Part shown: positions 1 through 64,000 of the stretch, in pieces | Layout: every line of letters starts with the position of its first letter | How positions within the stretch are numbered: position 1 is the first letter of the stretch | Source: Aeriscardovia sp. | GTDB taxonomy: Bacteria > Actinomycetota > Actinomycetes > Actinomycetales > Bifidobacteriaceae | DNA length: 64,000 nt | NCBI GenBank assembly: GCA_017965665.1 | Contig: JAGCPN010000007.1 | Location: 62,001-126,000 of the forward strand | Direction: 5' to 3' | Translations under genes and position numbers: made by a program | The notes under the pieces: generated by a model | Told to the model about the DNA's origin: nothing | Database searches by the model: none | What the model saw: only the letters and a program-made list of their open reading frames with translations

Positions 1-299
1 ACTATCACTGAGATGGCCGGAATGACTCCGTTGCAGTACACAATCCACTCTTTTGCGGGCTCCCAGTTGTGCATGGAAGTGCACCAGCGAACGATGGAGT
101 TGTAGTAGTTGTCCCTGGGGATCTCGTAGCCGTAGATCCTCGTGCTTATCTTCTTTTCGAGTGCGCCTATGATGGCGGGTGAGGTCTTGAAGTCCATATC
201 TGCGATCGTCATGGGGAGCTGTCCTTCCTGGACGTCCCACTTCACAGAATTGGTGTTCATGCGGTTTATAACCGTGTCAAATTCAAATTGATCGGGCAT
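1..299 (-). CDS. MalY/PatB-family PLP aminotransferase (cystathionine beta-lyase type), 3' end outside window
   Basis: This is the first 99 codons of a gene that runs off the left edge. It starts at an ATG read on the minus strand (297-299). The translation begins MPDQFEFDTVINRMNTNSV and contains KWD, LPMTIADMDF, ALEKKI, YGYEIP and a GVIPAIS stretch. This matches the N-terminal part of fold-type I pyridoxal-phosphate enzymes of the MalY/PatB group, which cleave cystathionine or cysteine by beta-elimination in the cytoplasm. The PLP lysine lies beyond the window, so activity cannot be judged. It could also be an aminotransferase of the same clan. Confidence 0.85.
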   Translation of the reverse strand, partial: MPDQFEFDTVINRMNTNSVKWDVQEGQLPMTIADMDFKTSPAIIGALEKKISTRIYGYEIPRDNYYNSIVRWCTSMHNWEPAKEWIVYCNGVIPAISVI

Positions 300-354
300 A
301 TTCGTTCACCTCGGTTTAAGTGTCCTATTCAATAGTACAAGTACGAAGACGAAT

Positions 355-900
355 CTAAACCAGGCGCCATTTGATGACGACAATCTGGTTTATGGACCAG
401 AAGAGCACGCCGTAAAGGCCGCCTCCGATTCCCGAGAGGAATGCCACCATCCACAGCGGGTAGCGGCTCTTCATGACAAACATCGCCAAAAAGCCCATGC
501 ACAGGCCTATGCCGATATACAGCACGCAGTTTGACCAGAATATTCTAAAGACCCGGATCCTGTGGAGCCTCCGGTTCTCGCCCTCTATGCGGGTGACGCT
601 CTTTTTGATTTGAGGGATTATAAAGAGGCTGTAGGCCAGTTCCACCGCGGTAAAGCACGCGGTTATGAGGATAATTTTTGAAAAGCGGTAGTTCTTTTTG
701 TCGGCGCACCAGAACATCACGGTCCAAATGACGAAGAACGCCACCGCATTGAGGAAGTAAAGGAGCCATTTGCTGAAAGTCGGCCTCGTGTCTACCGTTT
801 TAGCCTTTGCCCTGGCGGCCAGAACGACTTTCCTCCTTTGCTTTTTTTCGTTTTTCCTCATCAGCTGCTGGGCTGTGAGCTTCTTCTTTTTGTATGTCAT
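355..900 (-). CDS. unknown membrane protein with basic N-terminus
   Basis: A 181-residue protein. I chose the ATG at 900, not an upstream in-frame codon, because AAAGGG precedes it at good spacing. The first ~35 residues are strongly basic (KKKK, KNEKKQRRK). About four hydrophobic segments follow: a first pair around residues 45-60 and 72-95, then two near 130-150 and 155-175. The pattern suggests a polytopic inner-membrane protein with a cytoplasmic positively charged tail. I recognise no family. It is divergent from the DUF2871-like gene at 1002 and may share its intergenic promoter region. Confidence 0.7.
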   Translation of the reverse strand: MTYKKKKLTAQQLMRKNEKKQRRKVVLAARAKAKTVDTRPTFSKWLLYFLNAVAFFVIWTVMFWCADKKNYRFSKIILITACFTAVELAYSLFIIPQIKKSVTRIEGENRRLHRIRVFRIFWSNCVLYIGIGLCMGFLAMFVMKSRYPLWMVAFLSGIGGGLYGVLFWSINQIVVIKWRLV

Positions 901-1001
901 TATGAACCCTTTGTTTTCTGCGGAGCGCACTCGACTACTTATCCTGTTAGACGATTAAATTATATTGATATCAAAAGGTCAAAACAGAACGAGGTGCGGA
1001 A

Positions 1002-1427
1002 ATGAAAGTTTGTTTGGGATTTGCCCTGTTCTATATGGTTTTAGGACTCTGCCTGGGTGTTTTTGCAAGGGAATACACGAAAAGGAAGGGTCTGGATCCC
1101 GCAGAAGCCAAGAGGACCAACCTTATAGATCTTCATCCTCACACCCTGATACTGGGAATGTTCATGTTCCTGATTCTCAGCGTATTCGGATACCTCTCCC
1201 ACTCTTTTGCCGCCGACAGGGCCCTGTTTGTCTGGTTTATGGTAATTTACAACATCGGCGTTCTCGGCACGGTGTTCATGCTCTTTGTGAGGGGAATGGT
1301 GCAGCTGGGGTCCAAGACGCCCGGCAAAAAGGAAAACGCGATGATTTCCGGAATGGCCGGCCTCATGCACATAATCCTCGCCGTAGGGCTCATCCTGCTT
1401 TTCTGCACCCTCTACCACTGTCTGTAA
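1002..1427 (+). CDS. DUF2871-like four-helix membrane protein
   Basis: A 141-residue, almost entirely hydrophobic protein with about four transmembrane helices. The segment REYTKRKG..RTNLIDLHPHTLILGM followed by FGYLSHSFA resembles the DUF2871 family of small actinobacterial and firmicute membrane proteins, whose function is not known to me. The histidines of LHPHT sit at the start of helix 2, an arrangement seen in heme- or metal-binding helical bundles, but that reading is speculation. A purine-rich GAGGTGCGGAA precedes the ATG, and a strong hairpin terminator follows the stop, so it is probably monocistronic. Confidence 0.75.
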   Translation: MKVCLGFALFYMVLGLCLGVFAREYTKRKGLDPAEAKRTNLIDLHPHTLILGMFMFLILSVFGYLSHSFAADRALFVWFMVIYNIGVLGTVFMLFVRGMVQLGSKTPGKKENAMISGMAGLMHIILAVGLILLFCTLYHCL

Positions 1428-1439
1428 ATTGAACTTTTT

Positions 1440-1463
1440 GCGGGGGCTTCCCGCATTTTTTTT
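1440..1463 (+). terminator. rho-independent terminator after the DUF2871-like gene
   Basis: A GCGGG/CCCGC stem with a short GGCTT-type loop is followed by a run of eight T residues, 12 bases after the stop codon at 1427. It faces the plus strand. I see no gene between here and the end of the surface-protein gene at 1706. Confidence 0.75.
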
Positions 1464-1705
1464 GCCTCGCTCCGCGTTTTCAGTTCTTTCTTTCCCTTTT
1501 TCCGACTTTGGACTTTTTTGCCGCCAGGGCAAATGACGCGGCGCTGGGCAGTTCGCCCCCAGACCTATAAGAAAGATCAGTTTGTCCCCTCCGCCCCCTG
1601 TCAAAGGCAGGCTCTTTTTATCGGAATATACCGATTCTTCGCAGCCGCCCCCTTAGCTCCCTTTTTCGGGTGGAAGTTTCCCTAAATCCGGAGCATCTTT
1701 TTCCC

Positions 1706-4700
1706 TTATCTTCTTTTAAACTTTTCAGATATTTTCAGCGCCCCCGCCCCGGCAGTTATCAACAGCACTCCAAATACCGCAATCATAAACATGCTCACCT
1801 TCTGGCTTCCCGTGTAAGGTAAGGACCTTATTGACGCGGCCCTTAGCTCTTCTACGCTGATTTCGCTTTGTTGCGACTGGAGGGAAAAGGTTCCCGTAGC
1901 GGAGGGGGCGAGGTAGGAAGCTGCAGAGATCTGATTTGAGCCGGCAGTAAAAGATGCGTCCTGGTTCAAAAACCCTACCGCTTCCACTTCCAGACTTCCG
2001 GTTTTGGCCAGGCCCTTGGAAATCAAATAGTTGATCGCGGCCGGAGTGAAAATCACGCTTATGCTGTTTGGACTTTCGATCGAAGCAGAGGCAGAAGAGC
2101 TCAAAATCTTTACTCCGGGCACTGAAGAAAGCGGAACCGAGTCCACAGTGAAGTACTGCGAGTTTTGCGCCAAAGCCCCGTTGTAGATGCTGATTCCGGA
2201 CTTTGGAGTTATCTGCAGCCTAAAGTAGCCGTAATTTCCCACCATGTTTTCCGGAGAGGGGAGGGTAGAGGAAATTTGAAAATCTATGGGACTGCCCTGG
2301 GTGTAAGACGGATTTTCTTGCACTTTTCCATCTTTAACTGCCTGGATAGTGGAAGTAGGGGAGGGGACCTGTAGAGCAGAAATGTAGAGCGTCGCGCCCT
2401 TATAGCTGCTCCTTTCGTATTTCCAGAGCTCATCTGTGGGGAGGTAGTTTACGGTAGAAGACCCCTGGCCATTGCACAAAATCCACCATCCGCTGGACAT
2501 CCCGGGATCCTGGGGAAAATTGCTCTGGTAGCCTGCAAACCCGTAAAGGGCGTTGGAGGCGCTGGAATTGTTTGCCGAGAGCTGGCCGTAAAAGGTTATG
2601 GCGAACTTGTCTCCCGGTTTTAAGCCGCCTGCAGGCTTATAGGCTTTGGAAGAAAAAGTGGCCGCAGCCTCTCCGTTTTTTTCAATGTAGCTGATCGCGG
2701 CGGAGTTAAAGGCCATCCCCCAATAGGTGGAGTCTTTAGAGGGAATGGTGGAGGAATTGGAAGAAGATCCGGAAATGTACTGCTGGTTGTCTTCCTGCTG
2801 CTGGATGCTGAGGCCTCCAAAAACCGTAGAGTCGCTTTGCAGAGTGGAATTTCCCTGAAACTCCATGCCGGCCACATAGGTGGAATCGGAAAGGAAAGTC
2901 TGGATCTCAACCCCCTCTCCGGGGGAGACCTGGATTCCGTACCAGCCCGGGATTGTCAGGGATTGGGCCGCCTCAGAAGTGTTGATAAGGGAGCTTGGAT
3001 CGGGGAGGGTGGCGCTCAGTTGAAACTCTATAGGCTCTCCTGGAGCATAGACGGGGTTTTTCTCCAAAAGCCCCGTGGACTGGTTTATCACGTTTAATTG
3101 GACCGAAAGGGGGGTGGAGATGCCGTTGTACTTTACCCCCACAGAGGCCATAGCTGATTTTTCCTCATAACTTTGACCGTCTTGGCTCCCTTCATAGGCG
3201 CTATAGGCGGTGTTAAAGCAGTTGGACTGCTGAAGGGGCGCCGAGGAGTTCAATTCTCCGGGAAAAGTGATGGCAAAAAGAGATCCCGGACTGATGGCGG
3301 GCGTATTTGAAGCCTGGGCGCTTCTTGTGGCGGGGGCGTAGCCGTACTTTTCCAGGTATTCCACCGAGGAAGAGGAAAGTTCTACCGTAAAACTTTGGCT
3401 TTTAGCCTCGTTTCCCTCGAGCCACGCATTTGCGGAGGTAGAGCTCACTTTCAAACCGGGAACGCTAAGGAGGGGAAGGCCCGCGATCTCAAAGTCCGAC
3501 GGGCTTTCTTTGGGGTTTTCCACGCTCACTCCCGTTCGGGGGGCGTCGGTCAGGCTGAAAGTAGAGTACTTTCCAGTCATTTGAGACGGGTCCGGCAGAG
3601 CCGCTTCGAGCTGGTAGGAAATAGGGGTCTCAAGCCCGGTATAGGGGTTTTGGTTTATGTATCCCTGATCTAGCACGTTCAAATTTGCAGAAGGGGAGAC
3701 GGTCAAAGTCTGAGGATAGAGGGAAACGGTTTTGCTGGAAATGACTTGTTGAGATTCGTCTTTTTGTCCAGAAGGAGCCTGGGGAGCCCATGAAAGCTGG
3801 AGTTGATCCGTTACGACTCCCGAAGCTTTGTTTGTCACAAACCCGTTGAAGACAATGGCGAACTTGTCTCCGGGCTTCAGGCCGGAGGCCCCCTGTGGGG
3901 AAGAAGGAGTGGCGGGAGCGGAACCGTACTGCTCTATCTCTTCGATTGCCGAAGGAGTCAAAACCAATTCCCAATAGCCAGATCCATCCTCGCTTCCCTC
4001 TATCATGGCGACCGTGTTTTCGCAGCTGGTCTTGAAAGCGGGCTTTAATTTGTTGCTTCCAATGGGCTGGCCCGCTATGGAAAATTGTCCGTTTTGCGAG
4101 TAAGAGGCGGAAATGTTGGTAAGGATATATTCCGGGTTTGGAAGAGCCAGGCCCTGGCCCGGGGTATTTTTAATGACTAGGTCGGCCTGATTTCCCTTCA
4201 TGTCTGCGGGATTTGGAAGAGTGATTACAACTTGAAAGCGGAATTTTCCGGTGGAGCTGTTGGTCATGGCAGAAGGGTCGGAGGAAGTTTCAAGTTTTGT
4301 CGAGTAATAGTAGGGACTCGAAGTTTCTACAAGTCCGTCGGAACTGAGGAGGTTTACTTCCATCTCTTCCTGGGGATGGGTTTGCCCGCTTCCCTCCAAA
4401 GAAATCGCGATCTGGGCAGGCGAGGGGGATAGCCTGCTCCATGCCGACAGGGACTTAAAGCCCGCAACAGCCTTCAAGTAAGAAGTCTGAGGAGGATTGT
4501 TTGAGAGCTGGGCTGAAAAGGTCAGAGCAAAAGGAGAACCCGCTTTAATTCCGGGAGTGCTTGCCTGGGGCTGGGAAGCAGAGGCCGGAGCAAATCCGTC
4601 CTTTTCAATTTGAGAAATATCTTCCGCACTCAGTTCCAGTACCCAATAGGCGAACCTTCCTCCGCTGACTGTCGAATCCGAACCCGACGAAGTTTCCTCC

Positions 4701-5749
4701 TGCCAGCCCTCTGCAAGGCTCGAAAGGGGGATGCCGGCCACTTTTGCAGACTGAAGGTCGGTCAGGTCGAGACCTGAAGAGGGGAGGATCTTGAAGGCAA
4801 AGTAGGAGCTCTGCCCGGTCATGGAGGAGGCATCCGGAAGGGGAGAGGTGGCCTGAAAATCCAAAGAAGCTCCCGAAGAAGCGGAGAGCGCCTGATTTTT
4901 GTCTAAAAGCCCTCCCTTTATCTGCCCAAGCTCCACGTTCAGGCTCCCGTCGTTTTTGGGTTCGGGGGGCGCCATGTCAAAGGAGCCGGTAGAAAGAGAG
5001 GACCAGGAAGAGGGATCCTGGCTGGGGCTGCCTGCAAATCCGCTGTAGGCCGTCAGCCCGTTTTTACTGCTTTGCGTGGAGGAAGAGATCTTTATATAGA
5101 AAGTTATCCCGAACCTGTCTCCGGGCTTCAGGCCCGCCCCGGAGGCGGTAGGGGACTGAGCGGTGGCGGCCTTGTGTCCGTACTGTTCCAAAAAGCTTAT
5201 GAAAGACGGAGAAAAGGTCAGATCCCACTGGGCCCCGGGACCGCTCCAGATATTGACGGCAGAGTTCAGCCCTGCAGCGGATACTCCGCCCACTCCTCCG
5301 CCTGTCACCATCATCGCCTCTTCCACTCCTACGGTGTTGTTGGAGCTGCTGTAAGGCTTTCCAAGATCAATACCGGCAAGAGTGGGGCTGTACTGCCCCC
5401 CTTCTATCCAAGTGCCCAGGGAGTCTAGCAGCTCGGTTTCCACTCCCCCCGACACCCGGGCGCCCACGGCAAAGTCTTTGCCCTCATTTTTCACTTCCTG
5501 CGCTGAGGGCAATGTCGCGCTCAGCTGCACGTGGTAGGTTTGAGACACCTTGAAAGTGGGATTGGTCTCTACCGTGCCGTCGGAATTTAGGATTTCCAGC
5601 TGCACGTCGGGGTTGAAGGCGTCCTGGGAGGCATAAGACTTGAGGCCGAAGATCAAAGTGAGGCCCAAGATGCACGCCGCCGCCGAAAGAAAGAGGAAAA
5701 AGTGTCTGACGCGCCTTTTGCGGGCGCCCCTGCTGAGGCCAGTGCCCAT
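1706..5749 (-). CDS. sortase-anchored (LPYTG) cell-surface protein with six degenerate repeats
   Basis: About 1,347 residues. The ATG at 5749 is preferred because AAAGGAG lies 7 nt upstream; a TTG 54 nt earlier has no such site. Counting from that upstream TTG (subtract 18 for the preferred start), a basic stretch and a hydrophobic helix (residues 33-55) ending YAS form the signal peptide. The C-terminus has the sorting motif LPYTG (1328-1332), a hydrophobic helix and KFKRR. Between them are six divergent modules of 180-240 residues starting near 66, 288, 481, 705, 900 and 1140. Each carries an NPxY/F-like start, a 'TLPDPSxM' phrase, a 'YLEKYGxAPAT' phrase and 'PGxxFAITF', followed by a Ser/Thr-rich linker. 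I infer a covalently wall-attached adhesin or stalk protein built of beta-sandwich repeats. No sortase gene is in the window. Confidence 0.88.
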   Translation of the reverse strand: MGTGLSRGARKRRVRHFFLFLSAAACILGLTLIFGLKSYASQDAFNPDVQLEILNSDGTVETNPTFKVSQTYHVQLSATLPSAQEVKNEGKDFAVGARVSGGVETELLDSLGTWIEGGQYSPTLAGIDLGKPYSSSNNTVGVEEAMMVTGGGVGGVSAAGLNSAVNIWSGPGAQWDLTFSPSFISFLEQYGHKAATAQSPTASGAGLKPGDRFGITFYIKISSSTQSSKNGLTAYSGFAGSPSQDPSSWSSLSTGSFDMAPPEPKNDGSLNVELGQIKGGLLDKNQALSASSGASLDFQATSPLPDASSMTGQSSYFAFKILPSSGLDLTDLQSAKVAGIPLSSLAEGWQEETSSGSDSTVSGGRFAYWVLELSAEDISQIEKDGFAPASASQPQASTPGIKAGSPFALTFSAQLSNNPPQTSYLKAVAGFKSLSAWSRLSPSPAQIAISLEGSGQTHPQEEMEVNLLSSDGLVETSSPYYYSTKLETSSDPSAMTNSSTGKFRFQVVITLPNPADMKGNQADLVIKNTPGQGLALPNPEYILTNISASYSQNGQFSIAGQPIGSNKLKPAFKTSCENTVAMIEGSEDGSGYWELVLTPSAIEEIEQYGSAPATPSSPQGASGLKPGDKFAIVFNGFVTNKASGVVTDQLQLSWAPQAPSGQKDESQQVISSKTVSLYPQTLTVSPSANLNVLDQGYINQNPYTGLETPISYQLEAALPDPSQMTGKYSTFSLTDAPRTGVSVENPKESPSDFEIAGLPLLSVPGLKVSSTSANAWLEGNEAKSQSFTVELSSSSVEYLEKYGYAPATRSAQASNTPAISPGSLFAITFPGELNSSAPLQQSNCFNTAYSAYEGSQDGQSYEEKSAMASVGVKYNGISTPLSVQLNVINQSTGLLEKNPVYAPGEPIEFQLSATLPDPSSLINTSEAAQSLTIPGWYGIQVSPGEGVEIQTFLSDSTYVAGMEFQGNSTLQSDSTVFGGLSIQQQEDNQQYISGSSSNSSTIPSKDSTYWGMAFNSAAISYIEKNGEAAATFSSKAYKPAGGLKPGDKFAITFYGQLSANNSSASNALYGFAGYQSNFPQDPGMSSGWWILCNGQGSSTVNYLPTDELWKYERSSYKGATLYISALQVPSPTSTIQAVKDGKVQENPSYTQGSPIDFQISSTLPSPENMVGNYGYFRLQITPKSGISIYNGALAQNSQYFTVDSVPLSSVPGVKILSSSASASIESPNSISVIFTPAAINYLISKGLAKTGSLEVEAVGFLNQDASFTAGSNQISAASYLAPSATGTFSLQSQQSEISVEELRAASIRSLPYTGSQKVSMFMIAVFGVLLITAGAGALKISEKFKRR

Positions 5750-5815
5750 CGCTTTGCTCCTTTGTTTACCGAAAAGATGAAGTGAGGCATCGCCCCTTTT
5801 CAAAAACTGTCTGCC

Positions 5816-6313
5816 CTAGGCCTTCAGGCCCCGTTTGAGGTTCTTTAGCCTGAGGATCCTTTGTGCCTCCTTTTTGTCCTCTTCTTCCCTCACGGCCCTT
5901 CTCTTGTCGTACTCTTTCTTTCCCTTTCCCAGCGCAAAGGACAGCTTAACCAGGCCTTCATCGTTGAAGTAAAGGCGCAAAGGTACCAGGGTATACCCTT
6001 TCACCTGCAATTTTTGGGCGAGCTTTAGAAGCTGCTTTTTATGCAGGAGCAGTTTTCTCTTTCTCAAAGAATCGTGCCTGAAGCTGTTGGCGAAGGCGTA
6101 GCCGGAAATATTCGCTCCTTCCAGCCATGCCTCACCCCGCTTGTCTATGGAGATGAAGGACTGGGCCAGCGAGGCCCTGGAATCCCTCAAAGACTTTACT
6201 TCGCTTCCGACCAGCGCCAGGCCGGCCTCTATTTCGTCTTCCAGAAAGTAGTCGAATTTCGCCCGCCTGTTTGTGGCTATGGTTTTCGAGTCGGGCTTTT
6301 TCTTATTCTTCAT
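5816..6313 (-). CDS. smpB: SsrA-binding protein SmpB
   Basis: 165 residues, the usual SmpB length. SmpB binds tmRNA and delivers it to stalled ribosomes for trans-translation. Hallmarks seen are ATNRRAKFDYF, EAGLALVGSEVKSLR and LAQSFISI at the N-terminus, YTLVPLRLYF in the middle, and a basic lysine/arginine-rich tail (KGKKEYDKRRAVREEED). The start codon overlaps the end of prfB by 11 nt, so translation is probably coupled. Its RNA partner, ssrA, is at 52140-52508. Confidence 0.96.
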   Translation of the reverse strand: MKNKKKPDSKTIATNRRAKFDYFLEDEIEAGLALVGSEVKSLRDSRASLAQSFISIDKRGEAWLEGANISGYAFANSFRHDSLRKRKLLLHKKQLLKLAQKLQVKGYTLVPLRLYFNDEGLVKLSFALGKGKKEYDKRRAVREEEDKKEAQRILRLKNLKRGLKA

Positions 6314-7409
6314 GCTGCTTTTTCCACCGCATCCCGCTGGAAAGGAACCTGTCTATCTCCCCGTTCATCACGCCTTCGATGTCTGAAGTTTCCTCCCCGC
6401 TCCTGAGGTCTTTGACCATCTGGTAGGGGTGGAAGACATAGGAGCGGATCTGATCGCCCCAGCTGGCCTTCACGTCCCCAGCCATTTCTTTCCTCTGGGC
6501 GCTCTCCTCCTGCTTTTTTAGGGCGAGGAGCTTGGACTGGAGGATCTGCATGGCCAGGGCCTTGTTCTGTATCTGGCTCCTCTGGTTTTGCATGTTTATG
6601 ACGATCCCCGTGGGGATGTGGGTGATTCGCACCGCCGAGTAGGTGGTATTTACTCCCTGTCCCCCGGGGCCGGAGGATTGGAAAGTGTCTACCCGGATGT
6701 CGGAATCGTCAATCTTCACTTCCTCCGAACTTTCCACAAGGGGGATGACTTCCACTCCGGCAAAGCTCGTGTGCCTGCGGCCCTGGTTGTCGAAGGGGGA
6801 AATGCGCACCAGCCTGTGGGTGCCGGCTTCGCTGGCCAAAATTCCGTAGCTGTAGGGGGCGTGGACCTGAAAAGTCACCGACTTTATCCCCCCTTCCTCC
6901 CCCTGGGAGAGGGAGAGGACGCTGGTCTCGTATCCCTTCTTCTTGCACCAGTGCAGGTACATTCTGAAGAGCATCTGGGCCCAGTCGGCGGCGTCGTTGC
7001 CCCCGGCGCCGCTTCTTATGGTGACCACCGCGTCTTTTTCGTCCCATTCCCCATTGAGAAGGGATCGCATCTGCAGGTCCTCTATCTCGCCGCGGGCCTC
7101 TTCCATCTCCTTTCCGGCCTCCTGCAGGCCCGAAGGGTCTCCCTCTTCCTGAGAGAGGGAGATGAGGACGGAAATGTCGGAGAGCTTTTCTTTAAGCGTG
7201 CCTATCTTTTCCAAAAGCGCTTTGCTGGAAGAGAGGGAGGAGAAGAGGGCCTGGGCGGAATCGGGATCGTCCCACAATCCCTCGGCCGAGGTTTTGGATT
7301 CCAAATCCTTTACTTTCTTTTCGACCTTCTCAGTGTCTATGGCCTGGCACACGGATGAAAAAAGCCCTTCCAACTCGGAAAGTTTTTGTCTTTCGTCGGG
7401 TTCGGCCAT
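6303..7409 (-). CDS. prfB: peptide chain release factor 2 (RF2)
   Basis: 368 residues from the ATG at 7409. The ATG has AGGTGA just upstream, and that site itself contains the stop codon of map. RF2 recognises UGA/UAA stop codons. The stop-codon-reading tripeptide SPF (in ISPFDNQGRR) identifies RF2 rather than RF1, and the catalytic GGQ motif is in SSGPGGQGVNTT. The reading frame is continuous from the start, so the programmed +1 frameshift found in many bacterial prfB genes is absent here, as in other actinobacteria. Downstream it overlaps smpB directly, with no ftsE/ftsX between, which is unusual for an actinobacterium. Confidence 0.96.
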   Translation of the reverse strand: MAEPDERQKLSELEGLFSSVCQAIDTEKVEKKVKDLESKTSAEGLWDDPDSAQALFSSLSSSKALLEKIGTLKEKLSDISVLISLSQEEGDPSGLQEAGKEMEEARGEIEDLQMRSLLNGEWDEKDAVVTIRSGAGGNDAADWAQMLFRMYLHWCKKKGYETSVLSLSQGEEGGIKSVTFQVHAPYSYGILASEAGTHRLVRISPFDNQGRRHTSFAGVEVIPLVESSEEVKIDDSDIRVDTFQSSGPGGQGVNTTYSAVRITHIPTGIVINMQNQRSQIQNKALAMQILQSKLLALKKQEESAQRKEMAGDVKASWGDQIRSYVFHPYQMVKDLRSGEETSDIEGVMNGEIDRFLSSGMRWKKQHEE

Positions 7410-7411
7410 AT

Positions 7412-8185
7412 TCACCTTGCAGTCAGCACTACGGGCCCGGACTCGGTTATGGCGATCTCGTGTTCGCTGTGCGCGCCCCTGGATCCGTCCGCGCTCCTTA
7501 TGGTCCACCCGTCGTCGGGATCCTGGTAAATTTCGTCGGTCCCCTCCATGAGCCAGGGCTCTATGCAGATTACCAGCCCCGGGCGGAGCTTGAAGCCCCT
7601 GTGGGCGCGCCCGTCGTTGGGCACGTAGGGCTCGCAGTGCATCTGCCTCCCTATTCCGTGGCCGCCGAAGACGGTGTTCACGCTGTAGCCCATCTCATGG
7701 GCTACTTGCCCCACGGCGGCGGAGATGTCTCCCAAGTGGTTTCCCACCCGGGCCTGCTCTATCCCGGCCGCGAGGGCTTCCTCGGTGGCGCGGATGACCT
7801 TCCTGTCGGCCTCTCTGCCTTTGCCGCCTACGATGAAGCTGAGGGCGGAGTCTCCCACCCATCCGTTCACGCTGAGCGCGAGATCCAGGGAGAGAAGGTC
7901 GCCCTCTTTGAGGTTGTAGTCGCGGGGCACCCCGTGGAGCACGGCATCGTTTACGGAAGTGCAGATCCAGTGCCCGAAGGGCCCCGTGCCGAAGTCGGGG
8001 GCGTAATTTACGTAAGGGGAGGAGCAGTTGGGGGTGTCTTTCACCACTTTGTGCACAAACTCGTCTATTTCCAGAAGGTTCGTGCCGGGCTTTACGCTCT
8101 CCCTTAGCTCCTTGAGGGTATTGGCAACCAGCCTGGCCGCAGGCTTCATCTCTTCCACTTCCTGCGGGGTCTTAATCTCTATCAT
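7412..8185 (-). CDS. map: type I methionine aminopeptidase
   Basis: 257 residues; removes the initiator methionine from nascent proteins. The five metal ligands of the pita-bread fold are visible: D101 (LDLALSV), D112 (GDSALSF), H176 (GGHGIG), E209 (CIEPW) and E241 (EHEIAI), and the substrate histidine is in LHGVP (H84). AAGAGGG precedes the ATG. There is no N-terminal zinc-finger extension. It is the first gene of the tight map-prfB-smpB run, where the map stop codon is part of the prfB ribosome-binding site. Confidence 0.96.
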   Translation of the reverse strand: MIEIKTPQEVEEMKPAARLVANTLKELRESVKPGTNLLEIDEFVHKVVKDTPNCSSPYVNYAPDFGTGPFGHWICTSVNDAVLHGVPRDYNLKEGDLLSLDLALSVNGWVGDSALSFIVGGKGREADRKVIRATEEALAAGIEQARVGNHLGDISAAVGQVAHEMGYSVNTVFGGHGIGRQMHCEPYVPNDGRAHRGFKLRPGLVICIEPWLMEGTDEIYQDPDDGWTIRSADGSRGAHSEHEIAITESGPVVLTAR

Positions 8186-8311
8186 TTTCCCTCTTAAATC
8201 TTTTAATCCTCCGGCTTCCCTCGCCTGCGGCTCAGGGGTTGGGAGGGGTTCATTGCATCAGGGCCCTTTTCGGCCGGTCGGAGCGGAGGCGCCCCTTTAA
8301 AAAAGTAAAGC

Positions 8312-8396
8312 GGATAGGGCGAGATTCGAACTCGCGGAACCCGGAGGGTTCAATGGTTTTCAGGACCATCCCATTCGACCGCTCTGGCACCTATCC
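8312..8396 (-). tRNA. tRNA-Ser (anticodon UGA)
   Basis: An 85-nt cloverleaf with a long variable arm. The acceptor GGATAGG pairs with CCTATCC, the T-arm contains GTTCGAATC, and the anticodon loop reads TGA. CCA is not encoded. It lies 19 nt downstream of serS on the same strand with no obvious promoter between them, so it is probably processed from the serS transcript. Confidence 0.95.
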
Positions 8397-8415
8397 GTGC
8401 GAGAGCCATTTTAGT

Positions 8416-9687
8416 CTAAAGGAGGGGCAAAATAAATTCCTGGCCGCCCATGAAGGGCCTGAGGGCGGCGGGGATTTCGATTCTTCCGTCTTTGAGCTGG
8501 TGGTTTTCGAGGATGCAGGCCAGCCATCTGGTAGTGGCCAAAGTCCCGTTCAGGGTGGCGCAGTAATCGTTCTTTTCCCCGTTCCTGTAGCGCACCTGCA
8601 GCCTCCTGGCCTGGTACTGGGTGCAGTTGGAAGTGGAAGTGAGCTCCCTGTAGCGGCCCTGGGTGGGCATCCACCCCTCGCAGTCAAACTTCCGGCTGGC
8701 GCTCGAGCCCAGATCCCCCGCGGCGATGTCTATAACCCTGAAGGGTATCTCCATCTTGGAAATCATCGCCTTTTCCATCTCCAGCATCTGCCGGTGCATC
8801 TTTTCGCTCTCTTCCGGCCTGCAGTACACAAACATCTCGACTTTGTTGAACTGGTGGACGCGGATTATGCCGTGGGTGTCCTTGCCGGCGGCGCCCGCCT
8901 CCCTGCGGTAGCAGCTCGAAAAGCCGCAGTACTTGAGGGGCTTGTCTAAGTCCAGTATCTCGTCTGCGTGCATGCCCGCCAGGGCCACTTCGCTCGTTCC
9001 AACCAGGTATTGGTCGTCAGGCTCCCTGAGGCGGTATATCTCTTCGGCGTGCTGATTCAAAAATCCCGTCCCGGCCATTATCTCGGGCCTGACGAGGGTG
9101 GGGGTGATGGTGGGGATAAACCCGTTCTCCCTCCCGAACTCGAGCCCCAGCATTTCGAGCGCCAGCTCCATGCGGGCGATGTCGCCGGTCAGAAAGTAGA
9201 ACCGGGCCCCCGAGACCTTGGCGCCGCGGGCCATATCTATCCCCCCGCACTTTTCCCCGAGCGCCAGGTGATCTAGGGGCTCGAAGCCTTCCTCTTCGAA
9301 GTCGCGGATTTGCCCGAACTTTTCCACGACTTTGTAGTCGTCTTCCCCTCCGTCGGGGGCTGATTTGGAGACGAGGTTGCTGAGAGTCCAGGCGCTTTCC
9401 CTGCACCTCTCTTCGGCCCTGTCGGCGTCCGCCTTCAAAAGATCCACTTTCTCCGCAAGGGCCTTGAGGCGGGAAGTGAGCCTCTCTTTCTCTTCCCGGC
9501 TGACTTTCCCGAAAACGGCGGACTGCTCCTTTTGTTCCGCCCTCGCCTCCTCCCAGCGCGTGAGAGATTCTCTGCGGAGCTTATCTAGGGCGAGGACTTC
9601 GTCTACCAGCTCCACGCTCTCTTTCCTTCTTCCTTGGGAGACCCTGAAGAGATCAGGGTCGTCTCTGAGCAGCTGCATGTCTATCAT
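8416..9687 (-). CDS. serS: seryl-tRNA synthetase
   Basis: 423 residues from the ATG at 9687, which has GGAG 7 nt upstream. It charges tRNA-Ser in the cytoplasm. The N-terminal ~110 residues form the long helical tRNA-binding arm, rich in K/E/R. The class II catalytic core follows: motif 2 in YCGFSSCYRREAGAAGKDTHGIIRVHQF, then ASRKFDCEGWMPTQGRYRELTSTSNCT, and motif 3 in NGTLATTRWLACILENHQ. It is divergent from the kinase-like gene at 9817. The tRNA-Ser(UGA) gene sits immediately downstream. Confidence 0.97.
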   Translation of the reverse strand: MIDMQLLRDDPDLFRVSQGRRKESVELVDEVLALDKLRRESLTRWEEARAEQKEQSAVFGKVSREEKERLTSRLKALAEKVDLLKADADRAEERCRESAWTLSNLVSKSAPDGGEDDYKVVEKFGQIRDFEEEGFEPLDHLALGEKCGGIDMARGAKVSGARFYFLTGDIARMELALEMLGLEFGRENGFIPTITPTLVRPEIMAGTGFLNQHAEEIYRLREPDDQYLVGTSEVALAGMHADEILDLDKPLKYCGFSSCYRREAGAAGKDTHGIIRVHQFNKVEMFVYCRPEESEKMHRQMLEMEKAMISKMEIPFRVIDIAAGDLGSSASRKFDCEGWMPTQGRYRELTSTSNCTQYQARRLQVRYRNGEKNDYCATLNGTLATTRWLACILENHQLKDGRIEIPAALRPFMGGQEFILPLL

Positions 9688-9816
9688 TTTCCGGCTCCAA
9701 TTCGCTATTGTCCTATAAAGATATGATACAAGACCGTCCCATGCGCTTTTTGCGATCCCCAAATGCCCAAAACAGGAATTTGTAATAGATTAGAAAGAAA
9801 AGAGGGGATTTGTCGC

Positions 9817-11010
9817 ATGGTTGGGAAAAGTCATCATTCGTTTCTGTCAAAGATTTTCAAGATCGCCTTCCTCGCTCTTTCCGCTTCGGCGCTTTGGGGG
9901 GCGCTGAGGGAGCTTTTTGCGCTCGCAAGAAGGAAAAAGGACGAAAAAGAGGTGAGGGAGAGGAGGATAGAGATACGCGAGGAGGACCACAGGGCCGACT
10001 ACGCCTTCGTCATCAACCCCTCCAAACCCAAGGCGCAGCAGGCGGAAGAGACCGTGCGCGCGTTTTTTGCAAGCAGGCACATGCAGCCCCCCATGTTTAT
10101 TGAAACTCTCCTGGACAAAGACGGGTACGTCTGCGCCAAAGAGGCCCTGGAAAAGGGGGCCAAAGTCGTAGTCGCCTGCGGCGGCGACGGGACAGTGCGG
10201 ACGGTGGCGGGAGCTCTGTGCGGCACAGGAGTTCCGATGGGGGTCTTGCCGATAGGCACGGCGAACCTCTTTGCAAAAAACGTGGGCCTGCCCACGGAAG
10301 TGGAGGAGGCACTGAAAGTGGTGATCTCCCACGGATCCAAGAGGATAGACATGGGCAGCATGAGGTTTTTGGACTCTTCGGATCCCGATTTCAGACACCG
10401 CTTCCTCCTGATTTCCGGAATCGGAACGGACGCCGAGATGATAGGCCTCACCAATATCTCCCTCAAAAAATACCTGGGCTGGGGGGCGTACGTGATCGGG
10501 GGGATAAAGAGCTTTCTTACCCCCCATTACTCCGGCACTATCTGCGTGAAAAAGGAAGACGGCAAGCGCGTCAGCTTTTACGGGGTGCGCTTCAGAAGCT
10601 TCCTTGTGGGAAACTGCGGGAAGATCCCCCTCATCAACCTGATGCCCGCAGCCTCCTATACCGACGGGATTTTGGACTTCAAGCTCGTAGACACCCGCAA
10701 GGGCCTGCTGGGGTGGGCGGAGCTGATAAGCGGGCTGTTTTACCAGTCGAAGGCCAAAGATCCCAATGGCCAGATCCCGCTCTCGGACGCCTTCACCATG
10801 AAGGAAGTGCGGGGGGTGAGGGCAGATCTGACCCTGAGGGAAAAGGCGCCGGTGGAACTCGACGGGGACGCAGTGGGAAGAAGCGCCAGGATTGCGGTGG
10901 AGGTCGAAAAGCAGGCCCTCATCCTCCGGGTGCCGGCTCCTTCCCGAGATCTCGACGCCACAGGCTACATAGCCTTGGGGGGTCTGAGGAGAAAGATTGC
11001 CGGAGCTTAG
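9817..11010 (+). CDS. diacylglycerol-kinase-family lipid kinase (YegS/LCB5 type)
   Basis: 397 residues from an ATG with GAGGGG upstream. The first ~40 residues carry one hydrophobic helix, so the protein is probably membrane-associated. The catalytic domain is clear: YAFVINPSKPKA near residue 65, then VVACGGDGTVRTVAGAL (the GGDGT nucleotide-binding motif) and MGVLPIGTANLFAKN. A second beta-sandwich half carries the VELDGD motif near the C-terminus. Such enzymes phosphorylate diacylglycerol or another lipid using ATP; the true substrate cannot be read from sequence. The downstream gene pgm follows after about 30 nt. Confidence 0.88.
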   Translation: MVGKSHHSFLSKIFKIAFLALSASALWGALRELFALARRKKDEKEVRERRIEIREEDHRADYAFVINPSKPKAQQAEETVRAFFASRHMQPPMFIETLLDKDGYVCAKEALEKGAKVVVACGGDGTVRTVAGALCGTGVPMGVLPIGTANLFAKNVGLPTEVEEALKVVISHGSKRIDMGSMRFLDSSDPDFRHRFLLISGIGTDAEMIGLTNISLKKYLGWGAYVIGGIKSFLTPHYSGTICVKKEDGKRVSFYGVRFRSFLVGNCGKIPLINLMPAASYTDGILDFKLVDTRKGLLGWAELISGLFYQSKAKDPNGQIPLSDAFTMKEVRGVRADLTLREKAPVELDGDAVGRSARIAVEVEKQALILRVPAPSRDLDATGYIALGGLRRKIAGA

Positions 11011-11041
11011 ATATTTAAGCCCTGTATCTTATGCTTGTCTT

Positions 11042-12682
11042 ATGGAATATACGCGAGCCGGAAAGCCGGCAGAAAAAAGGGATTTGGCAGATCCCGATCT
11101 CTTGGTGAGCAAATACTACGATTTGATCCCCGATCCCGCCTCTGCGGCGCAGAGGGTCTCGTTTGGAACCAGCGGCCACAGGGGCACGTCCCCGTCTTCC
11201 TCCTTCAACGAGGCGCATATAGTCGCAATTTCAAAGGCCATAGCCGAGGTGCGCAAAGAGGAAGGGGTGTCCGGCCCCCTGTTTATAGGCAAAGACACCC
11301 ACGTTCTCAGCGAGTGCGCGTGGAGGAGCGCGATAGAGGTCCTCTCGGCCGCAGGGGTGCAGGTAATCACAGATTCTAGGCCCTTCACGCCGACCCCGGT
11401 CATATCCAGGGCGATAATCAACTACAACTCGGGCCGCGAGAGGATGGCCGACGGGATAGTCGTCACTCCCTCCCACAACCCTCCCGACTTCGGGGGTTTC
11501 AAGTATGACTCGACCTCCGGGGGCCCCGCGCCCGAAGGTATGACCTCCCGCATCGCAGAGAGGGCGAATGAGCTTTTGGGGCAATGGCGGAAAATTGAAA
11601 GGATTCCTTTCGAGAAGGCCGCCTCGAGCATCTGGGTGAAAAAATTCGACTACAGGCAGATGTACGTAAACGATTTGGCCAAAGTCATAGATTTCGATGC
11701 CATCAGGAATGGATCTGCCCGCATCGGCGTTCACCCCCTCTCGGGGGCTTCGATGGACTACTGGAGCGCCATTTGCGAAAAGTACGGCGTCTCTTTCACC
11801 CTCCTCAGCTCTGTTTTGGATCCGACCTGGTCATTTATGACCCTCGATCACGACGAAAAGGTGCGCATCGACCCCTCCTCGAGGGATGCAATGGCGGGAG
11901 TGGTGAAAAAACTCGAGGAGGACGGGGCCTGGGAGAGCCTGGATCTGGTCCTGGCGACCGACCCCGATGCCGACCGGTTCGGGCTGATAACCCAAAATGA
12001 CGGAGTGGCGGACCCCAACCGCTTTTTGGCCGAATCGGCCCTGTACCTCAGCCGGAGCCGGCAATGGGGCAGAGAAAAGAAGGTGGGCAAGACCGTCGCC
12101 TCTTCCAATCGCATATCCAAAGCGGCCGAGAGGTACTGCTCGGGAGCATGGGAAGTGCCCGCAGGCTTCAAGTGGTTCGTCGACCCCCTCAAGGAAGGCA
12201 GAGTGGGCCTGGCCGGGGAAGAGAGCGCGGGGCTGACCCTCCTTTGCAGGGACGGATCTATCTGGACTGCCGACAAGGACGGGATCGTGGCCGACCTCCT
12301 CGCTTCCGAGATGGCATCTTCCGCATCCGGCCTGCGCGGGCTAGAAGAAGAGGAAGAGAAAGACTTGGGACCCTCCTGGTACAGAAGGGTGGACGTGCCT
12401 GCCTCAAGGGAGGTCAGGGAGGCCATAAAGGCCCTGCGCCCCGAAGAGGTCCGCTGCATTTCCATAGGCTCTGAACCTGTGCTCAACATCACAGGCGAAA
12501 CCCGGGAGGGCATAAAGTTCGGTGGGATAAAGGTGGAGACGGAAAAGAGCTGGTTTGTGGTCCGCCCCTCGGGCACTGAGGCCATATACAAAATCTACGC
12601 CGAATCCTTCTCCTCGCCCGAGCAGCTTCAAAGCGCCCTGGACGCGGCAAAAGAGCTCGTCGGGAGCCTTTGCCGGGCGTAA
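11042..12682 (+). CDS. pgm: phosphoglucomutase (alpha-D-glucose phosphate-specific)
   Basis: 546 residues from the ATG at 11042, the same length as the E. coli Pgm family and aligned to its N-terminus (RAGKPAEKRDL). It interconverts glucose-1-phosphate and glucose-6-phosphate, linking glycolysis (or the bifid shunt) with nucleotide sugars. Seen are FGTSGHRGT near the N-terminus, the phosphoserine loop VTPSHNPPDFGG, the magnesium site DPDADRFG, the sugar loop AGEESAG and the phosphate loop PSGTEAIYKIY. No good ribosome-binding site precedes the chosen ATG, so the start is less sure than the identity. Confidence 0.96.
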   Translation: MEYTRAGKPAEKRDLADPDLLVSKYYDLIPDPASAAQRVSFGTSGHRGTSPSSSFNEAHIVAISKAIAEVRKEEGVSGPLFIGKDTHVLSECAWRSAIEVLSAAGVQVITDSRPFTPTPVISRAIINYNSGRERMADGIVVTPSHNPPDFGGFKYDSTSGGPAPEGMTSRIAERANELLGQWRKIERIPFEKAASSIWVKKFDYRQMYVNDLAKVIDFDAIRNGSARIGVHPLSGASMDYWSAICEKYGVSFTLLSSVLDPTWSFMTLDHDEKVRIDPSSRDAMAGVVKKLEEDGAWESLDLVLATDPDADRFGLITQNDGVADPNRFLAESALYLSRSRQWGREKKVGKTVASSNRISKAAERYCSGAWEVPAGFKWFVDPLKEGRVGLAGEESAGLTLLCRDGSIWTADKDGIVADLLASEMASSASGLRGLEEEEEKDLGPSWYRRVDVPASREVREAIKALRPEEVRCISIGSEPVLNITGETREGIKFGGIKVETEKSWFVVRPSGTEAIYKIYAESFSSPEQLQSALDAAKELVGSLCRA

Positions 12683-12686
12683 GATC

Positions 12687-13394
12687 GTGAAAATCTACGT
12701 GGAGGAGGCGGTGTTCTCCCTTTTCCCCTTCCTGACCCTCTTTTGCCTCAAGGCATGTTTCGACCCGGCCCTCCCCCTTGGGGAAGAAAAAGAAGAGAGG
12801 CTGAAAAAGGAGCTCGAGTGCGCCGAAAAGCGGGCGCATCTGAGGGAAGAAAAGATGGAGGGGCTGCCTTTAGCCGACCCCGCCGCGCCCTGGAGGGAGG
12901 GGTTCAAAAAGTTCACCTCTGAGAAAGGGTCTGAAAGTTGCCTAGAATCCCTCCTGCGGGAGGCAAGGCTGGGAAGGCTGCGCCCTGCGGGGAACCTGGA
13001 GAGGCTGGCAGACGCCGTATCCTTGGATTTTTCGGTGCCGCTGGGATGTGAGGACGCTTCAAAAATCCGGGGATCTCTGGGGCTGTGCCTGAGCCGGGGA
13101 AGGGATCCTTTCCGGGCGCCCGAAGGGAAGCAAACCCTCACTCGGGAGGGGGAAGTGTGCTACCTAGACAAGCTCGGCGCGGTGCGAAGATGCATCAACT
13201 GGGAGGATTCGCAGCGCACCTCCCCTTCGCCTTCCGGCCGCCGCTTCCTGTTTCTTTCAGAATCTTTGGACAAAGACTGCACTATGCGGACCGGCGAAGC
13301 AATGAGGGATTTGGGAAGGAGGCTCAGATTTTATTTTGGAGCCGAGACGGAAGAATTTTCCCTCTCTTCCCTGCGCCCCTCAAAAAGGGTATAA
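12687..13394 (+). CDS. B3/B4 tRNA-binding-domain protein
   Basis: 235 residues from a GTG 4 nt after the pgm stop. The central part has the organisation of the B3/B4 domain of phenylalanyl-tRNA synthetase beta subunits, which also occurs as stand-alone proteins: NLERLADAVSLDFSVPLG, then GCEDASKIRGSLGL, PFRAPEG, GEVCYLDKLGAVRRCINWEDSQRT and a closing FYFGAE. Stand-alone members are thought to act in trans-editing of mischarged tRNA, but this is not shown for this branch. The N-terminus has a short hydrophobic stretch (AVFSLFPFLTLFCLK). The gene is probably co-transcribed with pgm. Confidence 0.75.
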   Translation: MKIYVEEAVFSLFPFLTLFCLKACFDPALPLGEEKEERLKKELECAEKRAHLREEKMEGLPLADPAAPWREGFKKFTSEKGSESCLESLLREARLGRLRPAGNLERLADAVSLDFSVPLGCEDASKIRGSLGLCLSRGRDPFRAPEGKQTLTREGEVCYLDKLGAVRRCINWEDSQRTSPSPSGRRFLFLSESLDKDCTMRTGEAMRDLGRRLRFYFGAETEEFSLSSLRPSKRV

Positions 13395-13399
13395 AAAAG

Positions 13400-13472
13400 T
13401 GCCCTGGATGCGAATCGAACGCACGACACCCGCTTTAGGAGAGCGGTGCTCTATCCACTGAGCTACCAGGGC
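13400..13472 (-). tRNA. tRNA-Arg (anticodon CCU)
   Basis: A 73-nt cloverleaf. The acceptor GCCCTGG pairs with CCAGGGC, the T-loop is GTTCGATTC, and the anticodon loop CTCCTAA reads CCU. It decodes AGG, which is the most used arginine codon in this window. CCA is not encoded. It is convergent with the preceding B3/B4 gene. Confidence 0.95.
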
Positions 13473-13484
13473 AAGCCTGTAAAC

Positions 13485-13493
13485 ATAATAACA
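13485..13493 (-). promoter_or_regulatory. extended -10 promoter element of tRNA-Arg(CCU)
   Basis: On the minus strand the sequence reads TGTTATTAT, a TGn-TATNNT extended -10 box, ending 12 nt before the tRNA 5' end. No convincing -35 hexamer is visible. The surrounding 30 nt are very AT-rich compared with the neighbouring genes. Confidence 0.45.
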
Positions 13494-13547
13494 TATTTTT
13501 TGTAAACTAAAATCCTTTATGTAAAAACGCATTCGCTAAGGAGATTG

Positions 13548-14549
13548 ATGGGCAGGAAACGAGATCGCCGCTCCGCAGCCGCTGCGGAAGCGAACCTGCA
13601 GAGGGTCCGCAGGGGAAAGTGGGGCTATAACGTGACGCAGGTGGACGAGTTCCTTTCCAAGGCCCATCAGCTTTACGAACGCGCGGAGCCCTCTTTGAGC
13701 CAGCAGTCCGTGCAGCTTTCCTCTTTCGACCTGCAAAAGGGGGGATACAAGATAAGCGATGTCGACGGGGCCCTGATGCGCCTCGAGAGGGCGATTTCAG
13801 ACAAGCACACCCGCTGGGAAGTGGAATACAGGGGGACTTTAGGGTGGATGGAAGAGACGATGGGCCTCGCCTCCACCCTAAAGCCCCGCGTGCAGGCCCC
13901 GCTGTGCAAGCGCTTTGACAAGGGAAAGAGGAAGTCTGTTTCCTACGACAGGCAGCAGGTGGACCAGGTCATAGACGACTCCTGGTACACCATCTGCAAA
14001 CACCTCTCCATCTCCCCCGAAGCCAAGCTGAGAGATCCGCTGGACATAGATGCGATAGACGTCTCCGATTCGATTTTCACCCAGAAAAAGGGGCGCAAAG
14101 GTTACGGGGAGCCCTCGGTGGATGCGTATCTGAACCGCGTAGTGCAGGTTCTGAACAGAATTGAATCCTTCAAGCGCCTGGGATACCGGATGCCGGATCC
14201 CTCCTCGGTGCATCCTTCCAGGAGGGGGTTTGAAGAAGAGGTGGGGGTAGGCCCCGGGGAGCGCGAAGAAAAGGTGCACCTGCAGGCATCCCCGGAACAC
14301 CCGGACCTGGGATCTTTAGTCTCGAGGCTGGACGGGGCGCAGGACGATGAGAGGACTTTGGCCTCTTCGCGCCCGCATTCCCCCCAAGATCCTCCTGCCT
14401 TCACCCCCTCCGCCCCTTCTGACTCTGAATCGACCCGGGTCCAGTTTTCCTCGCCCCAGCCCTCCCTGCAGCGCAGGAGGCACGCGCAGAGCAAAAAGTT
14501 CTTCGGGTTTTCCAAGCGCCCGTCCAAAAACGAGGGAGATGAAAATTAA
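13548..14549 (+). CDS. protein with four DivIVA-type motifs and a disordered tail
   Basis: 333 residues; AAGGAG lies 4 nt before the ATG. Four copies of a DivIVA-like signature (GY...VDxxLxx) occur at about 18-43 (RRGKWGYNVTQVDEFLSKA), 60-84 (GGYKISDVDGAL), 127-152 (YDRQQVDQVI) and 177-200 (GYGEPSVDAYLNRV). In true DivIVA/Wag31 one such motif is followed by a long coiled coil; here the motif itself is repeated and the last ~120 residues are Pro/Ser/Glu-rich, probably disordered, ending basic. A polar-scaffold or DivIVA-interacting role is an inference. The canonical DivIVA is at 23951. Confidence 0.75.
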   Translation: MGRKRDRRSAAAAEANLQRVRRGKWGYNVTQVDEFLSKAHQLYERAEPSLSQQSVQLSSFDLQKGGYKISDVDGALMRLERAISDKHTRWEVEYRGTLGWMEETMGLASTLKPRVQAPLCKRFDKGKRKSVSYDRQQVDQVIDDSWYTICKHLSISPEAKLRDPLDIDAIDVSDSIFTQKKGRKGYGEPSVDAYLNRVVQVLNRIESFKRLGYRMPDPSSVHPSRRGFEEEVGVGPGEREEKVHLQASPEHPDLGSLVSRLDGAQDDERTLASSRPHSPQDPPAFTPSAPSDSESTRVQFSSPQPSLQRRRHAQSKKFFGFSKRPSKNEGDEN

Positions 14550-14557
14550 TCTCTCCC

Positions 14558-16297
14558 ATGCTTCCTACAAAAAAAATAAACAGAAAAAAGCAGAGGTATT
14601 ACTGGTCGGCGGGACTCCGCTTTACAAGCACCCTGTGCATCTTCGTGGTGCTCATGGTCCTCTTGGCCCTGGCCTCCCAGGCCGCCAAAGTCAGCTGGAG
14701 CGACAAGCCCCTCAACCGGACCATCCAGCCTGTAACTTCCAACACGGCCGTTGACATGGTGCCCGATTCCAAATCCGTCCGGTGCACCCAGGCGCAGAAG
14801 GCGGCGGGGGTGGGCCTGTGCGCGCTGTCTTTGACCACGGGCAAGTACAAAGTCGGATTGAAACTCGAAGAATTTACGGGCGTGCAGGAAAAAACCGGCT
14901 ACAAACAGAACATCCGCATCCTCATGCACTACCCCATAGGGTACAAGGGGAAGATGCCGGGGATAATATTTCTTTCCGGCGCCGGAACCGGAAGCGCCAC
15001 GGGGGCGTTTCAGGACCAGGCCTACTACTTCGCTTCCGCAGGATTTCTGGCGGCCACGATCGATAAGCCCGTCTGGCACACCACCCCCATCACCCGCGAC
15101 TACCCCTCGATGGCAAGGGTATATAACGAAGCTATAGGCATGATGCGCAAGTTTCCCGGGGTGGATCCTGACGCCATAGGGGTTCACTGCGACAGCGAAT
15201 CGGGATGGATAGAGCCCTACATCCTGGACATGGATCACAATATAGCTTTTCAGATCCTCGCTTCCCCGATGCTGTTCGAACCGAAGAGGGCCATGGCCTT
15301 CGTAGGCGCTCAGGACTTTTCCATAATCGGCGCAAATCCCGGATACCAGTCCATGGTGAGGAAGGTGTTCAGCATAGATTTCCCGGGGCTGGGCCTGCCC
15401 GACGGGGACTGCAACCCCTTCAATTCCAGGAGCTTTTCCATTCCCACTTTCCTGGCCTACGGATCCAAAGACGTCATGACCTCCCAGGTGGACGGGATGA
15501 CGAAAATAATGGAAATGGCCCAGGCGGCGGGCAATGAAAACTTCGTTCTGCGCGACTACCCCTTCGCCGACCATATCCTTCGCATAGGCGACGGCGCGGC
15601 CGGAGACACCACCCTGGCCGACCACTACCTGCAGGAGACTCTGGCGTGGAGCGCGGGAATGGTTTTGGGCTACAGGCAGACGGCCCCCAAGGTGGCCGGC
15701 CACGAGATATACCAGTCCATAGGCCTTCCCGTAATCCATTCGGATCCCGTCGGAATGTGGTACGCCATCGTCATCCACGTCCTCCTCATTCTCTTCATAA
15801 TCGCCACCGCCGTCTACTCTCTGGTGGTTTTGGGCTACAAGATCGCGGCCCTGGCCAAGCGGAGCAAAAGGCCCGTGGCCTTTGCGGGGAACTTTGCAAA
15901 AGACATTCTCTTTGCGGCGATCGCCAGCTTTGTGGCGCTCTGGCTCTTTGTAGCCGCGGTGACCCAGATAATAGTCAGGGTGGCCTTCCTGGCCTGGGGC
16001 GCGGCTCCAAAGATAGGGGGCATGGTCTATTGGAGCTGGTACGTGATACAGGCCGCGTGCGTAGTGGTGGTCTGGACCTGGTCGATGGTCCTGACGACCC
16101 TCCTGGAGACTATGGCGCTCAAAGGGTGGCTGCGGGGCAAGAAAAAGCCCAAAACCCAGAGGCAGGTTGAGTTTCTGGAAAACAGGACCCACTTTTTGGC
16201 CGCCAGCAAGATGGGCGTGGGCTACATCATCATTTTGGCCGTGACGATGCTCCTCGTCCTACTCGTCCTGGCTTTCTGGGGGCTGTTCCTCTACTGA
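14558..16297 (+). CDS. membrane-anchored alpha/beta hydrolase (dienelactone-hydrolase-like)
   Basis: 579 residues. A transmembrane helix at about 22-42 is followed by an outward-facing alpha/beta hydrolase domain (about 85-370). MPGIIFLSGAGTGS resembles the oxyanion-hole strand. HCDSESGW fits the nucleophile elbow Sm-x-Ser-x-Sm-Sm, GSKDVM gives a likely acidic residue and FADHIL the likely catalytic histidine. Four more hydrophobic helices follow at about 405-430, 445-470, 480-510 and 555-578. The substrate is unknown; an esterase acting on cell-envelope material is possible. It ends in a TGATG overlap with recO, so the two are translationally coupled. Confidence 0.75.
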   Translation: MLPTKKINRKKQRYYWSAGLRFTSTLCIFVVLMVLLALASQAAKVSWSDKPLNRTIQPVTSNTAVDMVPDSKSVRCTQAQKAAGVGLCALSLTTGKYKVGLKLEEFTGVQEKTGYKQNIRILMHYPIGYKGKMPGIIFLSGAGTGSATGAFQDQAYYFASAGFLAATIDKPVWHTTPITRDYPSMARVYNEAIGMMRKFPGVDPDAIGVHCDSESGWIEPYILDMDHNIAFQILASPMLFEPKRAMAFVGAQDFSIIGANPGYQSMVRKVFSIDFPGLGLPDGDCNPFNSRSFSIPTFLAYGSKDVMTSQVDGMTKIMEMAQAAGNENFVLRDYPFADHILRIGDGAAGDTTLADHYLQETLAWSAGMVLGYRQTAPKVAGHEIYQSIGLPVIHSDPVGMWYAIVIHVLLILFIIATAVYSLVVLGYKIAALAKRSKRPVAFAGNFAKDILFAAIASFVALWLFVAAVTQIIVRVAFLAWGAAPKIGGMVYWSWYVIQAACVVVVWTWSMVLTTLLETMALKGWLRGKKKPKTQRQVEFLENRTHFLAASKMGVGYIIILAVTMLLVLLVLAFWGLFLY

Positions 16298-17013
16298 TGC
16301 TCATCGAAGACGAAGGCATAGTTTTGAGGTCCTGGCCCCTGGGAGAGGCAGACGGGATCCTGTCGGTCCTCACCCGCTCTCACGGAAAAATCAGGATCGC
16401 GGCGAAAAGAATCAAGAAAAACCGTCTTATGAGCACCGCCGCCGCCCCGCTTTCCCGCTCGCGCTTCATCTACTGGAAGGGGAAAGGGGAGCTCGGGCGC
16501 CTCTCTTCCGCCTCCCTCCTCTCCCCTTTCGGCCTCGCTCTCTCCTCGGACTACCCTTCCTACCTTTCTTCCTGCCTCATGGCCGAGACGGCCGACAAGC
16601 TCCTTGAAACTTTTCAGGGCGAGGAGGGCTCGTACCTGTTGCTGTGGGGGGCGCTTGCAGCCCTGGCAAAAAGGAGGCTGGAGCCCTGGAAGGTGGTTGC
16701 CTCGTTTGAACTTAGGCTTTTGGCCCAGGCCGGCTGGGCGCCCGGCTCCGAAGAGTGCGCCGAGTGCGGGAGGAAAGGGGACTTTTTCCGCTTCAGCCTG
16801 CAAATGGGAGGGTGGGTGTGCGAGAAGTGCGCCCGGGGAGGTGAAAAAAGGTACCTCAAAAGCCAGAAGGCGCAGTTTTGCGCACTGCTCAAAGGGGACT
16901 GGGAGCGCTCCGGAGCACGCGATCCGGCGGTGGAAGGCCTGGCGAGGGACTGGGTAAATTATTATTTGGATCGCAATCTCAACTCGGAAAAAGTAATCAG
17001 GGAGAAAATATGA
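16297..17013 (+). CDS. recO: DNA repair protein RecO
   Basis: 238 residues, a normal RecO length. RecO works with RecR to load RecA at gaps and anneals single strands. The N-terminal OB fold is seen in EGIVLRSWPLGEADGILSVLTRSHGKIRIAAKR; the C-terminal helical part contains a four-cysteine zinc site (CAECGRKG... CEKC). The start shares one base with the stop of the hydrolase gene, and the stop overlaps the uppS ATG in an ATGA junction. Confidence 0.94.
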   Translation: MLIEDEGIVLRSWPLGEADGILSVLTRSHGKIRIAAKRIKKNRLMSTAAAPLSRSRFIYWKGKGELGRLSSASLLSPFGLALSSDYPSYLSSCLMAETADKLLETFQGEEGSYLLLWGALAALAKRRLEPWKVVASFELRLLAQAGWAPGSEECAECGRKGDFFRFSLQMGGWVCEKCARGGEKRYLKSQKAQFCALLKGDWERSGARDPAVEGLARDWVNYYLDRNLNSEKVIREKI

Positions 17014-17780
17014 GCGCCCAAGAGGACTACACTTCCTTGACACGCCCGGATCCGCCTTTTTCGCATCCGGAGATCATTCCCCGTTTCGCGGGGAAAGTGC
17101 CCAGGCACGTCGGAGTAATAATGGACGGGAACGGCAGATGGGCGCAGATGAGGGGCCTGCCCCGCACCGAGGGGCACCGGGCCGCAGAACCGGTGGTCTT
17201 CGACACCATCGCCGGGGCCATAGAGGCGGGGGTGAGGTACCTGACCCTCTACACCTTCTCTACGGAAAACTGGAACAGGTCCCCTGCGGAAGTGCGGTTC
17301 CTCATGGGATTTTCCAGAGACATCATCCACCGCCGCGTGGCCCAGATGAACGAATGGGGAGTGCGGGTGCGCTGGGCCGGAAGGCGGCCGAGGCTGTGGG
17401 GGTCGGTAATAAAGGAGCTGGAGAGGGCGGAAGAAATCACCAAAGGCAATTCCGTCATCGACGTGGTCTTCGCCATAAACTACGGGGGCCGCGCCGAGAT
17501 AGTGGACGCGGTAAATGAGATATTGAGGGAGGGAAAGAAAGAGGTGAACGAAAAAAGTTTTGCAAACCGCTTATATAATCCCGATATCCCTGATTTAGAC
17601 TTGATCGTGAGGAGCTCCGGCGAAAAGAGGCTCAGCAACTTCATGCTGTGGCAGAGCGCGTACGCAGAACTGGATTTTGAGCCGGAGCTCTGGCCAGACT
17701 GCGGCAGGCAAGTCCTGTGGCGCGCCATAACTGCCTACTCCGGGCGCCGGAGGCGCTTTGGGGGAGTTGAAGGCGCTTAG
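17010..17780 (+). CDS. uppS: isoprenyl (undecaprenyl-type) diphosphate synthase
   Basis: 256 residues from the ATG at 17010, preceded by AGGGAG. It condenses isopentenyl diphosphate onto an allylic primer to make the long-chain lipid carrier of peptidoglycan synthesis. Visible motifs are HVGVIMDGNGRWA with the catalytic D39, RTEGHRAA, FSTENWNRS, and the product-binding RSSGEKRLSNFMLWQSAYAELDF. IPP would come from the mevalonate genes at 36.9-40.9 kb, and the lipid carrier is used by MraY at 46928. Chain length cannot be read from sequence; actinobacteria often carry more than one paralogue. Confidence 0.93.
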   Translation: MSAQEDYTSLTRPDPPFSHPEIIPRFAGKVPRHVGVIMDGNGRWAQMRGLPRTEGHRAAEPVVFDTIAGAIEAGVRYLTLYTFSTENWNRSPAEVRFLMGFSRDIIHRRVAQMNEWGVRVRWAGRRPRLWGSVIKELERAEEITKGNSVIDVVFAINYGGRAEIVDAVNEILREGKKEVNEKSFANRLYNPDIPDLDLIVRSSGEKRLSNFMLWQSAYAELDFEPELWPDCGRQVLWRAITAYSGRRRRFGGVEGA

Positions 17781-17797
17781 CGCAAAAGAAGGTAAAA

Positions 17798-19384
17798 ATG
17801 TCTAGCGATACAGATACTACCAAGACCCAGGATGCGGCCGGCGGCGCCGCTAAGAAGGATCCGAACGTGATCCTCCCCGAAGATCTTCCCGCAGACAAAG
17901 AGCACTCCACGAGAGGAACCTGGAGCTCCAACGGGGAGAAGATAGATTACAAGGCGACCGTGGGGACTCTCAGAATAGACACCGCAGACGTCAAGCCCGC
18001 GGCGAGCATTTTCTACTCCATGTTCGAAGCGGTGGACGCCGAGGGCAAATCCGACGCCTCCAGGCCTGTGACCTTCATCTTCAACGGCGGCCCGGGCGCC
18101 TCCTCCACTTTCCTGATGATGGGCTCTTTCGGACCCCAGAGGATCGACCTTCCCGAGGGCTTTGAAGGCAAGGGCGCCCCGTACAGGATAGTTGAAAACA
18201 ACGAGTTCTGCCTTCTGCCCATAACCGACCTCGTGTTCATAGATGCCCCCGGAGCCGGCTTCTCCATCCTCGCCGACAAGGCTAAGAAGGACCTGTGGAG
18301 CGTCGACGGAGACATAGCGGGCTTTACCACCTTCATCAAGAACTGGTGCACCAAGTACGGCCGCTGGAACTCCCCCAAGTACCTCTTCGGAGAATCCTAC
18401 GGCACCACCAGGGGGAGCCTGCTCACCCTCAAGATGCAGCAGGAAGGAGTCGCCCTCACCGGCGCCTGCCTGATTTCCTGCATCTTCGACTACTCCTACA
18501 CTTTTGACGACAACGACCAGTATTACATAGGCTACCTTCCCACCTACGCCATGATTTCCCAGTACCACAAGAAGGCCGGGGAAGGAAAGAGCGAAGAAGA
18601 GTGGGCCGAGGAAGCCAGGAAGTTCGCCGAAGTCTACCGCCAGGCCCTCTCCAAGGGCAACAGGCTCGACAAAGACGACGCCAAGGCCGTGGCCAAGAAG
18701 TACGCCGAGATGACGGGGCTCCCCGAAGAGTACCTGCTCTCCTCCTCCCTGCGCGTGCCTGACGGCAGGTTCCGCAAGAAGGTGCTGCGCAGCGAAGACA
18801 AAGTGGTGGGAAGGTACGACGGAAGGGTGTCGGGGTACGACACCGACCCCGAGAGCGACGACCAGACCTTCATAGTCGACGACGCCTTCCTCTCCCCCGC
18901 CTACGAAGCCACCGTGAACGACTACCTGAGGCGCACCCTGGGCTGGGACACCGACAAGGAGCGCATCGCCTTCGCGCCCTTCGACTGGACCTCCACCGTC
19001 CCCGGCAAGGGGTGGGTGTGGACCCACAAGCTCCCCGACCACGTGAAGGCCGACGAGTGGGGATACGTTCCCTTCCCCAACACCCTCCACGACATGTGCT
19101 GCGCCATCCTCCAGGAGCCCAAGCTTAAGATCATGCTCGGCAACGGGTACTACGACATGGCCACCCCGTTCTATCAGACCGAATACGACGTGGCCCACAT
19201 AGAGCTGCCCGCAGAGCTCAGGGGCAACATAGCCCTGACCTACTACAAGTCGGGACACATGATCTACACGGTCAAAGAGGCGCTCACCAAGCTCTACTCC
19301 GATCTCAAGAGGTTCTACGCGGCCGACGCCAAAGACATGCCCTCGATAGACGAGAGGCCCGCAGCCGGAAAACTTAACCTCTAA
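17798..19384 (+). CDS. serine carboxypeptidase-like protein, peptidase family S10
   Basis: 528 residues, GAAGG 5 nt before the ATG. S10 enzymes remove C-terminal residues from peptides. The oxyanion region FNGGPGASS, the nucleophile S200 in FGESYGTTR, D453 in GNGYYDMATPF and H487 in YKSGHMIY make a complete triad. There is no signal peptide, so it is predicted to be cytosolic, unlike the vacuolar or secreted eukaryotic members. Codon use is strongly biased to GCC, CCC, AAG and CTC, stronger than in neighbours, which suggests high expression. A strong terminator follows. Confidence 0.92.
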   Translation: MSSDTDTTKTQDAAGGAAKKDPNVILPEDLPADKEHSTRGTWSSNGEKIDYKATVGTLRIDTADVKPAASIFYSMFEAVDAEGKSDASRPVTFIFNGGPGASSTFLMMGSFGPQRIDLPEGFEGKGAPYRIVENNEFCLLPITDLVFIDAPGAGFSILADKAKKDLWSVDGDIAGFTTFIKNWCTKYGRWNSPKYLFGESYGTTRGSLLTLKMQQEGVALTGACLISCIFDYSYTFDDNDQYYIGYLPTYAMISQYHKKAGEGKSEEEWAEEARKFAEVYRQALSKGNRLDKDDAKAVAKKYAEMTGLPEEYLLSSSLRVPDGRFRKKVLRSEDKVVGRYDGRVSGYDTDPESDDQTFIVDDAFLSPAYEATVNDYLRRTLGWDTDKERIAFAPFDWTSTVPGKGWVWTHKLPDHVKADEWGYVPFPNTLHDMCCAILQEPKLKIMLGNGYYDMATPFYQTEYDVAHIELPAELRGNIALTYYKSGHMIYTVKEALTKLYSDLKRFYAADAKDMPSIDERPAAGKLNL

Positions 19385-19408
19385 CCGGGCGGATTTTTTC
19401 CTTTACAG

Positions 19409-19450
19409 ATAATGTCAGGTTTGGTTAAAACCTGACATTATTATTTTTTG
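19409..19450 (+). terminator. strong rho-independent terminator after the S10 peptidase gene
   Basis: A 13-bp perfect stem (TAATGTCAGGTTT with its complement), a short GGTTA loop and a T-rich tail (TTATTTTTT). It sits between the S10 gene and glyS and should insulate the highly expressed peptidase gene. The stem is preceded by an A-poor run, so termination is mainly for the plus strand. Confidence 0.85.
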
Positions 19451-19473
19451 AGTACTAAAACGAAAGGGGACTT

Positions 19474-20877
19474 GTGGCAGACAACAAACTTGAGGCGCTG
19501 GTATCTTTGGCCAAGCAGAGGGGATTTGTGTTCCCCACGGGGGAAATTTACGGAGGCACCAGGTCCGCCTGGGATTACGGCCCTCTGGGGGTCGCTTTGA
19601 AAGAGAACATAAAGCACCAGTGGTGGTACTACATGGTCACTTCCCGCCCCTCCGTCGAGGGCATAGACACCTCCATCATCCTTCCTCCCGAAGTCTGGGT
19701 GGCTTCCAAGCACGTCACCGTCTTCAACGACCCCCTCGTCGAGTGCCTGGGATGCCATAAGCGCTACAGGGCCGACAACCTTGAAGAGGAGTGGTCTGCC
19801 AGGCACGGCGGGGAAGAGAGGAAGATTTCCTCCATCCCCTGTCCCTCGTGCGGGAAGTGCGAATGGACCGAGCCCAGGGATTTCAACATGATGCTGCGCA
19901 CCAACCTCGGCCCGGTGGAAGACGAAAACAGCCTCCACTATTTGAGGCCGGAAACCGCCCAGGGGATCTTCGTCGATTTTCTCGAGGTCCTCTCCTCCTC
20001 GCGCCAAAAGCCGCCCTTCGGGATAGCCAACATCGGCAAATCCTTCAGGAACGAAATTACCCCCGGAAACTTCATCTTCCGCACGAGGGAGTTCGAGCAG
20101 ATGGAGATGGAGTATTTCGTCGCGCCCGGGCAGGATGAAAAGTGGCACTCCTACTGGATAGAGGAGAGGAAGAGGTGGTACACGGGCCTGGGAATGCGGG
20201 AAGAGAACCTGAGGCTCTTCGAGCACCCCAAAGAGAAGCTCGCGCACTACTCCAAGAGGACGGTGGACATAGAGTACAAGTTCGGCCTGGACTCGCTCGA
20301 ATGGGGGGAGTTGGAGGGCATAGCCGACAGGACCGACTTTGACCTGAGGACCCACTCGGAGGCTTCCGGCAGGAGCCTTTCCTACTTCGACCCGGCCACG
20401 GGGGAAAGGTACTTCCCCTTTGTGATCGAACCGGCCGCCGGCCTCACCCGATCCGTCATGGCCTTCCTCATGGACGCTTACGACGAAGACGAAGCAGTCT
20501 CAGCCGAAGGGAAGGCTGAAAAGAGGACCGTCCTGCACCTGGATCCCAGGCTCTCTCCGATTAAGGCGGCTATTTTGCCCCTCTCCAAAAAGGAGCCCCT
20601 CCTTTCCATGGCCTCTTCTCTGGCCCAAGAGCTCCGCCTTTCCGACATCAATGTGGCTTTCGACTCTGCGGGGGCTATAGGCAGGCGCTACCGCAGGCAG
20701 GACGAGATCGGCACTCCCTGGTGCTTCACGGTAGACTTCGACTCTCCTGAGGACAAGAGCGTGACTGTGCGCTACAGGGATTCTATGTCCCAGGAGAGGA
20801 TTGGAATTTCCGAAGTCAAGCCCTTCATTCTCTCTTCCCTTTCCTCCCTCCGCCTGGCCCCGACCGAGATCGCATGA
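19474..20877 (+). CDS. glyS: glycyl-tRNA synthetase (alpha2, single-chain type)
   Basis: 467 residues from a GTG with GAAAGGGG upstream. This is the dimeric archaeal/eukaryal-like GlyRS used by actinobacteria, not the alpha2beta2 form. It opens with [20 protein letters not shown], followed by [10 protein letters not shown] cysteine-rich insertion (CLGCHKR, CPSCGKC) may bind zinc. Class II motif 2 is [25 protein letters not shown], and motif 3 is [15 protein letters not shown]. The C-terminal anticodon-binding domain is normal in length. It ends in an ATGA overlap with the dihydrouridine synthase gene. Confidence 0.96.
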
Positions 20878-22139
20878 TTCAAAGTGAAAAAAGCGAGCTG
20901 CGCAAAGAGAGAAACAGGCAGACCCTGCTGAAAGCCAAAATCGCCTCTTCTTGGGCTCCTAAAAACTCCGGCGCTTTGCCGGAAAGGGATTTTTCGATAA
21001 AGCCCCTCCGCCTGGGTCCTCTCGAGATAGGCACTCCTATGCTCCTCTCTCCCATGGCGGGGGTCACCAACTGGCCCTTCAGGGTCCTTTGCCAGAGGTT
21101 TGGCGGAGGTGGGATGTACGTGGCCGAAATGATAACCTCCAGGGCCCTTATAGCCGGCAACGAGAAAGCTTTCCAGCTGCTCAGCTTCTCTCCGGAAGAG
21201 AAAATCCACTCCCTCCAGCTCTACGGGGTAAATCCCAAAGCCGTGTACATGGCCGCCAGGATCGTACTAGACAGGGTCAAAGTAGATCACATAGGTCTGA
21301 ACTTCGGGTGCCCCGTGCCCAAAATTACACGCCGCGGCGGAGGTTCGGCGCTTCCCTGGAAGTATGACCTGTTTGCAAAAGTAATCGGCGCCGCCAAAAA
21401 AGCCCTGGACGGGGCGAGCGTGGCCCTTACGGCAAAAATCCGGACAGGGATAGACGAAGATCACAAGACTTACCTCGAGGCCGGCAGAATTGCCCAGGAG
21501 GAGGGCGCCGACGGGGTCATCCTTCACGCCAGAACCTGCGCGCAGTACTACGGAGGCCACTCGCACTGGGCGGCGATAGGCGAGCTCAAGCGCGAGCTTT
21601 CCATTCCCGTGATAGGCAACGGGGACATATTTTCGGGCCGGGATGCCGTAGACATGATGCGGGAGACCGGGTGCGACGCCGTGGCTATAGGGCGGGGATC
21701 GCAGGGGCGCCCCTGGCTGTTTTCCGATATATCCGCCGCCTTCAGGGGCGAAGATCAGGTCACGGTCCCGCCCCTTGGAGAGGTGGTCTCCTGTATAAAG
21801 GAGCACTTCTCCATGATGCTCGAGTTTATGGATGGGGACCAGGAGCGGGCAGCCAGGGCGATGAGGTCGCACTTTGGCTGGTATCTGCGCGGATACCCCA
21901 TCGGGGGAGAGGCCAGGAGCGCCATCATGCAAAGCGACAGCCAAGAGGAGCTGTTTTCCCTTTTGGACGGTTTGGATCCCGCGCTCGAACCCGATGAAGA
22001 TGCGGTAACTTCAACCAGAGGGAGGAGCGGGTTTCAAAAGAAGGTCCATCTTCCCTACGGGTGGCTAGATTCCCACAGCCTGACCGAAAATGAAGAAGAT
22101 ACGCTTTTCGGATTGGACGTGCTGGATGCCTCCTACTGA
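20874..22139 (+). CDS. dus: tRNA-dihydrouridine synthase (DusB-like)
   Basis: 421 residues. An FMN enzyme that reduces uridine to dihydrouridine in tRNA D-loops. The TIM-barrel start [13 protein letters not shown], the catalytic C146 in [20 protein letters not shown], the lysine in [10 protein letters not shown] and the FMN-phosphate loop [13 protein letters not shown] with [13 protein letters not shown] are all present. The ~40-residue N-terminal extension is charged and not part of the barrel. ATG overlaps the glyS stop, so it is co-translated with glyS. Confidence 0.94.
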
Positions 22140-22172
22140 GTGCCGCAGTCTGAATTTTAATATTCAACTGAA

Positions 22173-22181
22173 TGCTATAAA
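22173..22181 (+). promoter_or_regulatory. candidate extended -10 promoter upstream of ftsZ
   Basis: The sequence TGCTATAAA is a TGn-TATAAA extended -10 box in an AT-rich stretch, 48 nt before the GTG of ftsZ. No good -35 hexamer is visible at 17 nt. It would separate the ftsZ block from the glyS-dus operon upstream. Confidence 0.4.
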
Positions 22182-22228
22182 GTTAAAGTTAAATGCCCGG
22201 ACAATGAGAGGCAAGGCGGTGTTAAAAA

Positions 22229-23428
22229 GTGGAAGAAAACGCGGAGTTTGAGGACGCGGGAAGCTACAGTGACAACGGAACGGTGATCCGTGTCGTGGGC
22301 GTCGGCGGCGGAGGGGGCAATGCCATCAACCGCATGGTGGATGCAAAGCTGCAGGGCGTTGAATTTATCTCAATCAATACCGATATGCAGGATATCGTGC
22401 GCTCCAAGGCCGATCAGACAATTGCTCTGGCAGACGAGGGCAGCAGAGGCCTGGGAGCAGGAGCCGATCCCGAGAGGGGCGCCAAGGCCGCCCAGGAGCA
22501 TGAAGGCGAGATAGAGGCTGCCCTGCAGGGCTCCGACATGGTGTTTATAACCTGCGGCGAAGGCGGCGGCACCGGAACGGGGGCCAGCCCCCTGGTGGCG
22601 CACGTGGCCAAGGAACTGGGGGCCCTCACGGTAGCGGTAGTCACCCGCCCCTTCTCATTTGAGGGGCACCGCCGCGATGAAGTGGCCGAGAAGGGCATAG
22701 AAAAACTTAAAAAAGAAGTCGATGCAATAATCGTTATCCCCAATGACCGCCTTCTCGAAATAGAGGGCGGCGGGGACATTTCCGTTCTTGAAGCATTTTC
22801 CCTGGCCGACAGTGCGCTGATGTCGGGAATCGAAGGAATAACCAGCCTCATCAGGGATAACTCCTATGTGAATGTCGATTTCGAAGACGTGAAAGCCATC
22901 TTGAAAGATGCCGGCACCGTCTTCTTCGGCATGGCCACTGCAAACGGGGAAGACAGGGCGGTGAGGGCCGCAGAAAAGGCCATAAGCTCTCCTTTGGTGG
23001 AAGAGAACATAAGCGGCGCCCATGGCGCGCTAGTCATAGTGGCCGGATCCAAGAGTTTGGGGATGAACGAAATGAGCGGCGCTATGGAACTTATCCAAAA
23101 CGCCATAAGCCCCGAGGCCCAGATCATTACGGGCGTCACTCTCGACGACTCGCTCGGCGACGACATGAAGGTGACTGTGATAGTGGCAGGGTTTGAATCC
23201 GGAAAGTCCGAGGAAGGGGATGAATTTTCTTCCAAAGCGCCTCTGTTTAAGCAGAGCGATCCTTTGGATTCTTCCTCTTTCGCTCCGAAAGTCCCGCCCC
23301 TCAAATCCGTACATCTGGATGACAAGCAGGAAGAGGCGGGCGCAAGTTCCGCCGCCCTGCCCAATCAGTCCCAGGAAGCTGACGACGATGACACGGGGGA
23401 CATCGACATCCCGCCGTTCCTGCGCTAG
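22229..23428 (+). CDS. ftsZ: cell division protein FtsZ
   Basis: 399 residues from a GTG; AAGGCGG lies about 10 nt upstream. The tubulin-like GTPase polymerises into the Z-ring at the division site. The nucleotide-binding GGGTGTG is at 112-118, preceded by VVGVGGGGGNAINRM, and the catalytic T7 region is in VDFEDVKAIL. A low-complexity linker of about 65 residues ends in the conserved C-terminal peptide DIDIPPFLR, which binds partners such as SepF. The gene is far from the mur cluster (43.6-52.1 kb), to which it is linked in many bacteria. Confidence 0.98.
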   Translation: MEENAEFEDAGSYSDNGTVIRVVGVGGGGGNAINRMVDAKLQGVEFISINTDMQDIVRSKADQTIALADEGSRGLGAGADPERGAKAAQEHEGEIEAALQGSDMVFITCGEGGGTGTGASPLVAHVAKELGALTVAVVTRPFSFEGHRRDEVAEKGIEKLKKEVDAIIVIPNDRLLEIEGGGDISVLEAFSLADSALMSGIEGITSLIRDNSYVNVDFEDVKAILKDAGTVFFGMATANGEDRAVRAAEKAISSPLVEENISGAHGALVIVAGSKSLGMNEMSGAMELIQNAISPEAQIITGVTLDDSLGDDMKVTVIVAGFESGKSEEGDEFSSKAPLFKQSDPLDSSSFAPKVPPLKSVHLDDKQEEAGASSAALPNQSQEADDDDTGDIDIPPFLR

Positions 23429-23437
23429 GAGGGGGAA

Positions 23438-23920
23438 ATGTCAGCATCCAGCCGAATTAAAAATGCGATGTCTTACTTTGGAATGGCGGATATAGAGACC
23501 CCTCCGAGCGAGACGGGCCCTCAGCCTGAAAGCGAGGCGAATTCCGTGTCCTTTGATTCAGACACCTCCGTAGCGGCGATGGCCATTCATTCGCCCTCTC
23601 CTTCACCAGCCCCCTATTTTGCCTCCAGACCCCAGGGAGGAACTATGAACAGAATCACAACACTTTGCCCCAAAACCTACAACGATGCCCAGGCCGTGGG
23701 GAGGGCCATACGGGAGGGAATTCCCGTGGTCCTGAATCTGAGCAACGTGGAAGATGAAAAGACCGCCTACAGGATTGTGGACTTTTCCGCAGGCGTAGTG
23801 TTTGGACTACAGGGCTCCATAGAACGGGTGACGCCGAGAGTGTTTATCTTAAGTCCGGCTCAGGTGAGCATTGATGGAGGATCTAATAAGAACACTAACC
23901 ATGACCCGTTTGTAAACTGA
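23438..23920 (+). CDS. sepF: cell division protein SepF
   Basis: 160 residues with GGAGGGGG before the ATG, 9 nt after ftsZ. The N-terminal amphipathic helix (SRIKNAMSYFGMA) would bind the membrane. A Ser/Pro-rich linker leads to the globular SepF domain, with CPKTYNDAQAVGRAIREGIPVVLNLS, then DFSAGVVFGLQGSIERV and VFILSPAQV. SepF tethers FtsZ filaments to the membrane and in actinobacteria stands in for FtsA, of which there is no sign here. Confidence 0.95.
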   Translation: MSASSRIKNAMSYFGMADIETPPSETGPQPESEANSVSFDSDTSVAAMAIHSPSPSPAPYFASRPQGGTMNRITTLCPKTYNDAQAVGRAIREGIPVVLNLSNVEDEKTAYRIVDFSAGVVFGLQGSIERVTPRVFILSPAQVSIDGGSNKNTNHDPFVN

Positions 23921-23950
23921 AATAGATTCGTCAGGAGGAGATGAAAACAA

Positions 23951-25300
23951 ATGGCACTGCTAACGCCTAATGACATCAGAAACCACAGGTTCAACACAAC
24001 CCGGTTCCGCGAAGGCTATGACATAGACGAAGTCGACAGCTTCCTCGATGAAGTGACCGAAACTATAGATGCTCTCAGTTCCAATGCCATGGGCAGGAGC
24101 GGCGCGGCCGCGATGCTGGAAGCCCCCCAGGGGGATGACAAATCCAAAGAGCTCGAGGACAAGAACAAGGAACTTGAAGACAAATCCAAAGAGCTCGAGG
24201 ACAAGAACAAGGAACTTGCCTCCCAGCTAGAAGAGCTTAAAAAGAGCAGCCAGGGGGCGCAGGAAGATAAGGGATCTGCTGAAAGCCAGGAGGCCGCCAA
24301 AGAGATAGAAAGCCTGAAGAAGGAAAACGAGGAGCTGAAAAAGAAGGCGGACGAGCTGGAAAAGTCCGTCGCTTCGCAGCAGTCCGAGGCTCAGGAAAAG
24401 GCTTCCGACAAAGAGGTAGATAACCTCAGAAAGCAGCTCGAATCCATGAGCGCCGAAAAAGAGGGCCTCTTAAACCAGAGGTCGCGCCTCGAAAGCCAGG
24501 TCACCTCCCTGGCCCAGCAGCTTCAGGACATCAGGGGAGAGTTCCGCTCCGCCCAGCAGGGCGCCAAGGGGTTTGAAGACAGGCAGAACGCAAGGATTGC
24601 CCAGCTCTCGGAAGATTTGGAAAAGAGCAAGAAGATCGAAGAAGAGCTCAGGCGCAGGCTCGCTTCCGCAGAGCCCCCGGCTGTGACGGGAAGCCTGAGG
24701 AAGATAAGCGATGCCGGCGAGGGGAGCGATTCAGAACCCGAAAAAGCCACGGCCATGCTGGCTTTGGCCATGCAGCTCCACGACCAGTACGTCAACAAAG
24801 GCAAGGCTCAAAAAGCCCAGCTCGTAGCCGAAGGGGACGTAGCAAAGGAGAGCATGATAGAAGAAGGGCGCAAGAAGTACAACGCCCTAGTAGGCGATGC
24901 CGAAGAGTACAGCCGGCATACCCGCGAAGAGGCCGACAAGTACAGCCAGAGGATCCGCCAGGAGGCGGACGACTACTCTTCCCGCACAAGGGCTATAGCC
25001 GAACAGGAGAGCACAAAGCAGAGGACGTCGGCGGACAACTACGCCACCACTGTCCGGGCCGAGGCCCAGGCCTATGACAAGAAGGTCAGAGGGTCGGCCG
25101 ACGACTACGCCAAGGCCGTCAAAGACAAGCTCTTCAATGACACCAAGACCATTGAGGCGAACCTGGAAGATCTCAAGAAGTTCGAGTCCAACTACAAGTC
25201 CAGGCTCAAAGACTTCCTCGTCCAGCTCATGAGCCAGATTTCCACGGCCGACGACTACTCTTCAGACTCCATGAAGGATTCCAATCCGGACTTCAACTGA
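23951..25300 (+). CDS. divIVA: DivIVA/Wag31 polar-growth scaffold
   Basis: 449 residues with AGGAGATG upstream. The lipid-binding head is in LTPNDIRNHRFNTTRFREGYDIDEVDSFLDEV (residues 3-35). A long coiled coil follows (about 60-230), rich in K/E heptads and including a duplicated 14-residue segment (LEDKNKELEDKSKE type). A second charged helical part (about 270-430) contains repeated 'EADxYSxRxR' phrases. DivIVA marks negatively curved membrane and recruits wall synthesis at poles and septa. It is longer than the usual 250-300-residue Wag31, mainly through the extra coil. Confidence 0.94.
   Translation: MALLTPNDIRNHRFNTTRFREGYDIDEVDSFLDEVTETIDALSSNAMGRSGAAAMLEAPQGDDKSKELEDKNKELEDKSKELEDKNKELASQLEELKKSSQGAQEDKGSAESQEAAKEIESLKKENEELKKKADELEKSVASQQSEAQEKASDKEVDNLRKQLESMSAEKEGLLNQRSRLESQVTSLAQQLQDIRGEFRSAQQGAKGFEDRQNARIAQLSEDLEKSKKIEEELRRRLASAEPPAVTGSLRKISDAGEGSDSEPEKATAMLALAMQLHDQYVNKGKAQKAQLVAEGDVAKESMIEEGRKKYNALVGDAEEYSRHTREEADKYSQRIRQEADDYSSRTRAIAEQESTKQRTSADNYATTVRAEAQAYDKKVRGSADDYAKAVKDKLFNDTKTIEANLEDLKKFESNYKSRLKDFLVQLMSQISTADDYSSDSMKDSNPDFN
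24137..24220 (+). repeat. tandem duplication of a 42-bp unit inside divIVA
   Basis: Two adjacent 42-bp copies (24137-24178 and 24179-24220) differ only at the last two bases. Each encodes 14 residues of coiled coil (DKSKELEDKNKELE). Because the unit is 14 residues, two heptads, the duplication keeps the coiled-coil phase. Near-identity at DNA level indicates a recent slippage or unequal-crossover event that may vary between strains. Confidence 0.9.
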
Positions 25301-25367
25301 TTTAAAAAAGGCGAAGCGCAAAAAGATTGGGAGGAAGGTATTCTTCTTTTCCCTTTCCCTAATCCTT

Positions 25368-25835
25368 TTGGGGTCGGATCTGTGTTCAAAAGAGCTGGCG
25401 CAGTCCTATCTGGCCGGCAAAGACGTCTCTTTAGTGCCGCATTTTTTGTCCCTGCACCTGCTGTGCAACCCCGGCGCGGCCCTGGGGGTCCTCTCCTCGC
25501 ACACGTGGGCCGTGGGGATGATTGAAATAATAGGGTGCGTCGGCTTTGCCATCGGCATCTTTTTGGCGGACAGCCCCCTGCTCCTGGCCGGTTTTTCCTT
25601 CGGACTGGCCGGAGGGGCCGGAAACCTCGCAGACAGAATTATCCATGCGCACGGATTTTTAAACGGATGCGTGGTTGATTTTATAGATTACGGATGGTCT
25701 GTCGGCAACGTCGCCGACATCTACCTTTTCGTCGCAGCTGTGTGCATCTGTATTTTTATTTTCTATTTTGACAAAAGGGGGAAGGATGAAAAAAACAGTG
25801 CCTCTTCCCGAAAATCTGGCCGGAGAAAGGTTTGA
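25368..25835 (+). CDS. lspA: lipoprotein signal peptidase, start uncertain
   Basis: LspA is the membrane aspartyl protease that cuts prolipoproteins. The catalytic aspartates are visible in GNLADRI and GNVADIYLF, and the first conserved motif is SDLCSKELA. The TTG at 25368 falls inside the first transmembrane helix. The same frame is open upstream and reads KKAKRKKIGRKVFFFSLSLILLG, a proper positively charged start plus helix, but has no ATG, GTG or TTG back to a stop at 25272. An ATT at 25326 is the only plausible rare start there. The true protein is therefore probably longer by about 14 or more residues. It overlaps rluD by 50 nt. Confidence 0.85.
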   Translation: MGSDLCSKELAQSYLAGKDVSLVPHFLSLHLLCNPGAALGVLSSHTWAVGMIEIIGCVGFAIGIFLADSPLLLAGFSFGLAGGAGNLADRIIHAHGFLNGCVVDFIDYGWSVGNVADIYLFVAAVCICIFIFYFDKRGKDEKNSASSRKSGRRKV

Positions 25836-26694
25836 CGTAGGCCTGGCAAGGATGCTGGGCATTTCGCGCGCCAAAGCCGAGGCCCTCATCTGCAGGGGGG
25901 AGGCCAGACTCGAAAGGGCGGCTAAAAAGAGCGAAAAGCTGGAAGAGGGGGACACGGTGATCCTCGAATCGCAAGAGCAGCGCCCCTCCTGCCCCTACCG
26001 CCCCCCGTCATTTCTTGAGATCCTCTACCAGGACTTCGACATAGTCGTAGTCAATAAGCCTGCAGACCTGGCTTCCCATCCGTGCGCGGGATGGGACGGA
26101 GACACCGTGACCGAGGCCCTGGAGAGGCAGGGGGTGAGGCTGTGCTCGGACGGCCCTGCCGGGAGGCGGGGGGTGGTGAGCAGGCTGGACGTGGGGACGA
26201 GCGGGGCAATGGTGCTGTGCAAATCAAACGAGGCCTATGTGGAGATGAAGAGGCAGTTTGCGTCCCACGAGGTGGAAAAGACGTATCATGCGCTCGCTTC
26301 GGGATACCTGAGGGGGCCGGCCACTATAGAGGCCCCCATAGGCAGGGATCCGGGCGCCAGGTTCCGCTTCGCCGTCTCCCCCTACGGAAAGGATGCCGTG
26401 ACCCATTACAGGCCCCTGGAAACCTTCAAAGGCTTCACGCTCTGCCAAGTCAGGATAGAGACCGGTCGCACCCATCAGATACGCGTGCACTTTGCCTCCA
26501 TAGGCCATCCCCTCGCAGGAGATTGCCTTTACGGATCCAACCCCAAACTGGATTGCGGCCTGGGCCTGGAGCGCCAGTGGCTCCACGCCAAAAGCCTGAG
26601 GTTCAAACACCCCGCCACGAGGGTGTGGATGCGGGTGGAAGCCCCGTATCCGGAGGATCTGAGGCGCTCTTTGGATATTTTGGCAAGGGGCTGA
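25786..26694 (+). CDS. rluD: RluA-family 23S rRNA pseudouridine synthase (RluD-like)
   Basis: 302 residues from the ATG at 25786, with GGGGGAAGG immediately upstream. It isomerises uridines in 23S rRNA. An N-terminal S4 RNA-binding domain (about 10-62, RFDVGLARMLGISRAKAEALI) precedes the catalytic domain with D135 in VSRLDVGTSG, VVVNKPADLASHP and ETGRTHQIRVHFASIGHPLAGD. Its start lies inside lspA, a typical lspA-rluD coupling. Target positions cannot be read from sequence. Confidence 0.95.
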   Translation: MKKTVPLPENLAGERFDVGLARMLGISRAKAEALICRGEARLERAAKKSEKLEEGDTVILESQEQRPSCPYRPPSFLEILYQDFDIVVVNKPADLASHPCAGWDGDTVTEALERQGVRLCSDGPAGRRGVVSRLDVGTSGAMVLCKSNEAYVEMKRQFASHEVEKTYHALASGYLRGPATIEAPIGRDPGARFRFAVSPYGKDAVTHYRPLETFKGFTLCQVRIETGRTHQIRVHFASIGHPLAGDCLYGSNPKLDCGLGLERQWLHAKSLRFKHPATRVWMRVEAPYPEDLRRSLDILARG

Positions 26695-26710
26695 GAGTAA
26701 AGTAAAAAGA

Positions 26711-29700
26711 ATGAGCAGCGCCAGAGATTTTGTAAACCTTCACGTACACACCCACTACTCCATGCTCGACGGAGCCGCCAGGATTCCGGACTTGGTCAAA
26801 AGGGTCAAGGAGCTGGGGCAGAGCGCCGTAGCCATAACCGACCACGGAAACATGCACGGGGCCTACGAGCTTTACCAGGAGGCGACTAAAGCGGGAATAA
26901 AGCCGATAATCGGCATAGAGGCCTACGTCACTCCCGGAACTTCCAGGCTGGACAAGACGCACGTGTTGTGGGGCACTTTGGAGCAGCAGAAGGCCGGAGA
27001 CGACGTGTCGTCCAAAGGGGAGTATACGCACCTCACCCTTTGGGCCGAAAACAATCTGGGGCTTTCAAACCTCATAAAGGCCAGCAGCGAGGCGAGCCTG
27101 GACGCCTCCACCCCCCATCCGCGCATGGACTTGGAGATCCTTTCCGACTACCACGAAGGCGTCATAGCTTCCAGCGGGTGCCCCAGCGGGGCCGTCCAGA
27201 CGAGGCTCAGGCTGGGGCAGTTTGACGAGGCCCTCCGGGAGGCGGCCAAGCTCCAGGACATCTTCGGGAAGGACAACTTCTACATCGAGCTCATGGATCA
27301 CGGGCTGGACATAGAAAAGAGGGTGGCGGGGGATCTGATAAGGATCTCCAAACTCCTGAACGCCCCCCTGGTGGCCACAAACGACTCCCACTACGTCCGA
27401 AAAGAGGATGCCGAGGCGCAAGACAGCCTGTTGTGCATAAATTCCGGATCCCAGCTTTCCGATCCCAAGAGGTTCAAATTCGATGGCCAGGGCTACTACC
27501 TGAAGAGCGGCGAAGAAATGGCCGCCCTTTTCCCCGACATCCCTTCGGCCCTGGAGAACACGGTTGAGATAGCCGAGAGGTGCTCGGTCATGTTCGAAGA
27601 CGGCCAGGACGGGGCGTTTATGCCGGAGTTTCCGTGCCCCGAAGGGTGGGATGAGACAAGCCTGTTTTTGAGCGAAGTGAAAAAGGGGCTTAAAAAGCGG
27701 TACCCGGAGGGGATACCGGAAAAGGTGGCAAGGCAGGCCGACTACGAGAGCGGGATAATCTGCCAGATGCAGTTTCCGGGCTACTTTCTGGTCGTGGCCG
27801 ACTACATAGACTGGGCCAAAAGGCACGGGATTCAGGTGGGACCCGGCAGGGGTTCGGCGGGCGGATCGGTAGTCGCCTACGCCCTCGGAATAACGGAACT
27901 GGATCCCATGAAGTACGGCCTCATTTTTGAAAGGTTTTTGAACCCCGAAAGGATATCCCTCCCCGATATAGACTGCGACTTCGATCCCGAGGGGCGGGGT
28001 GAAGTTCTAAAATACGTGACCGAAAAATACGGCAGGGACAAAGTCGCCCAGTGCGTCACATACGGAACCATAAAGACCAAGCAGGCCATCAAGGACGCCA
28101 GCAGGATTATGGGGTACGAGTTTTCAATGGGAGAGAAGATCGTCAAGGCCCTCCCCCCGGCCAAGGGCGGAAAAGACATGACGCTGCAGGAAATCTTCGA
28201 TCCCAAAAACCAGCGCTACGCCGAGGCGGCGGAGTTCAGGAAGCTTTACGAAGCAGACGAGGACGTCAAAAAAATAGTGGAGAGGGCCGAAGGGATAGAG
28301 GACCTGATACGGCAGACCGGGGTCCACGCCTGCGCCACGATAATGTCGTCGGTGCCCATAAAAGAGATCGCCCCGATGATGAAGAGAAGCGACGGGACCA
28401 TCACAACCGCCTTCGAATACCACACCTGCGAGACCCTGGGGCTGGTTAAAAATGACTTTCTGGGCCTTTCCAACCTGACAATCATAAAAAACGCGCTGCT
28501 GAACATAGAAAAGACCCATGGCAAGGCGCCTTCGATGGAGGGGCTGCCCACTGACGACAAAAAGACGTACGAACTTTTGGCCAAGGGCGACACCCTCGGC
28601 GTCTTCCAGCTAGATTCTGAGGGCATGAGGGCGCTTTTGCGCCAGCTTTCCCCCGACAAGTTCGGAGACATTTCCGCCGTGATCGCCCTCTACCGGCCCG
28701 GGCCCATGGATATGAACTCACACATCAACTACGCCAAAAGAAAGAACGGGGAGCAAAAGATAGAGCCCATAAACGCGGAGGTGGAAAAACCGCTCTCCGA
28801 AGTTTTGGACGAAACGTACGGACTGATAGTCTATCAGGAGCAGGTCCAGGCCGCGGCGAGGATCCTGGCGGGATACTCTCTTGGCAAAGCCGACGTCTTA
28901 AGAAGGGCCATGGGCAAAAAGAAGCAGGACGTTTTGGACCAGGAAAAGGTGCCCTTCTTTAAGGCCATGAAGGAGAGGGGGTACTCGGAGAAGGCGGCCC
29001 GGGACGTGTGGGACGTGTTCCAGCCCTTTGCCGGCTACGCTTTCAACAAGTCCCACTCGGCCTGCTACGCCATGATTTCCTACCGCACTGCATACCTTAA
29101 GGCCAACTACCCGACCGAGTTTATGGCCGCCCTCCTGGAAAACGTCAAAGACGAGAAGGACAAGACCGCCATATACCTGTCCGAGGCGAAGAGGATGGAG
29201 ATAAACGTCATGGATCCCGACGTAAACGAGAGCCAGAACCAGTTTGCCCCCGTGGGGGAAAACGTCATCCGCTTCGGGCTATCGGCCATAAGGAACGTGG
29301 GGGAGAAAGTAGGAGAAGCCATCCTTGATGCCAGGCAGGGCGGGCCCTATAAGGGGTTTGCGGACTTTCTCATGCGCCTCCCCCCTTCTGTTTTGAACCT
29401 GCGCGCCGCGCAGTCGCTGATAAAGGGGGGAGCTTTCGATTCCCTTGAACAGGGCTCCGGCCTCACCCGCCGCGCCCTGTTCGATGCCAGCGAGAGGGTA
29501 TTAAAGCAAGTGGCGGATATGAAAAAGAAGAGGTCGGAGGGGCTTATCGACCTGTTTTCCGCCAGTTCTCCCGGGCAGGCGCAGATCAAAATCCCCCGGG
29601 AGGAAGAATGGGGCAAAAAAGAGAAGCTCAGATACGAGAAGGAGATGCTGGGCCTTTACCTGAGCGACAACCCCCTTTCAGGAGAGGAAAACGCCCTCCG

Positions 29701-30316
29701 CGCCGCTTCCAGCATGACAATAGCCGATTTCCTCAGAGAGCGGCCTGACGATCAGGTGAGCCTCGCCGGCATTGTCACTGCAGTCAACAAGAAAGTTTCC
29801 AAGTCGGGAAAGACCTGGGCGATTTTGACCCTGGAAGATTTGGAAGCTAGCATCCAATGCCTCCTTTTCGGCGACACCTACCAAAAGTTTCAAGACGAGA
29901 TCGCAGAAGACTCCCTGATAGTGTGCTGTGGAAGGAAGCAGGAAAAGGAAGACGAAATAGAGCTGCGGGTGCAAAATGTGCACAATCTTTCCGAAGCGCC
30001 CCAGGTTCCGGATTTAAACCCTGACGAGCGCCCCGCTTCTGCTCCTTCGCCCGCTTCTTCGCCTGAAAAGGGCGCAGGGAAAGGAAAGGGATTTTGCATA
30101 GTCGTCCAGAGCGCGCTTGCCACGCCGCGTTCCATCTCGCAGCTCAAAACCCTTCTTGAAAAGTACAGAGGGCAGGAGGGCGTCGTTTTGAAGATAGCGG
30201 GCGAAGGCGGAAGGGTTGCGACGATTAATTGCACAGACCGCCTGAAGGTTTCTAAAAACAAAAGCCTGATCGAAGGCGTAAAAGAGTTATTCGGTTCGGA
30301 CTGTATAGGGTATTGA
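26711..30316 (+). CDS. dnaE: DNA polymerase III alpha subunit
   Basis: 1,201 residues; the replicative polymerase catalytic subunit of the DnaE1 type. The N-terminal PHP domain (LHVHTHYSMLDGAA, AITDHGNMHGAYE) is intact. The polymerase core contains GPGRGSAGGSVVAY and the metal-binding PDIDCDFDPEGR. A helix-hairpin-helix region and an OB fold (VSLAGIVTAVNKKVSKSGKTWAILTLED) follow, then a Pro/Ala/Ser linker and a C-terminal domain. It is the last enzyme of the ftsZ-to-dnaE run. Confidence 0.97.
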   Translation: MSSARDFVNLHVHTHYSMLDGAARIPDLVKRVKELGQSAVAITDHGNMHGAYELYQEATKAGIKPIIGIEAYVTPGTSRLDKTHVLWGTLEQQKAGDDVSSKGEYTHLTLWAENNLGLSNLIKASSEASLDASTPHPRMDLEILSDYHEGVIASSGCPSGAVQTRLRLGQFDEALREAAKLQDIFGKDNFYIELMDHGLDIEKRVAGDLIRISKLLNAPLVATNDSHYVRKEDAEAQDSLLCINSGSQLSDPKRFKFDGQGYYLKSGEEMAALFPDIPSALENTVEIAERCSVMFEDGQDGAFMPEFPCPEGWDETSLFLSEVKKGLKKRYPEGIPEKVARQADYESGIICQMQFPGYFLVVADYIDWAKRHGIQVGPGRGSAGGSVVAYALGITELDPMKYGLIFERFLNPERISLPDIDCDFDPEGRGEVLKYVTEKYGRDKVAQCVTYGTIKTKQAIKDASRIMGYEFSMGEKIVKALPPAKGGKDMTLQEIFDPKNQRYAEAAEFRKLYEADEDVKKIVERAEGIEDLIRQTGVHACATIMSSVPIKEIAPMMKRSDGTITTAFEYHTCETLGLVKNDFLGLSNLTIIKNALLNIEKTHGKAPSMEGLPTDDKKTYELLAKGDTLGVFQLDSEGMRALLRQLSPDKFGDISAVIALYRPGPMDMNSHINYAKRKNGEQKIEPINAEVEKPLSEVLDETYGLIVYQEQVQAAARILAGYSLGKADVLRRAMGKKKQDVLDQEKVPFFKAMKERGYSEKAARDVWDVFQPFAGYAFNKSHSACYAMISYRTAYLKANYPTEFMAALLENVKDEKDKTAIYLSEAKRMEINVMDPDVNESQNQFAPVGENVIRFGLSAIRNVGEKVGEAILDARQGGPYKGFADFLMRLPPSVLNLRAAQSLIKGGAFDSLEQGSGLTRRALFDASERVLKQVADMKKKRSEGLIDLFSASSPGQAQIKIPREEEWGKKEKLRYEKEMLGLYLSDNPLSGEENALRAASSMTIADFLRERPDDQVSLAGIVTAVNKKVSKSGKTWAILTLEDLEASIQCLLFGDTYQKFQDEIAEDSLIVCCGRKQEKEDEIELRVQNVHNLSEAPQVPDLNPDERPASAPSPASSPEKGAGKGKGFCIVVQSALATPRSISQLKTLLEKYRGQEGVVLKIAGEGGRVATINCTDRLKVSKNKSLIEGVKELFGSDCIGY

Positions 30317-30326
30317 GGATCTGAAG

Positions 30327-31022
30327 ATGGAAGAAAACCCAAAGGGCGATCAGGACATATTCGGTGAGCTTTCGGAGCTCGGGATGCAGGAAGAATCCGT
30401 CCCTCCTTCCGGAAAGAAGAGGAAGTTTGTCTGGCTCTATATTTCCGGAGCCATAGTCATTCTGATAGTGGCCCTCCTGATTTACTGGGGAGTGAGCTCC
30501 CACTCTTCCTATTCCACTCCCGGATACAAAAGCGCGATATCTTCTGCCAGGCAGGAGGAGGCAAATTTGAAAGGAATTCTCTCTTCCACTTCTTCCGCCC
30601 AGCAAGAGCTTTCCAAGGACCTTCCAAGCTCTTCGAGCGTTCAGGCCTTTAGCCAGACGTGGAACCTGGCAAACGAGATGGTGTCGTCTTTGCCCTCCTA
30701 CATCACTTCCGCGCCCAAGAGTGCGCAGGAAGCCGAGAGCTACACGCAGGCCATAACTCAGTGGGTCCAGCAGGCCAAAAACTACGGCTACGAGCTCACG
30801 CAGCAAGCTCAGGATGCCGGAATATACGGGGCAAAGGCCCTGTTTTCCACCCAAAAGAGCAACCTTGAGGCCACGCTGAAAAAGGTGGGGGCATCCGCTT
30901 CCTCCTCTCTCTCATCCCAGGCGCAAAAGCTCTTGGCCGAGCCACAACCCTCTTCACCCTCCGCCATGGTCTCAATGGCTGAAGAAATGAAGAGTCTTTC
31001 GTCCCAGCTTTCTAAGGAGTAA
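30327..31022 (+). CDS. unknown single-pass membrane protein with helical outer domain
   Basis: 231 residues, starting 10 nt after dnaE. An acidic cytoplasmic stretch of ~32 residues and a basic KKRK precede one transmembrane helix (about 36-58, WLYISGAIVILIVALLIYWG). The remaining ~170 residues are Ser/Ala/Gln-rich and predicted to be helical (many AQxL and SSAxQ phrases), on the outer face. I recognise no family. The protein at 62451 has the same layout (acidic start, one helix, Ser/Ala-rich helices), which may mean distant relationship or just similar composition. Confidence 0.75.
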   Translation: MEENPKGDQDIFGELSELGMQEESVPPSGKKRKFVWLYISGAIVILIVALLIYWGVSSHSSYSTPGYKSAISSARQEEANLKGILSSTSSAQQELSKDLPSSSSVQAFSQTWNLANEMVSSLPSYITSAPKSAQEAESYTQAITQWVQQAKNYGYELTQQAQDAGIYGAKALFSTQKSNLEATLKKVGASASSSLSSQAQKLLAEPQPSSPSAMVSMAEEMKSLSSQLSKE

Positions 31023-31024
31023 AA

Positions 31025-31657
31025 ATGGAAGAAGAAGATGATTTTGACGAAATCCTAAACGAACTGGAAAAACAGTTCGAAGAAGGGGATGAAGTCGAGG
31101 AAGAAGAGGCTCCGAAAGAGAAGGCGCCCAAAGAGGAAGAGGAGCCCCGGGGCAGGGAGCAAAGCGGCAAGGAGGAGGACGAGGGAGAGCTTTTTGACGA
31201 CTTAGACGAGCTTTCCAAGATGGCCGGCGTAAAGCCCAAGAGCGCAGCAATCATCAGCGCTCTCGACAGCGTCTCGCTGTGCAGCCTGTGCACGCTAAGC
31301 GAAGTGCCGGCAGACTGCTTCGGCACGCCGTGGGGAACTTTTGCCGTTTTGGATGTTTCAAACAGGGATCCGGAGCAGGACGCCGCCCGTCTCACGGAGC
31401 TCTTCAAAGACCTGCAAATTGTACTGATCTACAACAGGGATCAAAAGCTCGTCGCCAGGGGTTACTGCAATGGAAAGGGGGGCGAAAAGATCGCTCCTCC
31501 CCTCATACTGCGCAGGATGCCGAACCTGGAATCCTACCTTGTGGGAATAGAGAGCCTAAAAGAGCTAAAGGAGAAACAGACGGCCGTAAGCAGCTCTTCT
31601 ATCACCAAAGAAGAAGCCCTTTCCCTTCTGAGGCAGATTTTTAAGAGCGATTTTTAA
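31025..31657 (+). CDS. unknown protein with highly acidic N-terminal half
   Basis: 210 residues, 2 nt after the previous stop, with AAGGAG just upstream. Residues 1-60 are dominated by Glu and Asp with lysine (EEEDDFDEILNELEKQFEEG, EVEEEEAPKEKAPKEEEEP) and are probably disordered. The second half (about 65-210) looks folded, with PADCFGTPWGTFAVLDVS and IVLIYNRDQKLVARGYCNGKGGEKIAPPLILRR. I do not recognise it. It is convergent with hrpA; the two coding regions overlap by 4 nt at 31654-31657. Confidence 0.75.
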   Translation: MEEEDDFDEILNELEKQFEEGDEVEEEEAPKEKAPKEEEEPRGREQSGKEEDEGELFDDLDELSKMAGVKPKSAAIISALDSVSLCSLCTLSEVPADCFGTPWGTFAVLDVSNRDPEQDAARLTELFKDLQIVLIYNRDQKLVARGYCNGKGGEKIAPPLILRRMPNLESYLVGIESLKELKEKQTAVSSSSITKEEALSLLRQIFKSDF

Positions 31658-34600
31658 GAGTTAAGTTTTTTCAGCCTCTCCAGGCTCGCCTTCTCTTTGG
31701 ACCCCAGCTCCTGGGCCCAGAGGGAGATGAGGAACTCTTCGTACATTTTCCGCGCCTCCTTCTCCTTTTCTCCTCCCTGCAGTTTTTCGGCGATCTTTTT
31801 GGCCTCTCTGGCCTGTGCCGACCACTGGCGATCGCGCGAAGCGTTGGTTTTGGCCTTTTTGAGCCTCAAAAGGTCGGCTTCAAGATAGCGCGGGATTTCC
31901 CTGACCTCTGTCGGCCCCATCTTAAAAAGGGCCTCTTTTGAAGAGAGGGAAGAGAGGTGGTTCCTTACCTCGTCTACCGTTGAAAGCATGGACAGGGGGG
32001 AGGAAGATGCCTCCCGCACCACTTCGTTCCTCTTTTGGGCGATGTTTAAATACGCTTTCCCAATTTCCAGGGCTTCAGATTCCAAGCGCCTGTGCAGAAG
32101 CTCCTGGGCAAAGTAAAATTCCTCTTCCCCCTTGGGAAGCGAGGGGAGCAGAGAGAGAGCGGCCTTCCTTTCGATATCCCGGCAGAGATCTTTTTTGTCT
32201 TCAAGCGAGCAGAGAAGAAGCCTTTCTTTGGGGCTAAACAGGCTAAGCAGCCTTTCTTCGGGGACGTGGCACTTTTCCAAAAGCCCTTCCAGTATGACTT
32301 CGTCTCTCTTTTTCGAAAGCCCCGCCTCTTCCAGCACCTTTCCGGCTTCCAGCACCTTTCCGCTTCTTTTCAGGCTCTCTACTTCGCTCTCTACCCTCTC
32401 TGCCCTCTCCACTTCTTCGACGGGGACATATTTTTCCTTCAGCTTCTTCAGATCTTTTGAAACTTCCAGAACTTCCTTCCTCTTCCCCCATCTCTCCACG
32501 CTTATGTTGCACACGAGGTACGGGGGAATTTTGCCTTTGACTTCTCCCCAGTCTATGGGATCCAAAATGGAGTACCTCTCTTTGAGAAACCCGCTCAGGG
32601 AAGAGAAGAACTCCCCCTCCTTCGCCATTTCTTTTTCCACCTCTTTTGCGGCCGAAGAGAGCGGGGAAATCTGCATTCGGATCTTTTTCGGCAGCGCCTT
32701 CAGGGCGCTGAGCGCCAGTTCCGGCCTGTAGCCAGGAGGTATGGGTATATTTTTTTGCTCCAGCTTGGAGAGGAGGGGGAGCGGGACGTGCAAAGTGACC
32801 CCGTCTAGCGGATCGGAGGGCGAAAAGGCGTAGGAGAGGGGCAGGGAGGCACCTGCCACGTTTGCAAACCCCGGATACATCTCTTCATCCCTCTTCTTTT
32901 CGATCCTGAACCTGAGCGCGGCTTTTGAAGAGGGATCCCGCTTTTGCCAGTCCATGAGCGAGCGGACGTCCACCACATCCTCGGGGAGCCGCTCTTGGTA
33001 GAACTCTTCCAAAGATGAAGCATCAAATCCGGTGCGGTTTCGGGCGGCCTCCTCTTCAGCTTCGCTTAAGACCTTCAGGTTCTCCTTTACAAAGCCGTCG
33101 CCGGCAAACCCCTTTACTTCTCCCGAAGCGAGCGCGCAGGCCAGAAGCTTTCGGCTTTCTGCGGGAAAGAGGGCCTTTGCCGACACCGTTTTCTGCATGA
33201 CGTCCAGGCCGTACACGCTCAGAGTCCTCTTTGTGACGGCGCATCCCGCCCCTTCGCTCCAAACAGGAGCCGAGTAGCGGTACTTTCCGACGCGCCCCGC
33301 CGACGCCTCTATCCACTCGGGCCTGACTTGCCCCACGCCCCGGGCCCAGAGGCGGGTAGTGTCTTGAAGGTAGGCCGCCACCACCCACTCCGCCTTCTTT
33401 TTGTAAAGGGCCGACGCCGGAGACACTTCGAACTTCATCCCCTTTGTCCCTCTGTAGGATATGCGCCTGTCCTTTTTGTCTTTTGGCTCTTCCAGGCGGC
33501 CGATGTTTTGCAAAAGCGAGGGCAAAAGAGAGAGGTGCACCCTCTCCCCGTCCCACCTGAAGCGGGTCCTCTCTTCCTCACCCCCGTCCTCTTCCGATTC
33601 GGGAAGGACCCTTCCCACTTCGGTCTTCCTCTGCCTTAAGACGGAGGAAAGCTGGGAAAAGAGCTCCTTCCACTGGTAGGCGCGCTGGTAGCTGAGGAAA
33701 AATGCCGCGCACTTCTTTCTCAGGCTCTTTCCTTCGGATTCGAACAGGAAGTAGAAGAGGTTTAGGGCAGAGAGGAAGTCGGAAGAGGGGTCCTGGAACA
33801 TTTTCTGCATCCTCTTCGCCTTCTCCGGCTCCTCGGCAGATTCCCTGAAGATGTCGTTGACGCTGAAAAAGGAGACTATGGCCAGGACCTGGGCCAAAAT
33901 CCTGGGCCCGTACTTTTCGGCTTCCACCACCATCCTGGCGAGCCTCACGTCCACCGGCAGGTCTGCCATGAGGTACCCGGTCCGGGTGAGTTTTATAGTT
34001 TCGCGTTCCACTTTCACAGCCCCCAGGTCTTCCAGCTCCCTTAGGGCAGAGAGGAAGTCGCGCATATTTGGCTTGTCCAAAAACTGAAAGCCCTCTATCT
34101 CTTCCACGCTCCTCGCCACGCCGGAAAAGATCATGTGGAGCACTACCTGGCAAAGGTCGGTCCTCAGTATCTCCGGCTCACTGTAGCGGGGGCGGGAGAG
34201 GTAGTCTTCTTCGGAGTAGAGCCTTATGGCTATCCCTTCGCTCTCCCTTCCGCAGCGCCCGGCCCTCTGATCGCACCTGTCTTGGGAAATTTCCTCCACA
34301 GGAAGCCGCTGGATGTGGCTGGATCTGGAGTAGCGGCTCACTCTGGCCGTCCCGGGATCCACGCAGTACTTTATCCCGGGTATCGTGAGGGAGGTTTCGG
34401 CGATGTTGGTGGCAATGACCACCCGCCTCTTTGCGTGCGGGGCGAAAATCTTCTTCTGGTCCTTGGATCCCAATCTGGCGAACAGGGGAAGAATCTCCAC
34501 TTCCTCCCTGTACCTGGCCGGAAGCGCCTTCTCTATGGCCTCGGAGAACTCCTCTATCTCCCTTTGACCCGAGGCGAAGACGAGGATGTCGCCCTCCCTG

Positions 34601-35304
34601 TCAAAAGTTATCTCCTCTATTGCGGCCCTGGCCACCTGCTGGGCCGGGTCCAGATCCTGGGACTTGAAAACGCCCGTTTCGCACAGGGCTTCAGGACTGC
34701 CGTAAGGCTCGTAGAGGATTTCGACGGGGTAAGTCTTGCCCTCTACGCTTATAATGGGGACTTCCTGCCCTAAGGCGGATTCGAAGAAGGATTTGAATTT
34801 CTCCGAATCAATCGTGGCGCTCGTCACCACAAGTTTCAGGTCGGGGCGCCGGGGGAGGATCTTTGCCATAAACCCCAAAAGGAAGTCGATATTCAAGCTC
34901 CTCTCGTGGGCCTCGTCTATGACCACCGCCCCGTAGCGGCGCAGCAGCGGGTCGCGCCTGATTTCGGACAGCAGTATCCCGTCGGTCACGATCTTAAGCT
35001 TGGTCTGAGGGCCGAGCTTCTCTTCGAACCTCACCTGGTATCCGACTTCGCCACCGACTTCCGTTCCGATTTCCTTGGCCACCCTCGCGGCTATCTCCCT
35101 TGCCGCCACCCTCCTGGGCTGGGTGTGGACGATCTGCCCTTTTCCTTCGGCTCCGATCTCCAAAAGCATTTTCGGAAGCTGGGTGGTCTTCCCGCTCCCG
35201 GTCTGGCCGGAAAGGATTGTCACCTGGTGGGAGGAGACGGTGGACTTTATCAGGTCCCGGGCTTTGGAGACGGGAAGATCGGGATAGCGGAACCCTACCT
35301 GCAA
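31654..35304 (-). CDS. hrpA: ATP-dependent RNA helicase HrpA (DEAH family)
   Basis: About 1,216 residues from a TTG at 35304, which has AGGGTG upstream and gives the usual start (FRYPDLPVSKARDLI). A far upstream start would run through the methyltransferase gene in another frame. Motif I is GQTGSGKTTQ, motif II DEAH in VIDEAHERSLNIDFL, motif III SAT and motif VI QRAGRCGR. The OB-fold and the long C-terminal DUF3418 part of HrpA follow. HrpA unwinds RNA and in E. coli helps rescue stalled ribosomes. It overlaps the methyltransferase gene by 10 nt. Confidence 0.94.
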   Translation of the reverse strand: MQVGFRYPDLPVSKARDLIKSTVSSHQVTILSGQTGSGKTTQLPKMLLEIGAEGKGQIVHTQPRRVAAREIAARVAKEIGTEVGGEVGYQVRFEEKLGPQTKLKIVTDGILLSEIRRDPLLRRYGAVVIDEAHERSLNIDFLLGFMAKILPRRPDLKLVVTSATIDSEKFKSFFESALGQEVPIISVEGKTYPVEILYEPYGSPEALCETGVFKSQDLDPAQQVARAAIEEITFDREGDILVFASGQREIEEFSEAIEKALPARYREEVEILPLFARLGSKDQKKIFAPHAKRRVVIATNIAETSLTIPGIKYCVDPGTARVSRYSRSSHIQRLPVEEISQDRCDQRAGRCGRESEGIAIRLYSEEDYLSRPRYSEPEILRTDLCQVVLHMIFSGVARSVEEIEGFQFLDKPNMRDFLSALRELEDLGAVKVERETIKLTRTGYLMADLPVDVRLARMVVEAEKYGPRILAQVLAIVSFFSVNDIFRESAEEPEKAKRMQKMFQDPSSDFLSALNLFYFLFESEGKSLRKKCAAFFLSYQRAYQWKELFSQLSSVLRQRKTEVGRVLPESEEDGGEEERTRFRWDGERVHLSLLPSLLQNIGRLEEPKDKKDRRISYRGTKGMKFEVSPASALYKKKAEWVVAAYLQDTTRLWARGVGQVRPEWIEASAGRVGKYRYSAPVWSEGAGCAVTKRTLSVYGLDVMQKTVSAKALFPAESRKLLACALASGEVKGFAGDGFVKENLKVLSEAEEEAARNRTGFDASSLEEFYQERLPEDVVDVRSLMDWQKRDPSSKAALRFRIEKKRDEEMYPGFANVAGASLPLSYAFSPSDPLDGVTLHVPLPLLSKLEQKNIPIPPGYRPELALSALKALPKKIRMQISPLSSAAKEVEKEMAKEGEFFSSLSGFLKERYSILDPIDWGEVKGKIPPYLVCNISVERWGKRKEVLEVSKDLKKLKEKYVPVEEVERAERVESEVESLKRSGKVLEAGKVLEEAGLSKKRDEVILEGLLEKCHVPEERLLSLFSPKERLLLCSLEDKKDLCRDIERKAALSLLPSLPKGEEEFYFAQELLHRRLESEALEIGKAYLNIAQKRNEVVREASSSPLSMLSTVDEVRNHLSSLSSKEALFKMGPTEVREIPRYLEADLLRLKKAKTNASRDRQWSAQAREAKKIAEKLQGGEKEKEARKMYEEFLISLWAQELGSKEKASLERLKKLNS

Positions 35305-35882
35305 ACTTCTATCACCCTGTATCCCTTGCTGCTCTTTATCTTTTTGGCCTTCCATCCCTCTTCTTCCATCCAGTCCATAAGGGAATCGGATCCCAGATGC
35401 CGGCTGACGACAAGATAGGCCTTTCCCCCTTCCTTCAGGCGTCCGATCCACGACGCCAGGAGCCTGCGCATCGCATCCTTTCCGATCCTCACGGGGGGGT
35501 TGGAGTAGATGAAGTCCAGAGCCGGGGGCTCTTCGCCCTCTTCCATGACTTCCACGTTCTTCAACCCCAGCCTTTCGGCGTTTTCCCGGCACAGTCCCAG
35601 GGCCCTCTCATTTACGTCCGCGGCCCAGATTGTGCAAGAGGAGTTTTTCATGGCAAGGTCCAATGCCACGGCCCCCCACCCGCACCCAAGGTCCAGGACG
35701 TTGGAACCGGCGCCGGGGGCGGGGGCGGCTTTCAAAAGGACCTCCGTGCCGCGGTCCAGCCCGGAGGCGGAAAAGACGCCCCGGTCCGTCAGAACCTTGA
35801 CTTCCCTTCCTCCTAAATTGACGCAGATTTCCCTCTTCCTGCTCTCGCACGAAGGATTTTTTTCAAAGTATTGATTCGACAA
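35295..35882 (-). CDS. RsmC/RlmG-like class I SAM methyltransferase
   Basis: 195 residues from a TTG. The fold is the small-domain methyltransferase MTS type: LTDRGVFSASGLDRGTEVLL, then the SAM-binding VLDLGCGWGAVALDLA, AADVNERALGLCRENAERLGL, and the catalytic NPP motif in FIYSNPPVRIGK. This NPPxR/H version is found in enzymes that methylate guanine N2 in rRNA (RsmC, RlmG). The substrate here is inferred from family only. It lies directly upstream of hrpA and is probably its operon leader gene. Confidence 0.88.
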   Translation of the reverse strand: MSNQYFEKNPSCESRKREICVNLGGREVKVLTDRGVFSASGLDRGTEVLLKAAPAPGAGSNVLDLGCGWGAVALDLAMKNSSCTIWAADVNERALGLCRENAERLGLKNVEVMEEGEEPPALDFIYSNPPVRIGKDAMRRLLASWIGRLKEGGKAYLVVSRHLGSDSLMDWMEEEGWKAKKIKSSKGYRVIEVCR

Positions 35883-35964
35883 ATTTTCTTTTTCTCTTTT
35901 TGCGGCCCTCTCCGGGGCCGGATCCGGTTAGTAGTATTATGTAAATAATTTACAACATTTTTAA

Positions 35965-36942
<978 letters not shown>

Positions 36943-37809
36943 TTGCCCTCATCTTGCGCCCACGCCAAGGCGATAATCGTGGGGGAGCACAGCGTGCTAT
37001 ACGGATCGTGCGCCATAGCGGCGCCTCTGCCGGGGCTGAAGATCGAAGTCGACTGCTCTCCCACGATTTTTGAAAGCTCCGTCAACACAGACGGGTTTTG
37101 CGGGAGGCTGAGGGACCTTCCCGCCAACTTCTCGGGAATCTCCCTCGTGGCATCGCGGCTTTTGGGCGCGCACTGCGCCAACCTCCACTTCAAAAGTTCA
37201 ATCCCGCAGGGCGCGGGGCTCGGATCTTCTGCCGCGAGCGCTTTGGCTTTGGCCAGATCCCTGAACTGCGCCCTCTCTTTGGGGCTCAGAGAGGAAGAGG
37301 TAATGAGGATCTCTTCGGAGGCCGAAGACGCCGTGCACGGCAAGGCCAGCGGACTGGATCTGGCTGCCTGCGCCTCTTCTGTGCCCATCCTTTTTTCCTC
37401 ATCTTCCGCCACCTCCCTTCCCCCTCTGGGGGCCTCCCTTTTGGTCGTATACAGCGGAGAGGCGGGGAGGACCCAGAGCGCCATCAAAAAAGTCGCCTCC
37501 TGTCCTCAGAAAGGCAAAATTATGGAGGGGCTCTCTGAGGCGTGCCTGAGGGCCAAAGACGGCTGGGGGGATCTTGAAGAAGTGGGGCGCGCCATGAGCT
37601 GCGCACAAGGGCTGTTGCGGGACCTCGGCCTTTCTACTCCAAAGCTCGAAAACATTGTGGGAAGGTGCGAGGATCTGGGCGCCCTCGGCGCAAAGCTCAC
37701 CGGATCCGGACTGGGGGGATGCGCCATAGGCCTCTTCAGGGACGGACCCTCGGCCAAGGCTGCCAGGCGCGCCTTCCCCGATTTCGACACCTGGGTGGAG
37801 GAGGTCTGA
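36943..37809 (+). CDS. mvk: mevalonate kinase
   Basis: 288 residues; the first codon is a TTG directly after the ldh stop (TAGTTG). It phosphorylates mevalonate with ATP. GHMP-kinase features are AHAKAIIVGEHSVLYGSCAIA at the N-terminus, the glycine/serine-rich SSIPQGAGLGSSAASALALA, the region SGLDLAACAS with the catalytic aspartate, and KLTGSGLGGCAIGL near the end. It is first of four overlapping genes (mvk-mvaD-pmk-fni) that together convert mevalonate to IPP and DMAPP. Confidence 0.93.
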   Translation: MPSSCAHAKAIIVGEHSVLYGSCAIAAPLPGLKIEVDCSPTIFESSVNTDGFCGRLRDLPANFSGISLVASRLLGAHCANLHFKSSIPQGAGLGSSAASALALARSLNCALSLGLREEEVMRISSEAEDAVHGKASGLDLAACASSVPILFSSSSATSLPPLGASLLVVYSGEAGRTQSAIKKVASCPQKGKIMEGLSEACLRAKDGWGDLEEVGRAMSCAQGLLRDLGLSTPKLENIVGRCEDLGALGAKLTGSGLGGCAIGLFRDGPSAKAARRAFPDFDTWVEEV

Positions 37810-38771
37810 TGCCCTCTTTTGCCCGCGCCCACACCAATCTGGCCCTCGTCAAATACTGGGGAAAAGAAGACGAGGCCCTGCGCCTCCCCTCCGCCCCCAG
37901 CCTCTCTGTGACGTTGGACGCTTTTTATACCGACACGCGCCTTTCCAAAGCCGACACAAACGAGTTCGTTTTGGACGGAAAGAAAGTGGCGGGCCCCGAA
38001 GCCGACAGGGTCTTTTCCTACCTCTCCCGCCTCTTTTCCCTCTTTTCCCTCCCCAAAGAGGGCCTGCTTGTAGAATCTCGGAATTTCGTCCCCAAGAGCG
38101 CCGGATTTGCCAGTTCGGCTTCGGCTTTTTGCGCCCTGGCGGCGGCATTTGCAGAGGAGTTCGGGTTGGATCTGACCCGAAAGGAGCTTTCGATCGCCGC
38201 CCGGCTGGGGTCGGGATCCGCCTCCAGGTCCGTATACGGCGGGTTTGCGGAATGGAAGGAAGGGGGGACGGGGGAGAGCTTCGCCTTCCCTCTAGACGAG
38301 AATCCGTCTATGGGCATATCCGTCCTCTTCCTTTCTTTTGGGGGAGGGGAGAAGGAAATCTCTTCCACCGAAGGCATGAGGCGTTCCAAGTTTTCGCCCT
38401 TCTTTCCCGTCTGGAGGCAGGAGTGCAGGAAGGCCTGCGGGGAAGCTGAAAGCGCCATAAAGGCGGGAGACTTTGAAAAACTGGGAGAAGTGGCTGAAAA
38501 AAACGCCTGCCAGATGCACGCCCTCGCCCTTTCCTGCGGCTTTTCCTACCTATCCGGCCTCTCCCTGGAGGCCCTCCGCCTGGCCCAGAACCTTAGGAAA
38601 GGCTCCGTTCCCTGCTACTGGAGCTGTGATGCGGGGAAAAATGCGGCGCTTTTGTGCCAAAAGGGGGATGCAGGGCGGGTGAAGCAGGCCGTCCGGGAAG
38701 CCATGGGGGCCGGAGCGCGCCTCTTTGAGGCCGGGCCCGGGAAGGGAGTGGAGGCCTGGCGTGAGGTTTGA
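37809..38771 (+). CDS. mvaD: diphosphomevalonate decarboxylase
   Basis: 320 residues from the ATG overlapping the mvk stop (TGATG), with GGAGGAGG upstream. It makes isopentenyl diphosphate by ATP-dependent decarboxylation of mevalonate diphosphate. Motifs: AHTNLALVKYWGK at residues 7-19, SLSVTLD, the phosphate loop SAGFASSASAFCALAAA and GSGSASRSVYGGFAEW. The C-terminal half keeps the MHAL-type active-site region (CQMHALALSC). The position between mvk and pmk is the usual order in Gram-positive mevalonate operons. Confidence 0.94.
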   Translation: MPSFARAHTNLALVKYWGKEDEALRLPSAPSLSVTLDAFYTDTRLSKADTNEFVLDGKKVAGPEADRVFSYLSRLFSLFSLPKEGLLVESRNFVPKSAGFASSASAFCALAAAFAEEFGLDLTRKELSIAARLGSGSASRSVYGGFAEWKEGGTGESFAFPLDENPSMGISVLFLSFGGGEKEISSTEGMRRSKFSPFFPVWRQECRKACGEAESAIKAGDFEKLGEVAEKNACQMHALALSCGFSYLSGLSLEALRLAQNLRKGSVPCYWSCDAGKNAALLCQKGDAGRVKQAVREAMGAGARLFEAGPGKGVEAWREV

Positions 38772-39777
38772 ATCTTCAGGAAAGCTCTACCTTTGCGGGG
38801 AATACGCCGTCCTCCGGCCCGGATCTTTCGCCATTTGCGCCCCCACAAAAAGGAAGCTCTGGGTAGAGGCCCGAGAAAGCGAGGAAGCGTCCCTGTCTTC
38901 TCCGCTCTTTGCGTCTCCCATCCGGTATGCGTGGAGGGGAGGGGACCTCGTCTCCACTGTGGCGCCCGAAAAGTGCTTCGCGCTCTTTGCCGTGAGGCTC
39001 TTGGAAGGTTTTTGCAGGCGGGAGACGGGGAGGTCGCTCAGAGTCGAAATCACAATCGGCAGCGGGCTGGAGGCGGGAGGAAAAAAGCTCGGCTTCGGCT
39101 CGTCTGCGGCCCTTGTCGCCGCTTTGGCAAAGGCGATGACTTTCCTTTACGGGGTCCCGCTTTCGCAAGAGGAGATCTTAAAGCTTGCCATCCTGACCCA
39201 TTTTTCCTGGCAGGGGTCGGGATCGGGGGGAGACGTGGCGGCGAGCCTGCTGGGCCCCGTATTCTATTCCTCTTTTGACCCGCTCTGGCTTTCCTCCCGC
39301 CTTTCCCCGGAAAGCGTATTTAAAAATTGGCCCGGGCTTTTTGCGGAAAAACTTTCCTTCCCTCCCCTCTCCTCTATCGCCTTCTGGACCGGCATCCCCG
39401 CCTCCACTTCCTCCCTCATTCGGGCCGTCAGGCCCGGAGGGAGGTTCGCTTCGCACTCAGACAGGCTCTGCCTCATGGCCAGGGAGGGGATCTTGAAGGG
39501 CAGGGCGGATCTTGTAGAAAGGGCGTTGGAAGCGTCCAGGTACAACCTGGAATCTTTTGCCAGGAGGAACCGGATACCCTTGGAGGGCGCGTCTGCGAGG
39601 CGGGCAATCGCAATCGCAGGGGCCCTCGGCATTGCCGCCAAGACATCGGGCGCCGGCGGCGGAGACTGCATCCTCGCGCTCGGAGGCGCGGAGGAATGCC
39701 AAAAGCTTTCCCGCGCGTGGAAGGCTGTCGGATTTAGCGTATTTGACGACGTTTTGGATCTGAAGAGGGAGAAATGA
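38761..39777 (+). CDS. pmk: phosphomevalonate kinase
   Basis: 338 residues from a GTG inside the last codons of mvaD, with GGAGG 6 nt upstream. It adds the second phosphate to mevalonate. GHMP features: GKLYLCGEYAVLRPGS, LGFGSSAALVAALAKA and a C-terminal KTSGAGGGDCILAL. This is the ERG8-type kinase seen in Gram-positive bacteria, not the animal NMP-kinase type. It ends in an ATGA overlap with fni. Confidence 0.93.
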   Translation: MRFESSGKLYLCGEYAVLRPGSFAICAPTKRKLWVEARESEEASLSSPLFASPIRYAWRGGDLVSTVAPEKCFALFAVRLLEGFCRRETGRSLRVEITIGSGLEAGGKKLGFGSSAALVAALAKAMTFLYGVPLSQEEILKLAILTHFSWQGSGSGGDVAASLLGPVFYSSFDPLWLSSRLSPESVFKNWPGLFAEKLSFPPLSSIAFWTGIPASTSSLIRAVRPGGRFASHSDRLCLMAREGILKGRADLVERALEASRYNLESFARRNRIPLEGASARRAIAIAGALGIAAKTSGAGGGDCILALGGAEECQKLSRAWKAVGFSVFDDVLDLKREK

Positions 39778-40865
39778 ACGAAGAAGCCCAATCGGCCGCA
39801 TCCAGGAAGAGAGACCACATAGTCCTGGCCCGCTACGCCAGGAAGCCCAGGCGCAACGACTTCGACAGGATTTTTCTGGTGCGTCCGGCCCTCCCGGAAA
39901 CTGAGGCGGCCCTTTCAAATGCGGAATGCGACTTTTTCGGATTCCGTGTGGCGGCCCCTTTCTTCATAAACGCCATGACGGGCGGAGTAGAGGAGGGGGA
40001 CCGCATCAACAGGAGCCTGTGCAGGGCGAGCGAAAAAAATAAAATCCCCATGGCGTTCGGATCGGCGAGCTTCGTCGAGCGGGACCCTTCAGCCTTAAAG
40101 GGCTTTGAAGAGGCGAGGAAACTTACAAATCAGCCCGTGCTGGTCAACGTCAACGCCGACACTTCCCCCAAGACCGTCAAGACCCTCATAAAGGCGCTCG
40201 ACCCCATAGCCCTGCAGATACACGTCAACGCCGTCCAGGAGCTCGTCATGCCCGAGGGGAGCCGGAAGTGGAAATGGAAGGAAAAGATAGCCGAAATCCG
40301 GCAAGAGGCCGGGATACCCGTGATAGTGAAAGAGGTGGGATTCGGATTCGACGTGTCCTCCATTAAAACTCTGGCGCAGATGGGAGTTGAAGCCATAGAC
40401 GTGTCGGGGAGGGGAGGGACGAATTTTTGCACGATAGAAAACAGCCGGCGCGAAAGGGGCGATTTTTCCTACCTTTCCGAGTGCGGATTTTCCACGGTCC
40501 AGTCCCTTTTAAACGCCCGCTTCGCCCGGCAGCTCTTAAACCCCGAGGAAGGCGGAGAGAAAAAGGCGATGCCGGCAATCATTTCCTCGGGCGGGATACG
40601 CAACCCTTTGGACGTCTTAAAGTCCCTGGCCCTGGGGGCGCGGTGGGCGGGGGTGAGCGGAAGATTTCTTTCCACCCTCCTGGAGAGAGGAGAAGAGGCG
40701 CTGCAAGAGGAGATGGCGGAGTGGAAGGAGCAGCTTTCCGGGCTCATTGCCCTCTACGGCGCCTCCTGCCCCGAAGAGTGCGCGAAGACGGCGTGGATAT
40801 GCGATGCGGAGCTTGAATCCTATGTAAGACAGATGGCCAGGCTCGCCGGCCGCGGGGAAAACTGA
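39774..40865 (+). CDS. fni: type 2 isopentenyl-diphosphate delta-isomerase
   Basis: 363 residues. An FMN- and NADPH-dependent isomerase that converts IPP to DMAPP, unrelated to the type 1 Idi. The opening SRKRDHIVLA, then INAMTGG, GSASFVERD, NVNAD, QIHVNAVQELVMPEG, VIVKEVGFGF and DVSGRGGTNFCTIEN are all hallmark stretches. It completes the path from mevalonate to the substrates of UppS (17010). HMG-CoA synthase and reductase are not in the window. Confidence 0.95.
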   Translation: MNEEAQSAASRKRDHIVLARYARKPRRNDFDRIFLVRPALPETEAALSNAECDFFGFRVAAPFFINAMTGGVEEGDRINRSLCRASEKNKIPMAFGSASFVERDPSALKGFEEARKLTNQPVLVNVNADTSPKTVKTLIKALDPIALQIHVNAVQELVMPEGSRKWKWKEKIAEIRQEAGIPVIVKEVGFGFDVSSIKTLAQMGVEAIDVSGRGGTNFCTIENSRRERGDFSYLSECGFSTVQSLLNARFARQLLNPEEGGEKKAMPAIISSGGIRNPLDVLKSLALGARWAGVSGRFLSTLLERGEEALQEEMAEWKEQLSGLIALYGASCPEECAKTAWICDAELESYVRQMARLAGRGEN

Positions 40866-41308
40866 TGCTCTGCCCGTTCTGTAAGTGCCCCGACACCAAG
40901 GTCGTAGACACCCGAGAGAGCGACAACGGAAGCTCGGTGAGGCGAAGGAGGATGTGCCCAAAGTGCCGCAGGAAGTTCACTACGGTAGAATCCACCCAGC
41001 TTCTGGTGTGCAAAAAAGACGGCTCTTTCGAGCCTTTCAACAGGGGGAAGATAACAACCGGCGTCTTTAAGGCCTGCAAGGGGAGGGGCATAGACTACGC
41101 CTCCATAGAGGCCCTGGCCCAGGAAGTGGAGGAAGACATCCGCTCCCGCGGAGACGGGCAGGTTTCCAGCCGCCAGATAGGCCTGTCGGTCCTCGGGCCT
41201 CTTAGAAAACTGGACGCAGTGGCCTATTTGAGGTTTGCCAGCGTGTATGAAAACTTTTCCGCTCCCGAGGACTTCGTCAGGGCGGCCAGGGAGCTGGAGG
41301 CTAAATAA
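40865..41308 (+). CDS. nrdR: transcriptional regulator NrdR
   Basis: 147 residues. NrdR represses ribonucleotide reductase genes when bound to (d)ATP. The zinc ribbon uses C3, C6, C31 and C34 (LCPFC, CPKC), and the ATP-cone spans about residues 49-137 (VCKKDGSFEPFNRGKI... AYLRFASVYENF). The start overlaps the fni stop as TGATG. No nrd genes or NrdR boxes are evident in the window, so its placement here reflects operon position, not an obvious local target. Confidence 0.95.
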   Translation: MLCPFCKCPDTKVVDTRESDNGSSVRRRRMCPKCRRKFTTVESTQLLVCKKDGSFEPFNRGKITTGVFKACKGRGIDYASIEALAQEVEEDIRSRGDGQVSSRQIGLSVLGPLRKLDAVAYLRFASVYENFSAPEDFVRAARELEAK

Positions 41309-43541
41309 AGGCCCGATTCTTCTTTTTTACTATTACCAGCTTCTGGGTGGGGCGGGTCATCGCTATGTAAAGCCTGCTGGCCGCAATCTTCCTCTCCTCC
41401 CCTTCCCCTTCGGGCTCGGGGGGATCCATGAGGACAACGGCGTCGTACTCTATCCCCTTTATCTCCTCCGTCCCCCTCACGGCGATCTGGCTCTTCCACC
41501 CGTTTCGGGTGAGCCTGTCGGCCTCGGCCTTCCCGAATTCTTTTTCAAGGGCCGCATTCACCCTGGCAGACATTTTCTCCACGTCCTTTTTCTCCGTTAT
41601 CAGGGCCACGGTGCCCATGGAAGAGTGAATGAACTTTTTGGCGCACTCTACCAGCTTTGAGACCGCCTCTTTTTCAATGTCTTCGCTCTCCACCTTTTCC
41701 AAAGAGCCTTCCACGCTTCTGACAGCCTTGATGTCTTCGGAGTTGAGGCCTTCCCTCTTGGCAAATTGCGAGGCCTCTTCGACAACTTCCCTGGGGTTTC
41801 TGTAGTCGATTTCCAGGGGGCACAGCGTCCAGTCTCTGCCGAATACCGGAGAGAGGCTCTTTTTCCAGCTGCGCGTCCCCGCCAGGGAGCTGGTTTGGGC
41901 GACGTCCCCCACTATGGTGAAAGACTTTGAAGCCGACCTCTTCCGAAGCATTCTCCACTGCATGGCCGTGAGCTCCTGTGCCTCGTCGACTATTATGTGG
42001 CCAAACTGCCACTTTCTGTCGAGAGCAGCCTGCTCTACCACGGACTTTCGCTCGGAAGGGGAAAGGGAAGAGAGAAGGTCGGATGCCGACACGAGCGAGG
42101 GGGAGACCCCGAACATCGCCATGGTCGACTTTGCAAATTCTTTGTCCGCCCTGCTGGCGGAGGGGCCTTTCTTTCTGACTTCTTCTTCTCCCAAAAGGTC
42201 CATGGCCGTGTCGAGGAGGGGAATGTCGCCTTCGCTCACCTTCCCCTTTTCCCGCATCAGGCTCTGAACTTCTTCTTCGCTCATCCACGGCGCCAGAGTT
42301 CCGAGCTTGGCGGGCTTGAAAAAAAGATCGTCCAAGAGCCAGCGGGCAGAGAGGGGGAGCCAGGAGAGGTTGAGCGCGAGGCGCACCTGCGCGTTCTCGC
42401 GTATCTGCTCTTTTACAAATTCCGCGTCATCTCCGGAAATCTGCCCCCCCGCCGCCTCTTCGTACTTGGAAAAGAGGAGGGAGCACATGGAATCTACAAA
42501 GGCCCGCCTGGCCACTTCGTAGGGCCCCGCGGACCTGGCGAAAGCCTGCCCTTTGGCTATCTCTTCCGGCTCCAGTTTCAGCTTTATGCCGTTTACGGAG
42601 ATGGCCGGAAGTTCTCTTGGGATCCTTATGTGCCGCTTAATAGCGGATTTGATGACCTGCACCATGCGCAGGTCTCCCTTAACTTTGGCGGCCAGGGGGG
42701 AATCTTTGCAGTTCACTGTGACCCCCGGAAGCATTTCCGACATGGTGCGGATGAGGATGTCGGTCTCCCCCAGGCAGGGCAGGACGTCGTCTATGTAGTG
42801 CACGAAGGCCTGCGAGGGGCCGATTATCAGTACCCCGCTCGCCTCCAGCTCCTTTCTGTAGGTGTAGAGCAGGTAGGCGGCCCTGTGCAGGGCGACGGCG
42901 CTTTTGCCCGTCCCGGGCCCTCCCTGCACCACCACGGTAGAATTCAGGGGCATGCGGATTATGCGGTTCTGCTCCCGCTGGATGGTGGAGACGATGTCGC
43001 CCATCTTTCCGGTGCGGCTCTCTTCGAGCGCCGCCATGAGGGCCCCTTCGCCGCTTAGTATCCCCTCTTTGAGGGCCTTTTCGGATTTTTCCGGGCTGAG
43101 GTCCAAAAGCTCGTCTTCCAGCTTTACAACCTTCCTGTTTTCGAGGGTGATGTGGCGCCTCAGGGCGGCCCCCATGTCATCGAAGAACGTGGCCTCGTAG
43201 AAGGGGCTTGCGGCCTTGGCCCTCCAGTCGAGCAGAATCGGTTTTTCGTTTTCCAACAGGCCCATGCGCCCTATGTAGCGCTCCGATCCGTCTTTCATGC
43301 GGAGCTTTCCGAAAACCAGCCTGTACTCTCCGGCCCGGAGCGAGGAGAGCCTGTCTTCGTACATGGTCGCAAAAGAATCCCTCTCCGTCATGGAGGTGAG
43401 GTTTAGCTCTTTTTGCGCCCTGGTGGAACTCAGCCTCTTTGCAACTAGGCTTTTCAATTCGTCGAAACGGCCGTAAATCAGGTCTACCTTTTTCTGTTCC
43501 GACCCGTATGGGTCCGCTTTTCCCGCTCCGCTGTTAGTCAT
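41301..43541 (-). CDS. helD: HelD-type superfamily 1 helicase, RNA polymerase recycling factor
   Basis: 746 residues. The N-terminal coiled-coil region and the segment YIGRMGLLENEKPILLDWRAKAASPFYEATF are typical of HelD, followed by Walker A GGPGTGKSAVALHRAAYLL (from residue 207), a large insert, Walker B in IIVDEAQELTAMQWRML, and C-terminal motifs IKGIEYDAVVL and AMTRPTQKLVI. HelD pulls stalled RNA polymerase off DNA and is linked with rifampicin tolerance in actinobacteria. The stop overlaps nrdR by 8 nt (convergent). It is divergent from rsmH. Confidence 0.92.
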   Translation of the reverse strand: MTNSGAGKADPYGSEQKKVDLIYGRFDELKSLVAKRLSSTRAQKELNLTSMTERDSFATMYEDRLSSLRAGEYRLVFGKLRMKDGSERYIGRMGLLENEKPILLDWRAKAASPFYEATFFDDMGAALRRHITLENRKVVKLEDELLDLSPEKSEKALKEGILSGEGALMAALEESRTGKMGDIVSTIQREQNRIIRMPLNSTVVVQGGPGTGKSAVALHRAAYLLYTYRKELEASGVLIIGPSQAFVHYIDDVLPCLGETDILIRTMSEMLPGVTVNCKDSPLAAKVKGDLRMVQVIKSAIKRHIRIPRELPAISVNGIKLKLEPEEIAKGQAFARSAGPYEVARRAFVDSMCSLLFSKYEEAAGGQISGDDAEFVKEQIRENAQVRLALNLSWLPLSARWLLDDLFFKPAKLGTLAPWMSEEEVQSLMREKGKVSEGDIPLLDTAMDLLGEEEVRKKGPSASRADKEFAKSTMAMFGVSPSLVSASDLLSSLSPSERKSVVEQAALDRKWQFGHIIVDEAQELTAMQWRMLRKRSASKSFTIVGDVAQTSSLAGTRSWKKSLSPVFGRDWTLCPLEIDYRNPREVVEEASQFAKREGLNSEDIKAVRSVEGSLEKVESEDIEKEAVSKLVECAKKFIHSSMGTVALITEKKDVEKMSARVNAALEKEFGKAEADRLTRNGWKSQIAVRGTEEIKGIEYDAVVLMDPPEPEGEGEERKIAASRLYIAMTRPTQKLVIVKKKNRAFI

Positions 43542-43568
43542 GACTTATTAGAATGCCTCTTGTATAAC
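43540..43568 (+). promoter_or_regulatory. candidate promoter of rsmH and the mur cluster
   Basis: ATGACT and TATAAC are separated by 17 nt, with the -10 hexamer 19 nt before the rsmH start. The -35 hexamer overlaps the first codon of the divergent helD. If real, it drives the whole rsmH-to-murC run. Confidence 0.4.
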
Positions 43569-43587
43569 CGGATTTTGAAGGTAAATT

Positions 43588-44535
43588 ATGGAACAAGATT
43601 TCACGCATCAGCCAGTGATGCTGGACAAATGCCTAGAAATTTTAGATCGCAATTTGGACACTCCCCGCTTCGCGGTCGACTGCACCCTGGGCCTTGGAGG
43701 GCACAGCGAAGCCTTCCTCAAAAAGTTCCCCTCCCTGTTTCTCGTAGGGATTGACAAGGACGGGGAGGCCCTGCAGATCGCCAGAAAGAGGCTTGAAAAG
43801 ACGGGGAGGATCGCCTTCGTGCACGATTCTTTTGCAAACCTCTCTTCCATCCTCTCCTCTTTCGGCCGCGATCCCGACTTCATCTTCGCCGACCTCGGCC
43901 TTTCCAGCCTCCAGATAGACAAGGCCGAGAGGGGGTTTAGCTACATGTCTTCCGGCGCGCTCGACATGCGCATGGATCCTTCTTCCCCCCTCACCGCCAG
44001 AGAGGTTATAAACTCCCGCAGCCGGCAGGATTTGGAGGAGATTTTCAGGTCCTGCCAGGAGCCCCGCGCCGGGCTCCTGGCCCGCGCCATAGTGCGGGAA
44101 AGGGAGAAAGGGGAAATTTCGACCACGGGGAGGCTGGCTGAAATCCTGGACGCCAATACGCCTTACAGAGAGAGGCTGCAGACCAAAAAGAGGGTCTTTC
44201 AGGCGGTGAGGATGGAAGTGAACGGGGAAAAGGGAGATCTGGAGCGCCTCCTCGCCTCCTCCCTTGAGGCTTCGCGCCCGGGGACCGTAATCATGGTCGA
44301 GTCCTACCACTCCGGCGAAGACAGGCTGGTCAAGCGCTTTTTCGCATCCGGCATTTCCCCTTCCGCCCCGCCCAAGTTCCCCGTCGCCCCCGAGCCCTAT
44401 TTTGAGGATCTCACGCGGGGGGCCCTCAAAGCCGGGGAGGGGGAGGTGGCTTCCAATTCCCGCTCCCACTCGGTGCGCCTGAGGGCCGTGAAGGTGATTG
44501 GGCGCCCCGAAAGGGTCAAGAAGCAAAGATTATAA
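43588..44535 (+). CDS. rsmH: 16S rRNA m4C1402 methyltransferase RsmH (MraW)
   Basis: 315 residues with GAAGG upstream of the ATG. Marks the start of a dcw-type cluster. Motifs: QDFTHQPVMLDKCLEIL, the SAM loop VDCTLGLGGHSEAFL, VGIDKDGEALQIARKRL, FIFADLGLSSLQID and RGFSYMSSGALDMRMD. The usual upstream neighbour mraZ is absent, since helD lies divergently 46 nt away, and the usual downstream ftsL and ftsI are also absent. Confidence 0.96.
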   Translation: MEQDFTHQPVMLDKCLEILDRNLDTPRFAVDCTLGLGGHSEAFLKKFPSLFLVGIDKDGEALQIARKRLEKTGRIAFVHDSFANLSSILSSFGRDPDFIFADLGLSSLQIDKAERGFSYMSSGALDMRMDPSSPLTAREVINSRSRQDLEEIFRSCQEPRAGLLARAIVREREKGEISTTGRLAEILDANTPYRERLQTKKRVFQAVRMEVNGEKGDLERLLASSLEASRPGTVIMVESYHSGEDRLVKRFFASGISPSAPPKFPVAPEPYFEDLTRGALKAGEGEVASNSRSHSVRLRAVKVIGRPERVKKQRL

Positions 44536-44565
44536 TCGGAAGAGTTTGAGCAAAAAGGTGAGAGG

Positions 44566-45534
44566 ATGAACAGGCTGGCAGATATCTCGTACCTACGTTT
44601 GACCATCGGATACATCGTGCGCACCTTCGGCGCCGTCTGCGACAAGCCGTTTGCCTCATGCGTCACCTTTACCTCCATCGCCACAAAGGTGCAGGAAGTT
44701 ACGCAGGGATCGCTGTTCGTCCCGGCCTGCCCCCTCTCGGAGGACGGGCCCCTTTTTCAGGCCGAGAAGTCGGGGGCGTATGCGATAGGGCTGGAAAAGG
44801 GCGAAGAAAAAGCCGCCCGCAACCTCGACATCCCCATAATCTACATGGACAACTGGCGGGAAAACCTGGGGCTTATAGCCTCTTTCCTCATGGGGGACCC
44901 CTCCTTGAAGATGGCGGTCTTCGCGTGCTTCGGAATGGATTCGAAGCCCGCCGCCCCCGTCCTCTCCCAGCTCCTGCACATCCTCGGCAACCCCGTATGC
45001 CTTCTGGACTTTGAAAATTCGTTCATTCAGGAAAGGCCGCTGGATCTTTCCTACCCGTTGGACGCGGTGGACGTGCAGAAGGTTGAGGCTCAGGCCGTGG
45101 AGGAGGGGTGCTCTGCCATGGTGATCTCGGCCAACCCCCCCACGCTTTCCCGCCTGGCGCTTACGGGGACGCATGTGGACGTGTGCACGGGAAGCCGGGT
45201 GCTCGACCTGATTTCCAAGCCCGGCACCCCCCGCACCCTCCAGCCCCAGGAGGAGCCCCTCTACGGATCGGTCTTCGACACCTCCACACGCGTAGTGGCT
45301 TATGCCAACGACCCCTTCGGCCTTTTGGACACCGACGCCTTCAACCAGCTCATAGACGTGGTGCCCATGGGGAGCACCCCGGTGCGCACGGCCATCTCCA
45401 TGGCGCTGTCGGCGGGGATAACTACGGCTTCCATAAGGAAGGCGGTAAGCATAGCCGGCAAGTTCCCCAAAGAGAGGGAAGCCGGAAAAAGAACGGATTG
45501 CCCGGGGGAGGGCCATGATAAAGACAAGTCTTGA
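44566..45534 (+). CDS. degenerate MurE-like Mur-ligase homologue, probably inactive
   Basis: 322 residues with GGTGAGAGG before the ATG. It sits exactly where murE lies in dcw clusters, and its N-terminal domain fits MurE (TQGSLFVPAC... DGPLF at about 47-64, then a D/V-x-D-x-R stretch YMDNWRENLGLIASFL). The ATP loop, normally GTNGKTTTA, reads GMDSKPAA (123-130), keeping only the lysine. The MurE 'VMEVSSHALxLxR' region appears as MVISANPPTLSRL (185-197), and a NADDP-like YANDP is at 266-270. The C-terminal ligase domain is missing. I infer a pseudoenzyme or decaying gene. It overlaps murF by 20 nt. Confidence 0.7.
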   Translation: MNRLADISYLRLTIGYIVRTFGAVCDKPFASCVTFTSIATKVQEVTQGSLFVPACPLSEDGPLFQAEKSGAYAIGLEKGEEKAARNLDIPIIYMDNWRENLGLIASFLMGDPSLKMAVFACFGMDSKPAAPVLSQLLHILGNPVCLLDFENSFIQERPLDLSYPLDAVDVQKVEAQAVEEGCSAMVISANPPTLSRLALTGTHVDVCTGSRVLDLISKPGTPRTLQPQEEPLYGSVFDTSTRVVAYANDPFGLLDTDAFNQLIDVVPMGSTPVRTAISMALSAGITTASIRKAVSIAGKFPKEREAGKRTDCPGEGHDKDKS

Positions 45535-46927
45535 AGAAATAGCGCGCCTGACGGGAGGAAAGCTGCTGGGCGGATCGGGGGAAGTTTGCGTCGGGAGTGC
45601 GTCGATATCGACGGCGGCTCCGGCAGACCTCTTTATAGCCGTCAGGGGCGAAAAGACGGACGGCGCGCTCTTCATAGCGAAGGCCTTTGAAAACGGGTTT
45701 AAAGCCGCCCTCACCCACGCCCCAGATCCTCTCTGCCCTATGCCCCAGATCGTGGTCAAAGATTCCGTAGACGCCCTCTCAAAGCTCGCAAAAGCCAACC
45801 TTGAAAAGAGGAGGGAGAGGCCGGGGTTCACCGAGATCGCCCTGACAGGATCGGTGGGTAAGACCACTACCAAAGATATCCTCTTCCAGCTCTTTTCGCC
45901 CTTCGCCCCTACGGCCGCAAACGAGGGCTCCTTTAACAACGAGCTGGGGCTTCCCCTGACGTGCCTCAAAGTGGACGGCCAAACCCGCTACCTAATAGCC
46001 GAAATGGGAGCAAACAGGATTGGCGACATCTCCCGCCTCTTTTCCATCGCCCCCTGCGACGTGGCGCTAGAGCTCAGGGTGGGCTTTGCCCACGAGGGGG
46101 AGTTCGGATCCAGAGAGAACATATTCCGGGCGAAAAGCGAACTTGTAAAGGACTTAAAGCCTTCCGACACCGCCGTCCTCAACGCCCAAGACAGGAGGGT
46201 GAGGGAGATGGCCCCGCTGACCCGGGCCAAGGTGCGCTGGTTCTCTCTGGATTTTCGGCCCGGGATGGAGGCGTGCGCCCGAAACCTCGAAGTAGACGAG
46301 CTGGGCAGGGCGAGATTCGATCTGGTGCTGGAAGGGAGGCCGGCCGGCAGGGTCGCCCTTCCCCTCTTAGGGGAGCACAACGCCTCCAACGCCCTGGCGG
46401 CCGCCGCCTGCGCAAAGGTGTGCGGGATAGCCGATGAGGAAATCGCCTCCGGCCTCTCGGGGCTGCGGGGCGTAAGCCCGCACCGGCTCAGCCTCTTTGA
46501 AAGCGGGAGCTTTGGCAAAAAGTGCCTCGTTTTGGACGACACTTTCAACGCCAACCCCGATTCCATGTCGAACTGCATAAAGATCGCAGAGAGGATGGCG
46601 AAAAAGAAGGGGATGGACCTCCTCTTCATACTCTCGCCCATGCTGGAACTGGGGGAGAAAAGCGAAGAGTACCACAGGCAGGCAGCCAGGGCCGTCAGAG
46701 ATTCTTCAGCCGCTTTGATAGTAGTGTGCCAAGATAAAGAAAAAGACGCCCTGGCCGGGGCCTACATGGAGGAAGTCGCCGGGGCCAGGCTGGCCAGGAG
46801 CCTTGAAGAGGCGAAAGAGGAGGCGGAAAAGTTTGTGCGCAGAGCCCAACGGCCCCTCGTGGTCCTCAAAGGCTCCCACGCTTTCCACCTGGACTCTTTG
46901 GCCGATGACTTGGAAAAGGGGAATTAA
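45515..46927 (+). CDS. murF: UDP-N-acetylmuramoyl-tripeptide--D-Ala-D-Ala ligase
   Basis: 470 residues. Adds D-Ala-D-Ala to the UDP-MurNAc-tripeptide. The P-loop GSVGKTTT is at 112-119; ANEGSFNNELGLPLT and EMGANRIGDI are typical MurF phrases, and the C-terminal domain has VLDDTFNANPDSM. It is full length and apparently active, in contrast to its MurE-like neighbour. Its D-Ala supply would start with alanine racemase at 57801. Confidence 0.96.
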   Translation: MIKTSLEEIARLTGGKLLGGSGEVCVGSASISTAAPADLFIAVRGEKTDGALFIAKAFENGFKAALTHAPDPLCPMPQIVVKDSVDALSKLAKANLEKRRERPGFTEIALTGSVGKTTTKDILFQLFSPFAPTAANEGSFNNELGLPLTCLKVDGQTRYLIAEMGANRIGDISRLFSIAPCDVALELRVGFAHEGEFGSRENIFRAKSELVKDLKPSDTAVLNAQDRRVREMAPLTRAKVRWFSLDFRPGMEACARNLEVDELGRARFDLVLEGRPAGRVALPLLGEHNASNALAAAACAKVCGIADEEIASGLSGLRGVSPHRLSLFESGSFGKKCLVLDDTFNANPDSMSNCIKIAERMAKKKGMDLLFILSPMLELGEKSEEYHRQAARAVRDSSAALIVVCQDKEKDALAGAYMEEVAGARLARSLEEAKEEAEKFVRRAQRPLVVLKGSHAFHLDSLADDLEKGN

Positions 46928-48031
46928 GTGGAGGCCTATATAATCGCGTTCGTCTGCTCGCTGGTAGCCTCCTTCTGCCTGACCCCGGCGGTGATAGCCG
47001 TCGTAAACAAGCTCCACTACGGCCAGTACATTCGGCAGGACGGACCCCAGAGCCACCAGGTCAAAAGAGGCACCCCGACTTTAGGCGGAGTGGCGATAAT
47101 ACTTTCCATCCTCATCGGCTGGGGGGCGGCGGCCATTTTCCGATACGCCGTCCACAGGACCGTCCCCACCCCTTCGGCCCTTTTGGCCCTTTTCTGCCTT
47201 GTGGGCTTTGGGCTTATAGGCTTTATAGATGACTTTTTGAAAGTGAAAAAAAAGAGGAACCTGGGCCTGACCATCCACGCCAAGCTGATCTTGCAGGTCC
47301 TCGTGGCATCCGGCTACGCGGTGCTCTCCCTGCTCTTTCCCAGAAAGGCCCCCGTCAGGGTGGGCCGCACCTCCATCTCCTGGATAGCGGATTCCTCCAT
47401 AAACCTGGCCTTTGCGGGAAACGTTTTGGGGATAATACTTTTCATAATCTGGGTGAACTTACTCATGGCGGCCTGGACCAACGCGATAAACCTCACAGAC
47501 GGCCTGGACGGCCTCGCCGCCGGATCGGGGCTGACGGCCTTCATAGGCTTTGCCATCATCGCCTTTTGGGAGAGCTACCACCTCATAGGCTCCGCCTCCC
47601 AGGGCTTTAAGTACGTGGCTTCCGATCCCCAGGATCTTGTGATCATAGCCCTTTCCTGCGTGGCGGCCCTGATGGGGTTTTTGTGGTACAACGTCCACCC
47701 CGCAGAGATTTTTATGGGCGACACCGGCTCTCTGGCTCTGGGCGGCCTGTTTGCGGCCATGTCGGTCAGCCTGCACGTGGAGATTTTAGCCGTGATCATG
47801 GGAGGGCTTTTCGTCATGGAGACCCTGTCGGACGTGATACAGATAGGAGCCTTCCACCTCTTCCACAGGAGGGTGTTCAAGATGGCTCCCCTCCATCACC
47901 ACTTTGAACTTATGGGCTGGCCCGAGACCCGGGTCGTCATGAGGTTCTGGATGATAGAGTGCGGGTACGTGATAATCTCCATCATCATCTTCTACTCGGA
48001 CTGGCTCATCAAGAGCGGGCAAATGCGCTAA
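46928..48031 (+). CDS. mraY: phospho-MurNAc-pentapeptide translocase
   Basis: 367 residues from a GTG directly after the murF stop. An integral membrane enzyme with about ten helices that joins UDP-MurNAc-pentapeptide to undecaprenyl phosphate, giving lipid I. Landmarks are GTPTLGGVAII, FIDDFLKVKKKRNLGL with the catalytic aspartates, NLTDGLDGLAAG, EIFMGDTGSLALGG and PLHHHFELMGWPE. All catalytic residues I know are present. Confidence 0.97.
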   Translation: MEAYIIAFVCSLVASFCLTPAVIAVVNKLHYGQYIRQDGPQSHQVKRGTPTLGGVAIILSILIGWGAAAIFRYAVHRTVPTPSALLALFCLVGFGLIGFIDDFLKVKKKRNLGLTIHAKLILQVLVASGYAVLSLLFPRKAPVRVGRTSISWIADSSINLAFAGNVLGIILFIIWVNLLMAAWTNAINLTDGLDGLAAGSGLTAFIGFAIIAFWESYHLIGSASQGFKYVASDPQDLVIIALSCVAALMGFLWYNVHPAEIFMGDTGSLALGGLFAAMSVSLHVEILAVIMGGLFVMETLSDVIQIGAFHLFHRRVFKMAPLHHHFELMGWPETRVVMRFWMIECGYVIISIIIFYSDWLIKSGQMR

Positions 48032-48040
48032 GGAGACAAA

Positions 48041-49447
48041 ATGGCAATTATAGGAAGAAGCGAATTCGAGGGAACGGTCCTCGTGGCGGGCCTGGGGGTG
48101 AGCGGAAGGGCTGTAGAGGAGGTCCTTAAAAAACACGGGGTGAAGTGCGAGACTTTCGACGAGAAGCGCGAGGCCGACTTTTCAGATCCCCTCTCCGTGG
48201 ACTGGAGAAACATAACCACTGCGGTGGTTTCTCCCGGCTTTTCCCCAGATTCCCGGCTCATAAGGACGGCGGAGGAGAATCACGTGCCCGTCATGAGCGA
48301 AGTGGAGTTCGCATGGAAGACGCGCCCCAGGGATGCCGCGGGGCGCTCCATCCCCTGGATAGGCGTCACGGGGACCAACGGCAAGACCACGACTGTCAAG
48401 ATGATAACCGAAATCTTCAAGCAGTGCGGGCTGGACGTGGCGGAGGGCGGAAATACCGGCTTCCCCTTAACTTTGGCCTCTAGGAAGAAAGGCGCCCAGA
48501 TCGTGGTAGCCGAGCTCTCCAGCGCCCAGCTCCACTTCACTCCCTCCCTGGCGCTGGAGGTGGCGGTGTGGACGAACTTTGCAGACGATCACCTCGACTG
48601 GCACTCTTCCAGAGAGGAATACAGGCTGGACAAGGCCCGGATTTTCGAGAACGCGAAGAGGGCCCTGGTCTATAACTGCCAGGACCCCGTCACGTCCGCC
48701 GCGGCCGCCAGCGCGAAGGCGAACCTGGGATGCGTGCGGGTGGGCTTTACCCCCGCGCGGCCCCGGCCGGCCCAGGTAGGCGTGGACGAGGGATGGATTT
48801 TCGACAACGCCTTCGCCTACGGGAGGGTGTGCAGGGTGGACGCCCTGGAAAGCCTCAAGGTCGCAGGGATCGTCCCTCTGCATCGCATTGAAAACGCCCT
48901 CGCCGCCGCGGCCGCTTCGCTCGCCATGGGGGCAAAGCCCGAGCAGGTGGCCAGGGGCCTTTCCAAATTCAAGCCCGAGGGGCACAGGCTGGAAGAAGTG
49001 GTGAAGGTCCCCAAAGAGGGGGGAGAAGTCGAATTTATAGACGATTCCAAGGCGACCAACCCCGCCTCGGCCTTAGTCGCCCTTTCCGCTCTCGAAGGCA
49101 GGGGAATTGAATGGATAGTCGGAGGGGAGACAAAGGGGTGCGACATGCTCCCCATGCTCCAAGAGGCCAAAGGGAAAGTCCGCAGGGTGGTACTTATCGG
49201 AAAAGACAGGGCCGGGTTTGCAAAAGCCCTCTTTGAGGCCGGCATCCCCTTTGATGAAGTGAAAGAGGAAGAGGGATCTGCCGCCATAAAGGAGGCCGTA
49301 AAACTCGCATTCGCAGCGGCGCTTCCGGGAGACGTAGTCCTTCTGGCCCCCGCCTGCGCCTCCAGGGACCAGTTCAGGGATATGGCAGAGAGGGGAGAAA
49401 AGTTCACGGAGTTTGCAAAAGCCCTGAAGGGCGGGGCGCTGGCATGA
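48041..49447 (+). CDS. murD: UDP-N-acetylmuramoylalanine--D-glutamate ligase
   Basis: 468 residues with AGGAGA upstream. Adds D-Glu to UDP-MurNAc-L-Ala. The Rossmann-like start VLVAGLGVSGRAVEEVLKKHG, the P-loop GVTGTNGKTTTVKM, then ELSSAQLHF, WTNFADDHLDWH and DDSKATNPASA are in order. ftsW, normally found between murD and murG, is missing: the murD stop overlaps the murG ATG. Confidence 0.96.
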   Translation: MAIIGRSEFEGTVLVAGLGVSGRAVEEVLKKHGVKCETFDEKREADFSDPLSVDWRNITTAVVSPGFSPDSRLIRTAEENHVPVMSEVEFAWKTRPRDAAGRSIPWIGVTGTNGKTTTVKMITEIFKQCGLDVAEGGNTGFPLTLASRKKGAQIVVAELSSAQLHFTPSLALEVAVWTNFADDHLDWHSSREEYRLDKARIFENAKRALVYNCQDPVTSAAAASAKANLGCVRVGFTPARPRPAQVGVDEGWIFDNAFAYGRVCRVDALESLKVAGIVPLHRIENALAAAAASLAMGAKPEQVARGLSKFKPEGHRLEEVVKVPKEGGEVEFIDDSKATNPASALVALSALEGRGIEWIVGGETKGCDMLPMLQEAKGKVRRVVLIGKDRAGFAKALFEAGIPFDEVKEEEGSAAIKEAVKLAFAAALPGDVVLLAPACASRDQFRDMAERGEKFTEFAKALKGGALA

Positions 49448-50646
49448 GCGAAAAGCTTTCCGTGGTCCTGGCCGGCGCCGGCACCGCGGGACACATCAAC
49501 ACCCTCATCTCCATAGCCGAGCAAATAAAGATCCTCTGCCCCCAGGCCAGGATAACGGCCGTGGGGGCGCAGGGCGGCATGGAAGAAACCCTGGTCCCGG
49601 CCAGCGGGCTGCCCCTCAGGACCATACCCAAGCTCGCCTTCCCCCGCTCCCTCTCCCCTTCAGCGGCCCTGTTTCCCGCCAAGTGGGCCAAGGAAGTAAG
49701 GGATGCGGAAAAGATACTTAGGTCCGTCGACGCCGACTGCGTGGCCGGAGTGGGAGGGTACGTTTCAGCCCCGTGCTACAGGGCGGCAAAAAAGCTCAAG
49801 ATCCCCATCGCCATCCATGAGCAAAATGCCATGGCCGGGATCGCCAACAGGCTCGGGGCCAGATGGGCGGACTACATCGGCACGGCCTACGGCGGGGTAA
49901 AGCTGAGGGGCAGGGGGAGAAAGCCTGCAGAAAGGATAGGCCTGCCCCTCAAAGCCGAAGTGATAGAGGCTGCCAAAGCCCGCAGGGAAGATCCCGAAGG
50001 AGCGAGGGCCGGAGCCATAGAGGCTCTGGGGCTGAAGCCCGATCTGCCCGTGCTCCTTGTGACCGGGGGGTCCTTGGGGGCCTTGAGCATAAATAAGGCG
50101 GTGGCCGGGGCTTCCCGGGAGCTTTTGCAAGTGTGCCAGGTAGTTCACGTGTGCGGGAAAGGGAAGAGCGAAATCGTCTCCGAGCTCGTCACCCAGCTCG
50201 CCGGCAAAGACGCCCTGGGAGAGCTTTCCGCCTCCCAGGACGGCCAGTACTTCGCCCAGGAGGGCAACTACCGCATCGTCGACTATTTCCCGCATATGTC
50301 CCTGCTCTACAAAGCCGCGTCCCTCGCCATCTGCAGGTCGGGGGCGGGAACCGTAAACGAGATGGAGGCCATGGGGATGCCGGCCGTCTACGTCCCTCTT
50401 CCCATAGGAAACGGCGAGCAGAGGTTCAACGCGAAGCCCGTCGTGGACAATGGCGGGGGAATCTTGGTGCAGGATTCCAGGTTTACGGAGGGCTTTGTGA
50501 AAAAGTACATCCCTCCCCTCATAACCGACAAAAAGAAGCTGGAGGCGATGGGGGAAAAGGCCAGGGAGCTTTCCGGAGAAAATGCGGCGCTGGTCATGGC
50601 CGAGGAGATTTTACAGCTCGCAAACTACCATAAGTATCATGAGTAA
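49444..50646 (+). CDS. murG: UDP-GlcNAc transferase MurG (lipid II synthesis)
   Basis: 400 residues. Adds GlcNAc to lipid I on the inner face of the membrane. The glycine-rich loop LAGAGTAGHINTLISIA, the second loop GVGGYVSAPCYRAA with HEQNAMAGIANRLGA, and the nucleotide-sugar site ICRSGAGTVNEMEAMGMPAVYVPLP are clear. The gene is joined to murD by an ATGA overlap and to murC by an 8-nt overlap. Confidence 0.96.
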   Translation: MSEKLSVVLAGAGTAGHINTLISIAEQIKILCPQARITAVGAQGGMEETLVPASGLPLRTIPKLAFPRSLSPSAALFPAKWAKEVRDAEKILRSVDADCVAGVGGYVSAPCYRAAKKLKIPIAIHEQNAMAGIANRLGARWADYIGTAYGGVKLRGRGRKPAERIGLPLKAEVIEAAKARREDPEGARAGAIEALGLKPDLPVLLVTGGSLGALSINKAVAGASRELLQVCQVVHVCGKGKSEIVSELVTQLAGKDALGELSASQDGQYFAQEGNYRIVDYFPHMSLLYKAASLAICRSGAGTVNEMEAMGMPAVYVPLPIGNGEQRFNAKPVVDNGGGILVQDSRFTEGFVKKYIPPLITDKKKLEAMGEKARELSGENAALVMAEEILQLANYHKYHE

Positions 50647-52126
50647 CCTTCCCTCCCCCTCCTTCCCTTCGCTCGAAGGGAAGGATTTGAAAGACTTGAA
50701 GTCCGTCTTCTTTTCCGGCATCGGCGGACACGGCATGAGCGTTCTGGCCAGGATTTTGGCCGCAGAAGGCGTGAAAACCGCAGGCAGCGACATAGTCCGC
50801 ACGCCTATAACAAGCGAACTTGAAGAGGCCGGGATAAAGGTCTTTCCCCAGGACGGTTCGCACATGGAAGGAGCCAGGGTCCTGGTGTGGTCGAGCGCCA
50901 TAGAAGAGGGCAACCCCGACATCAAAAAAGCCGTCGAAACCGGGATGCTTTTGGCGCACAGAAGCGACATCCTTTCCCTCCTCATGCGGGGCAAAAGATC
51001 AATAGCGGTTTCCGGCACTCACGGAAAGACCACTACTTCCTGCATTGCTTCCTTCATCCTTCTGGAAGCGGGAAAAGATCCCGGCTGGGCCCTGGGAAGT
51101 TCCTTTAAAACCCGGGAGGGAGCGGAGCCCGGATGGAGGAGGGGTGGAGACACTTTTGTGGCGGAAGCCGACGAATCTGACGGGAGCTTTCTGAAATACG
51201 CCCCTTCCGTATGCATCATCACCAACAGCGACGGAGACCACTTCGACCACTACGGGACAATCGAAGCCTACAGGGATGCCCTCAAGGGCTTTATAGGCCG
51301 ATCGGCCAAGTGCGTGATGTGCATGGACGATGCGGGGAACCGGGAAATTTTCAAATCCCTGGAGGCGGAAGACAAGAGGAAAGTCCTGGGATACGGCGAA
51401 AGCGCGTTTAAAGACCTTAGTTTGGAACTAAGAGGCCTGGACGAAGAAAACTACGCGAGGCTGGAAAAAATCCGCCTCTTTCCCGCCTCTTCCCCCGTGG
51501 CGTCCTCTTTCACCCTTTCTTTTAAGGGGAAGAGCATTCCCGTGGAGATGAGCATTCCGGGGAGGCACAACGACTTTAACGCCGCCGCGGCCATTCTCGC
51601 CTGCGCCGAACTCGGAGTGGAACCTGAAGCCGGAGCCGGGGCGGTCTCGAAGTTTTTGGGATCCTCCAGGCGCTTCGAGCTGCTGGGAGAGGAAAAGGGC
51701 GTAAAACTTTTCACCGACTACGGGCACCACCCGGCTGAAATCGCGGCCTTTCTTTCGGCCCTAAAGTCTTCCTATCCCTCTTCCCCCATAGGCGTGATGT
51801 TCGAGCCTTTCAACTCTTCAAGGGTGGTCCAGTTTGCCGCGGGGTTTGCAAAATCGCTTTCCTTGGCGGACAAAGTGGTCCTCGCCCCCCTCTTCAAAGG
51901 CAGGGCGACGGCGCAGGACGCTCTCGGAGTGAGTTCCGAAGATATCGAAAAGGAAGCGCAAAAGATAGGCGAGGGGAGAAAATTCGAGGTTGTAAAAAAC
52001 TTGGAGGATGGGTCAAAAATTTTGGCCTCCTGGGCGCAGCCTGAAAGCGTTTTGGCCACCATCGGAGCCGGCATGATCTCCAGGGCCAACCCCGAAATCC
52101 TTAACCTTCTCAGAGAAAAGAGATAA
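50639..52126 (+). CDS. murC: UDP-N-acetylmuramate--L-alanine ligase
   Basis: 495 residues from the ATG at 50639, inside the last codons of murG. The first amino acid ligase of peptidoglycan precursor synthesis. Seen are FSGIGGHGMSVLARIL, the P-loop VSGTHGKTTTSCIAS, EADESDGSFLKYAP, ITNSDGDHFDHYG and the C-terminal TDYGHHPAEIAAFL. The usual next gene, ftsQ, is absent; the tmRNA gene begins 13 nt after the stop. Confidence 0.96.
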   Translation: MSNLPSPSFPSLEGKDLKDLKSVFFSGIGGHGMSVLARILAAEGVKTAGSDIVRTPITSELEEAGIKVFPQDGSHMEGARVLVWSSAIEEGNPDIKKAVETGMLLAHRSDILSLLMRGKRSIAVSGTHGKTTTSCIASFILLEAGKDPGWALGSSFKTREGAEPGWRRGGDTFVAEADESDGSFLKYAPSVCIITNSDGDHFDHYGTIEAYRDALKGFIGRSAKCVMCMDDAGNREIFKSLEAEDKRKVLGYGESAFKDLSLELRGLDEENYARLEKIRLFPASSPVASSFTLSFKGKSIPVEMSIPGRHNDFNAAAAILACAELGVEPEAGAGAVSKFLGSSRRFELLGEEKGVKLFTDYGHHPAEIAAFLSALKSSYPSSPIGVMFEPFNSSRVVQFAAGFAKSLSLADKVVLAPLFKGRATAQDALGVSSEDIEKEAQKIGEGRKFEVVKNLEDGSKILASWAQPESVLATIGAGMISRANPEILNLLREKR

Positions 52127-52129
52127 GAT
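52101..52129 (+). promoter_or_regulatory. candidate ssrA promoter inside the end of murC
   Basis: TTAACC and TAAGAT are 17 nt apart, four of six matches each to the -35 and -10 consensus, and the -10 box ends 10 nt before the mature 5' end of tmRNA. It lies over the last codons of murC. Processing from the murC transcript is the alternative. Confidence 0.4.
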
Positions 52130-52139
52130 CGCACGTAAC

Positions 52140-52508
52140 GGGGCCGACAGGTTTCGACGGCGGTTTACCTCATCCAGCTGGCATGTCGGGAATGCAAAGT
52201 ATCCCGTAAAAGGCCTTTGCAAAACTATAAGTGCCAAGAATATAAATCGCACTGAGTTCGCCCTCGCTGCCTAGTTTGCAGTAAGGCTTACTCCCTCCGC
52301 TCATTTCGCCTTGAAGAAAGCGGGGATGATAATTTTAAAGGCTTGCCCCTGCGCCGGAGCTTACGGGCGCAGGAGGACTTCTTGAAAGCTAAGCCGTCTG
52401 TAGATTGTCTATAGAGATACAGAGGCTGAAAAACTGACTATATGGACTAAACATGTAGAAGGCTGGATAGGGGATCGTCGGACCCGGGTTCAACTCCCGG
52501 CGACTCCA
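52140..52508 (+). ncRNA. ssrA: transfer-messenger RNA (tmRNA)
   Basis: A 369-nt one-piece tmRNA. The 5' end GGGGCCGACAGGTTTCGACGG and the 3' T-arm CCGGGTTCAACTCCCGG with CGACTCCA form the tRNA-like part. The tag reading frame at 52233-52274 starts at the resume codon GCC and encodes AKNINRTEFALAA followed by TAG. The ALAA end is the usual protease-recognition signal, and NRTEFALAA is very like the bifidobacterial tags I recall. CCA is not encoded. It rescues stalled ribosomes with SmpB (5816-6313). Confidence 0.97.
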
Positions 52509-52668
52509 CTGGAAAAGTTTGCGGCAGGGACGCAGTTGTGAGCTGTATGCCATTTTGTAGAGTTTAATTCGTTTTAGATTTTAAAAGTGGGAATACATAT
52601 GGGTAAAGATAAAGGCTGTTTAAATATGCAAACTGAAAAATTTTGATCCGCACATATTCTATTTCAGA
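52509..52668. other. AT-rich non-coding spacer between tmRNA and the accessory block
   Basis: About 160 bases without a convincing reading frame, much richer in A and T than the core genes. A tmRNA 3' end is a frequent integration site for islands, and I looked here and near 56.7 kb for a repeated copy of the tmRNA T-arm; none was found. Nothing else is recognisable. Confidence 0.6.
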
Positions 52669-52680
52669 TTGCAGCAAACT
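52669..52680 (+). repeat. left copy of a 12-bp inverted repeat flanking the accessory block
   Basis: TTGCAGCAAACT here is the exact reverse complement of AGTTTGCTGCAA at 56767-56778. The two lie just outside the first and last genes of the accessory block. The left copy also forms part of the stem of the terminator at 52671-52703, so it may have no recombination role. Confidence 0.5.
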
Positions 52681-52703
52681 AAGGCGGTTTCTCGCCTTTT
52701 GCT
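52671..52703. terminator. bidirectional terminator between ssrA and the DUF4143 ATPase gene
   Basis: The stem AAGGCG/CGCCTT with loop GTTTCT is extended by CAGCAAA pairing with TTTTGCTG, separated by a two-base bulge. A-rich and T-rich arms on both sides allow use on either strand. It lies between the plus-strand tmRNA and the minus-strand ATPase gene, which converge. Confidence 0.65.
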
Positions 52704-52727
52704 GGAGTAAAGGCAACAGTCAGTAAC

Positions 52728-54014
52728 TTAATCTCTCAGCGTGCCAATGGGTACCACAAATACCCCGTCCGGCCTTTGATAGGCATAAGGGCAGTCTCCT
52801 ACCAAAACCATTAAAAACGAAGGTTCCTTCATTTTATCCGTGTTAAGTTGAGAAGCTATGCTTTTGAGTGTTTTAGCGGCATTTTCTATAGCGTCACTTC
52901 CTCCAAGCTTAATTTCTACAAGACCGTATCTTCCATCCCTAAGATGAATTACGGCATCGCATTCCAAACCTTTTTCCGTACGAAAATGATATATATTTCC
53001 ATCCAAAGGTTGTGCGTAAACTCTCAAATCCCGGATGCAAAGGGTTTCAAAAAGGAAACCGAATGTTTTCACATCGTTCATCAGATCCCCAGGACCTAAA
53101 GCCAAAGCCGCAGCAGCAATGGAAGGATCTGTAAAATAGCGCGTGCTGGAAGTGCGGATGGCGGCTTTTGAACGTAGGTTGGGGTTCCAAGCGAGGGCAT
53201 CTTCAAGCACAAAAATTTTATTTAGAGCCTCCATATAAGAGGATACAGTTTCTCTGCTCATCTCAATCTGGCTATATTCTGCAATGTCCTTAGAAATCGT
53301 AGAGAATGAAACGCTTGTTCCCTGATGACGCGCCAGGGAACGCAGTAACTGTCTTGTCATAGATTCGTTGCGCGATACGTTGTCAACACGGATAATGTCT
53401 GATTTAACCACAGAATCCACATAATCTAAAGCACTTCGAATAGCATATTTTTCACTGATGAAAATTGAATCTGGCCATCCCCCGCGGCAGACCAAAAAGG
53501 CGAGATCTTTAAAGCCCACTTTGTTTCTTGCAAAAAAATTTTCCTCCTTAGCTGAAGAAAATAGTTTACTCAGGCTTATTTCTCCAGAAGATTCTCCGGA
53601 TTCGTAAAGACTCATTGGACGCATCTTGATCCAAGCAAATCTTCCCGTTCCAGTATGAAGAATTTTGCTTCTGTCTGCAGGAACGGCTGATCCAGTTAAA
53701 ATAAATTGCCCAAAACCAGATCGGTGATCGACCTCATATCTCACCTCATCCCAAATGCGCGGAGCCACCTGCCACTCGTCTATCAAGCGCGGAGTCGCTC
53801 CTTGCAAAAGCAGGCTCGGTTTAAGGTCAGCCAACAGGAGATTTTGTTCGCGATCATCCGTATTGCCCATATTTAGTACACTTTTGGCAAAGTGCTCGCA
53901 AGTTGTAGTCTTTCCGCAATATTTTGCCCCCTCAACCAGAATCGCCCCTTTATATTGCAGGCATTCTTCGATGGTTTTCTCTATAATCCTGTACTTGTAA
54001 TTGGCTGTTTGCAT
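52728..54014 (-). CDS. AAA_14/DUF4143 ATPase
   Basis: 428 residues. An N-terminal P-loop domain with Walker A GAKYCGKTTT (29-38) and Walker B PRLIDEWQ (D79-E80), a sensor-like FILTGSAVP, a winged-helix middle region (RSLARHQGTSVSFSTISKDIAEYSQIE), and a C-terminal DUF4143 part with LECDAVIHLRDGRYGLVEIKLGG, which has the D...ExK pattern of the PD-(D/E)XK fold. Such proteins are very common in anaerobes and their function is unknown. The predicted leader is extremely short: TATACT lies 14 nt from the ATG, and no ribosome-binding site is seen. Base composition is richer in A and T than in neighbouring core genes. Confidence 0.88.
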   Translation of the reverse strand: MQTANYKYRIIEKTIEECLQYKGAILVEGAKYCGKTTTCEHFAKSVLNMGNTDDREQNLLLADLKPSLLLQGATPRLIDEWQVAPRIWDEVRYEVDHRSGFGQFILTGSAVPADRSKILHTGTGRFAWIKMRPMSLYESGESSGEISLSKLFSSAKEENFFARNKVGFKDLAFLVCRGGWPDSIFISEKYAIRSALDYVDSVVKSDIIRVDNVSRNESMTRQLLRSLARHQGTSVSFSTISKDIAEYSQIEMSRETVSSYMEALNKIFVLEDALAWNPNLRSKAAIRTSSTRYFTDPSIAAAALALGPGDLMNDVKTFGFLFETLCIRDLRVYAQPLDGNIYHFRTEKGLECDAVIHLRDGRYGLVEIKLGGSDAIENAAKTLKSIASQLNTDKMKEPSFLMVLVGDCPYAYQRPDGVFVVPIGTLRD

Positions 54015-54028
54015 GATTTAAATTATGA

Positions 54029-54034
54029 AGTATA
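54029..54034 (-). promoter_or_regulatory. candidate -10 box of the DUF4143 ATPase gene
   Basis: TATACT on the minus strand, 14 nt before the ATG at 54014. A TTCTCA hexamer 18 nt further upstream, within the first copy of the tandem repeat, is a possible -35. If so, transcription would start only about 7 nt before the start codon. Confidence 0.45.
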
Positions 54035-54035
54035 A

Positions 54036-54127
54036 AGATTTGAGCCGCAACTTGAGAAAGATTTGAGCCGCAACTTGAGAAAGATTTGAGCCGCAACTTG
54101 AGAAAGATTTGAGCCGCAACTTGAGAA
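54036..54127. repeat. four perfect tandem copies of a 23-bp repeat
   Basis: Units at 54036-54058, 54059-54081, 54082-54104 and 54105-54127 are identical. Each contains the half-sites TTGAG-CCGCAAC-TTGAG, so TTGAG recurs every 11-12 bp through the array, close to one helical turn. The array covers the upstream region of the ATPase gene, including its likely -35 box, and lies 40 bp before the GNAT gene on the other side. I infer an operator or iteron-like protein-binding array. Copy number may vary by slippage. Confidence 0.95.
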
Positions 54128-54167
54128 AAACGATTGGATTAGTTGGGATGTAAACGGAGAGGCAAAA

Positions 54168-54611
54168 GTGAAAGAACGAATTGTCGATAGTGAAGTCAGA
54201 TTAATTCCATATTACAGAAATGACGAGGCCTCGCTTCCCTGGTATCAAGATTTAGATCTGTGCAGGCAGGTCGATAACAGAGACAAGCCCTACAATATAA
54301 ATCTTTTGCATAGCATGTATGACTTTCTCTGCTCTCACGGAGAGTGCTATTACATTGAATACAGGGGCAAATTAGTTGGAGATGTTTCTCTGAGGGACAA
54401 CGCAGAAATTGCCATCGTAGTGTGCAAAGAGTTTCAGAACCGCCATATCGGCCGGCGCTGCGCAAAGGAAATGCTGAAACTCGCAAGTGAAAAAGGAATG
54501 GAGTTTGTGAAAGCGAATATTTATTCTTTCAATCATCAGAGCAGGCGTATGTTTGAGTCGATCGGGTTCTACCAAACGGATGAAGAATGGTACCGGCACG
54601 ACTTAATATGA
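54168..54611 (+). CDS. GNAT-family N-acetyltransferase
   Basis: 147 residues from a GTG, with GGAGAGG 5 nt upstream. The GNAT fold shows VRLIPYYRNDEASLPWYQD at the start, YIEYRGKLVGDVSL, the acetyl-CoA region IAIVVCKEFQNRHIGRRCAKEML (QxxGxG/A-like, here QNRHIG) and NHQSRRMFESIGFYQ at the end. The substrate is unknown; small-molecule or protein acetylation are both possible. It lies between the tandem repeat and the nuclease pair, with AT-rich composition. Confidence 0.88.
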   Translation: MKERIVDSEVRLIPYYRNDEASLPWYQDLDLCRQVDNRDKPYNINLLHSMYDFLCSHGECYYIEYRGKLVGDVSLRDNAEIAIVVCKEFQNRHIGRRCAKEMLKLASEKGMEFVKANIYSFNHQSRRMFESIGFYQTDEEWYRHDLI

Positions 54612-54809
54612 GAAATTCGGCCTTATAGGAAAAGCACAGATAACAGAGTAGGGCGTTCATATAGGCTTACAACATCTTTGCTTCTTTGCCGCATGCATAG
54701 TTTTGCATAGTGAATGTCCGGCAAATTAACGGATTAACACGGATAGATAATCCACTTTACAATTAGAAGCAGTTTGTGACAGGGATTTTGCAGATAAGTC
54801 GGGGGAAAA
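54612..54809. other. AT-rich intergenic region upstream of the nuclease pair
   Basis: About 200 bases without a gene. An inverted repeat GGATTA-N11-TAATCC lies at 54731-54753 and could be an operator for the nuclease pair that starts at 54810. A direct repeat of GCATAG is seen near 54695-54710. I found no convincing promoter hexamers. Confidence 0.5.
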
Positions 54810-55511
54810 ATGTTTATAGCCATAAGCTGCATAGTTCTAGTGGCGATCGCAGCTTCTATAGTTTCCTACATAGTTTTAAAGTCTCCCTTCAGTTACCCCT
54901 ACTTCACCCGCTCTATAGATATTTCCGGAAAGAGAAAGCCCGACATAGAGGATCTGGTAGACCAATATCTCATTGATTGCGGGATGAGAGATGTGGAAAA
55001 AGAGCGGGCCCGGGTGGCCGCATGGAAGGCCGAGTGCAAAAAAGAGATAGCAAAAAGTCCTTTTCGGGGCAGGAGGGAAAAGCAGTTTGAAGCCGTAGTA
55101 GACGACGATCACGCCTACCGCTTCACAGCTTTCAGGATGCAGACAAGGTACCAGCAGCGCAACTATCAGAGGACGGCATATAGAGTAAGAAATGAAATTG
55201 GAACCTACTCATGCAACTATGCCTACCTCGCCTCCAGAAATGCCATGCTGGCAAGCATCAATTACGAAACCACGCTGAAAAAGTACAACAGCCAGGAACA
55301 GAGAAGGCTTCTCACTCCCAAGCTTAGACAGGAAATCATGGAGAGGGACAACTACACCTGCCAAATCTGCGGGAAGTATATGCCTGACAAAGTAGGGCTG
55401 CAGATAGACCACATAATCCCCATAGCCAAGGGAGGAAAGACCGTGCCCTCAAACCTTCAGGTTTTGTGCTCTAGGTGCAACGGAAGTAAGCACGACAAAC
55501 TTGGACAATGA
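54810..55511 (+). CDS. membrane-anchored HNH endonuclease
   Basis: 233 residues, GGGGG 4 nt before the ATG. One hydrophobic helix at the very N-terminus (about 4-24) is followed by a charged region of ~140 residues with no family I recognise. A C-terminal HNH domain (about 168-230) follows: RDNYTCQIC (C184, C187), the DH pair at D200-H201 in LQIDHIIPIAKGG, N215 in SNLQVLCSRCN (C220, C223). The four cysteines form the structural zinc site. A nuclease held at the membrane would suit defence against incoming DNA or a DNA-processing role, which is inference. Coupled to the next gene by ATGA. Confidence 0.88.
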   Translation: MFIAISCIVLVAIAASIVSYIVLKSPFSYPYFTRSIDISGKRKPDIEDLVDQYLIDCGMRDVEKERARVAAWKAECKKEIAKSPFRGRREKQFEAVVDDDHAYRFTAFRMQTRYQQRNYQRTAYRVRNEIGTYSCNYAYLASRNAMLASINYETTLKKYNSQEQRRLLTPKLRQEIMERDNYTCQICGKYMPDKVGLQIDHIIPIAKGGKTVPSNLQVLCSRCNGSKHDKLGQ

Positions 55512-56686
55512 CGTTAGAGTGTAAAATTTGGGACATGGAACAAATACAATTTGCGGAGCTAAAAAGAAGATTAAAAGTCCTCAAAGACAATCTTACTTCC
55601 GAGTACGGTCCCTCATCGGACGGGATCTCCATTCGTCCTCCCGAGTGGCAAGAAAGCCAACTCGAGGCATATATAATAGAACCTTTTACGCAAGCGCTTG
55701 GATTTAAACCCGGTGACCCAAAGAGTCCCGAAACGGTCTTACCTCAGCCCTACAGAGGAGTGCGAAGTCCAAATACACGGGCAGATTTTGGCCTTTATTT
55801 AAACTCGCAACTTGTAATAGTTATAGAGTGTAAAAGGCTTAATGAGTCTTTGGACAAGGATGTTTCCCAGTTAGATGAATATTTTCGTCCCCAGACGGGT
55901 CAAATCAATACCGTAAAAGTCGGAATCCTCACTAACGGGGATGAGTTTAGGTTTTATACGGATTATGAAAACCACAACGTCATGGATTGTGAACCCTACT
56001 GGAAATTCAGGTTGTCGGAACTGTCAGATAAAGATGTACGAACCTTATTGCTCTATGCTACTGGAAATCTAGAAGAGACCCTACGCGATCTACCAGCGAT
56101 TGTTTACGCCGAAAAGCTTAAGCGATGGCTGTTAGAGGGGGGCAAAGAAAATCTAGAGTGGCTTTACAAAGCAACATCTAAAGAGATAAAAGCAGATAGT
56201 CATAATAAAAAGCTATATGCAGAAAAGGTCTGGGATTTTATCTTCCCTACCAGCAATGCAGCAGAAGGTAGTTTGGACATGTTTAAGGCCAATGTCGCAG
56301 ACCTCCACAGTGCAGAAGAAAAACATTCAATAGAAGGCAAAAAGATTAATTTAAGCAATCTTTCTTCGCCCTACCCGAAAATTTCTGGCTATGAAATCGA
56401 AGATATCGGTTTTGAGAGGGTGAATAATTGGGCTGAAGCGCTTGTGAGCATTATCAGAACTCTTTGCGAAAAATATGATCTGCCGGATCGTATGCAAAAG
56501 AATTTGGGATGGTTTCGACAAGTGGCGATCAATAATCCATCCAAACCCAATCAAACTTGGGTTAAAGTGACAAATGAGTACGAAGTTAATACGCACAGCA
56601 GTACTGAGGATAAGATTAGCGAGCTGAAAAAATGTTTCAAAGCGATCGGTATCAACATGAATAGGGTACACTTCTACTCTCGTTAA
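55508..56686 (+). CDS. stand-alone HsdR_N-type restriction nuclease domain protein
   Basis: 392 residues; the start overlaps the HNH gene's stop (an ATG at 55535 is an alternative). The N-terminal ~170 residues resemble the HSDR_N domain of type I restriction subunit R, a PD-(D/E)XK nuclease: ADFGLYL gives D93 and VIVIECKRL gives E107-x-K109, followed by QLDEYF. The helicase domains of a real HsdR are missing; the C-terminal ~200 residues are unrelated to helicases and unrecognised. No hsdM or hsdS is nearby. Composition is AT-rich and core codon bias is absent, suggesting transfer. Confidence 0.85.
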   Translation: MTLECKIWDMEQIQFAELKRRLKVLKDNLTSEYGPSSDGISIRPPEWQESQLEAYIIEPFTQALGFKPGDPKSPETVLPQPYRGVRSPNTRADFGLYLNSQLVIVIECKRLNESLDKDVSQLDEYFRPQTGQINTVKVGILTNGDEFRFYTDYENHNVMDCEPYWKFRLSELSDKDVRTLLLYATGNLEETLRDLPAIVYAEKLKRWLLEGGKENLEWLYKATSKEIKADSHNKKLYAEKVWDFIFPTSNAAEGSLDMFKANVADLHSAEEKHSIEGKKINLSNLSSPYPKISGYEIEDIGFERVNNWAEALVSIIRTLCEKYDLPDRMQKNLGWFRQVAINNPSKPNQTWVKVTNEYEVNTHSSTEDKISELKKCFKAIGINMNRVHFYSR

Positions 56687-56882
56687 TGCGAATACAAAAG
56701 TAAAAATAAACAACATGCAAAAGCAGACAAGCCGGGAGATTGGGCAGTTGGGGCATTCCCCTTTTGAGTTTGCTGCAACGTTATAGCCTTCATTCCATTC
56801 GATGTCTTTTATTCGGTAAATGAAAAAATATATTCCGTTTTAAATTGCAACTGTGCGGGTAAGTTCTGGATGGAGGTTATGA
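56687..56882. other. AT-rich spacer closing the accessory block
   Basis: About 196 bases without a gene between the nuclease gene and the NAD(P)HX dehydratase. It holds the right copy of the 12-bp inverted repeat (56767-56778) and an AT-rich stretch near 56815-56845 that could carry the promoter of the next gene. No integrase remnant or tmRNA-end copy was found. Confidence 0.55.
56767..56778 (+). repeat. right copy of the 12-bp inverted repeat flanking the accessory block
   Basis: AGTTTGCTGCAA, exact reverse complement of the sequence at 52669-52680. The flanking bases also share a CCTT-type stretch. The pair encloses about 4.1 kb containing the ATPase, GNAT and both nucleases. Confidence 0.5.
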
Positions 56883-57758
56883 ATGAATTCAAGATTTAAT
56901 GTTAAGGAGGCAATTTCTTTAATTGTTTACCCTGACAAAGATTCCAACAAGTATTCCCGAGGTGTAGCTGGCCTTTTAACCGGCTCCGAACGCTTTCCCG
57001 GGGCGGGGGTCCTGTCTTCCAGAGGCGCTCTTCGAAGCGGGGCCGGATTTTGTAGATATATGGGGGAGGGGCAGTTTTGCAATTCCCTGGTTCTGGGAAG
57101 CTGCCCCGAAATCGTCTTAGGAGAGGGTGCCTGTAACAGCTTCCTTATAGGTTCCGGTATTCCGGATATCATGCAGGATCCGAGAAAGGATCTTGCAGAG
57201 CGCATATTTAGCGATCCTTCCATGTACCGGGGAAGCAAAGGATGGCTGGTCCTCGATGCAGGGGCTATGGATCTCGTTTTAAACTCTTCCCCTGCGGTTC
57301 CCGCGGTAATTACCCCACATTCCGGGGAACTGCAGAAGCTTTTAAAAAAGAAGGGGATCGAGGCGACGGCGGAGGATATTCTAGATAACCCCCTGCGCTT
57401 TGCAAAACTTGCCTCCCGGCTTTTTTCCTGCGCCGTCCTCTTAAAGGGAGCCCGCACTGTAGCAGCCTTGGGAGCTTTTTTGCAGGAAGTGGATGCCGAC
57501 TGCCATTTTTTGGCCTGCGCTGGGACCGGAGACGTGCTGGCGGGTTTTCTCGCGGGGTTTTTGGCCGTCTGCAAGCCCGAGGGGGAGGAGGAGTTCGTCA
57601 GGGCCTGCGCCGCCGCCGCCTATCTTCACAACCTTGCAGGAAAGATCGCGAGCCAGAGCATGGCCGGGCCCGGCCGCCCGATAGTGGCGGGGGACGTGGC
57701 CGACAACCTTCCGAACGCCTTTTTATGGGTTTATGGGCAATTCAAAAAGATAAACTAG
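56883..57758 (+). CDS. nnrD: ADP/ATP-dependent NAD(P)H-hydrate dehydratase
   Basis: 291 residues with GGAGG 6 nt before the ATG. Repairs hydrated NADH and NADPH. The ribokinase-like fold is shown by SRGVAGLLTGSERFPGAGVLSSRGALRSGAGF, LIGSGIPD, VLDAGAMDLV, ITPHSGELQKLL and the active-site CAGTGDVLAGFLAGFLA. Only the dehydratase half is present; the epimerase half (YjeF_N) is absent, so the gene is not the fused Nnr. It marks the return to core-like composition and is followed by alr. Confidence 0.9.
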   Translation: MNSRFNVKEAISLIVYPDKDSNKYSRGVAGLLTGSERFPGAGVLSSRGALRSGAGFCRYMGEGQFCNSLVLGSCPEIVLGEGACNSFLIGSGIPDIMQDPRKDLAERIFSDPSMYRGSKGWLVLDAGAMDLVLNSSPAVPAVITPHSGELQKLLKKKGIEATAEDILDNPLRFAKLASRLFSCAVLLKGARTVAALGAFLQEVDADCHFLACAGTGDVLAGFLAGFLAVCKPEGEEEFVRACAAAAYLHNLAGKIASQSMAGPGRPIVAGDVADNLPNAFLWVYGQFKKIN

Positions 57759-57800
57759 ATTTATAAGCGAAGAAGAAAAAATCCACAAGGAATAAGATAC

Positions 57801-59171
57801 ATGCCTTTTCCAGTCATAACCCCGCGCCAGCAGCACAGCATGGCGGGGAGCGCAGTTGACTTTAAAAATTTAAGTTGCCAAGGGCAGAGCAATTACCTAA
57901 AGGCCCTCAGGACCTTCCCAGGACAGGCCATAGTAGATTTTTCAGCGCTCGTGGAGAATATGCGCCGCATGCGCTCCCTTTTTGCGCCTGCCGAGGTCAT
58001 GGGAATAGTCAAAGCCAATGCCTATGGCCACGGCCTCATCCCTTCCTGCCTTGCGGCACTAAAGGCGGGATGCTCGTGGATAGGCGTAGCCAAGGCGCAG
58101 GAGGCCCTGGCGATCCGAAGGGGAGGTATAGGCCCCGGCATGTGCCGGGTGCTGGCATGGCTCGCCAACTGCGTCTGGGCGCCCTATGAAGAGATGATTG
58201 AAGAAGACATAGACATAGCCCTGGGATCTTTGGACGAAGTGGAAGCCGTCTCAAATGCCGCCCAAAGGGCCGGAAGGCGCGCCCGGGTACACATAGTCGT
58301 AGACACCGGCTTTAGCAGGAACGGCTTTCTTGAGGCTTCCTTTGAAAAGGCCCTTACCCTCCTAAAGAGGCTTTCGTCAGAGGGCAGGCTGCAGGTAGTC
58401 GGGATTATGAGCCACTTTTCTTCGGCCGATGCCGAAGACAAAGAGAGCGGCCGGTATACGGACCTCCAGTTTGGAAGTTTTTCAAGGTTTGCCGCAAGGG
58501 CGCGGGAGGCGGGCTTTGACAACCTTTTGCGCCATATCGCCAACAGCGCCTCCAGTTTTTCCCGCTCCCTCACCCGGCTCGACATGGTCAGGCCCGGCAA
58601 CAGTTTTTACGGCTACGCCGCCGACTACGCCCTCGGATCCCCGCAGGATTTCGGCCTGACGCCGGCCCTCACTCTGGAGGCCCAATTGGCGAAGGTAAAA
58701 GACGTGGAGGAAGGGCGCTGCGTGTCCTACGGGAGGACTTACCGGACGGAAGGGGAGACCTCCCTCGCCATAGTCCCCCTGGGGTATGCAGACGGGATCT
58801 TGCGCACTGCGGGCGGATCCAACTCCCCTTCCGAAAAGTCGGGCGCGCCCGTTCGCGTGCTCACTTCCTCAGGGCCCGAGATTGCCAGGGCCTGCGGAAA
58901 GGTGTGTATGGACCAGTTCATGATCGACCTGGGGGCTCCCATGGAAAGCCTGGGCGTCATGGAGGGGGACACCGTGCGCCTCTTCGGCCCCGGGGCCGGG
59001 GAAGAAAAGGGCGAGCCCACGGCCGACGACTGGGCGAGAAGATCGGAGAGCATAAGCTACGTAATCTACACCAACCTGTCTTTGAAGATTCCGCGGCTCT
59101 ACCTGAACGCCAAAAGGGAGCTGGGCGAAAAGGAACTTTCCCTTTTGGATCCTGAATGCGTGCTTTCTTAG
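57801..59171 (+). CDS. alr: alanine racemase
   Basis: 456 residues; AAGGA 9 nt before the ATG. Makes D-alanine for the MurF substrate D-Ala-D-Ala. The PLP lysine is K71 in GIVKANAYGHGL. Other marks are VDTGFSRNGF, MSHFSSADAEDKESGRYTDLQ, IANSASSFS, MVRPGNSFYGYA, CVSYGRTYRTEGETSLAIVPLGYADG and CMDQFMIDLG. The N-terminal ~35 residues before FPGQAIVDFSAL are longer than usual; a later start at an internal ATG (residue 14) is possible. Confidence 0.95.
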   Translation: MPFPVITPRQQHSMAGSAVDFKNLSCQGQSNYLKALRTFPGQAIVDFSALVENMRRMRSLFAPAEVMGIVKANAYGHGLIPSCLAALKAGCSWIGVAKAQEALAIRRGGIGPGMCRVLAWLANCVWAPYEEMIEEDIDIALGSLDEVEAVSNAAQRAGRRARVHIVVDTGFSRNGFLEASFEKALTLLKRLSSEGRLQVVGIMSHFSSADAEDKESGRYTDLQFGSFSRFAARAREAGFDNLLRHIANSASSFSRSLTRLDMVRPGNSFYGYAADYALGSPQDFGLTPALTLEAQLAKVKDVEEGRCVSYGRTYRTEGETSLAIVPLGYADGILRTAGGSNSPSEKSGAPVRVLTSSGPEIARACGKVCMDQFMIDLGAPMESLGVMEGDTVRLFGPGAGEEKGEPTADDWARRSESISYVIYTNLSLKIPRLYLNAKRELGEKELSLLDPECVLS

Positions 59172-59178
59172 GAGTTGC

Positions 59179-60462
59179 ATGAAAGAACAAAAACTGGACG
59201 TGCCCTTCAGAAATCCCATCCCCAGAGGGTATTCCCTCCGCGATCTCGACAGATTCTTTGAAGAAGACGGCAAGTCGAAGCTGCGCACGGAGTTTGAAAG
59301 GGACAGGGCGCGCCTCATCCATTCTTCGGCCTTCAGAAGGCTCGGGGGCAAGACCCAGGTGAGGACTGCGGGCTACAACGACTTTGCCAGAAACCGCCTC
59401 ACCCACTCCCTGGAAGTCGCCCAGATAGGGCGGCAGATAGGCTACCTTTTGGGGTGCGATCCCGACGTAGTCGACTGCGCCTGCCTCGCCCATGACCTGG
59501 GGCACCCGCCCTTTGGCCACAACGGTGAAAAAGTCCTCGCCTCTATTTGTGAAGACATCGGGGGGTTTGAAGCGAATGCCCAGACTTTCAGGATTTTGAC
59601 CAGGCTGGAGCCCAAGGTGTTTAAGGAGGGGAGGAGCTGGGGTCTGAACCTTACCCGCGCCTCTCTGGACGCCTGTGTAAAATACCCCTGGACCAAAGAA
59701 GAGGCGCCCTCCTACACAAATAACGGAAAAAAGTTCTGCATCTACCCGGAAGACATGGAGGCCTTCCTCTGGCTCAAAGATCCGGGCAGGGAACACGAGC
59801 GCCCTATGGAGTGCCAGGTCATGGACATCTCCGACGATATAGCCTACTGCGTCCATGACTTTGAAGACGCCCTGGAGAGCGGGGCCGACTTGTCCTCTTT
59901 CAACCCCAATTTCGGGATGCGGGACCTTACGGATGCCATGAGGGCCTGGTACGGGAAGGGAGAAGACCCTGAGGGGCTAAAAGAGGCGTATCTTCGCCTC
60001 TCCTCCTTCAATCCCTTCTTCGGGAAAAAAGTTGACGGATCCAGGGCGTCTTTGGCCGCCCTGAAGAACCTGACCAGCGCGCTTATAGGGCGCTTCGCCT
60101 CTTCCATCATGACGGCCACGCGCAGGAAAGACGGAAACGAGCCACTGGTGCGCTACAACGCCGACCTCGAGATCCCGGAGAACACCAGGATGGAGATAGA
60201 GCTTCTAAAGGGGCTTTCGGCACTGCTGGCCACATCCGAAAAAGCCTACCTCGAAAAGCAGGCGCAGGAGAGAAAGATAGTGGAAGAAGTGGTGGAGGGC
60301 CTGATTGCCACTCCTTCCCCCGAAAAGTACTTCGAGACCCAGTACCTCGAAGACTTCAGGAAAGCCGGAAGCGGCAAAGAGAAGCTGAGGTGCGCCTGCG
60401 ACCAGGCCGCGAGCCTCACCGATGCCTCCATTCGGATCCTCTGGGAAAAGATGAAGTTCTAG
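59179..60462 (+). CDS. dgt: deoxyguanosinetriphosphate triphosphohydrolase-like protein
   Basis: 427 residues with AGGAG before the ATG. Dgt hydrolyses dNTPs to nucleoside and triphosphate. The HD-domain metal ligands are in RLTHSLEVAQIGRQIG and CLAHDLGHPPFGHNGE, then DISDDIAYCVHDFEDAL. FRRLGGKTQVR is the typical N-terminal phrase. dnaG begins directly after its stop, the dgt-dnaG order known from actinobacteria. Confidence 0.95.
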   Translation: MKEQKLDVPFRNPIPRGYSLRDLDRFFEEDGKSKLRTEFERDRARLIHSSAFRRLGGKTQVRTAGYNDFARNRLTHSLEVAQIGRQIGYLLGCDPDVVDCACLAHDLGHPPFGHNGEKVLASICEDIGGFEANAQTFRILTRLEPKVFKEGRSWGLNLTRASLDACVKYPWTKEEAPSYTNNGKKFCIYPEDMEAFLWLKDPGREHERPMECQVMDISDDIAYCVHDFEDALESGADLSSFNPNFGMRDLTDAMRAWYGKGEDPEGLKEAYLRLSSFNPFFGKKVDGSRASLAALKNLTSALIGRFASSIMTATRRKDGNEPLVRYNADLEIPENTRMEIELLKGLSALLATSEKAYLEKQAQERKIVEEVVEGLIATPSPEKYFETQYLEDFRKAGSGKEKLRCACDQAASLTDASIRILWEKMKF

Positions 60463-62454
60463 ATGGCCTCCATTCCAAAAGCAGAGATAGACGAAGTCAG
60501 GGAGGCCTGCGACCTTTACGACATAGTTTCCGAGACGGTGTCTCTAAAAAAGAGCGGGCCGGAAGCCTATGTGGGGCTGTGCCCGTTCCATGACGAAAAG
60601 ACGCCGAGCTTCTCGGTGAGGCCCTCTCTGGGCACCTGGCACTGCTTCGGATGCGGGGAAGGCGGGGACGTCTTCGACTACATAGAAAAAAGGGACGGGG
60701 TGGAATTTCAGGAGGCGGTCAAAATGCTCGCCGACCGCTGTTCCATCCCCCTCCACCTGGAAGAGGGCAAGAGCGCTGAAAAGCTCTCGACTAGGACCAG
60801 GCTTTTGGAAGTGTGCGGAGAAGCGGAGCTGTTTTTCAGGCAGAGCGCGGAAAAAGATCCCGAGGGGCACCTTGAAAAATTCCTGGCCGGCAGGGACTTC
60901 ACCATGGAGCAGGGGGCGCAGTTCGGATGCGGCTGGGCGCCCAACAGCTACGACGCCCTCCTCTCCCACCTGGTGTCCAAGGGATTTGCCGTAGAAGAAG
61001 CGGTGGACGCGGGCCTGGCGCGCAAAAAGGCGGGCGGGGGCGCTTACGACTACTTCCGCGGGCGAGTCATCTGGCCCATTTCCGATTCTGCCGGCAGTGT
61101 CATAGGCTTTGGGGCCAGGCGGGTGCTAGATGAAGACAAAATAGAGGCCAAGTACATCAACACTCCCGAGACCCCCCTCTATAAAAAGTCGAGGGTGCTT
61201 TTCGGCCTGAGCCTCGCAAAGGAAGAAATCATAAGCTCCAGGTCGGCAGTGGTCGTGGAGGGCTACACAGACGTCATGGCCATGAGGTTTTCAGGGGTCA
61301 AAAACGCGGTAGCTGCCTGCGGCACGGCGTTCGGCTACGATCACGCCCAGATGCTGCGCCGCCTCATACAGGACGACGCCGTCGGAAAGATGCAGCTAAA
61401 GTCCGGAAAAGAGCAGAGCCGGGTAATCTTCGCCTTTGACGGAGACGAGGCCGGAAAGAAGGCCACCCTCAAAGCCACGAGCCTGGATTCGGCCTTCCTC
61501 TCCCAGACTTTCGTAGCCAGGGCTGAAAACGGTTTGGATCCCTGCGATCTTCGCATGGAAAAGGGCGAAGAGGCCGTCCGGGACCTGATAAAGGGCGCCA
61601 AGCCCATATACGACTTTATAATCGACAGGATCCTGGAGGATTTTGAAAAAAAAGAGGACGTGGAAAAGGCGGAGGAGATAGAGTCCTGCGCAGGAGTGGT
61701 GTCCACGATAAAGGACGCCTTCCTTAGAGAGCTCTACACCCAGTCTCTCACAAGCAAGCTCTGCACCCTGCTTTTGCCTTATGTAGACAGGAAGGTCGCC
61801 AGAGAGGTGCTGCTCTCCTTTGCAAACAAGTCTCCCGACTCGCCCGAGCTGCGCGGGCGCATAAGCTCTTTAGTGGAGAGGGCGGTCAGGACCCTGGCTC
61901 CGGAAAAGGAGTGGGTGCCTAAAGAAGGCAGAGATCCCTTCCCCTCTTCCCCGCGCCCCGCATCCGCGAGGGAGGGGATGGAAGATCCGGTCGTCCTCTG
62001 CGAGCAGCAGCTTATGGCGGAAGCCGTACAGCGCCCCGGGGATATCGACGCCGATCTTTGGGGGCAGCTGGATGAAGAGAGCTTTTCAACTCCCGTGTTC
62101 AGGGCCTTCTTTACGGCCCTGGAGGCGGCCGGAGGAATAGAGGCCGGAAAGAAGGCGCGCCCCAAGGAGTGGGTGGAAAAACTCATGGACGCCTCTCCCT
62201 CGATTCTCTACCCTGTCATCCCCGCCTTGGCATCTTCACCCCTCCCCCCTTCCTCCGGAGAGGAGGGCGAGGCCCTGGGCCGCTCTCTGATAGCCAAAGT
62301 TTTGGAGCTGGGGATAGTGAGGAAGGAAACCCGATGCAAAAAAGATTTGACGGAGGGAAAAGGGGACGTGAAAGAGATTCTTGCCAGAGTACAGGAACTT
62401 GAAAAAAAGAAGCAGGAGCTGAGGCGCATTATAAGCGGAGAGGTGAGAAGATGA
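60463..62454 (+). CDS. dnaG: DNA primase
   Basis: 663 residues; the ATG follows the dgt stop directly. Makes RNA primers for replication. The N-terminal CHC2 zinc domain uses C40, H43, C61 and C64 (LCPFHDEKTPSF, WHCFGCGEGG). The RNA-polymerase domain has RGRVIWPISDSAGSVIGFGARR and the Toprim acidic residues in VVVEGYTDVMA and FAFDGDEAGKKA. The C-terminal DnaB-binding domain is present. It ends in an ATGA overlap with the next gene. Confidence 0.96.
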   Translation: MASIPKAEIDEVREACDLYDIVSETVSLKKSGPEAYVGLCPFHDEKTPSFSVRPSLGTWHCFGCGEGGDVFDYIEKRDGVEFQEAVKMLADRCSIPLHLEEGKSAEKLSTRTRLLEVCGEAELFFRQSAEKDPEGHLEKFLAGRDFTMEQGAQFGCGWAPNSYDALLSHLVSKGFAVEEAVDAGLARKKAGGGAYDYFRGRVIWPISDSAGSVIGFGARRVLDEDKIEAKYINTPETPLYKKSRVLFGLSLAKEEIISSRSAVVVEGYTDVMAMRFSGVKNAVAACGTAFGYDHAQMLRRLIQDDAVGKMQLKSGKEQSRVIFAFDGDEAGKKATLKATSLDSAFLSQTFVARAENGLDPCDLRMEKGEEAVRDLIKGAKPIYDFIIDRILEDFEKKEDVEKAEEIESCAGVVSTIKDAFLRELYTQSLTSKLCTLLLPYVDRKVAREVLLSFANKSPDSPELRGRISSLVERAVRTLAPEKEWVPKEGRDPFPSSPRPASAREGMEDPVVLCEQQLMAEAVQRPGDIDADLWGQLDEESFSTPVFRAFFTALEAAGGIEAGKKARPKEWVEKLMDASPSILYPVIPALASSPLPPSSGEEGEALGRSLIAKVLELGIVRKETRCKKDLTEGKGDVKEILARVQELEKKKQELRRIISGEVRR

Positions 62455-63089
62455 ACGCAGAAGAAGACGAAGGAGCAGAAAAAAGCCGCAGCAAGACCGC
62501 CCTGGTCGCGGGCATCGCCCTCGCTTTCTGCCTGATTCTCGGAGGCGTTTGGGCTATAGCCTTCTTCCACGGCAAAAGGGCGATAGACAGGAAGTGCGAG
62601 CAGACTTATTCTGAGGCCCAGGACTCCTATAAAAGCTTTGAAGGGGAGAGGACGTCGGTTCAAAACGCCTTGGAGACTTCCAGCGCCAAATCCTCTGCGG
62701 CCTTCGCCGCGCTCCAAAAGGCTCTGAGCTCCAAAACCGATTCCTCTCCGGTTCTGTGCAGCGCAGGAAAAAATGAATCGATAGAGGCGAACAGGGCGCT
62801 TATCCACACCCTTTCAGACAAACAGCAATCTTTGGCCTCCCTCTCAGCCGCCCTCCTGGACAGCGAAAAGGCTTCAAACGCCTCGGAAGAAAAGGCGCTG
62901 GCCGAAGAAGAAATTTCTGCCGCCAAGGCCGCCCTCCCCGCGCTCTCCCAGAGTTCGCAGTCTGAAATCAAATCCAGGATCTCAAATCTTGAGGATGAAA
63001 TCGGCAATCCCTCTCCGTCTTTGGCGCAAATCAAAGACGCCATGCTGGCTTTGGAAGGGAGTTTAAAGGGAGCGGGGATCGGAAATTAA
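62451..63089 (+). CDS. unknown single-pass membrane protein downstream of dnaG
   Basis: 212 residues, coupled to dnaG by ATGA. Acidic and basic start (EEDEGAEKSRSK), a transmembrane helix at about 17-38 (ALVAGIALAFCLILGGVWAIAFF), then a ~170-residue outer or lumenal region rich in Ser, Ala, Glu and Lys, strongly helical, with no recognised domain. The layout matches that of the protein at 30327 downstream of dnaE. No cysteine-lipobox is present. Confidence 0.75.
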   Translation: MNAEEDEGAEKSRSKTALVAGIALAFCLILGGVWAIAFFHGKRAIDRKCEQTYSEAQDSYKSFEGERTSVQNALETSSAKSSAAFAALQKALSSKTDSSPVLCSAGKNESIEANRALIHTLSDKQQSLASLSAALLDSEKASNASEEKALAEEEISAAKAALPALSQSSQSEIKSRISNLEDEIGNPSPSLAQIKDAMLALEGSLKGAGIGN

Positions 63090-63092
63090 AAG

Positions 63093-63165
63093 TGCCCTGA
63101 GCCGGATTCGAACCGGCGACACGAAGATTAGAAGTCATCTGCTCTATCCCCTGAGCTACCAGGGC
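63093..63165 (-). tRNA. tRNA-Arg (anticodon UCU)
   Basis: A 73-nt cloverleaf. The acceptor GCCCTGG pairs with TCAGGGC (one wobble pair), the T-loop is GTTCGAATC, and the anticodon loop CTTCTAA reads UCU. It decodes AGA and AGG. CCA is not encoded. It is the second AGR-reading arginine tRNA in the window. Confidence 0.95.
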
Positions 63166-63173
63166 GCCCCTAA

Positions 63174-63182
63174 ATTATATCA
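63174..63182 (-). promoter_or_regulatory. extended -10 promoter element of tRNA-Arg(UCU)
   Basis: The minus strand reads TGATATAAT, a perfect TGn-TATAAT extended -10 box, ending 8 nt before the tRNA 5' end. TTGTCT lies 14 nt further upstream, too close for a normal -35 element. Confidence 0.6.
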
Positions 63183-63185
63183 TTT

Positions 63186-64000
63186 TTAGACTGAGACAAT
63201 CCCCAGGCACGACAGGGTTATGGCCACGGCGGCCAAGATGCAGACCGCGATCATGGCAGCCCATTGCCCCTTTTTGATCTGCCCCCTTCGCCTGTAGATA
63301 AAGAGCGCAAGCCCCGGAACATAGCATACCGACAAAAGCAGCACTTCCTGCCATCCGGAGATGGCCATCCCCAAAATTTCAAACACTCCCGACACTATCC
63401 CCATGGCGAGGCCCAGGGGCTTTTTGTGCTTTAGCGAGTACATGATTTCGTACAGGCTCACAAAGGCGTAGCAGGCGAGGGCCGTGACGGAGCTGATGGC
63501 GCTGGCGAAGTTGTAGGCGTTGGAAGTTATAAGGAAGCTGAAAAGGAAAAGCGTCTCCAAGACGGCCGTGACCACCAGGGAGAAGACGGGGGCGTCCTTC
63601 CTGTTGGCCCTGGACCAAATCCCCGGCAAAAGCCTGTCTTGGGCCAAAAGGGTCGTGGTCTCCACGGGAAGCAGGGTCCAGGAGAGCAGGCCGCCCAGGC
63701 AGGAGATGATGAGCCCCGTATCGACCAGGCCCTCTCCCCACACCCCTACGGTCCTGGCCAAAATTCCGCTCATGGCGGGCTGGGGGAGGGAGGCTAACTG
63801 GGCCCTGGTCATCACTCCGTAAGGCAGGAGAGAAATAAAGCCGTAGATGAGGATGAGGGCGATGAGGCTCAAAACTGTGGCGAAGGTGGCGTCGCTCTTC
63901 TTTTTCGCCCTGGACCCCATCACGCTGGCGCCCTCTATGCCTACAAATACGAACACCAGGTATATGAGGCTCCCCTGTATCTGGGTGAAAAGCGACTTGG
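63186..64000 (-). CDS. APC-family basic amino acid/polyamine antiporter, 5' end outside window
   Basis: The last ~271 codons of a permease that enters from the right edge. The segments VFVGIEGASVMGSRAKKKSDATFAT, LLPYGVMTRAQLASLPQPAM, GLLSWTLLPVETTTLLAQDRLLPGIWSRANRKDAPVFSL are typical of arginine/ornithine- or arginine/agmatine-type antiporters of the APC superfamily. About seven transmembrane helices are visible. Without the N-terminal half the substrate cannot be narrowed further. It is followed, 20 nt after its stop and on the same strand, by tRNA-Arg(UCU). Confidence 0.88.
   Translation of the reverse strand, partial: KSLFTQIQGSLIYLVFVFVGIEGASVMGSRAKKKSDATFATVLSLIALILIYGFISLLPYGVMTRAQLASLPQPAMSGILARTVGVWGEGLVDTGLIISCLGGLLSWTLLPVETTTLLAQDRLLPGIWSRANRKDAPVFSLVVTAVLETLFLFSFLITSNAYNFASAISSVTALACYAFVSLYEIMYSLKHKKPLGLAMGIVSGVFEILGMAISGWQEVLLLSVCYVPGLALFIYRRRGQIKKGQWAAMIAVCILAAVAITLSCLGIVSV

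Follow-up and report, generated by a model that had tools for sequence, protein, structure and literature searches.

A candidate phase-variable HSDR_N nuclease and a membrane-anchored HNH protein share a variable island in Aeriscardovia

The two nuclease genes considered here resemble several systems that have been described in other bacteria and in phages. SNIPE, a nuclease anchored in the membrane, cleaves phage DNA while it is being injected (Nature 2026, PMC13190303); toxicity is reported for its untethered form. Phase variation of methylases is well known from the review literature, and in Helicobacter, Neisseria, Moraxella and Campylobacter restriction and Mod genes of this kind carry a homopolymer tract near the start, with a broken frame in sequenced copies. 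Closer to our organism, the pili of Bifidobacterium are switched on and off by replication slippage at G-tracts; in B. breve, a member of the same bacterial family, an intragenic G/C tract splits one ORF in two (PMC9187656). A further group are the stand-alone HSDR_N proteins of temperate phages and actinobacteria (phrog_4225, 'type I restriction endonuclease'), which have the same core as the protein described below, a length of ~350–390 aa and neither motor nor methylase.

The locus compared with these systems lies in a window of 64,000 nucleotides, the whole stretch of DNA analysed, from an Aeriscardovia genome (G000) of 785 kb that is 99.85% complete and is called reduced-genome. The named sister genomes are Aeriscardovia MAGs with water buffalo, yak and goat abomasum as sources. 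A tmRNA gene on the left and nnrD (56883) on the right delimit an island with a GC content of 43–45% against 57–60% in the flanks, which agrees with the deviating composition noted in a first-pass annotation of the letters. Inside lies a pair of genes for an HNH and an HSDR_N protein (Table 1), accompanied by a GNAT gene and an ATPase gene, whose product matches the PADLOC candidate family PDC-S01 strongly (E 1e-61).

Table 1 Features of the island and of the nuclease pair within the window
Feature	Position	Strand	Remarks
tmRNA gene	52140..52509	+	left edge of the low-GC variable island
DUF4143/AAA_14 ATPase gene	52728..54014	-	PADLOC candidate PDC-S01; only in G000 and G001
GNAT acetyltransferase gene	54168..54611	+	syntenic upstream of HNH in G001, G002 and G005 (shortened ORF in G005)
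Membrane-anchored HNH nuclease gene, P0001	54810..55511	+	233 aa; ORF, Pfam HNH, family alignment, charge topology, purifying selection
Stand-alone HSDR_N nuclease gene as called, P0002	55508..56686	+	392 aa; ORF, Pfam HSDR_N, invariant catalytic residues, fold
Probable true HSDR_N start codon, ATG of MEQ...	55535..55537	+	kept in four sister species; upstream frame there without a start
ATTCGTCCTCCC, site of the sisters' 9-10 bp poly-C tract	55631..55642	+	tract missing here, frame open
C-terminal domain with SeqA-like predicted fold (residues 296-389), tentative	56393..56674	+	fold Z 7.9 (1lrr), 7.8 (3sk7) and 7.5 (1iu3) to three SeqA structures

Three sister genomes (G001, G002 and G005) have a common gene order, namely murC, tmRNA, variable genes, GNAT, HNH, an optional insert, HSDR_N, nnrD and alr; in G006 the locus is split over two contigs, and a GNAT gene upstream of HNH was not recognised. 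The insert between HNH and HSDR_N consists of reverse-strand genes whose products are putative membrane proteins with no match in Pfam (L071:9046-10614 in G002, L072:7760-9481 in G005). Other restriction genes occupy this variable site in a sister species: at the same chromosomal position G001 has an MmeI-like type IIG restriction-methylase as well as a second HSDR_N protein (L070:3349-7777). The earlier statement that no methylase is nearby holds for the window but does not carry over to this sister, and on another contig, outside the window, the organism's own genome encodes a Mod-like methylase of type III whose gene has a G9 tract (L119:2-1684, G000:C8).

The first protein of the pair, P0001, starts with a strongly hydrophobic helix (residues 1–23) and ends with an HNH domain (residues 184–230, Pfam E 3e-15), the only domain that Pfam recognises. 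As first proposed from the letters, the N-terminal helix and the HNH residues are present: C184, C187, D200, H201, N215, C220 and C223 are invariant in an alignment of eight full-length homologues, which also have the linker in common. With two phage loci added, a scan of named genomes yielded 53 full-architecture loci, some of them shortened by contig ends; most come from gut Clostridia and Coriobacteriia. The catalytic motif is found in 51 of 52 family members, and positive charge follows the helix in the same fraction (51/52). Because of this charge the nuclease domain of the family should face the cytoplasm, a prediction that is in keeping with the proposed nuclease at the membrane where DNA enters. 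The gene is under purifying selection.

P0001 resembles SNIPE in having an N-terminal membrane helix, a nuclease that is predicted to be cytoplasmic, and a single gene without a methylase. It differs by its HNH instead of a GIY-YIG nuclease, by the missing DUF4041 and by its linker. A match to PtuB of the Septu system in PADLOC is weak (E 1.5e-7, bits 29) and covers the HNH end only; Septu (PtuA/PtuB) was rejected as an identity, as there is no PtuA partner and the ATPase of the island falls into another family, the PDC-S01 candidate named above.

The second protein, P0002, contains an HSDR_N domain (Pfam E 9e-11) and no further domain above the Pfam cut-off. The PD-(D/E)XK core noticed at first (D93, E107 and K109) is there, and its residues are invariant in 20 HSDR_N homologues together with E49 and Q121 of the QxxxY motif, so that the catalytic residues of both nucleases are kept in homologues. 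A model built from the alignment of these 20 sequences (mean pLDDT 72, compared to 35 for a single-sequence model) resembles HsdR and type IIG nucleases with Z values of 10–12. When features of type I restriction were tested, the HsdR nuclease fold (Z 9–12 to HsdR) and residues were found in P0002, but the helicase motor is absent from its 392 residues, and the ORFs of the island (HNH, GNAT, ATPase and nnrD) include no HsdM or HsdS. Judged by alignment and model, P0002 is a solitary PD-(D/E)XK nuclease with a type I/IIG restriction fold that lacks motor and methylase, and both proteins of the pair look like active nucleases under purifying selection.

No PADLOC model matches P0002, and single-sequence scans of genome contigs and viral contigs returned no close relatives. 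Stand-alone HSDR_N relatives are often met in the lysogeny modules of temperate phages, where their neighbours are repressor, metalloprotease and integrase genes (L224, L245, L272, L294 and other viral loci). Lysogeny modules often hold genes that protect the host. The phage proteins differ from the Aeriscardovia protein in their C-terminal part, and none of 79 phage copies has a homopolymer tract. The ATGA link between the two frames, on which the pairing had been based in part, is literally present in the window, but four sister species keep the ATG at 55535, which is residue 10 of the called ORF. Since this is the start common to all five copies, the 4-bp overlap is probably not used and represents an over-extended ORF.

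It is in the sister species that the HSDR_N gene shows its most conspicuous feature. In G001, G002, G005 and G006 it starts with MEQEQFS and continues for ~32 codons into a run of 9–10 C, beyond which the nuclease core is encoded in another frame. The tract sits at the same codons in all four species, each represented by one assembly, and in these assemblies no frame is open from start to core. The frame would be restored by one more C (+1) in G001 and G002, which gives 10 C, and by one fewer (-1) in G005 and G006, which gives 9 and 8 C, respectively; changes in both directions are what random slippage predicts. The window has ATTCGTCCTCCC at the position of the tract, and its frame is open: this copy has lost the tract, reads through (ON) and is not switchable by it, which is why the switch escaped the first-pass annotation.

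Comparing G002 with G006 gave a pS of 0.51 and a pN of 0.052 before the tract, and a pS of 0.63 and a pN of 0.116 after it. By these values both parts of the gene are under purifying selection, which speaks against simple decay. A weak alternative start may be used in two of the species, since the frame of the core contains an ATG upstream of the tract in G005 and a TTG just after the tract in G001; none was found before the first core helix in G002 and G006. Together, the tract and the frame break of the sister genes appear to be the signature of a slipped-strand ON/OFF switch, and this is the strongest new point of our analysis. The arrangement is that of the examples named at the outset, from Helicobacter to Campylobacter, but here it concerns a solitary nuclease without methylase in a genus of the Bifidobacteriaceae. 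With the B. breve switch it has the intragenic tract in common, whereas the latter concerns pili instead of restriction genes and had its length variation measured. In the literature searched, which covered few subscription papers, we found neither an earlier report of a phase-variable stand-alone HSDR_N nuclease nor an earlier description of the HNH family.

Tracts of this kind are not confined to the island. Seven genomes contain 35 C/G tracts of at least 9 bp, and 13 of the 35 belong to restriction-type genes: HSDR_N (4), type III Mod (3), Eco57I-type methylases (4), an MmeI-like IIG enzyme (1) and an McrB-like AAA protein (1), the tract of the last lying just upstream of the likely start. 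Of the 12 restriction-type genes that contain the tract in their coding region, 10 are out of frame, compared to none of four other genes that have a tract of 9 (RNR, BipA, an ECF transporter and a glycosyltransferase-like gene); the difference in frame state between the gene classes has a Fisher p of 0.006, with the limit that orthologous tracts do not count as separate events. Binomial figures for the tracts assume that 2–5% of the sequence lies in restriction genes. The raw tract count per genome does not stand out given the base composition, and it is exceeded in other genera of the family. Their number alone is therefore no evidence, and it is gene class and frame state that carry the argument.

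Several of these genes deserve to be listed individually. The type III Mod-like gene of the window's genome is in frame with its tract of 9, as is its orthologue in G005 (9); the one in G004, with a tract of 10, is out of frame. The four Eco57I-type methylase genes of G002, G005 and G006, the last with two (L106:287-2291, L113:2282-4274, L079:323-2258, L099:775-2353), are each split into two frames by a C/G tract of 9–10 bp at the same GGV motif. In G003 a 9-G tract (L121:948) puts the orthologue of the MmeI-like IIG gene out of frame. The same genome encodes a protein of >1000 aa with a signal-like N-terminus that is out of frame by an 11-bp tract (L122:3-3135, G003:C1), a possible phase-variable surface protein. 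Lastly, in another genus of the family (G016, L303:6449-7632) the gene of an HSDR_N-RAMA protein adjoins a tRNA gene, and an 11-C tract precedes its start codon by a few bases, which suggests that the association of tracts with restriction genes may have arisen more than once.

SeqA is a reader of methylated DNA. Its C-terminal domain resembles the predicted fold of residues 296–389 of P0002, part of the ~200 C-terminal residues that had been called unrecognised. About 92 residues align with each of the three SeqA structures, at Z values below 8 (Table 1) that may reflect just a common arrangement; hmmsearch, Pfam and hhalign gave no sequence support for the link, and shuffled sequences score equally high. 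SeqA, in addition, is not a nuclease. From the model, the C-terminal part of P0002 probably reads DNA, and it possibly senses the methylation state. One could go further and imagine that the solitary phase-variable HSDR_N nuclease recognises methyl marks by means of a SeqA-like domain and thereby keeps watch over the output of the phase-variable methylases of the genus, with the membrane-tethered HNH protein of a large undescribed gut family guarding the entry, but this combined picture is doubtful.

Could the frame breaks have a more trivial origin? The sister genes might be decaying pseudogenes, or the breaks might be homopolymer errors of metagenome assembly. The frame is broken in each of the four copies with the tract, homopolymers are difficult to sequence, and in G006 the gene spans two contigs and has an in-frame stop upstream in the frame of the core. 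We nonetheless regard decay or error as improbable: neither half is disrupted, purifying selection acts on both at a synonymous divergence that is saturated, the cores contain no other frame breaks, and the equally long tracts in the four other genes are all in frame. Even if the lengths were wrong, the tract itself would still be kept in four species. If the frame were restored only when the gene is expressed, through ribosomal or transcriptional slippage at the run of C in place of slippage of the DNA, this would explain why both halves are conserved despite the out-of-frame state, and 9–10 C are slippery for polymerases. A fixed programmed ribosomal frameshift is ruled out by the needed direction, which differs between the species; this point does not bear on two-way transcriptional slippage, but the gene of the window does without either, and we consider slippage in expression highly improbable. 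A DNA-level switch is the reading that we retain for the sister genes.

The relation of the two nucleases to each other has to be weighed as well, as does the role of the HNH protein. The pair had been taken for one small defence module in which both enzymes act jointly at the point of DNA entry, possibly along with the neighbouring GNAT and ATPase genes. The genes are indeed adjacent in G000, G001 and, across the contig break, G006, their frames overlap in the window, and all five genus members carrying both have them in the same block. This co-occurrence is that of one vertically inherited locus, and it ends at the border of the genus: no HSDR_N gene was found within about 5 kb of HNH at any locus outside Aeriscardovia among the 53 HNH loci (some shortened by contig ends), and many genomes and phages have HSDR_N but lack this HNH. 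Moreover, reverse-strand genes separate the two in two of the five species (G002 and G005), only HSDR_N carries the tract, and HNH evolves much more slowly (77% identity to G002 compared to 52% for HSDR_N). A joint module is thus very unlikely, and for the participation of the GNAT and ATPase genes no evidence was found. A role of the HNH protein outside defence, in DNA uptake, phage DNA packaging or selfish homing, has more in its favour and is still rather unlikely. Two phages encode the protein, in the region before the terminase (L022) and at the end of the phage record (L062), both with identical-scoring counterparts in bacterial genomes (L155 and L183), and the neighbours in cellular genomes are varied and often housekeeping genes. 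However, most members lack recognisable phage surroundings, the tally of family neighbours yielded no recurring partner gene, be it of a packaging or a competence family, and the terminase of L022 has another small HNH gene closer to it.

We therefore favour, with some confidence, two separate restriction-type nucleases that share one variable island: an HSDR_N enzyme that is switchable in the genus, and an SNIPE-like HNH enzyme at the membrane. Both probably act on foreign DNA. In living cells, replication slippage in the poly-C tract just before the catalytic core would place the core in or out of frame, and the nuclease would then be made by only part of the population; in the genome of the window, with the tract gone, HSDR_N is read through. 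Recognition of DNA or of its methylation by the C-terminal part could direct cleavage to DNA that is foreign or carries the wrong marks, with no need of a partner methylase. The HNH protein, tethered by its single N-terminal helix and with a nuclease domain predicted to be cytoplasmic, could cut entering DNA as SNIPE does, which would give it an anti-phage or anti-plasmid role.

What might such an arrangement mean for its owner? A solitary nuclease without a protective methylase endangers the cell that makes it, and random ON/OFF switching would be a simple answer to this problem. Aeriscardovia would then pair a reduced genome with several switchable restriction genes, a combination known from Helicobacter pylori, which belongs to an unrelated phylum. 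The HNH family, in turn, is an unrelated candidate for SNIPE-type membrane defence in common gut bacteria.
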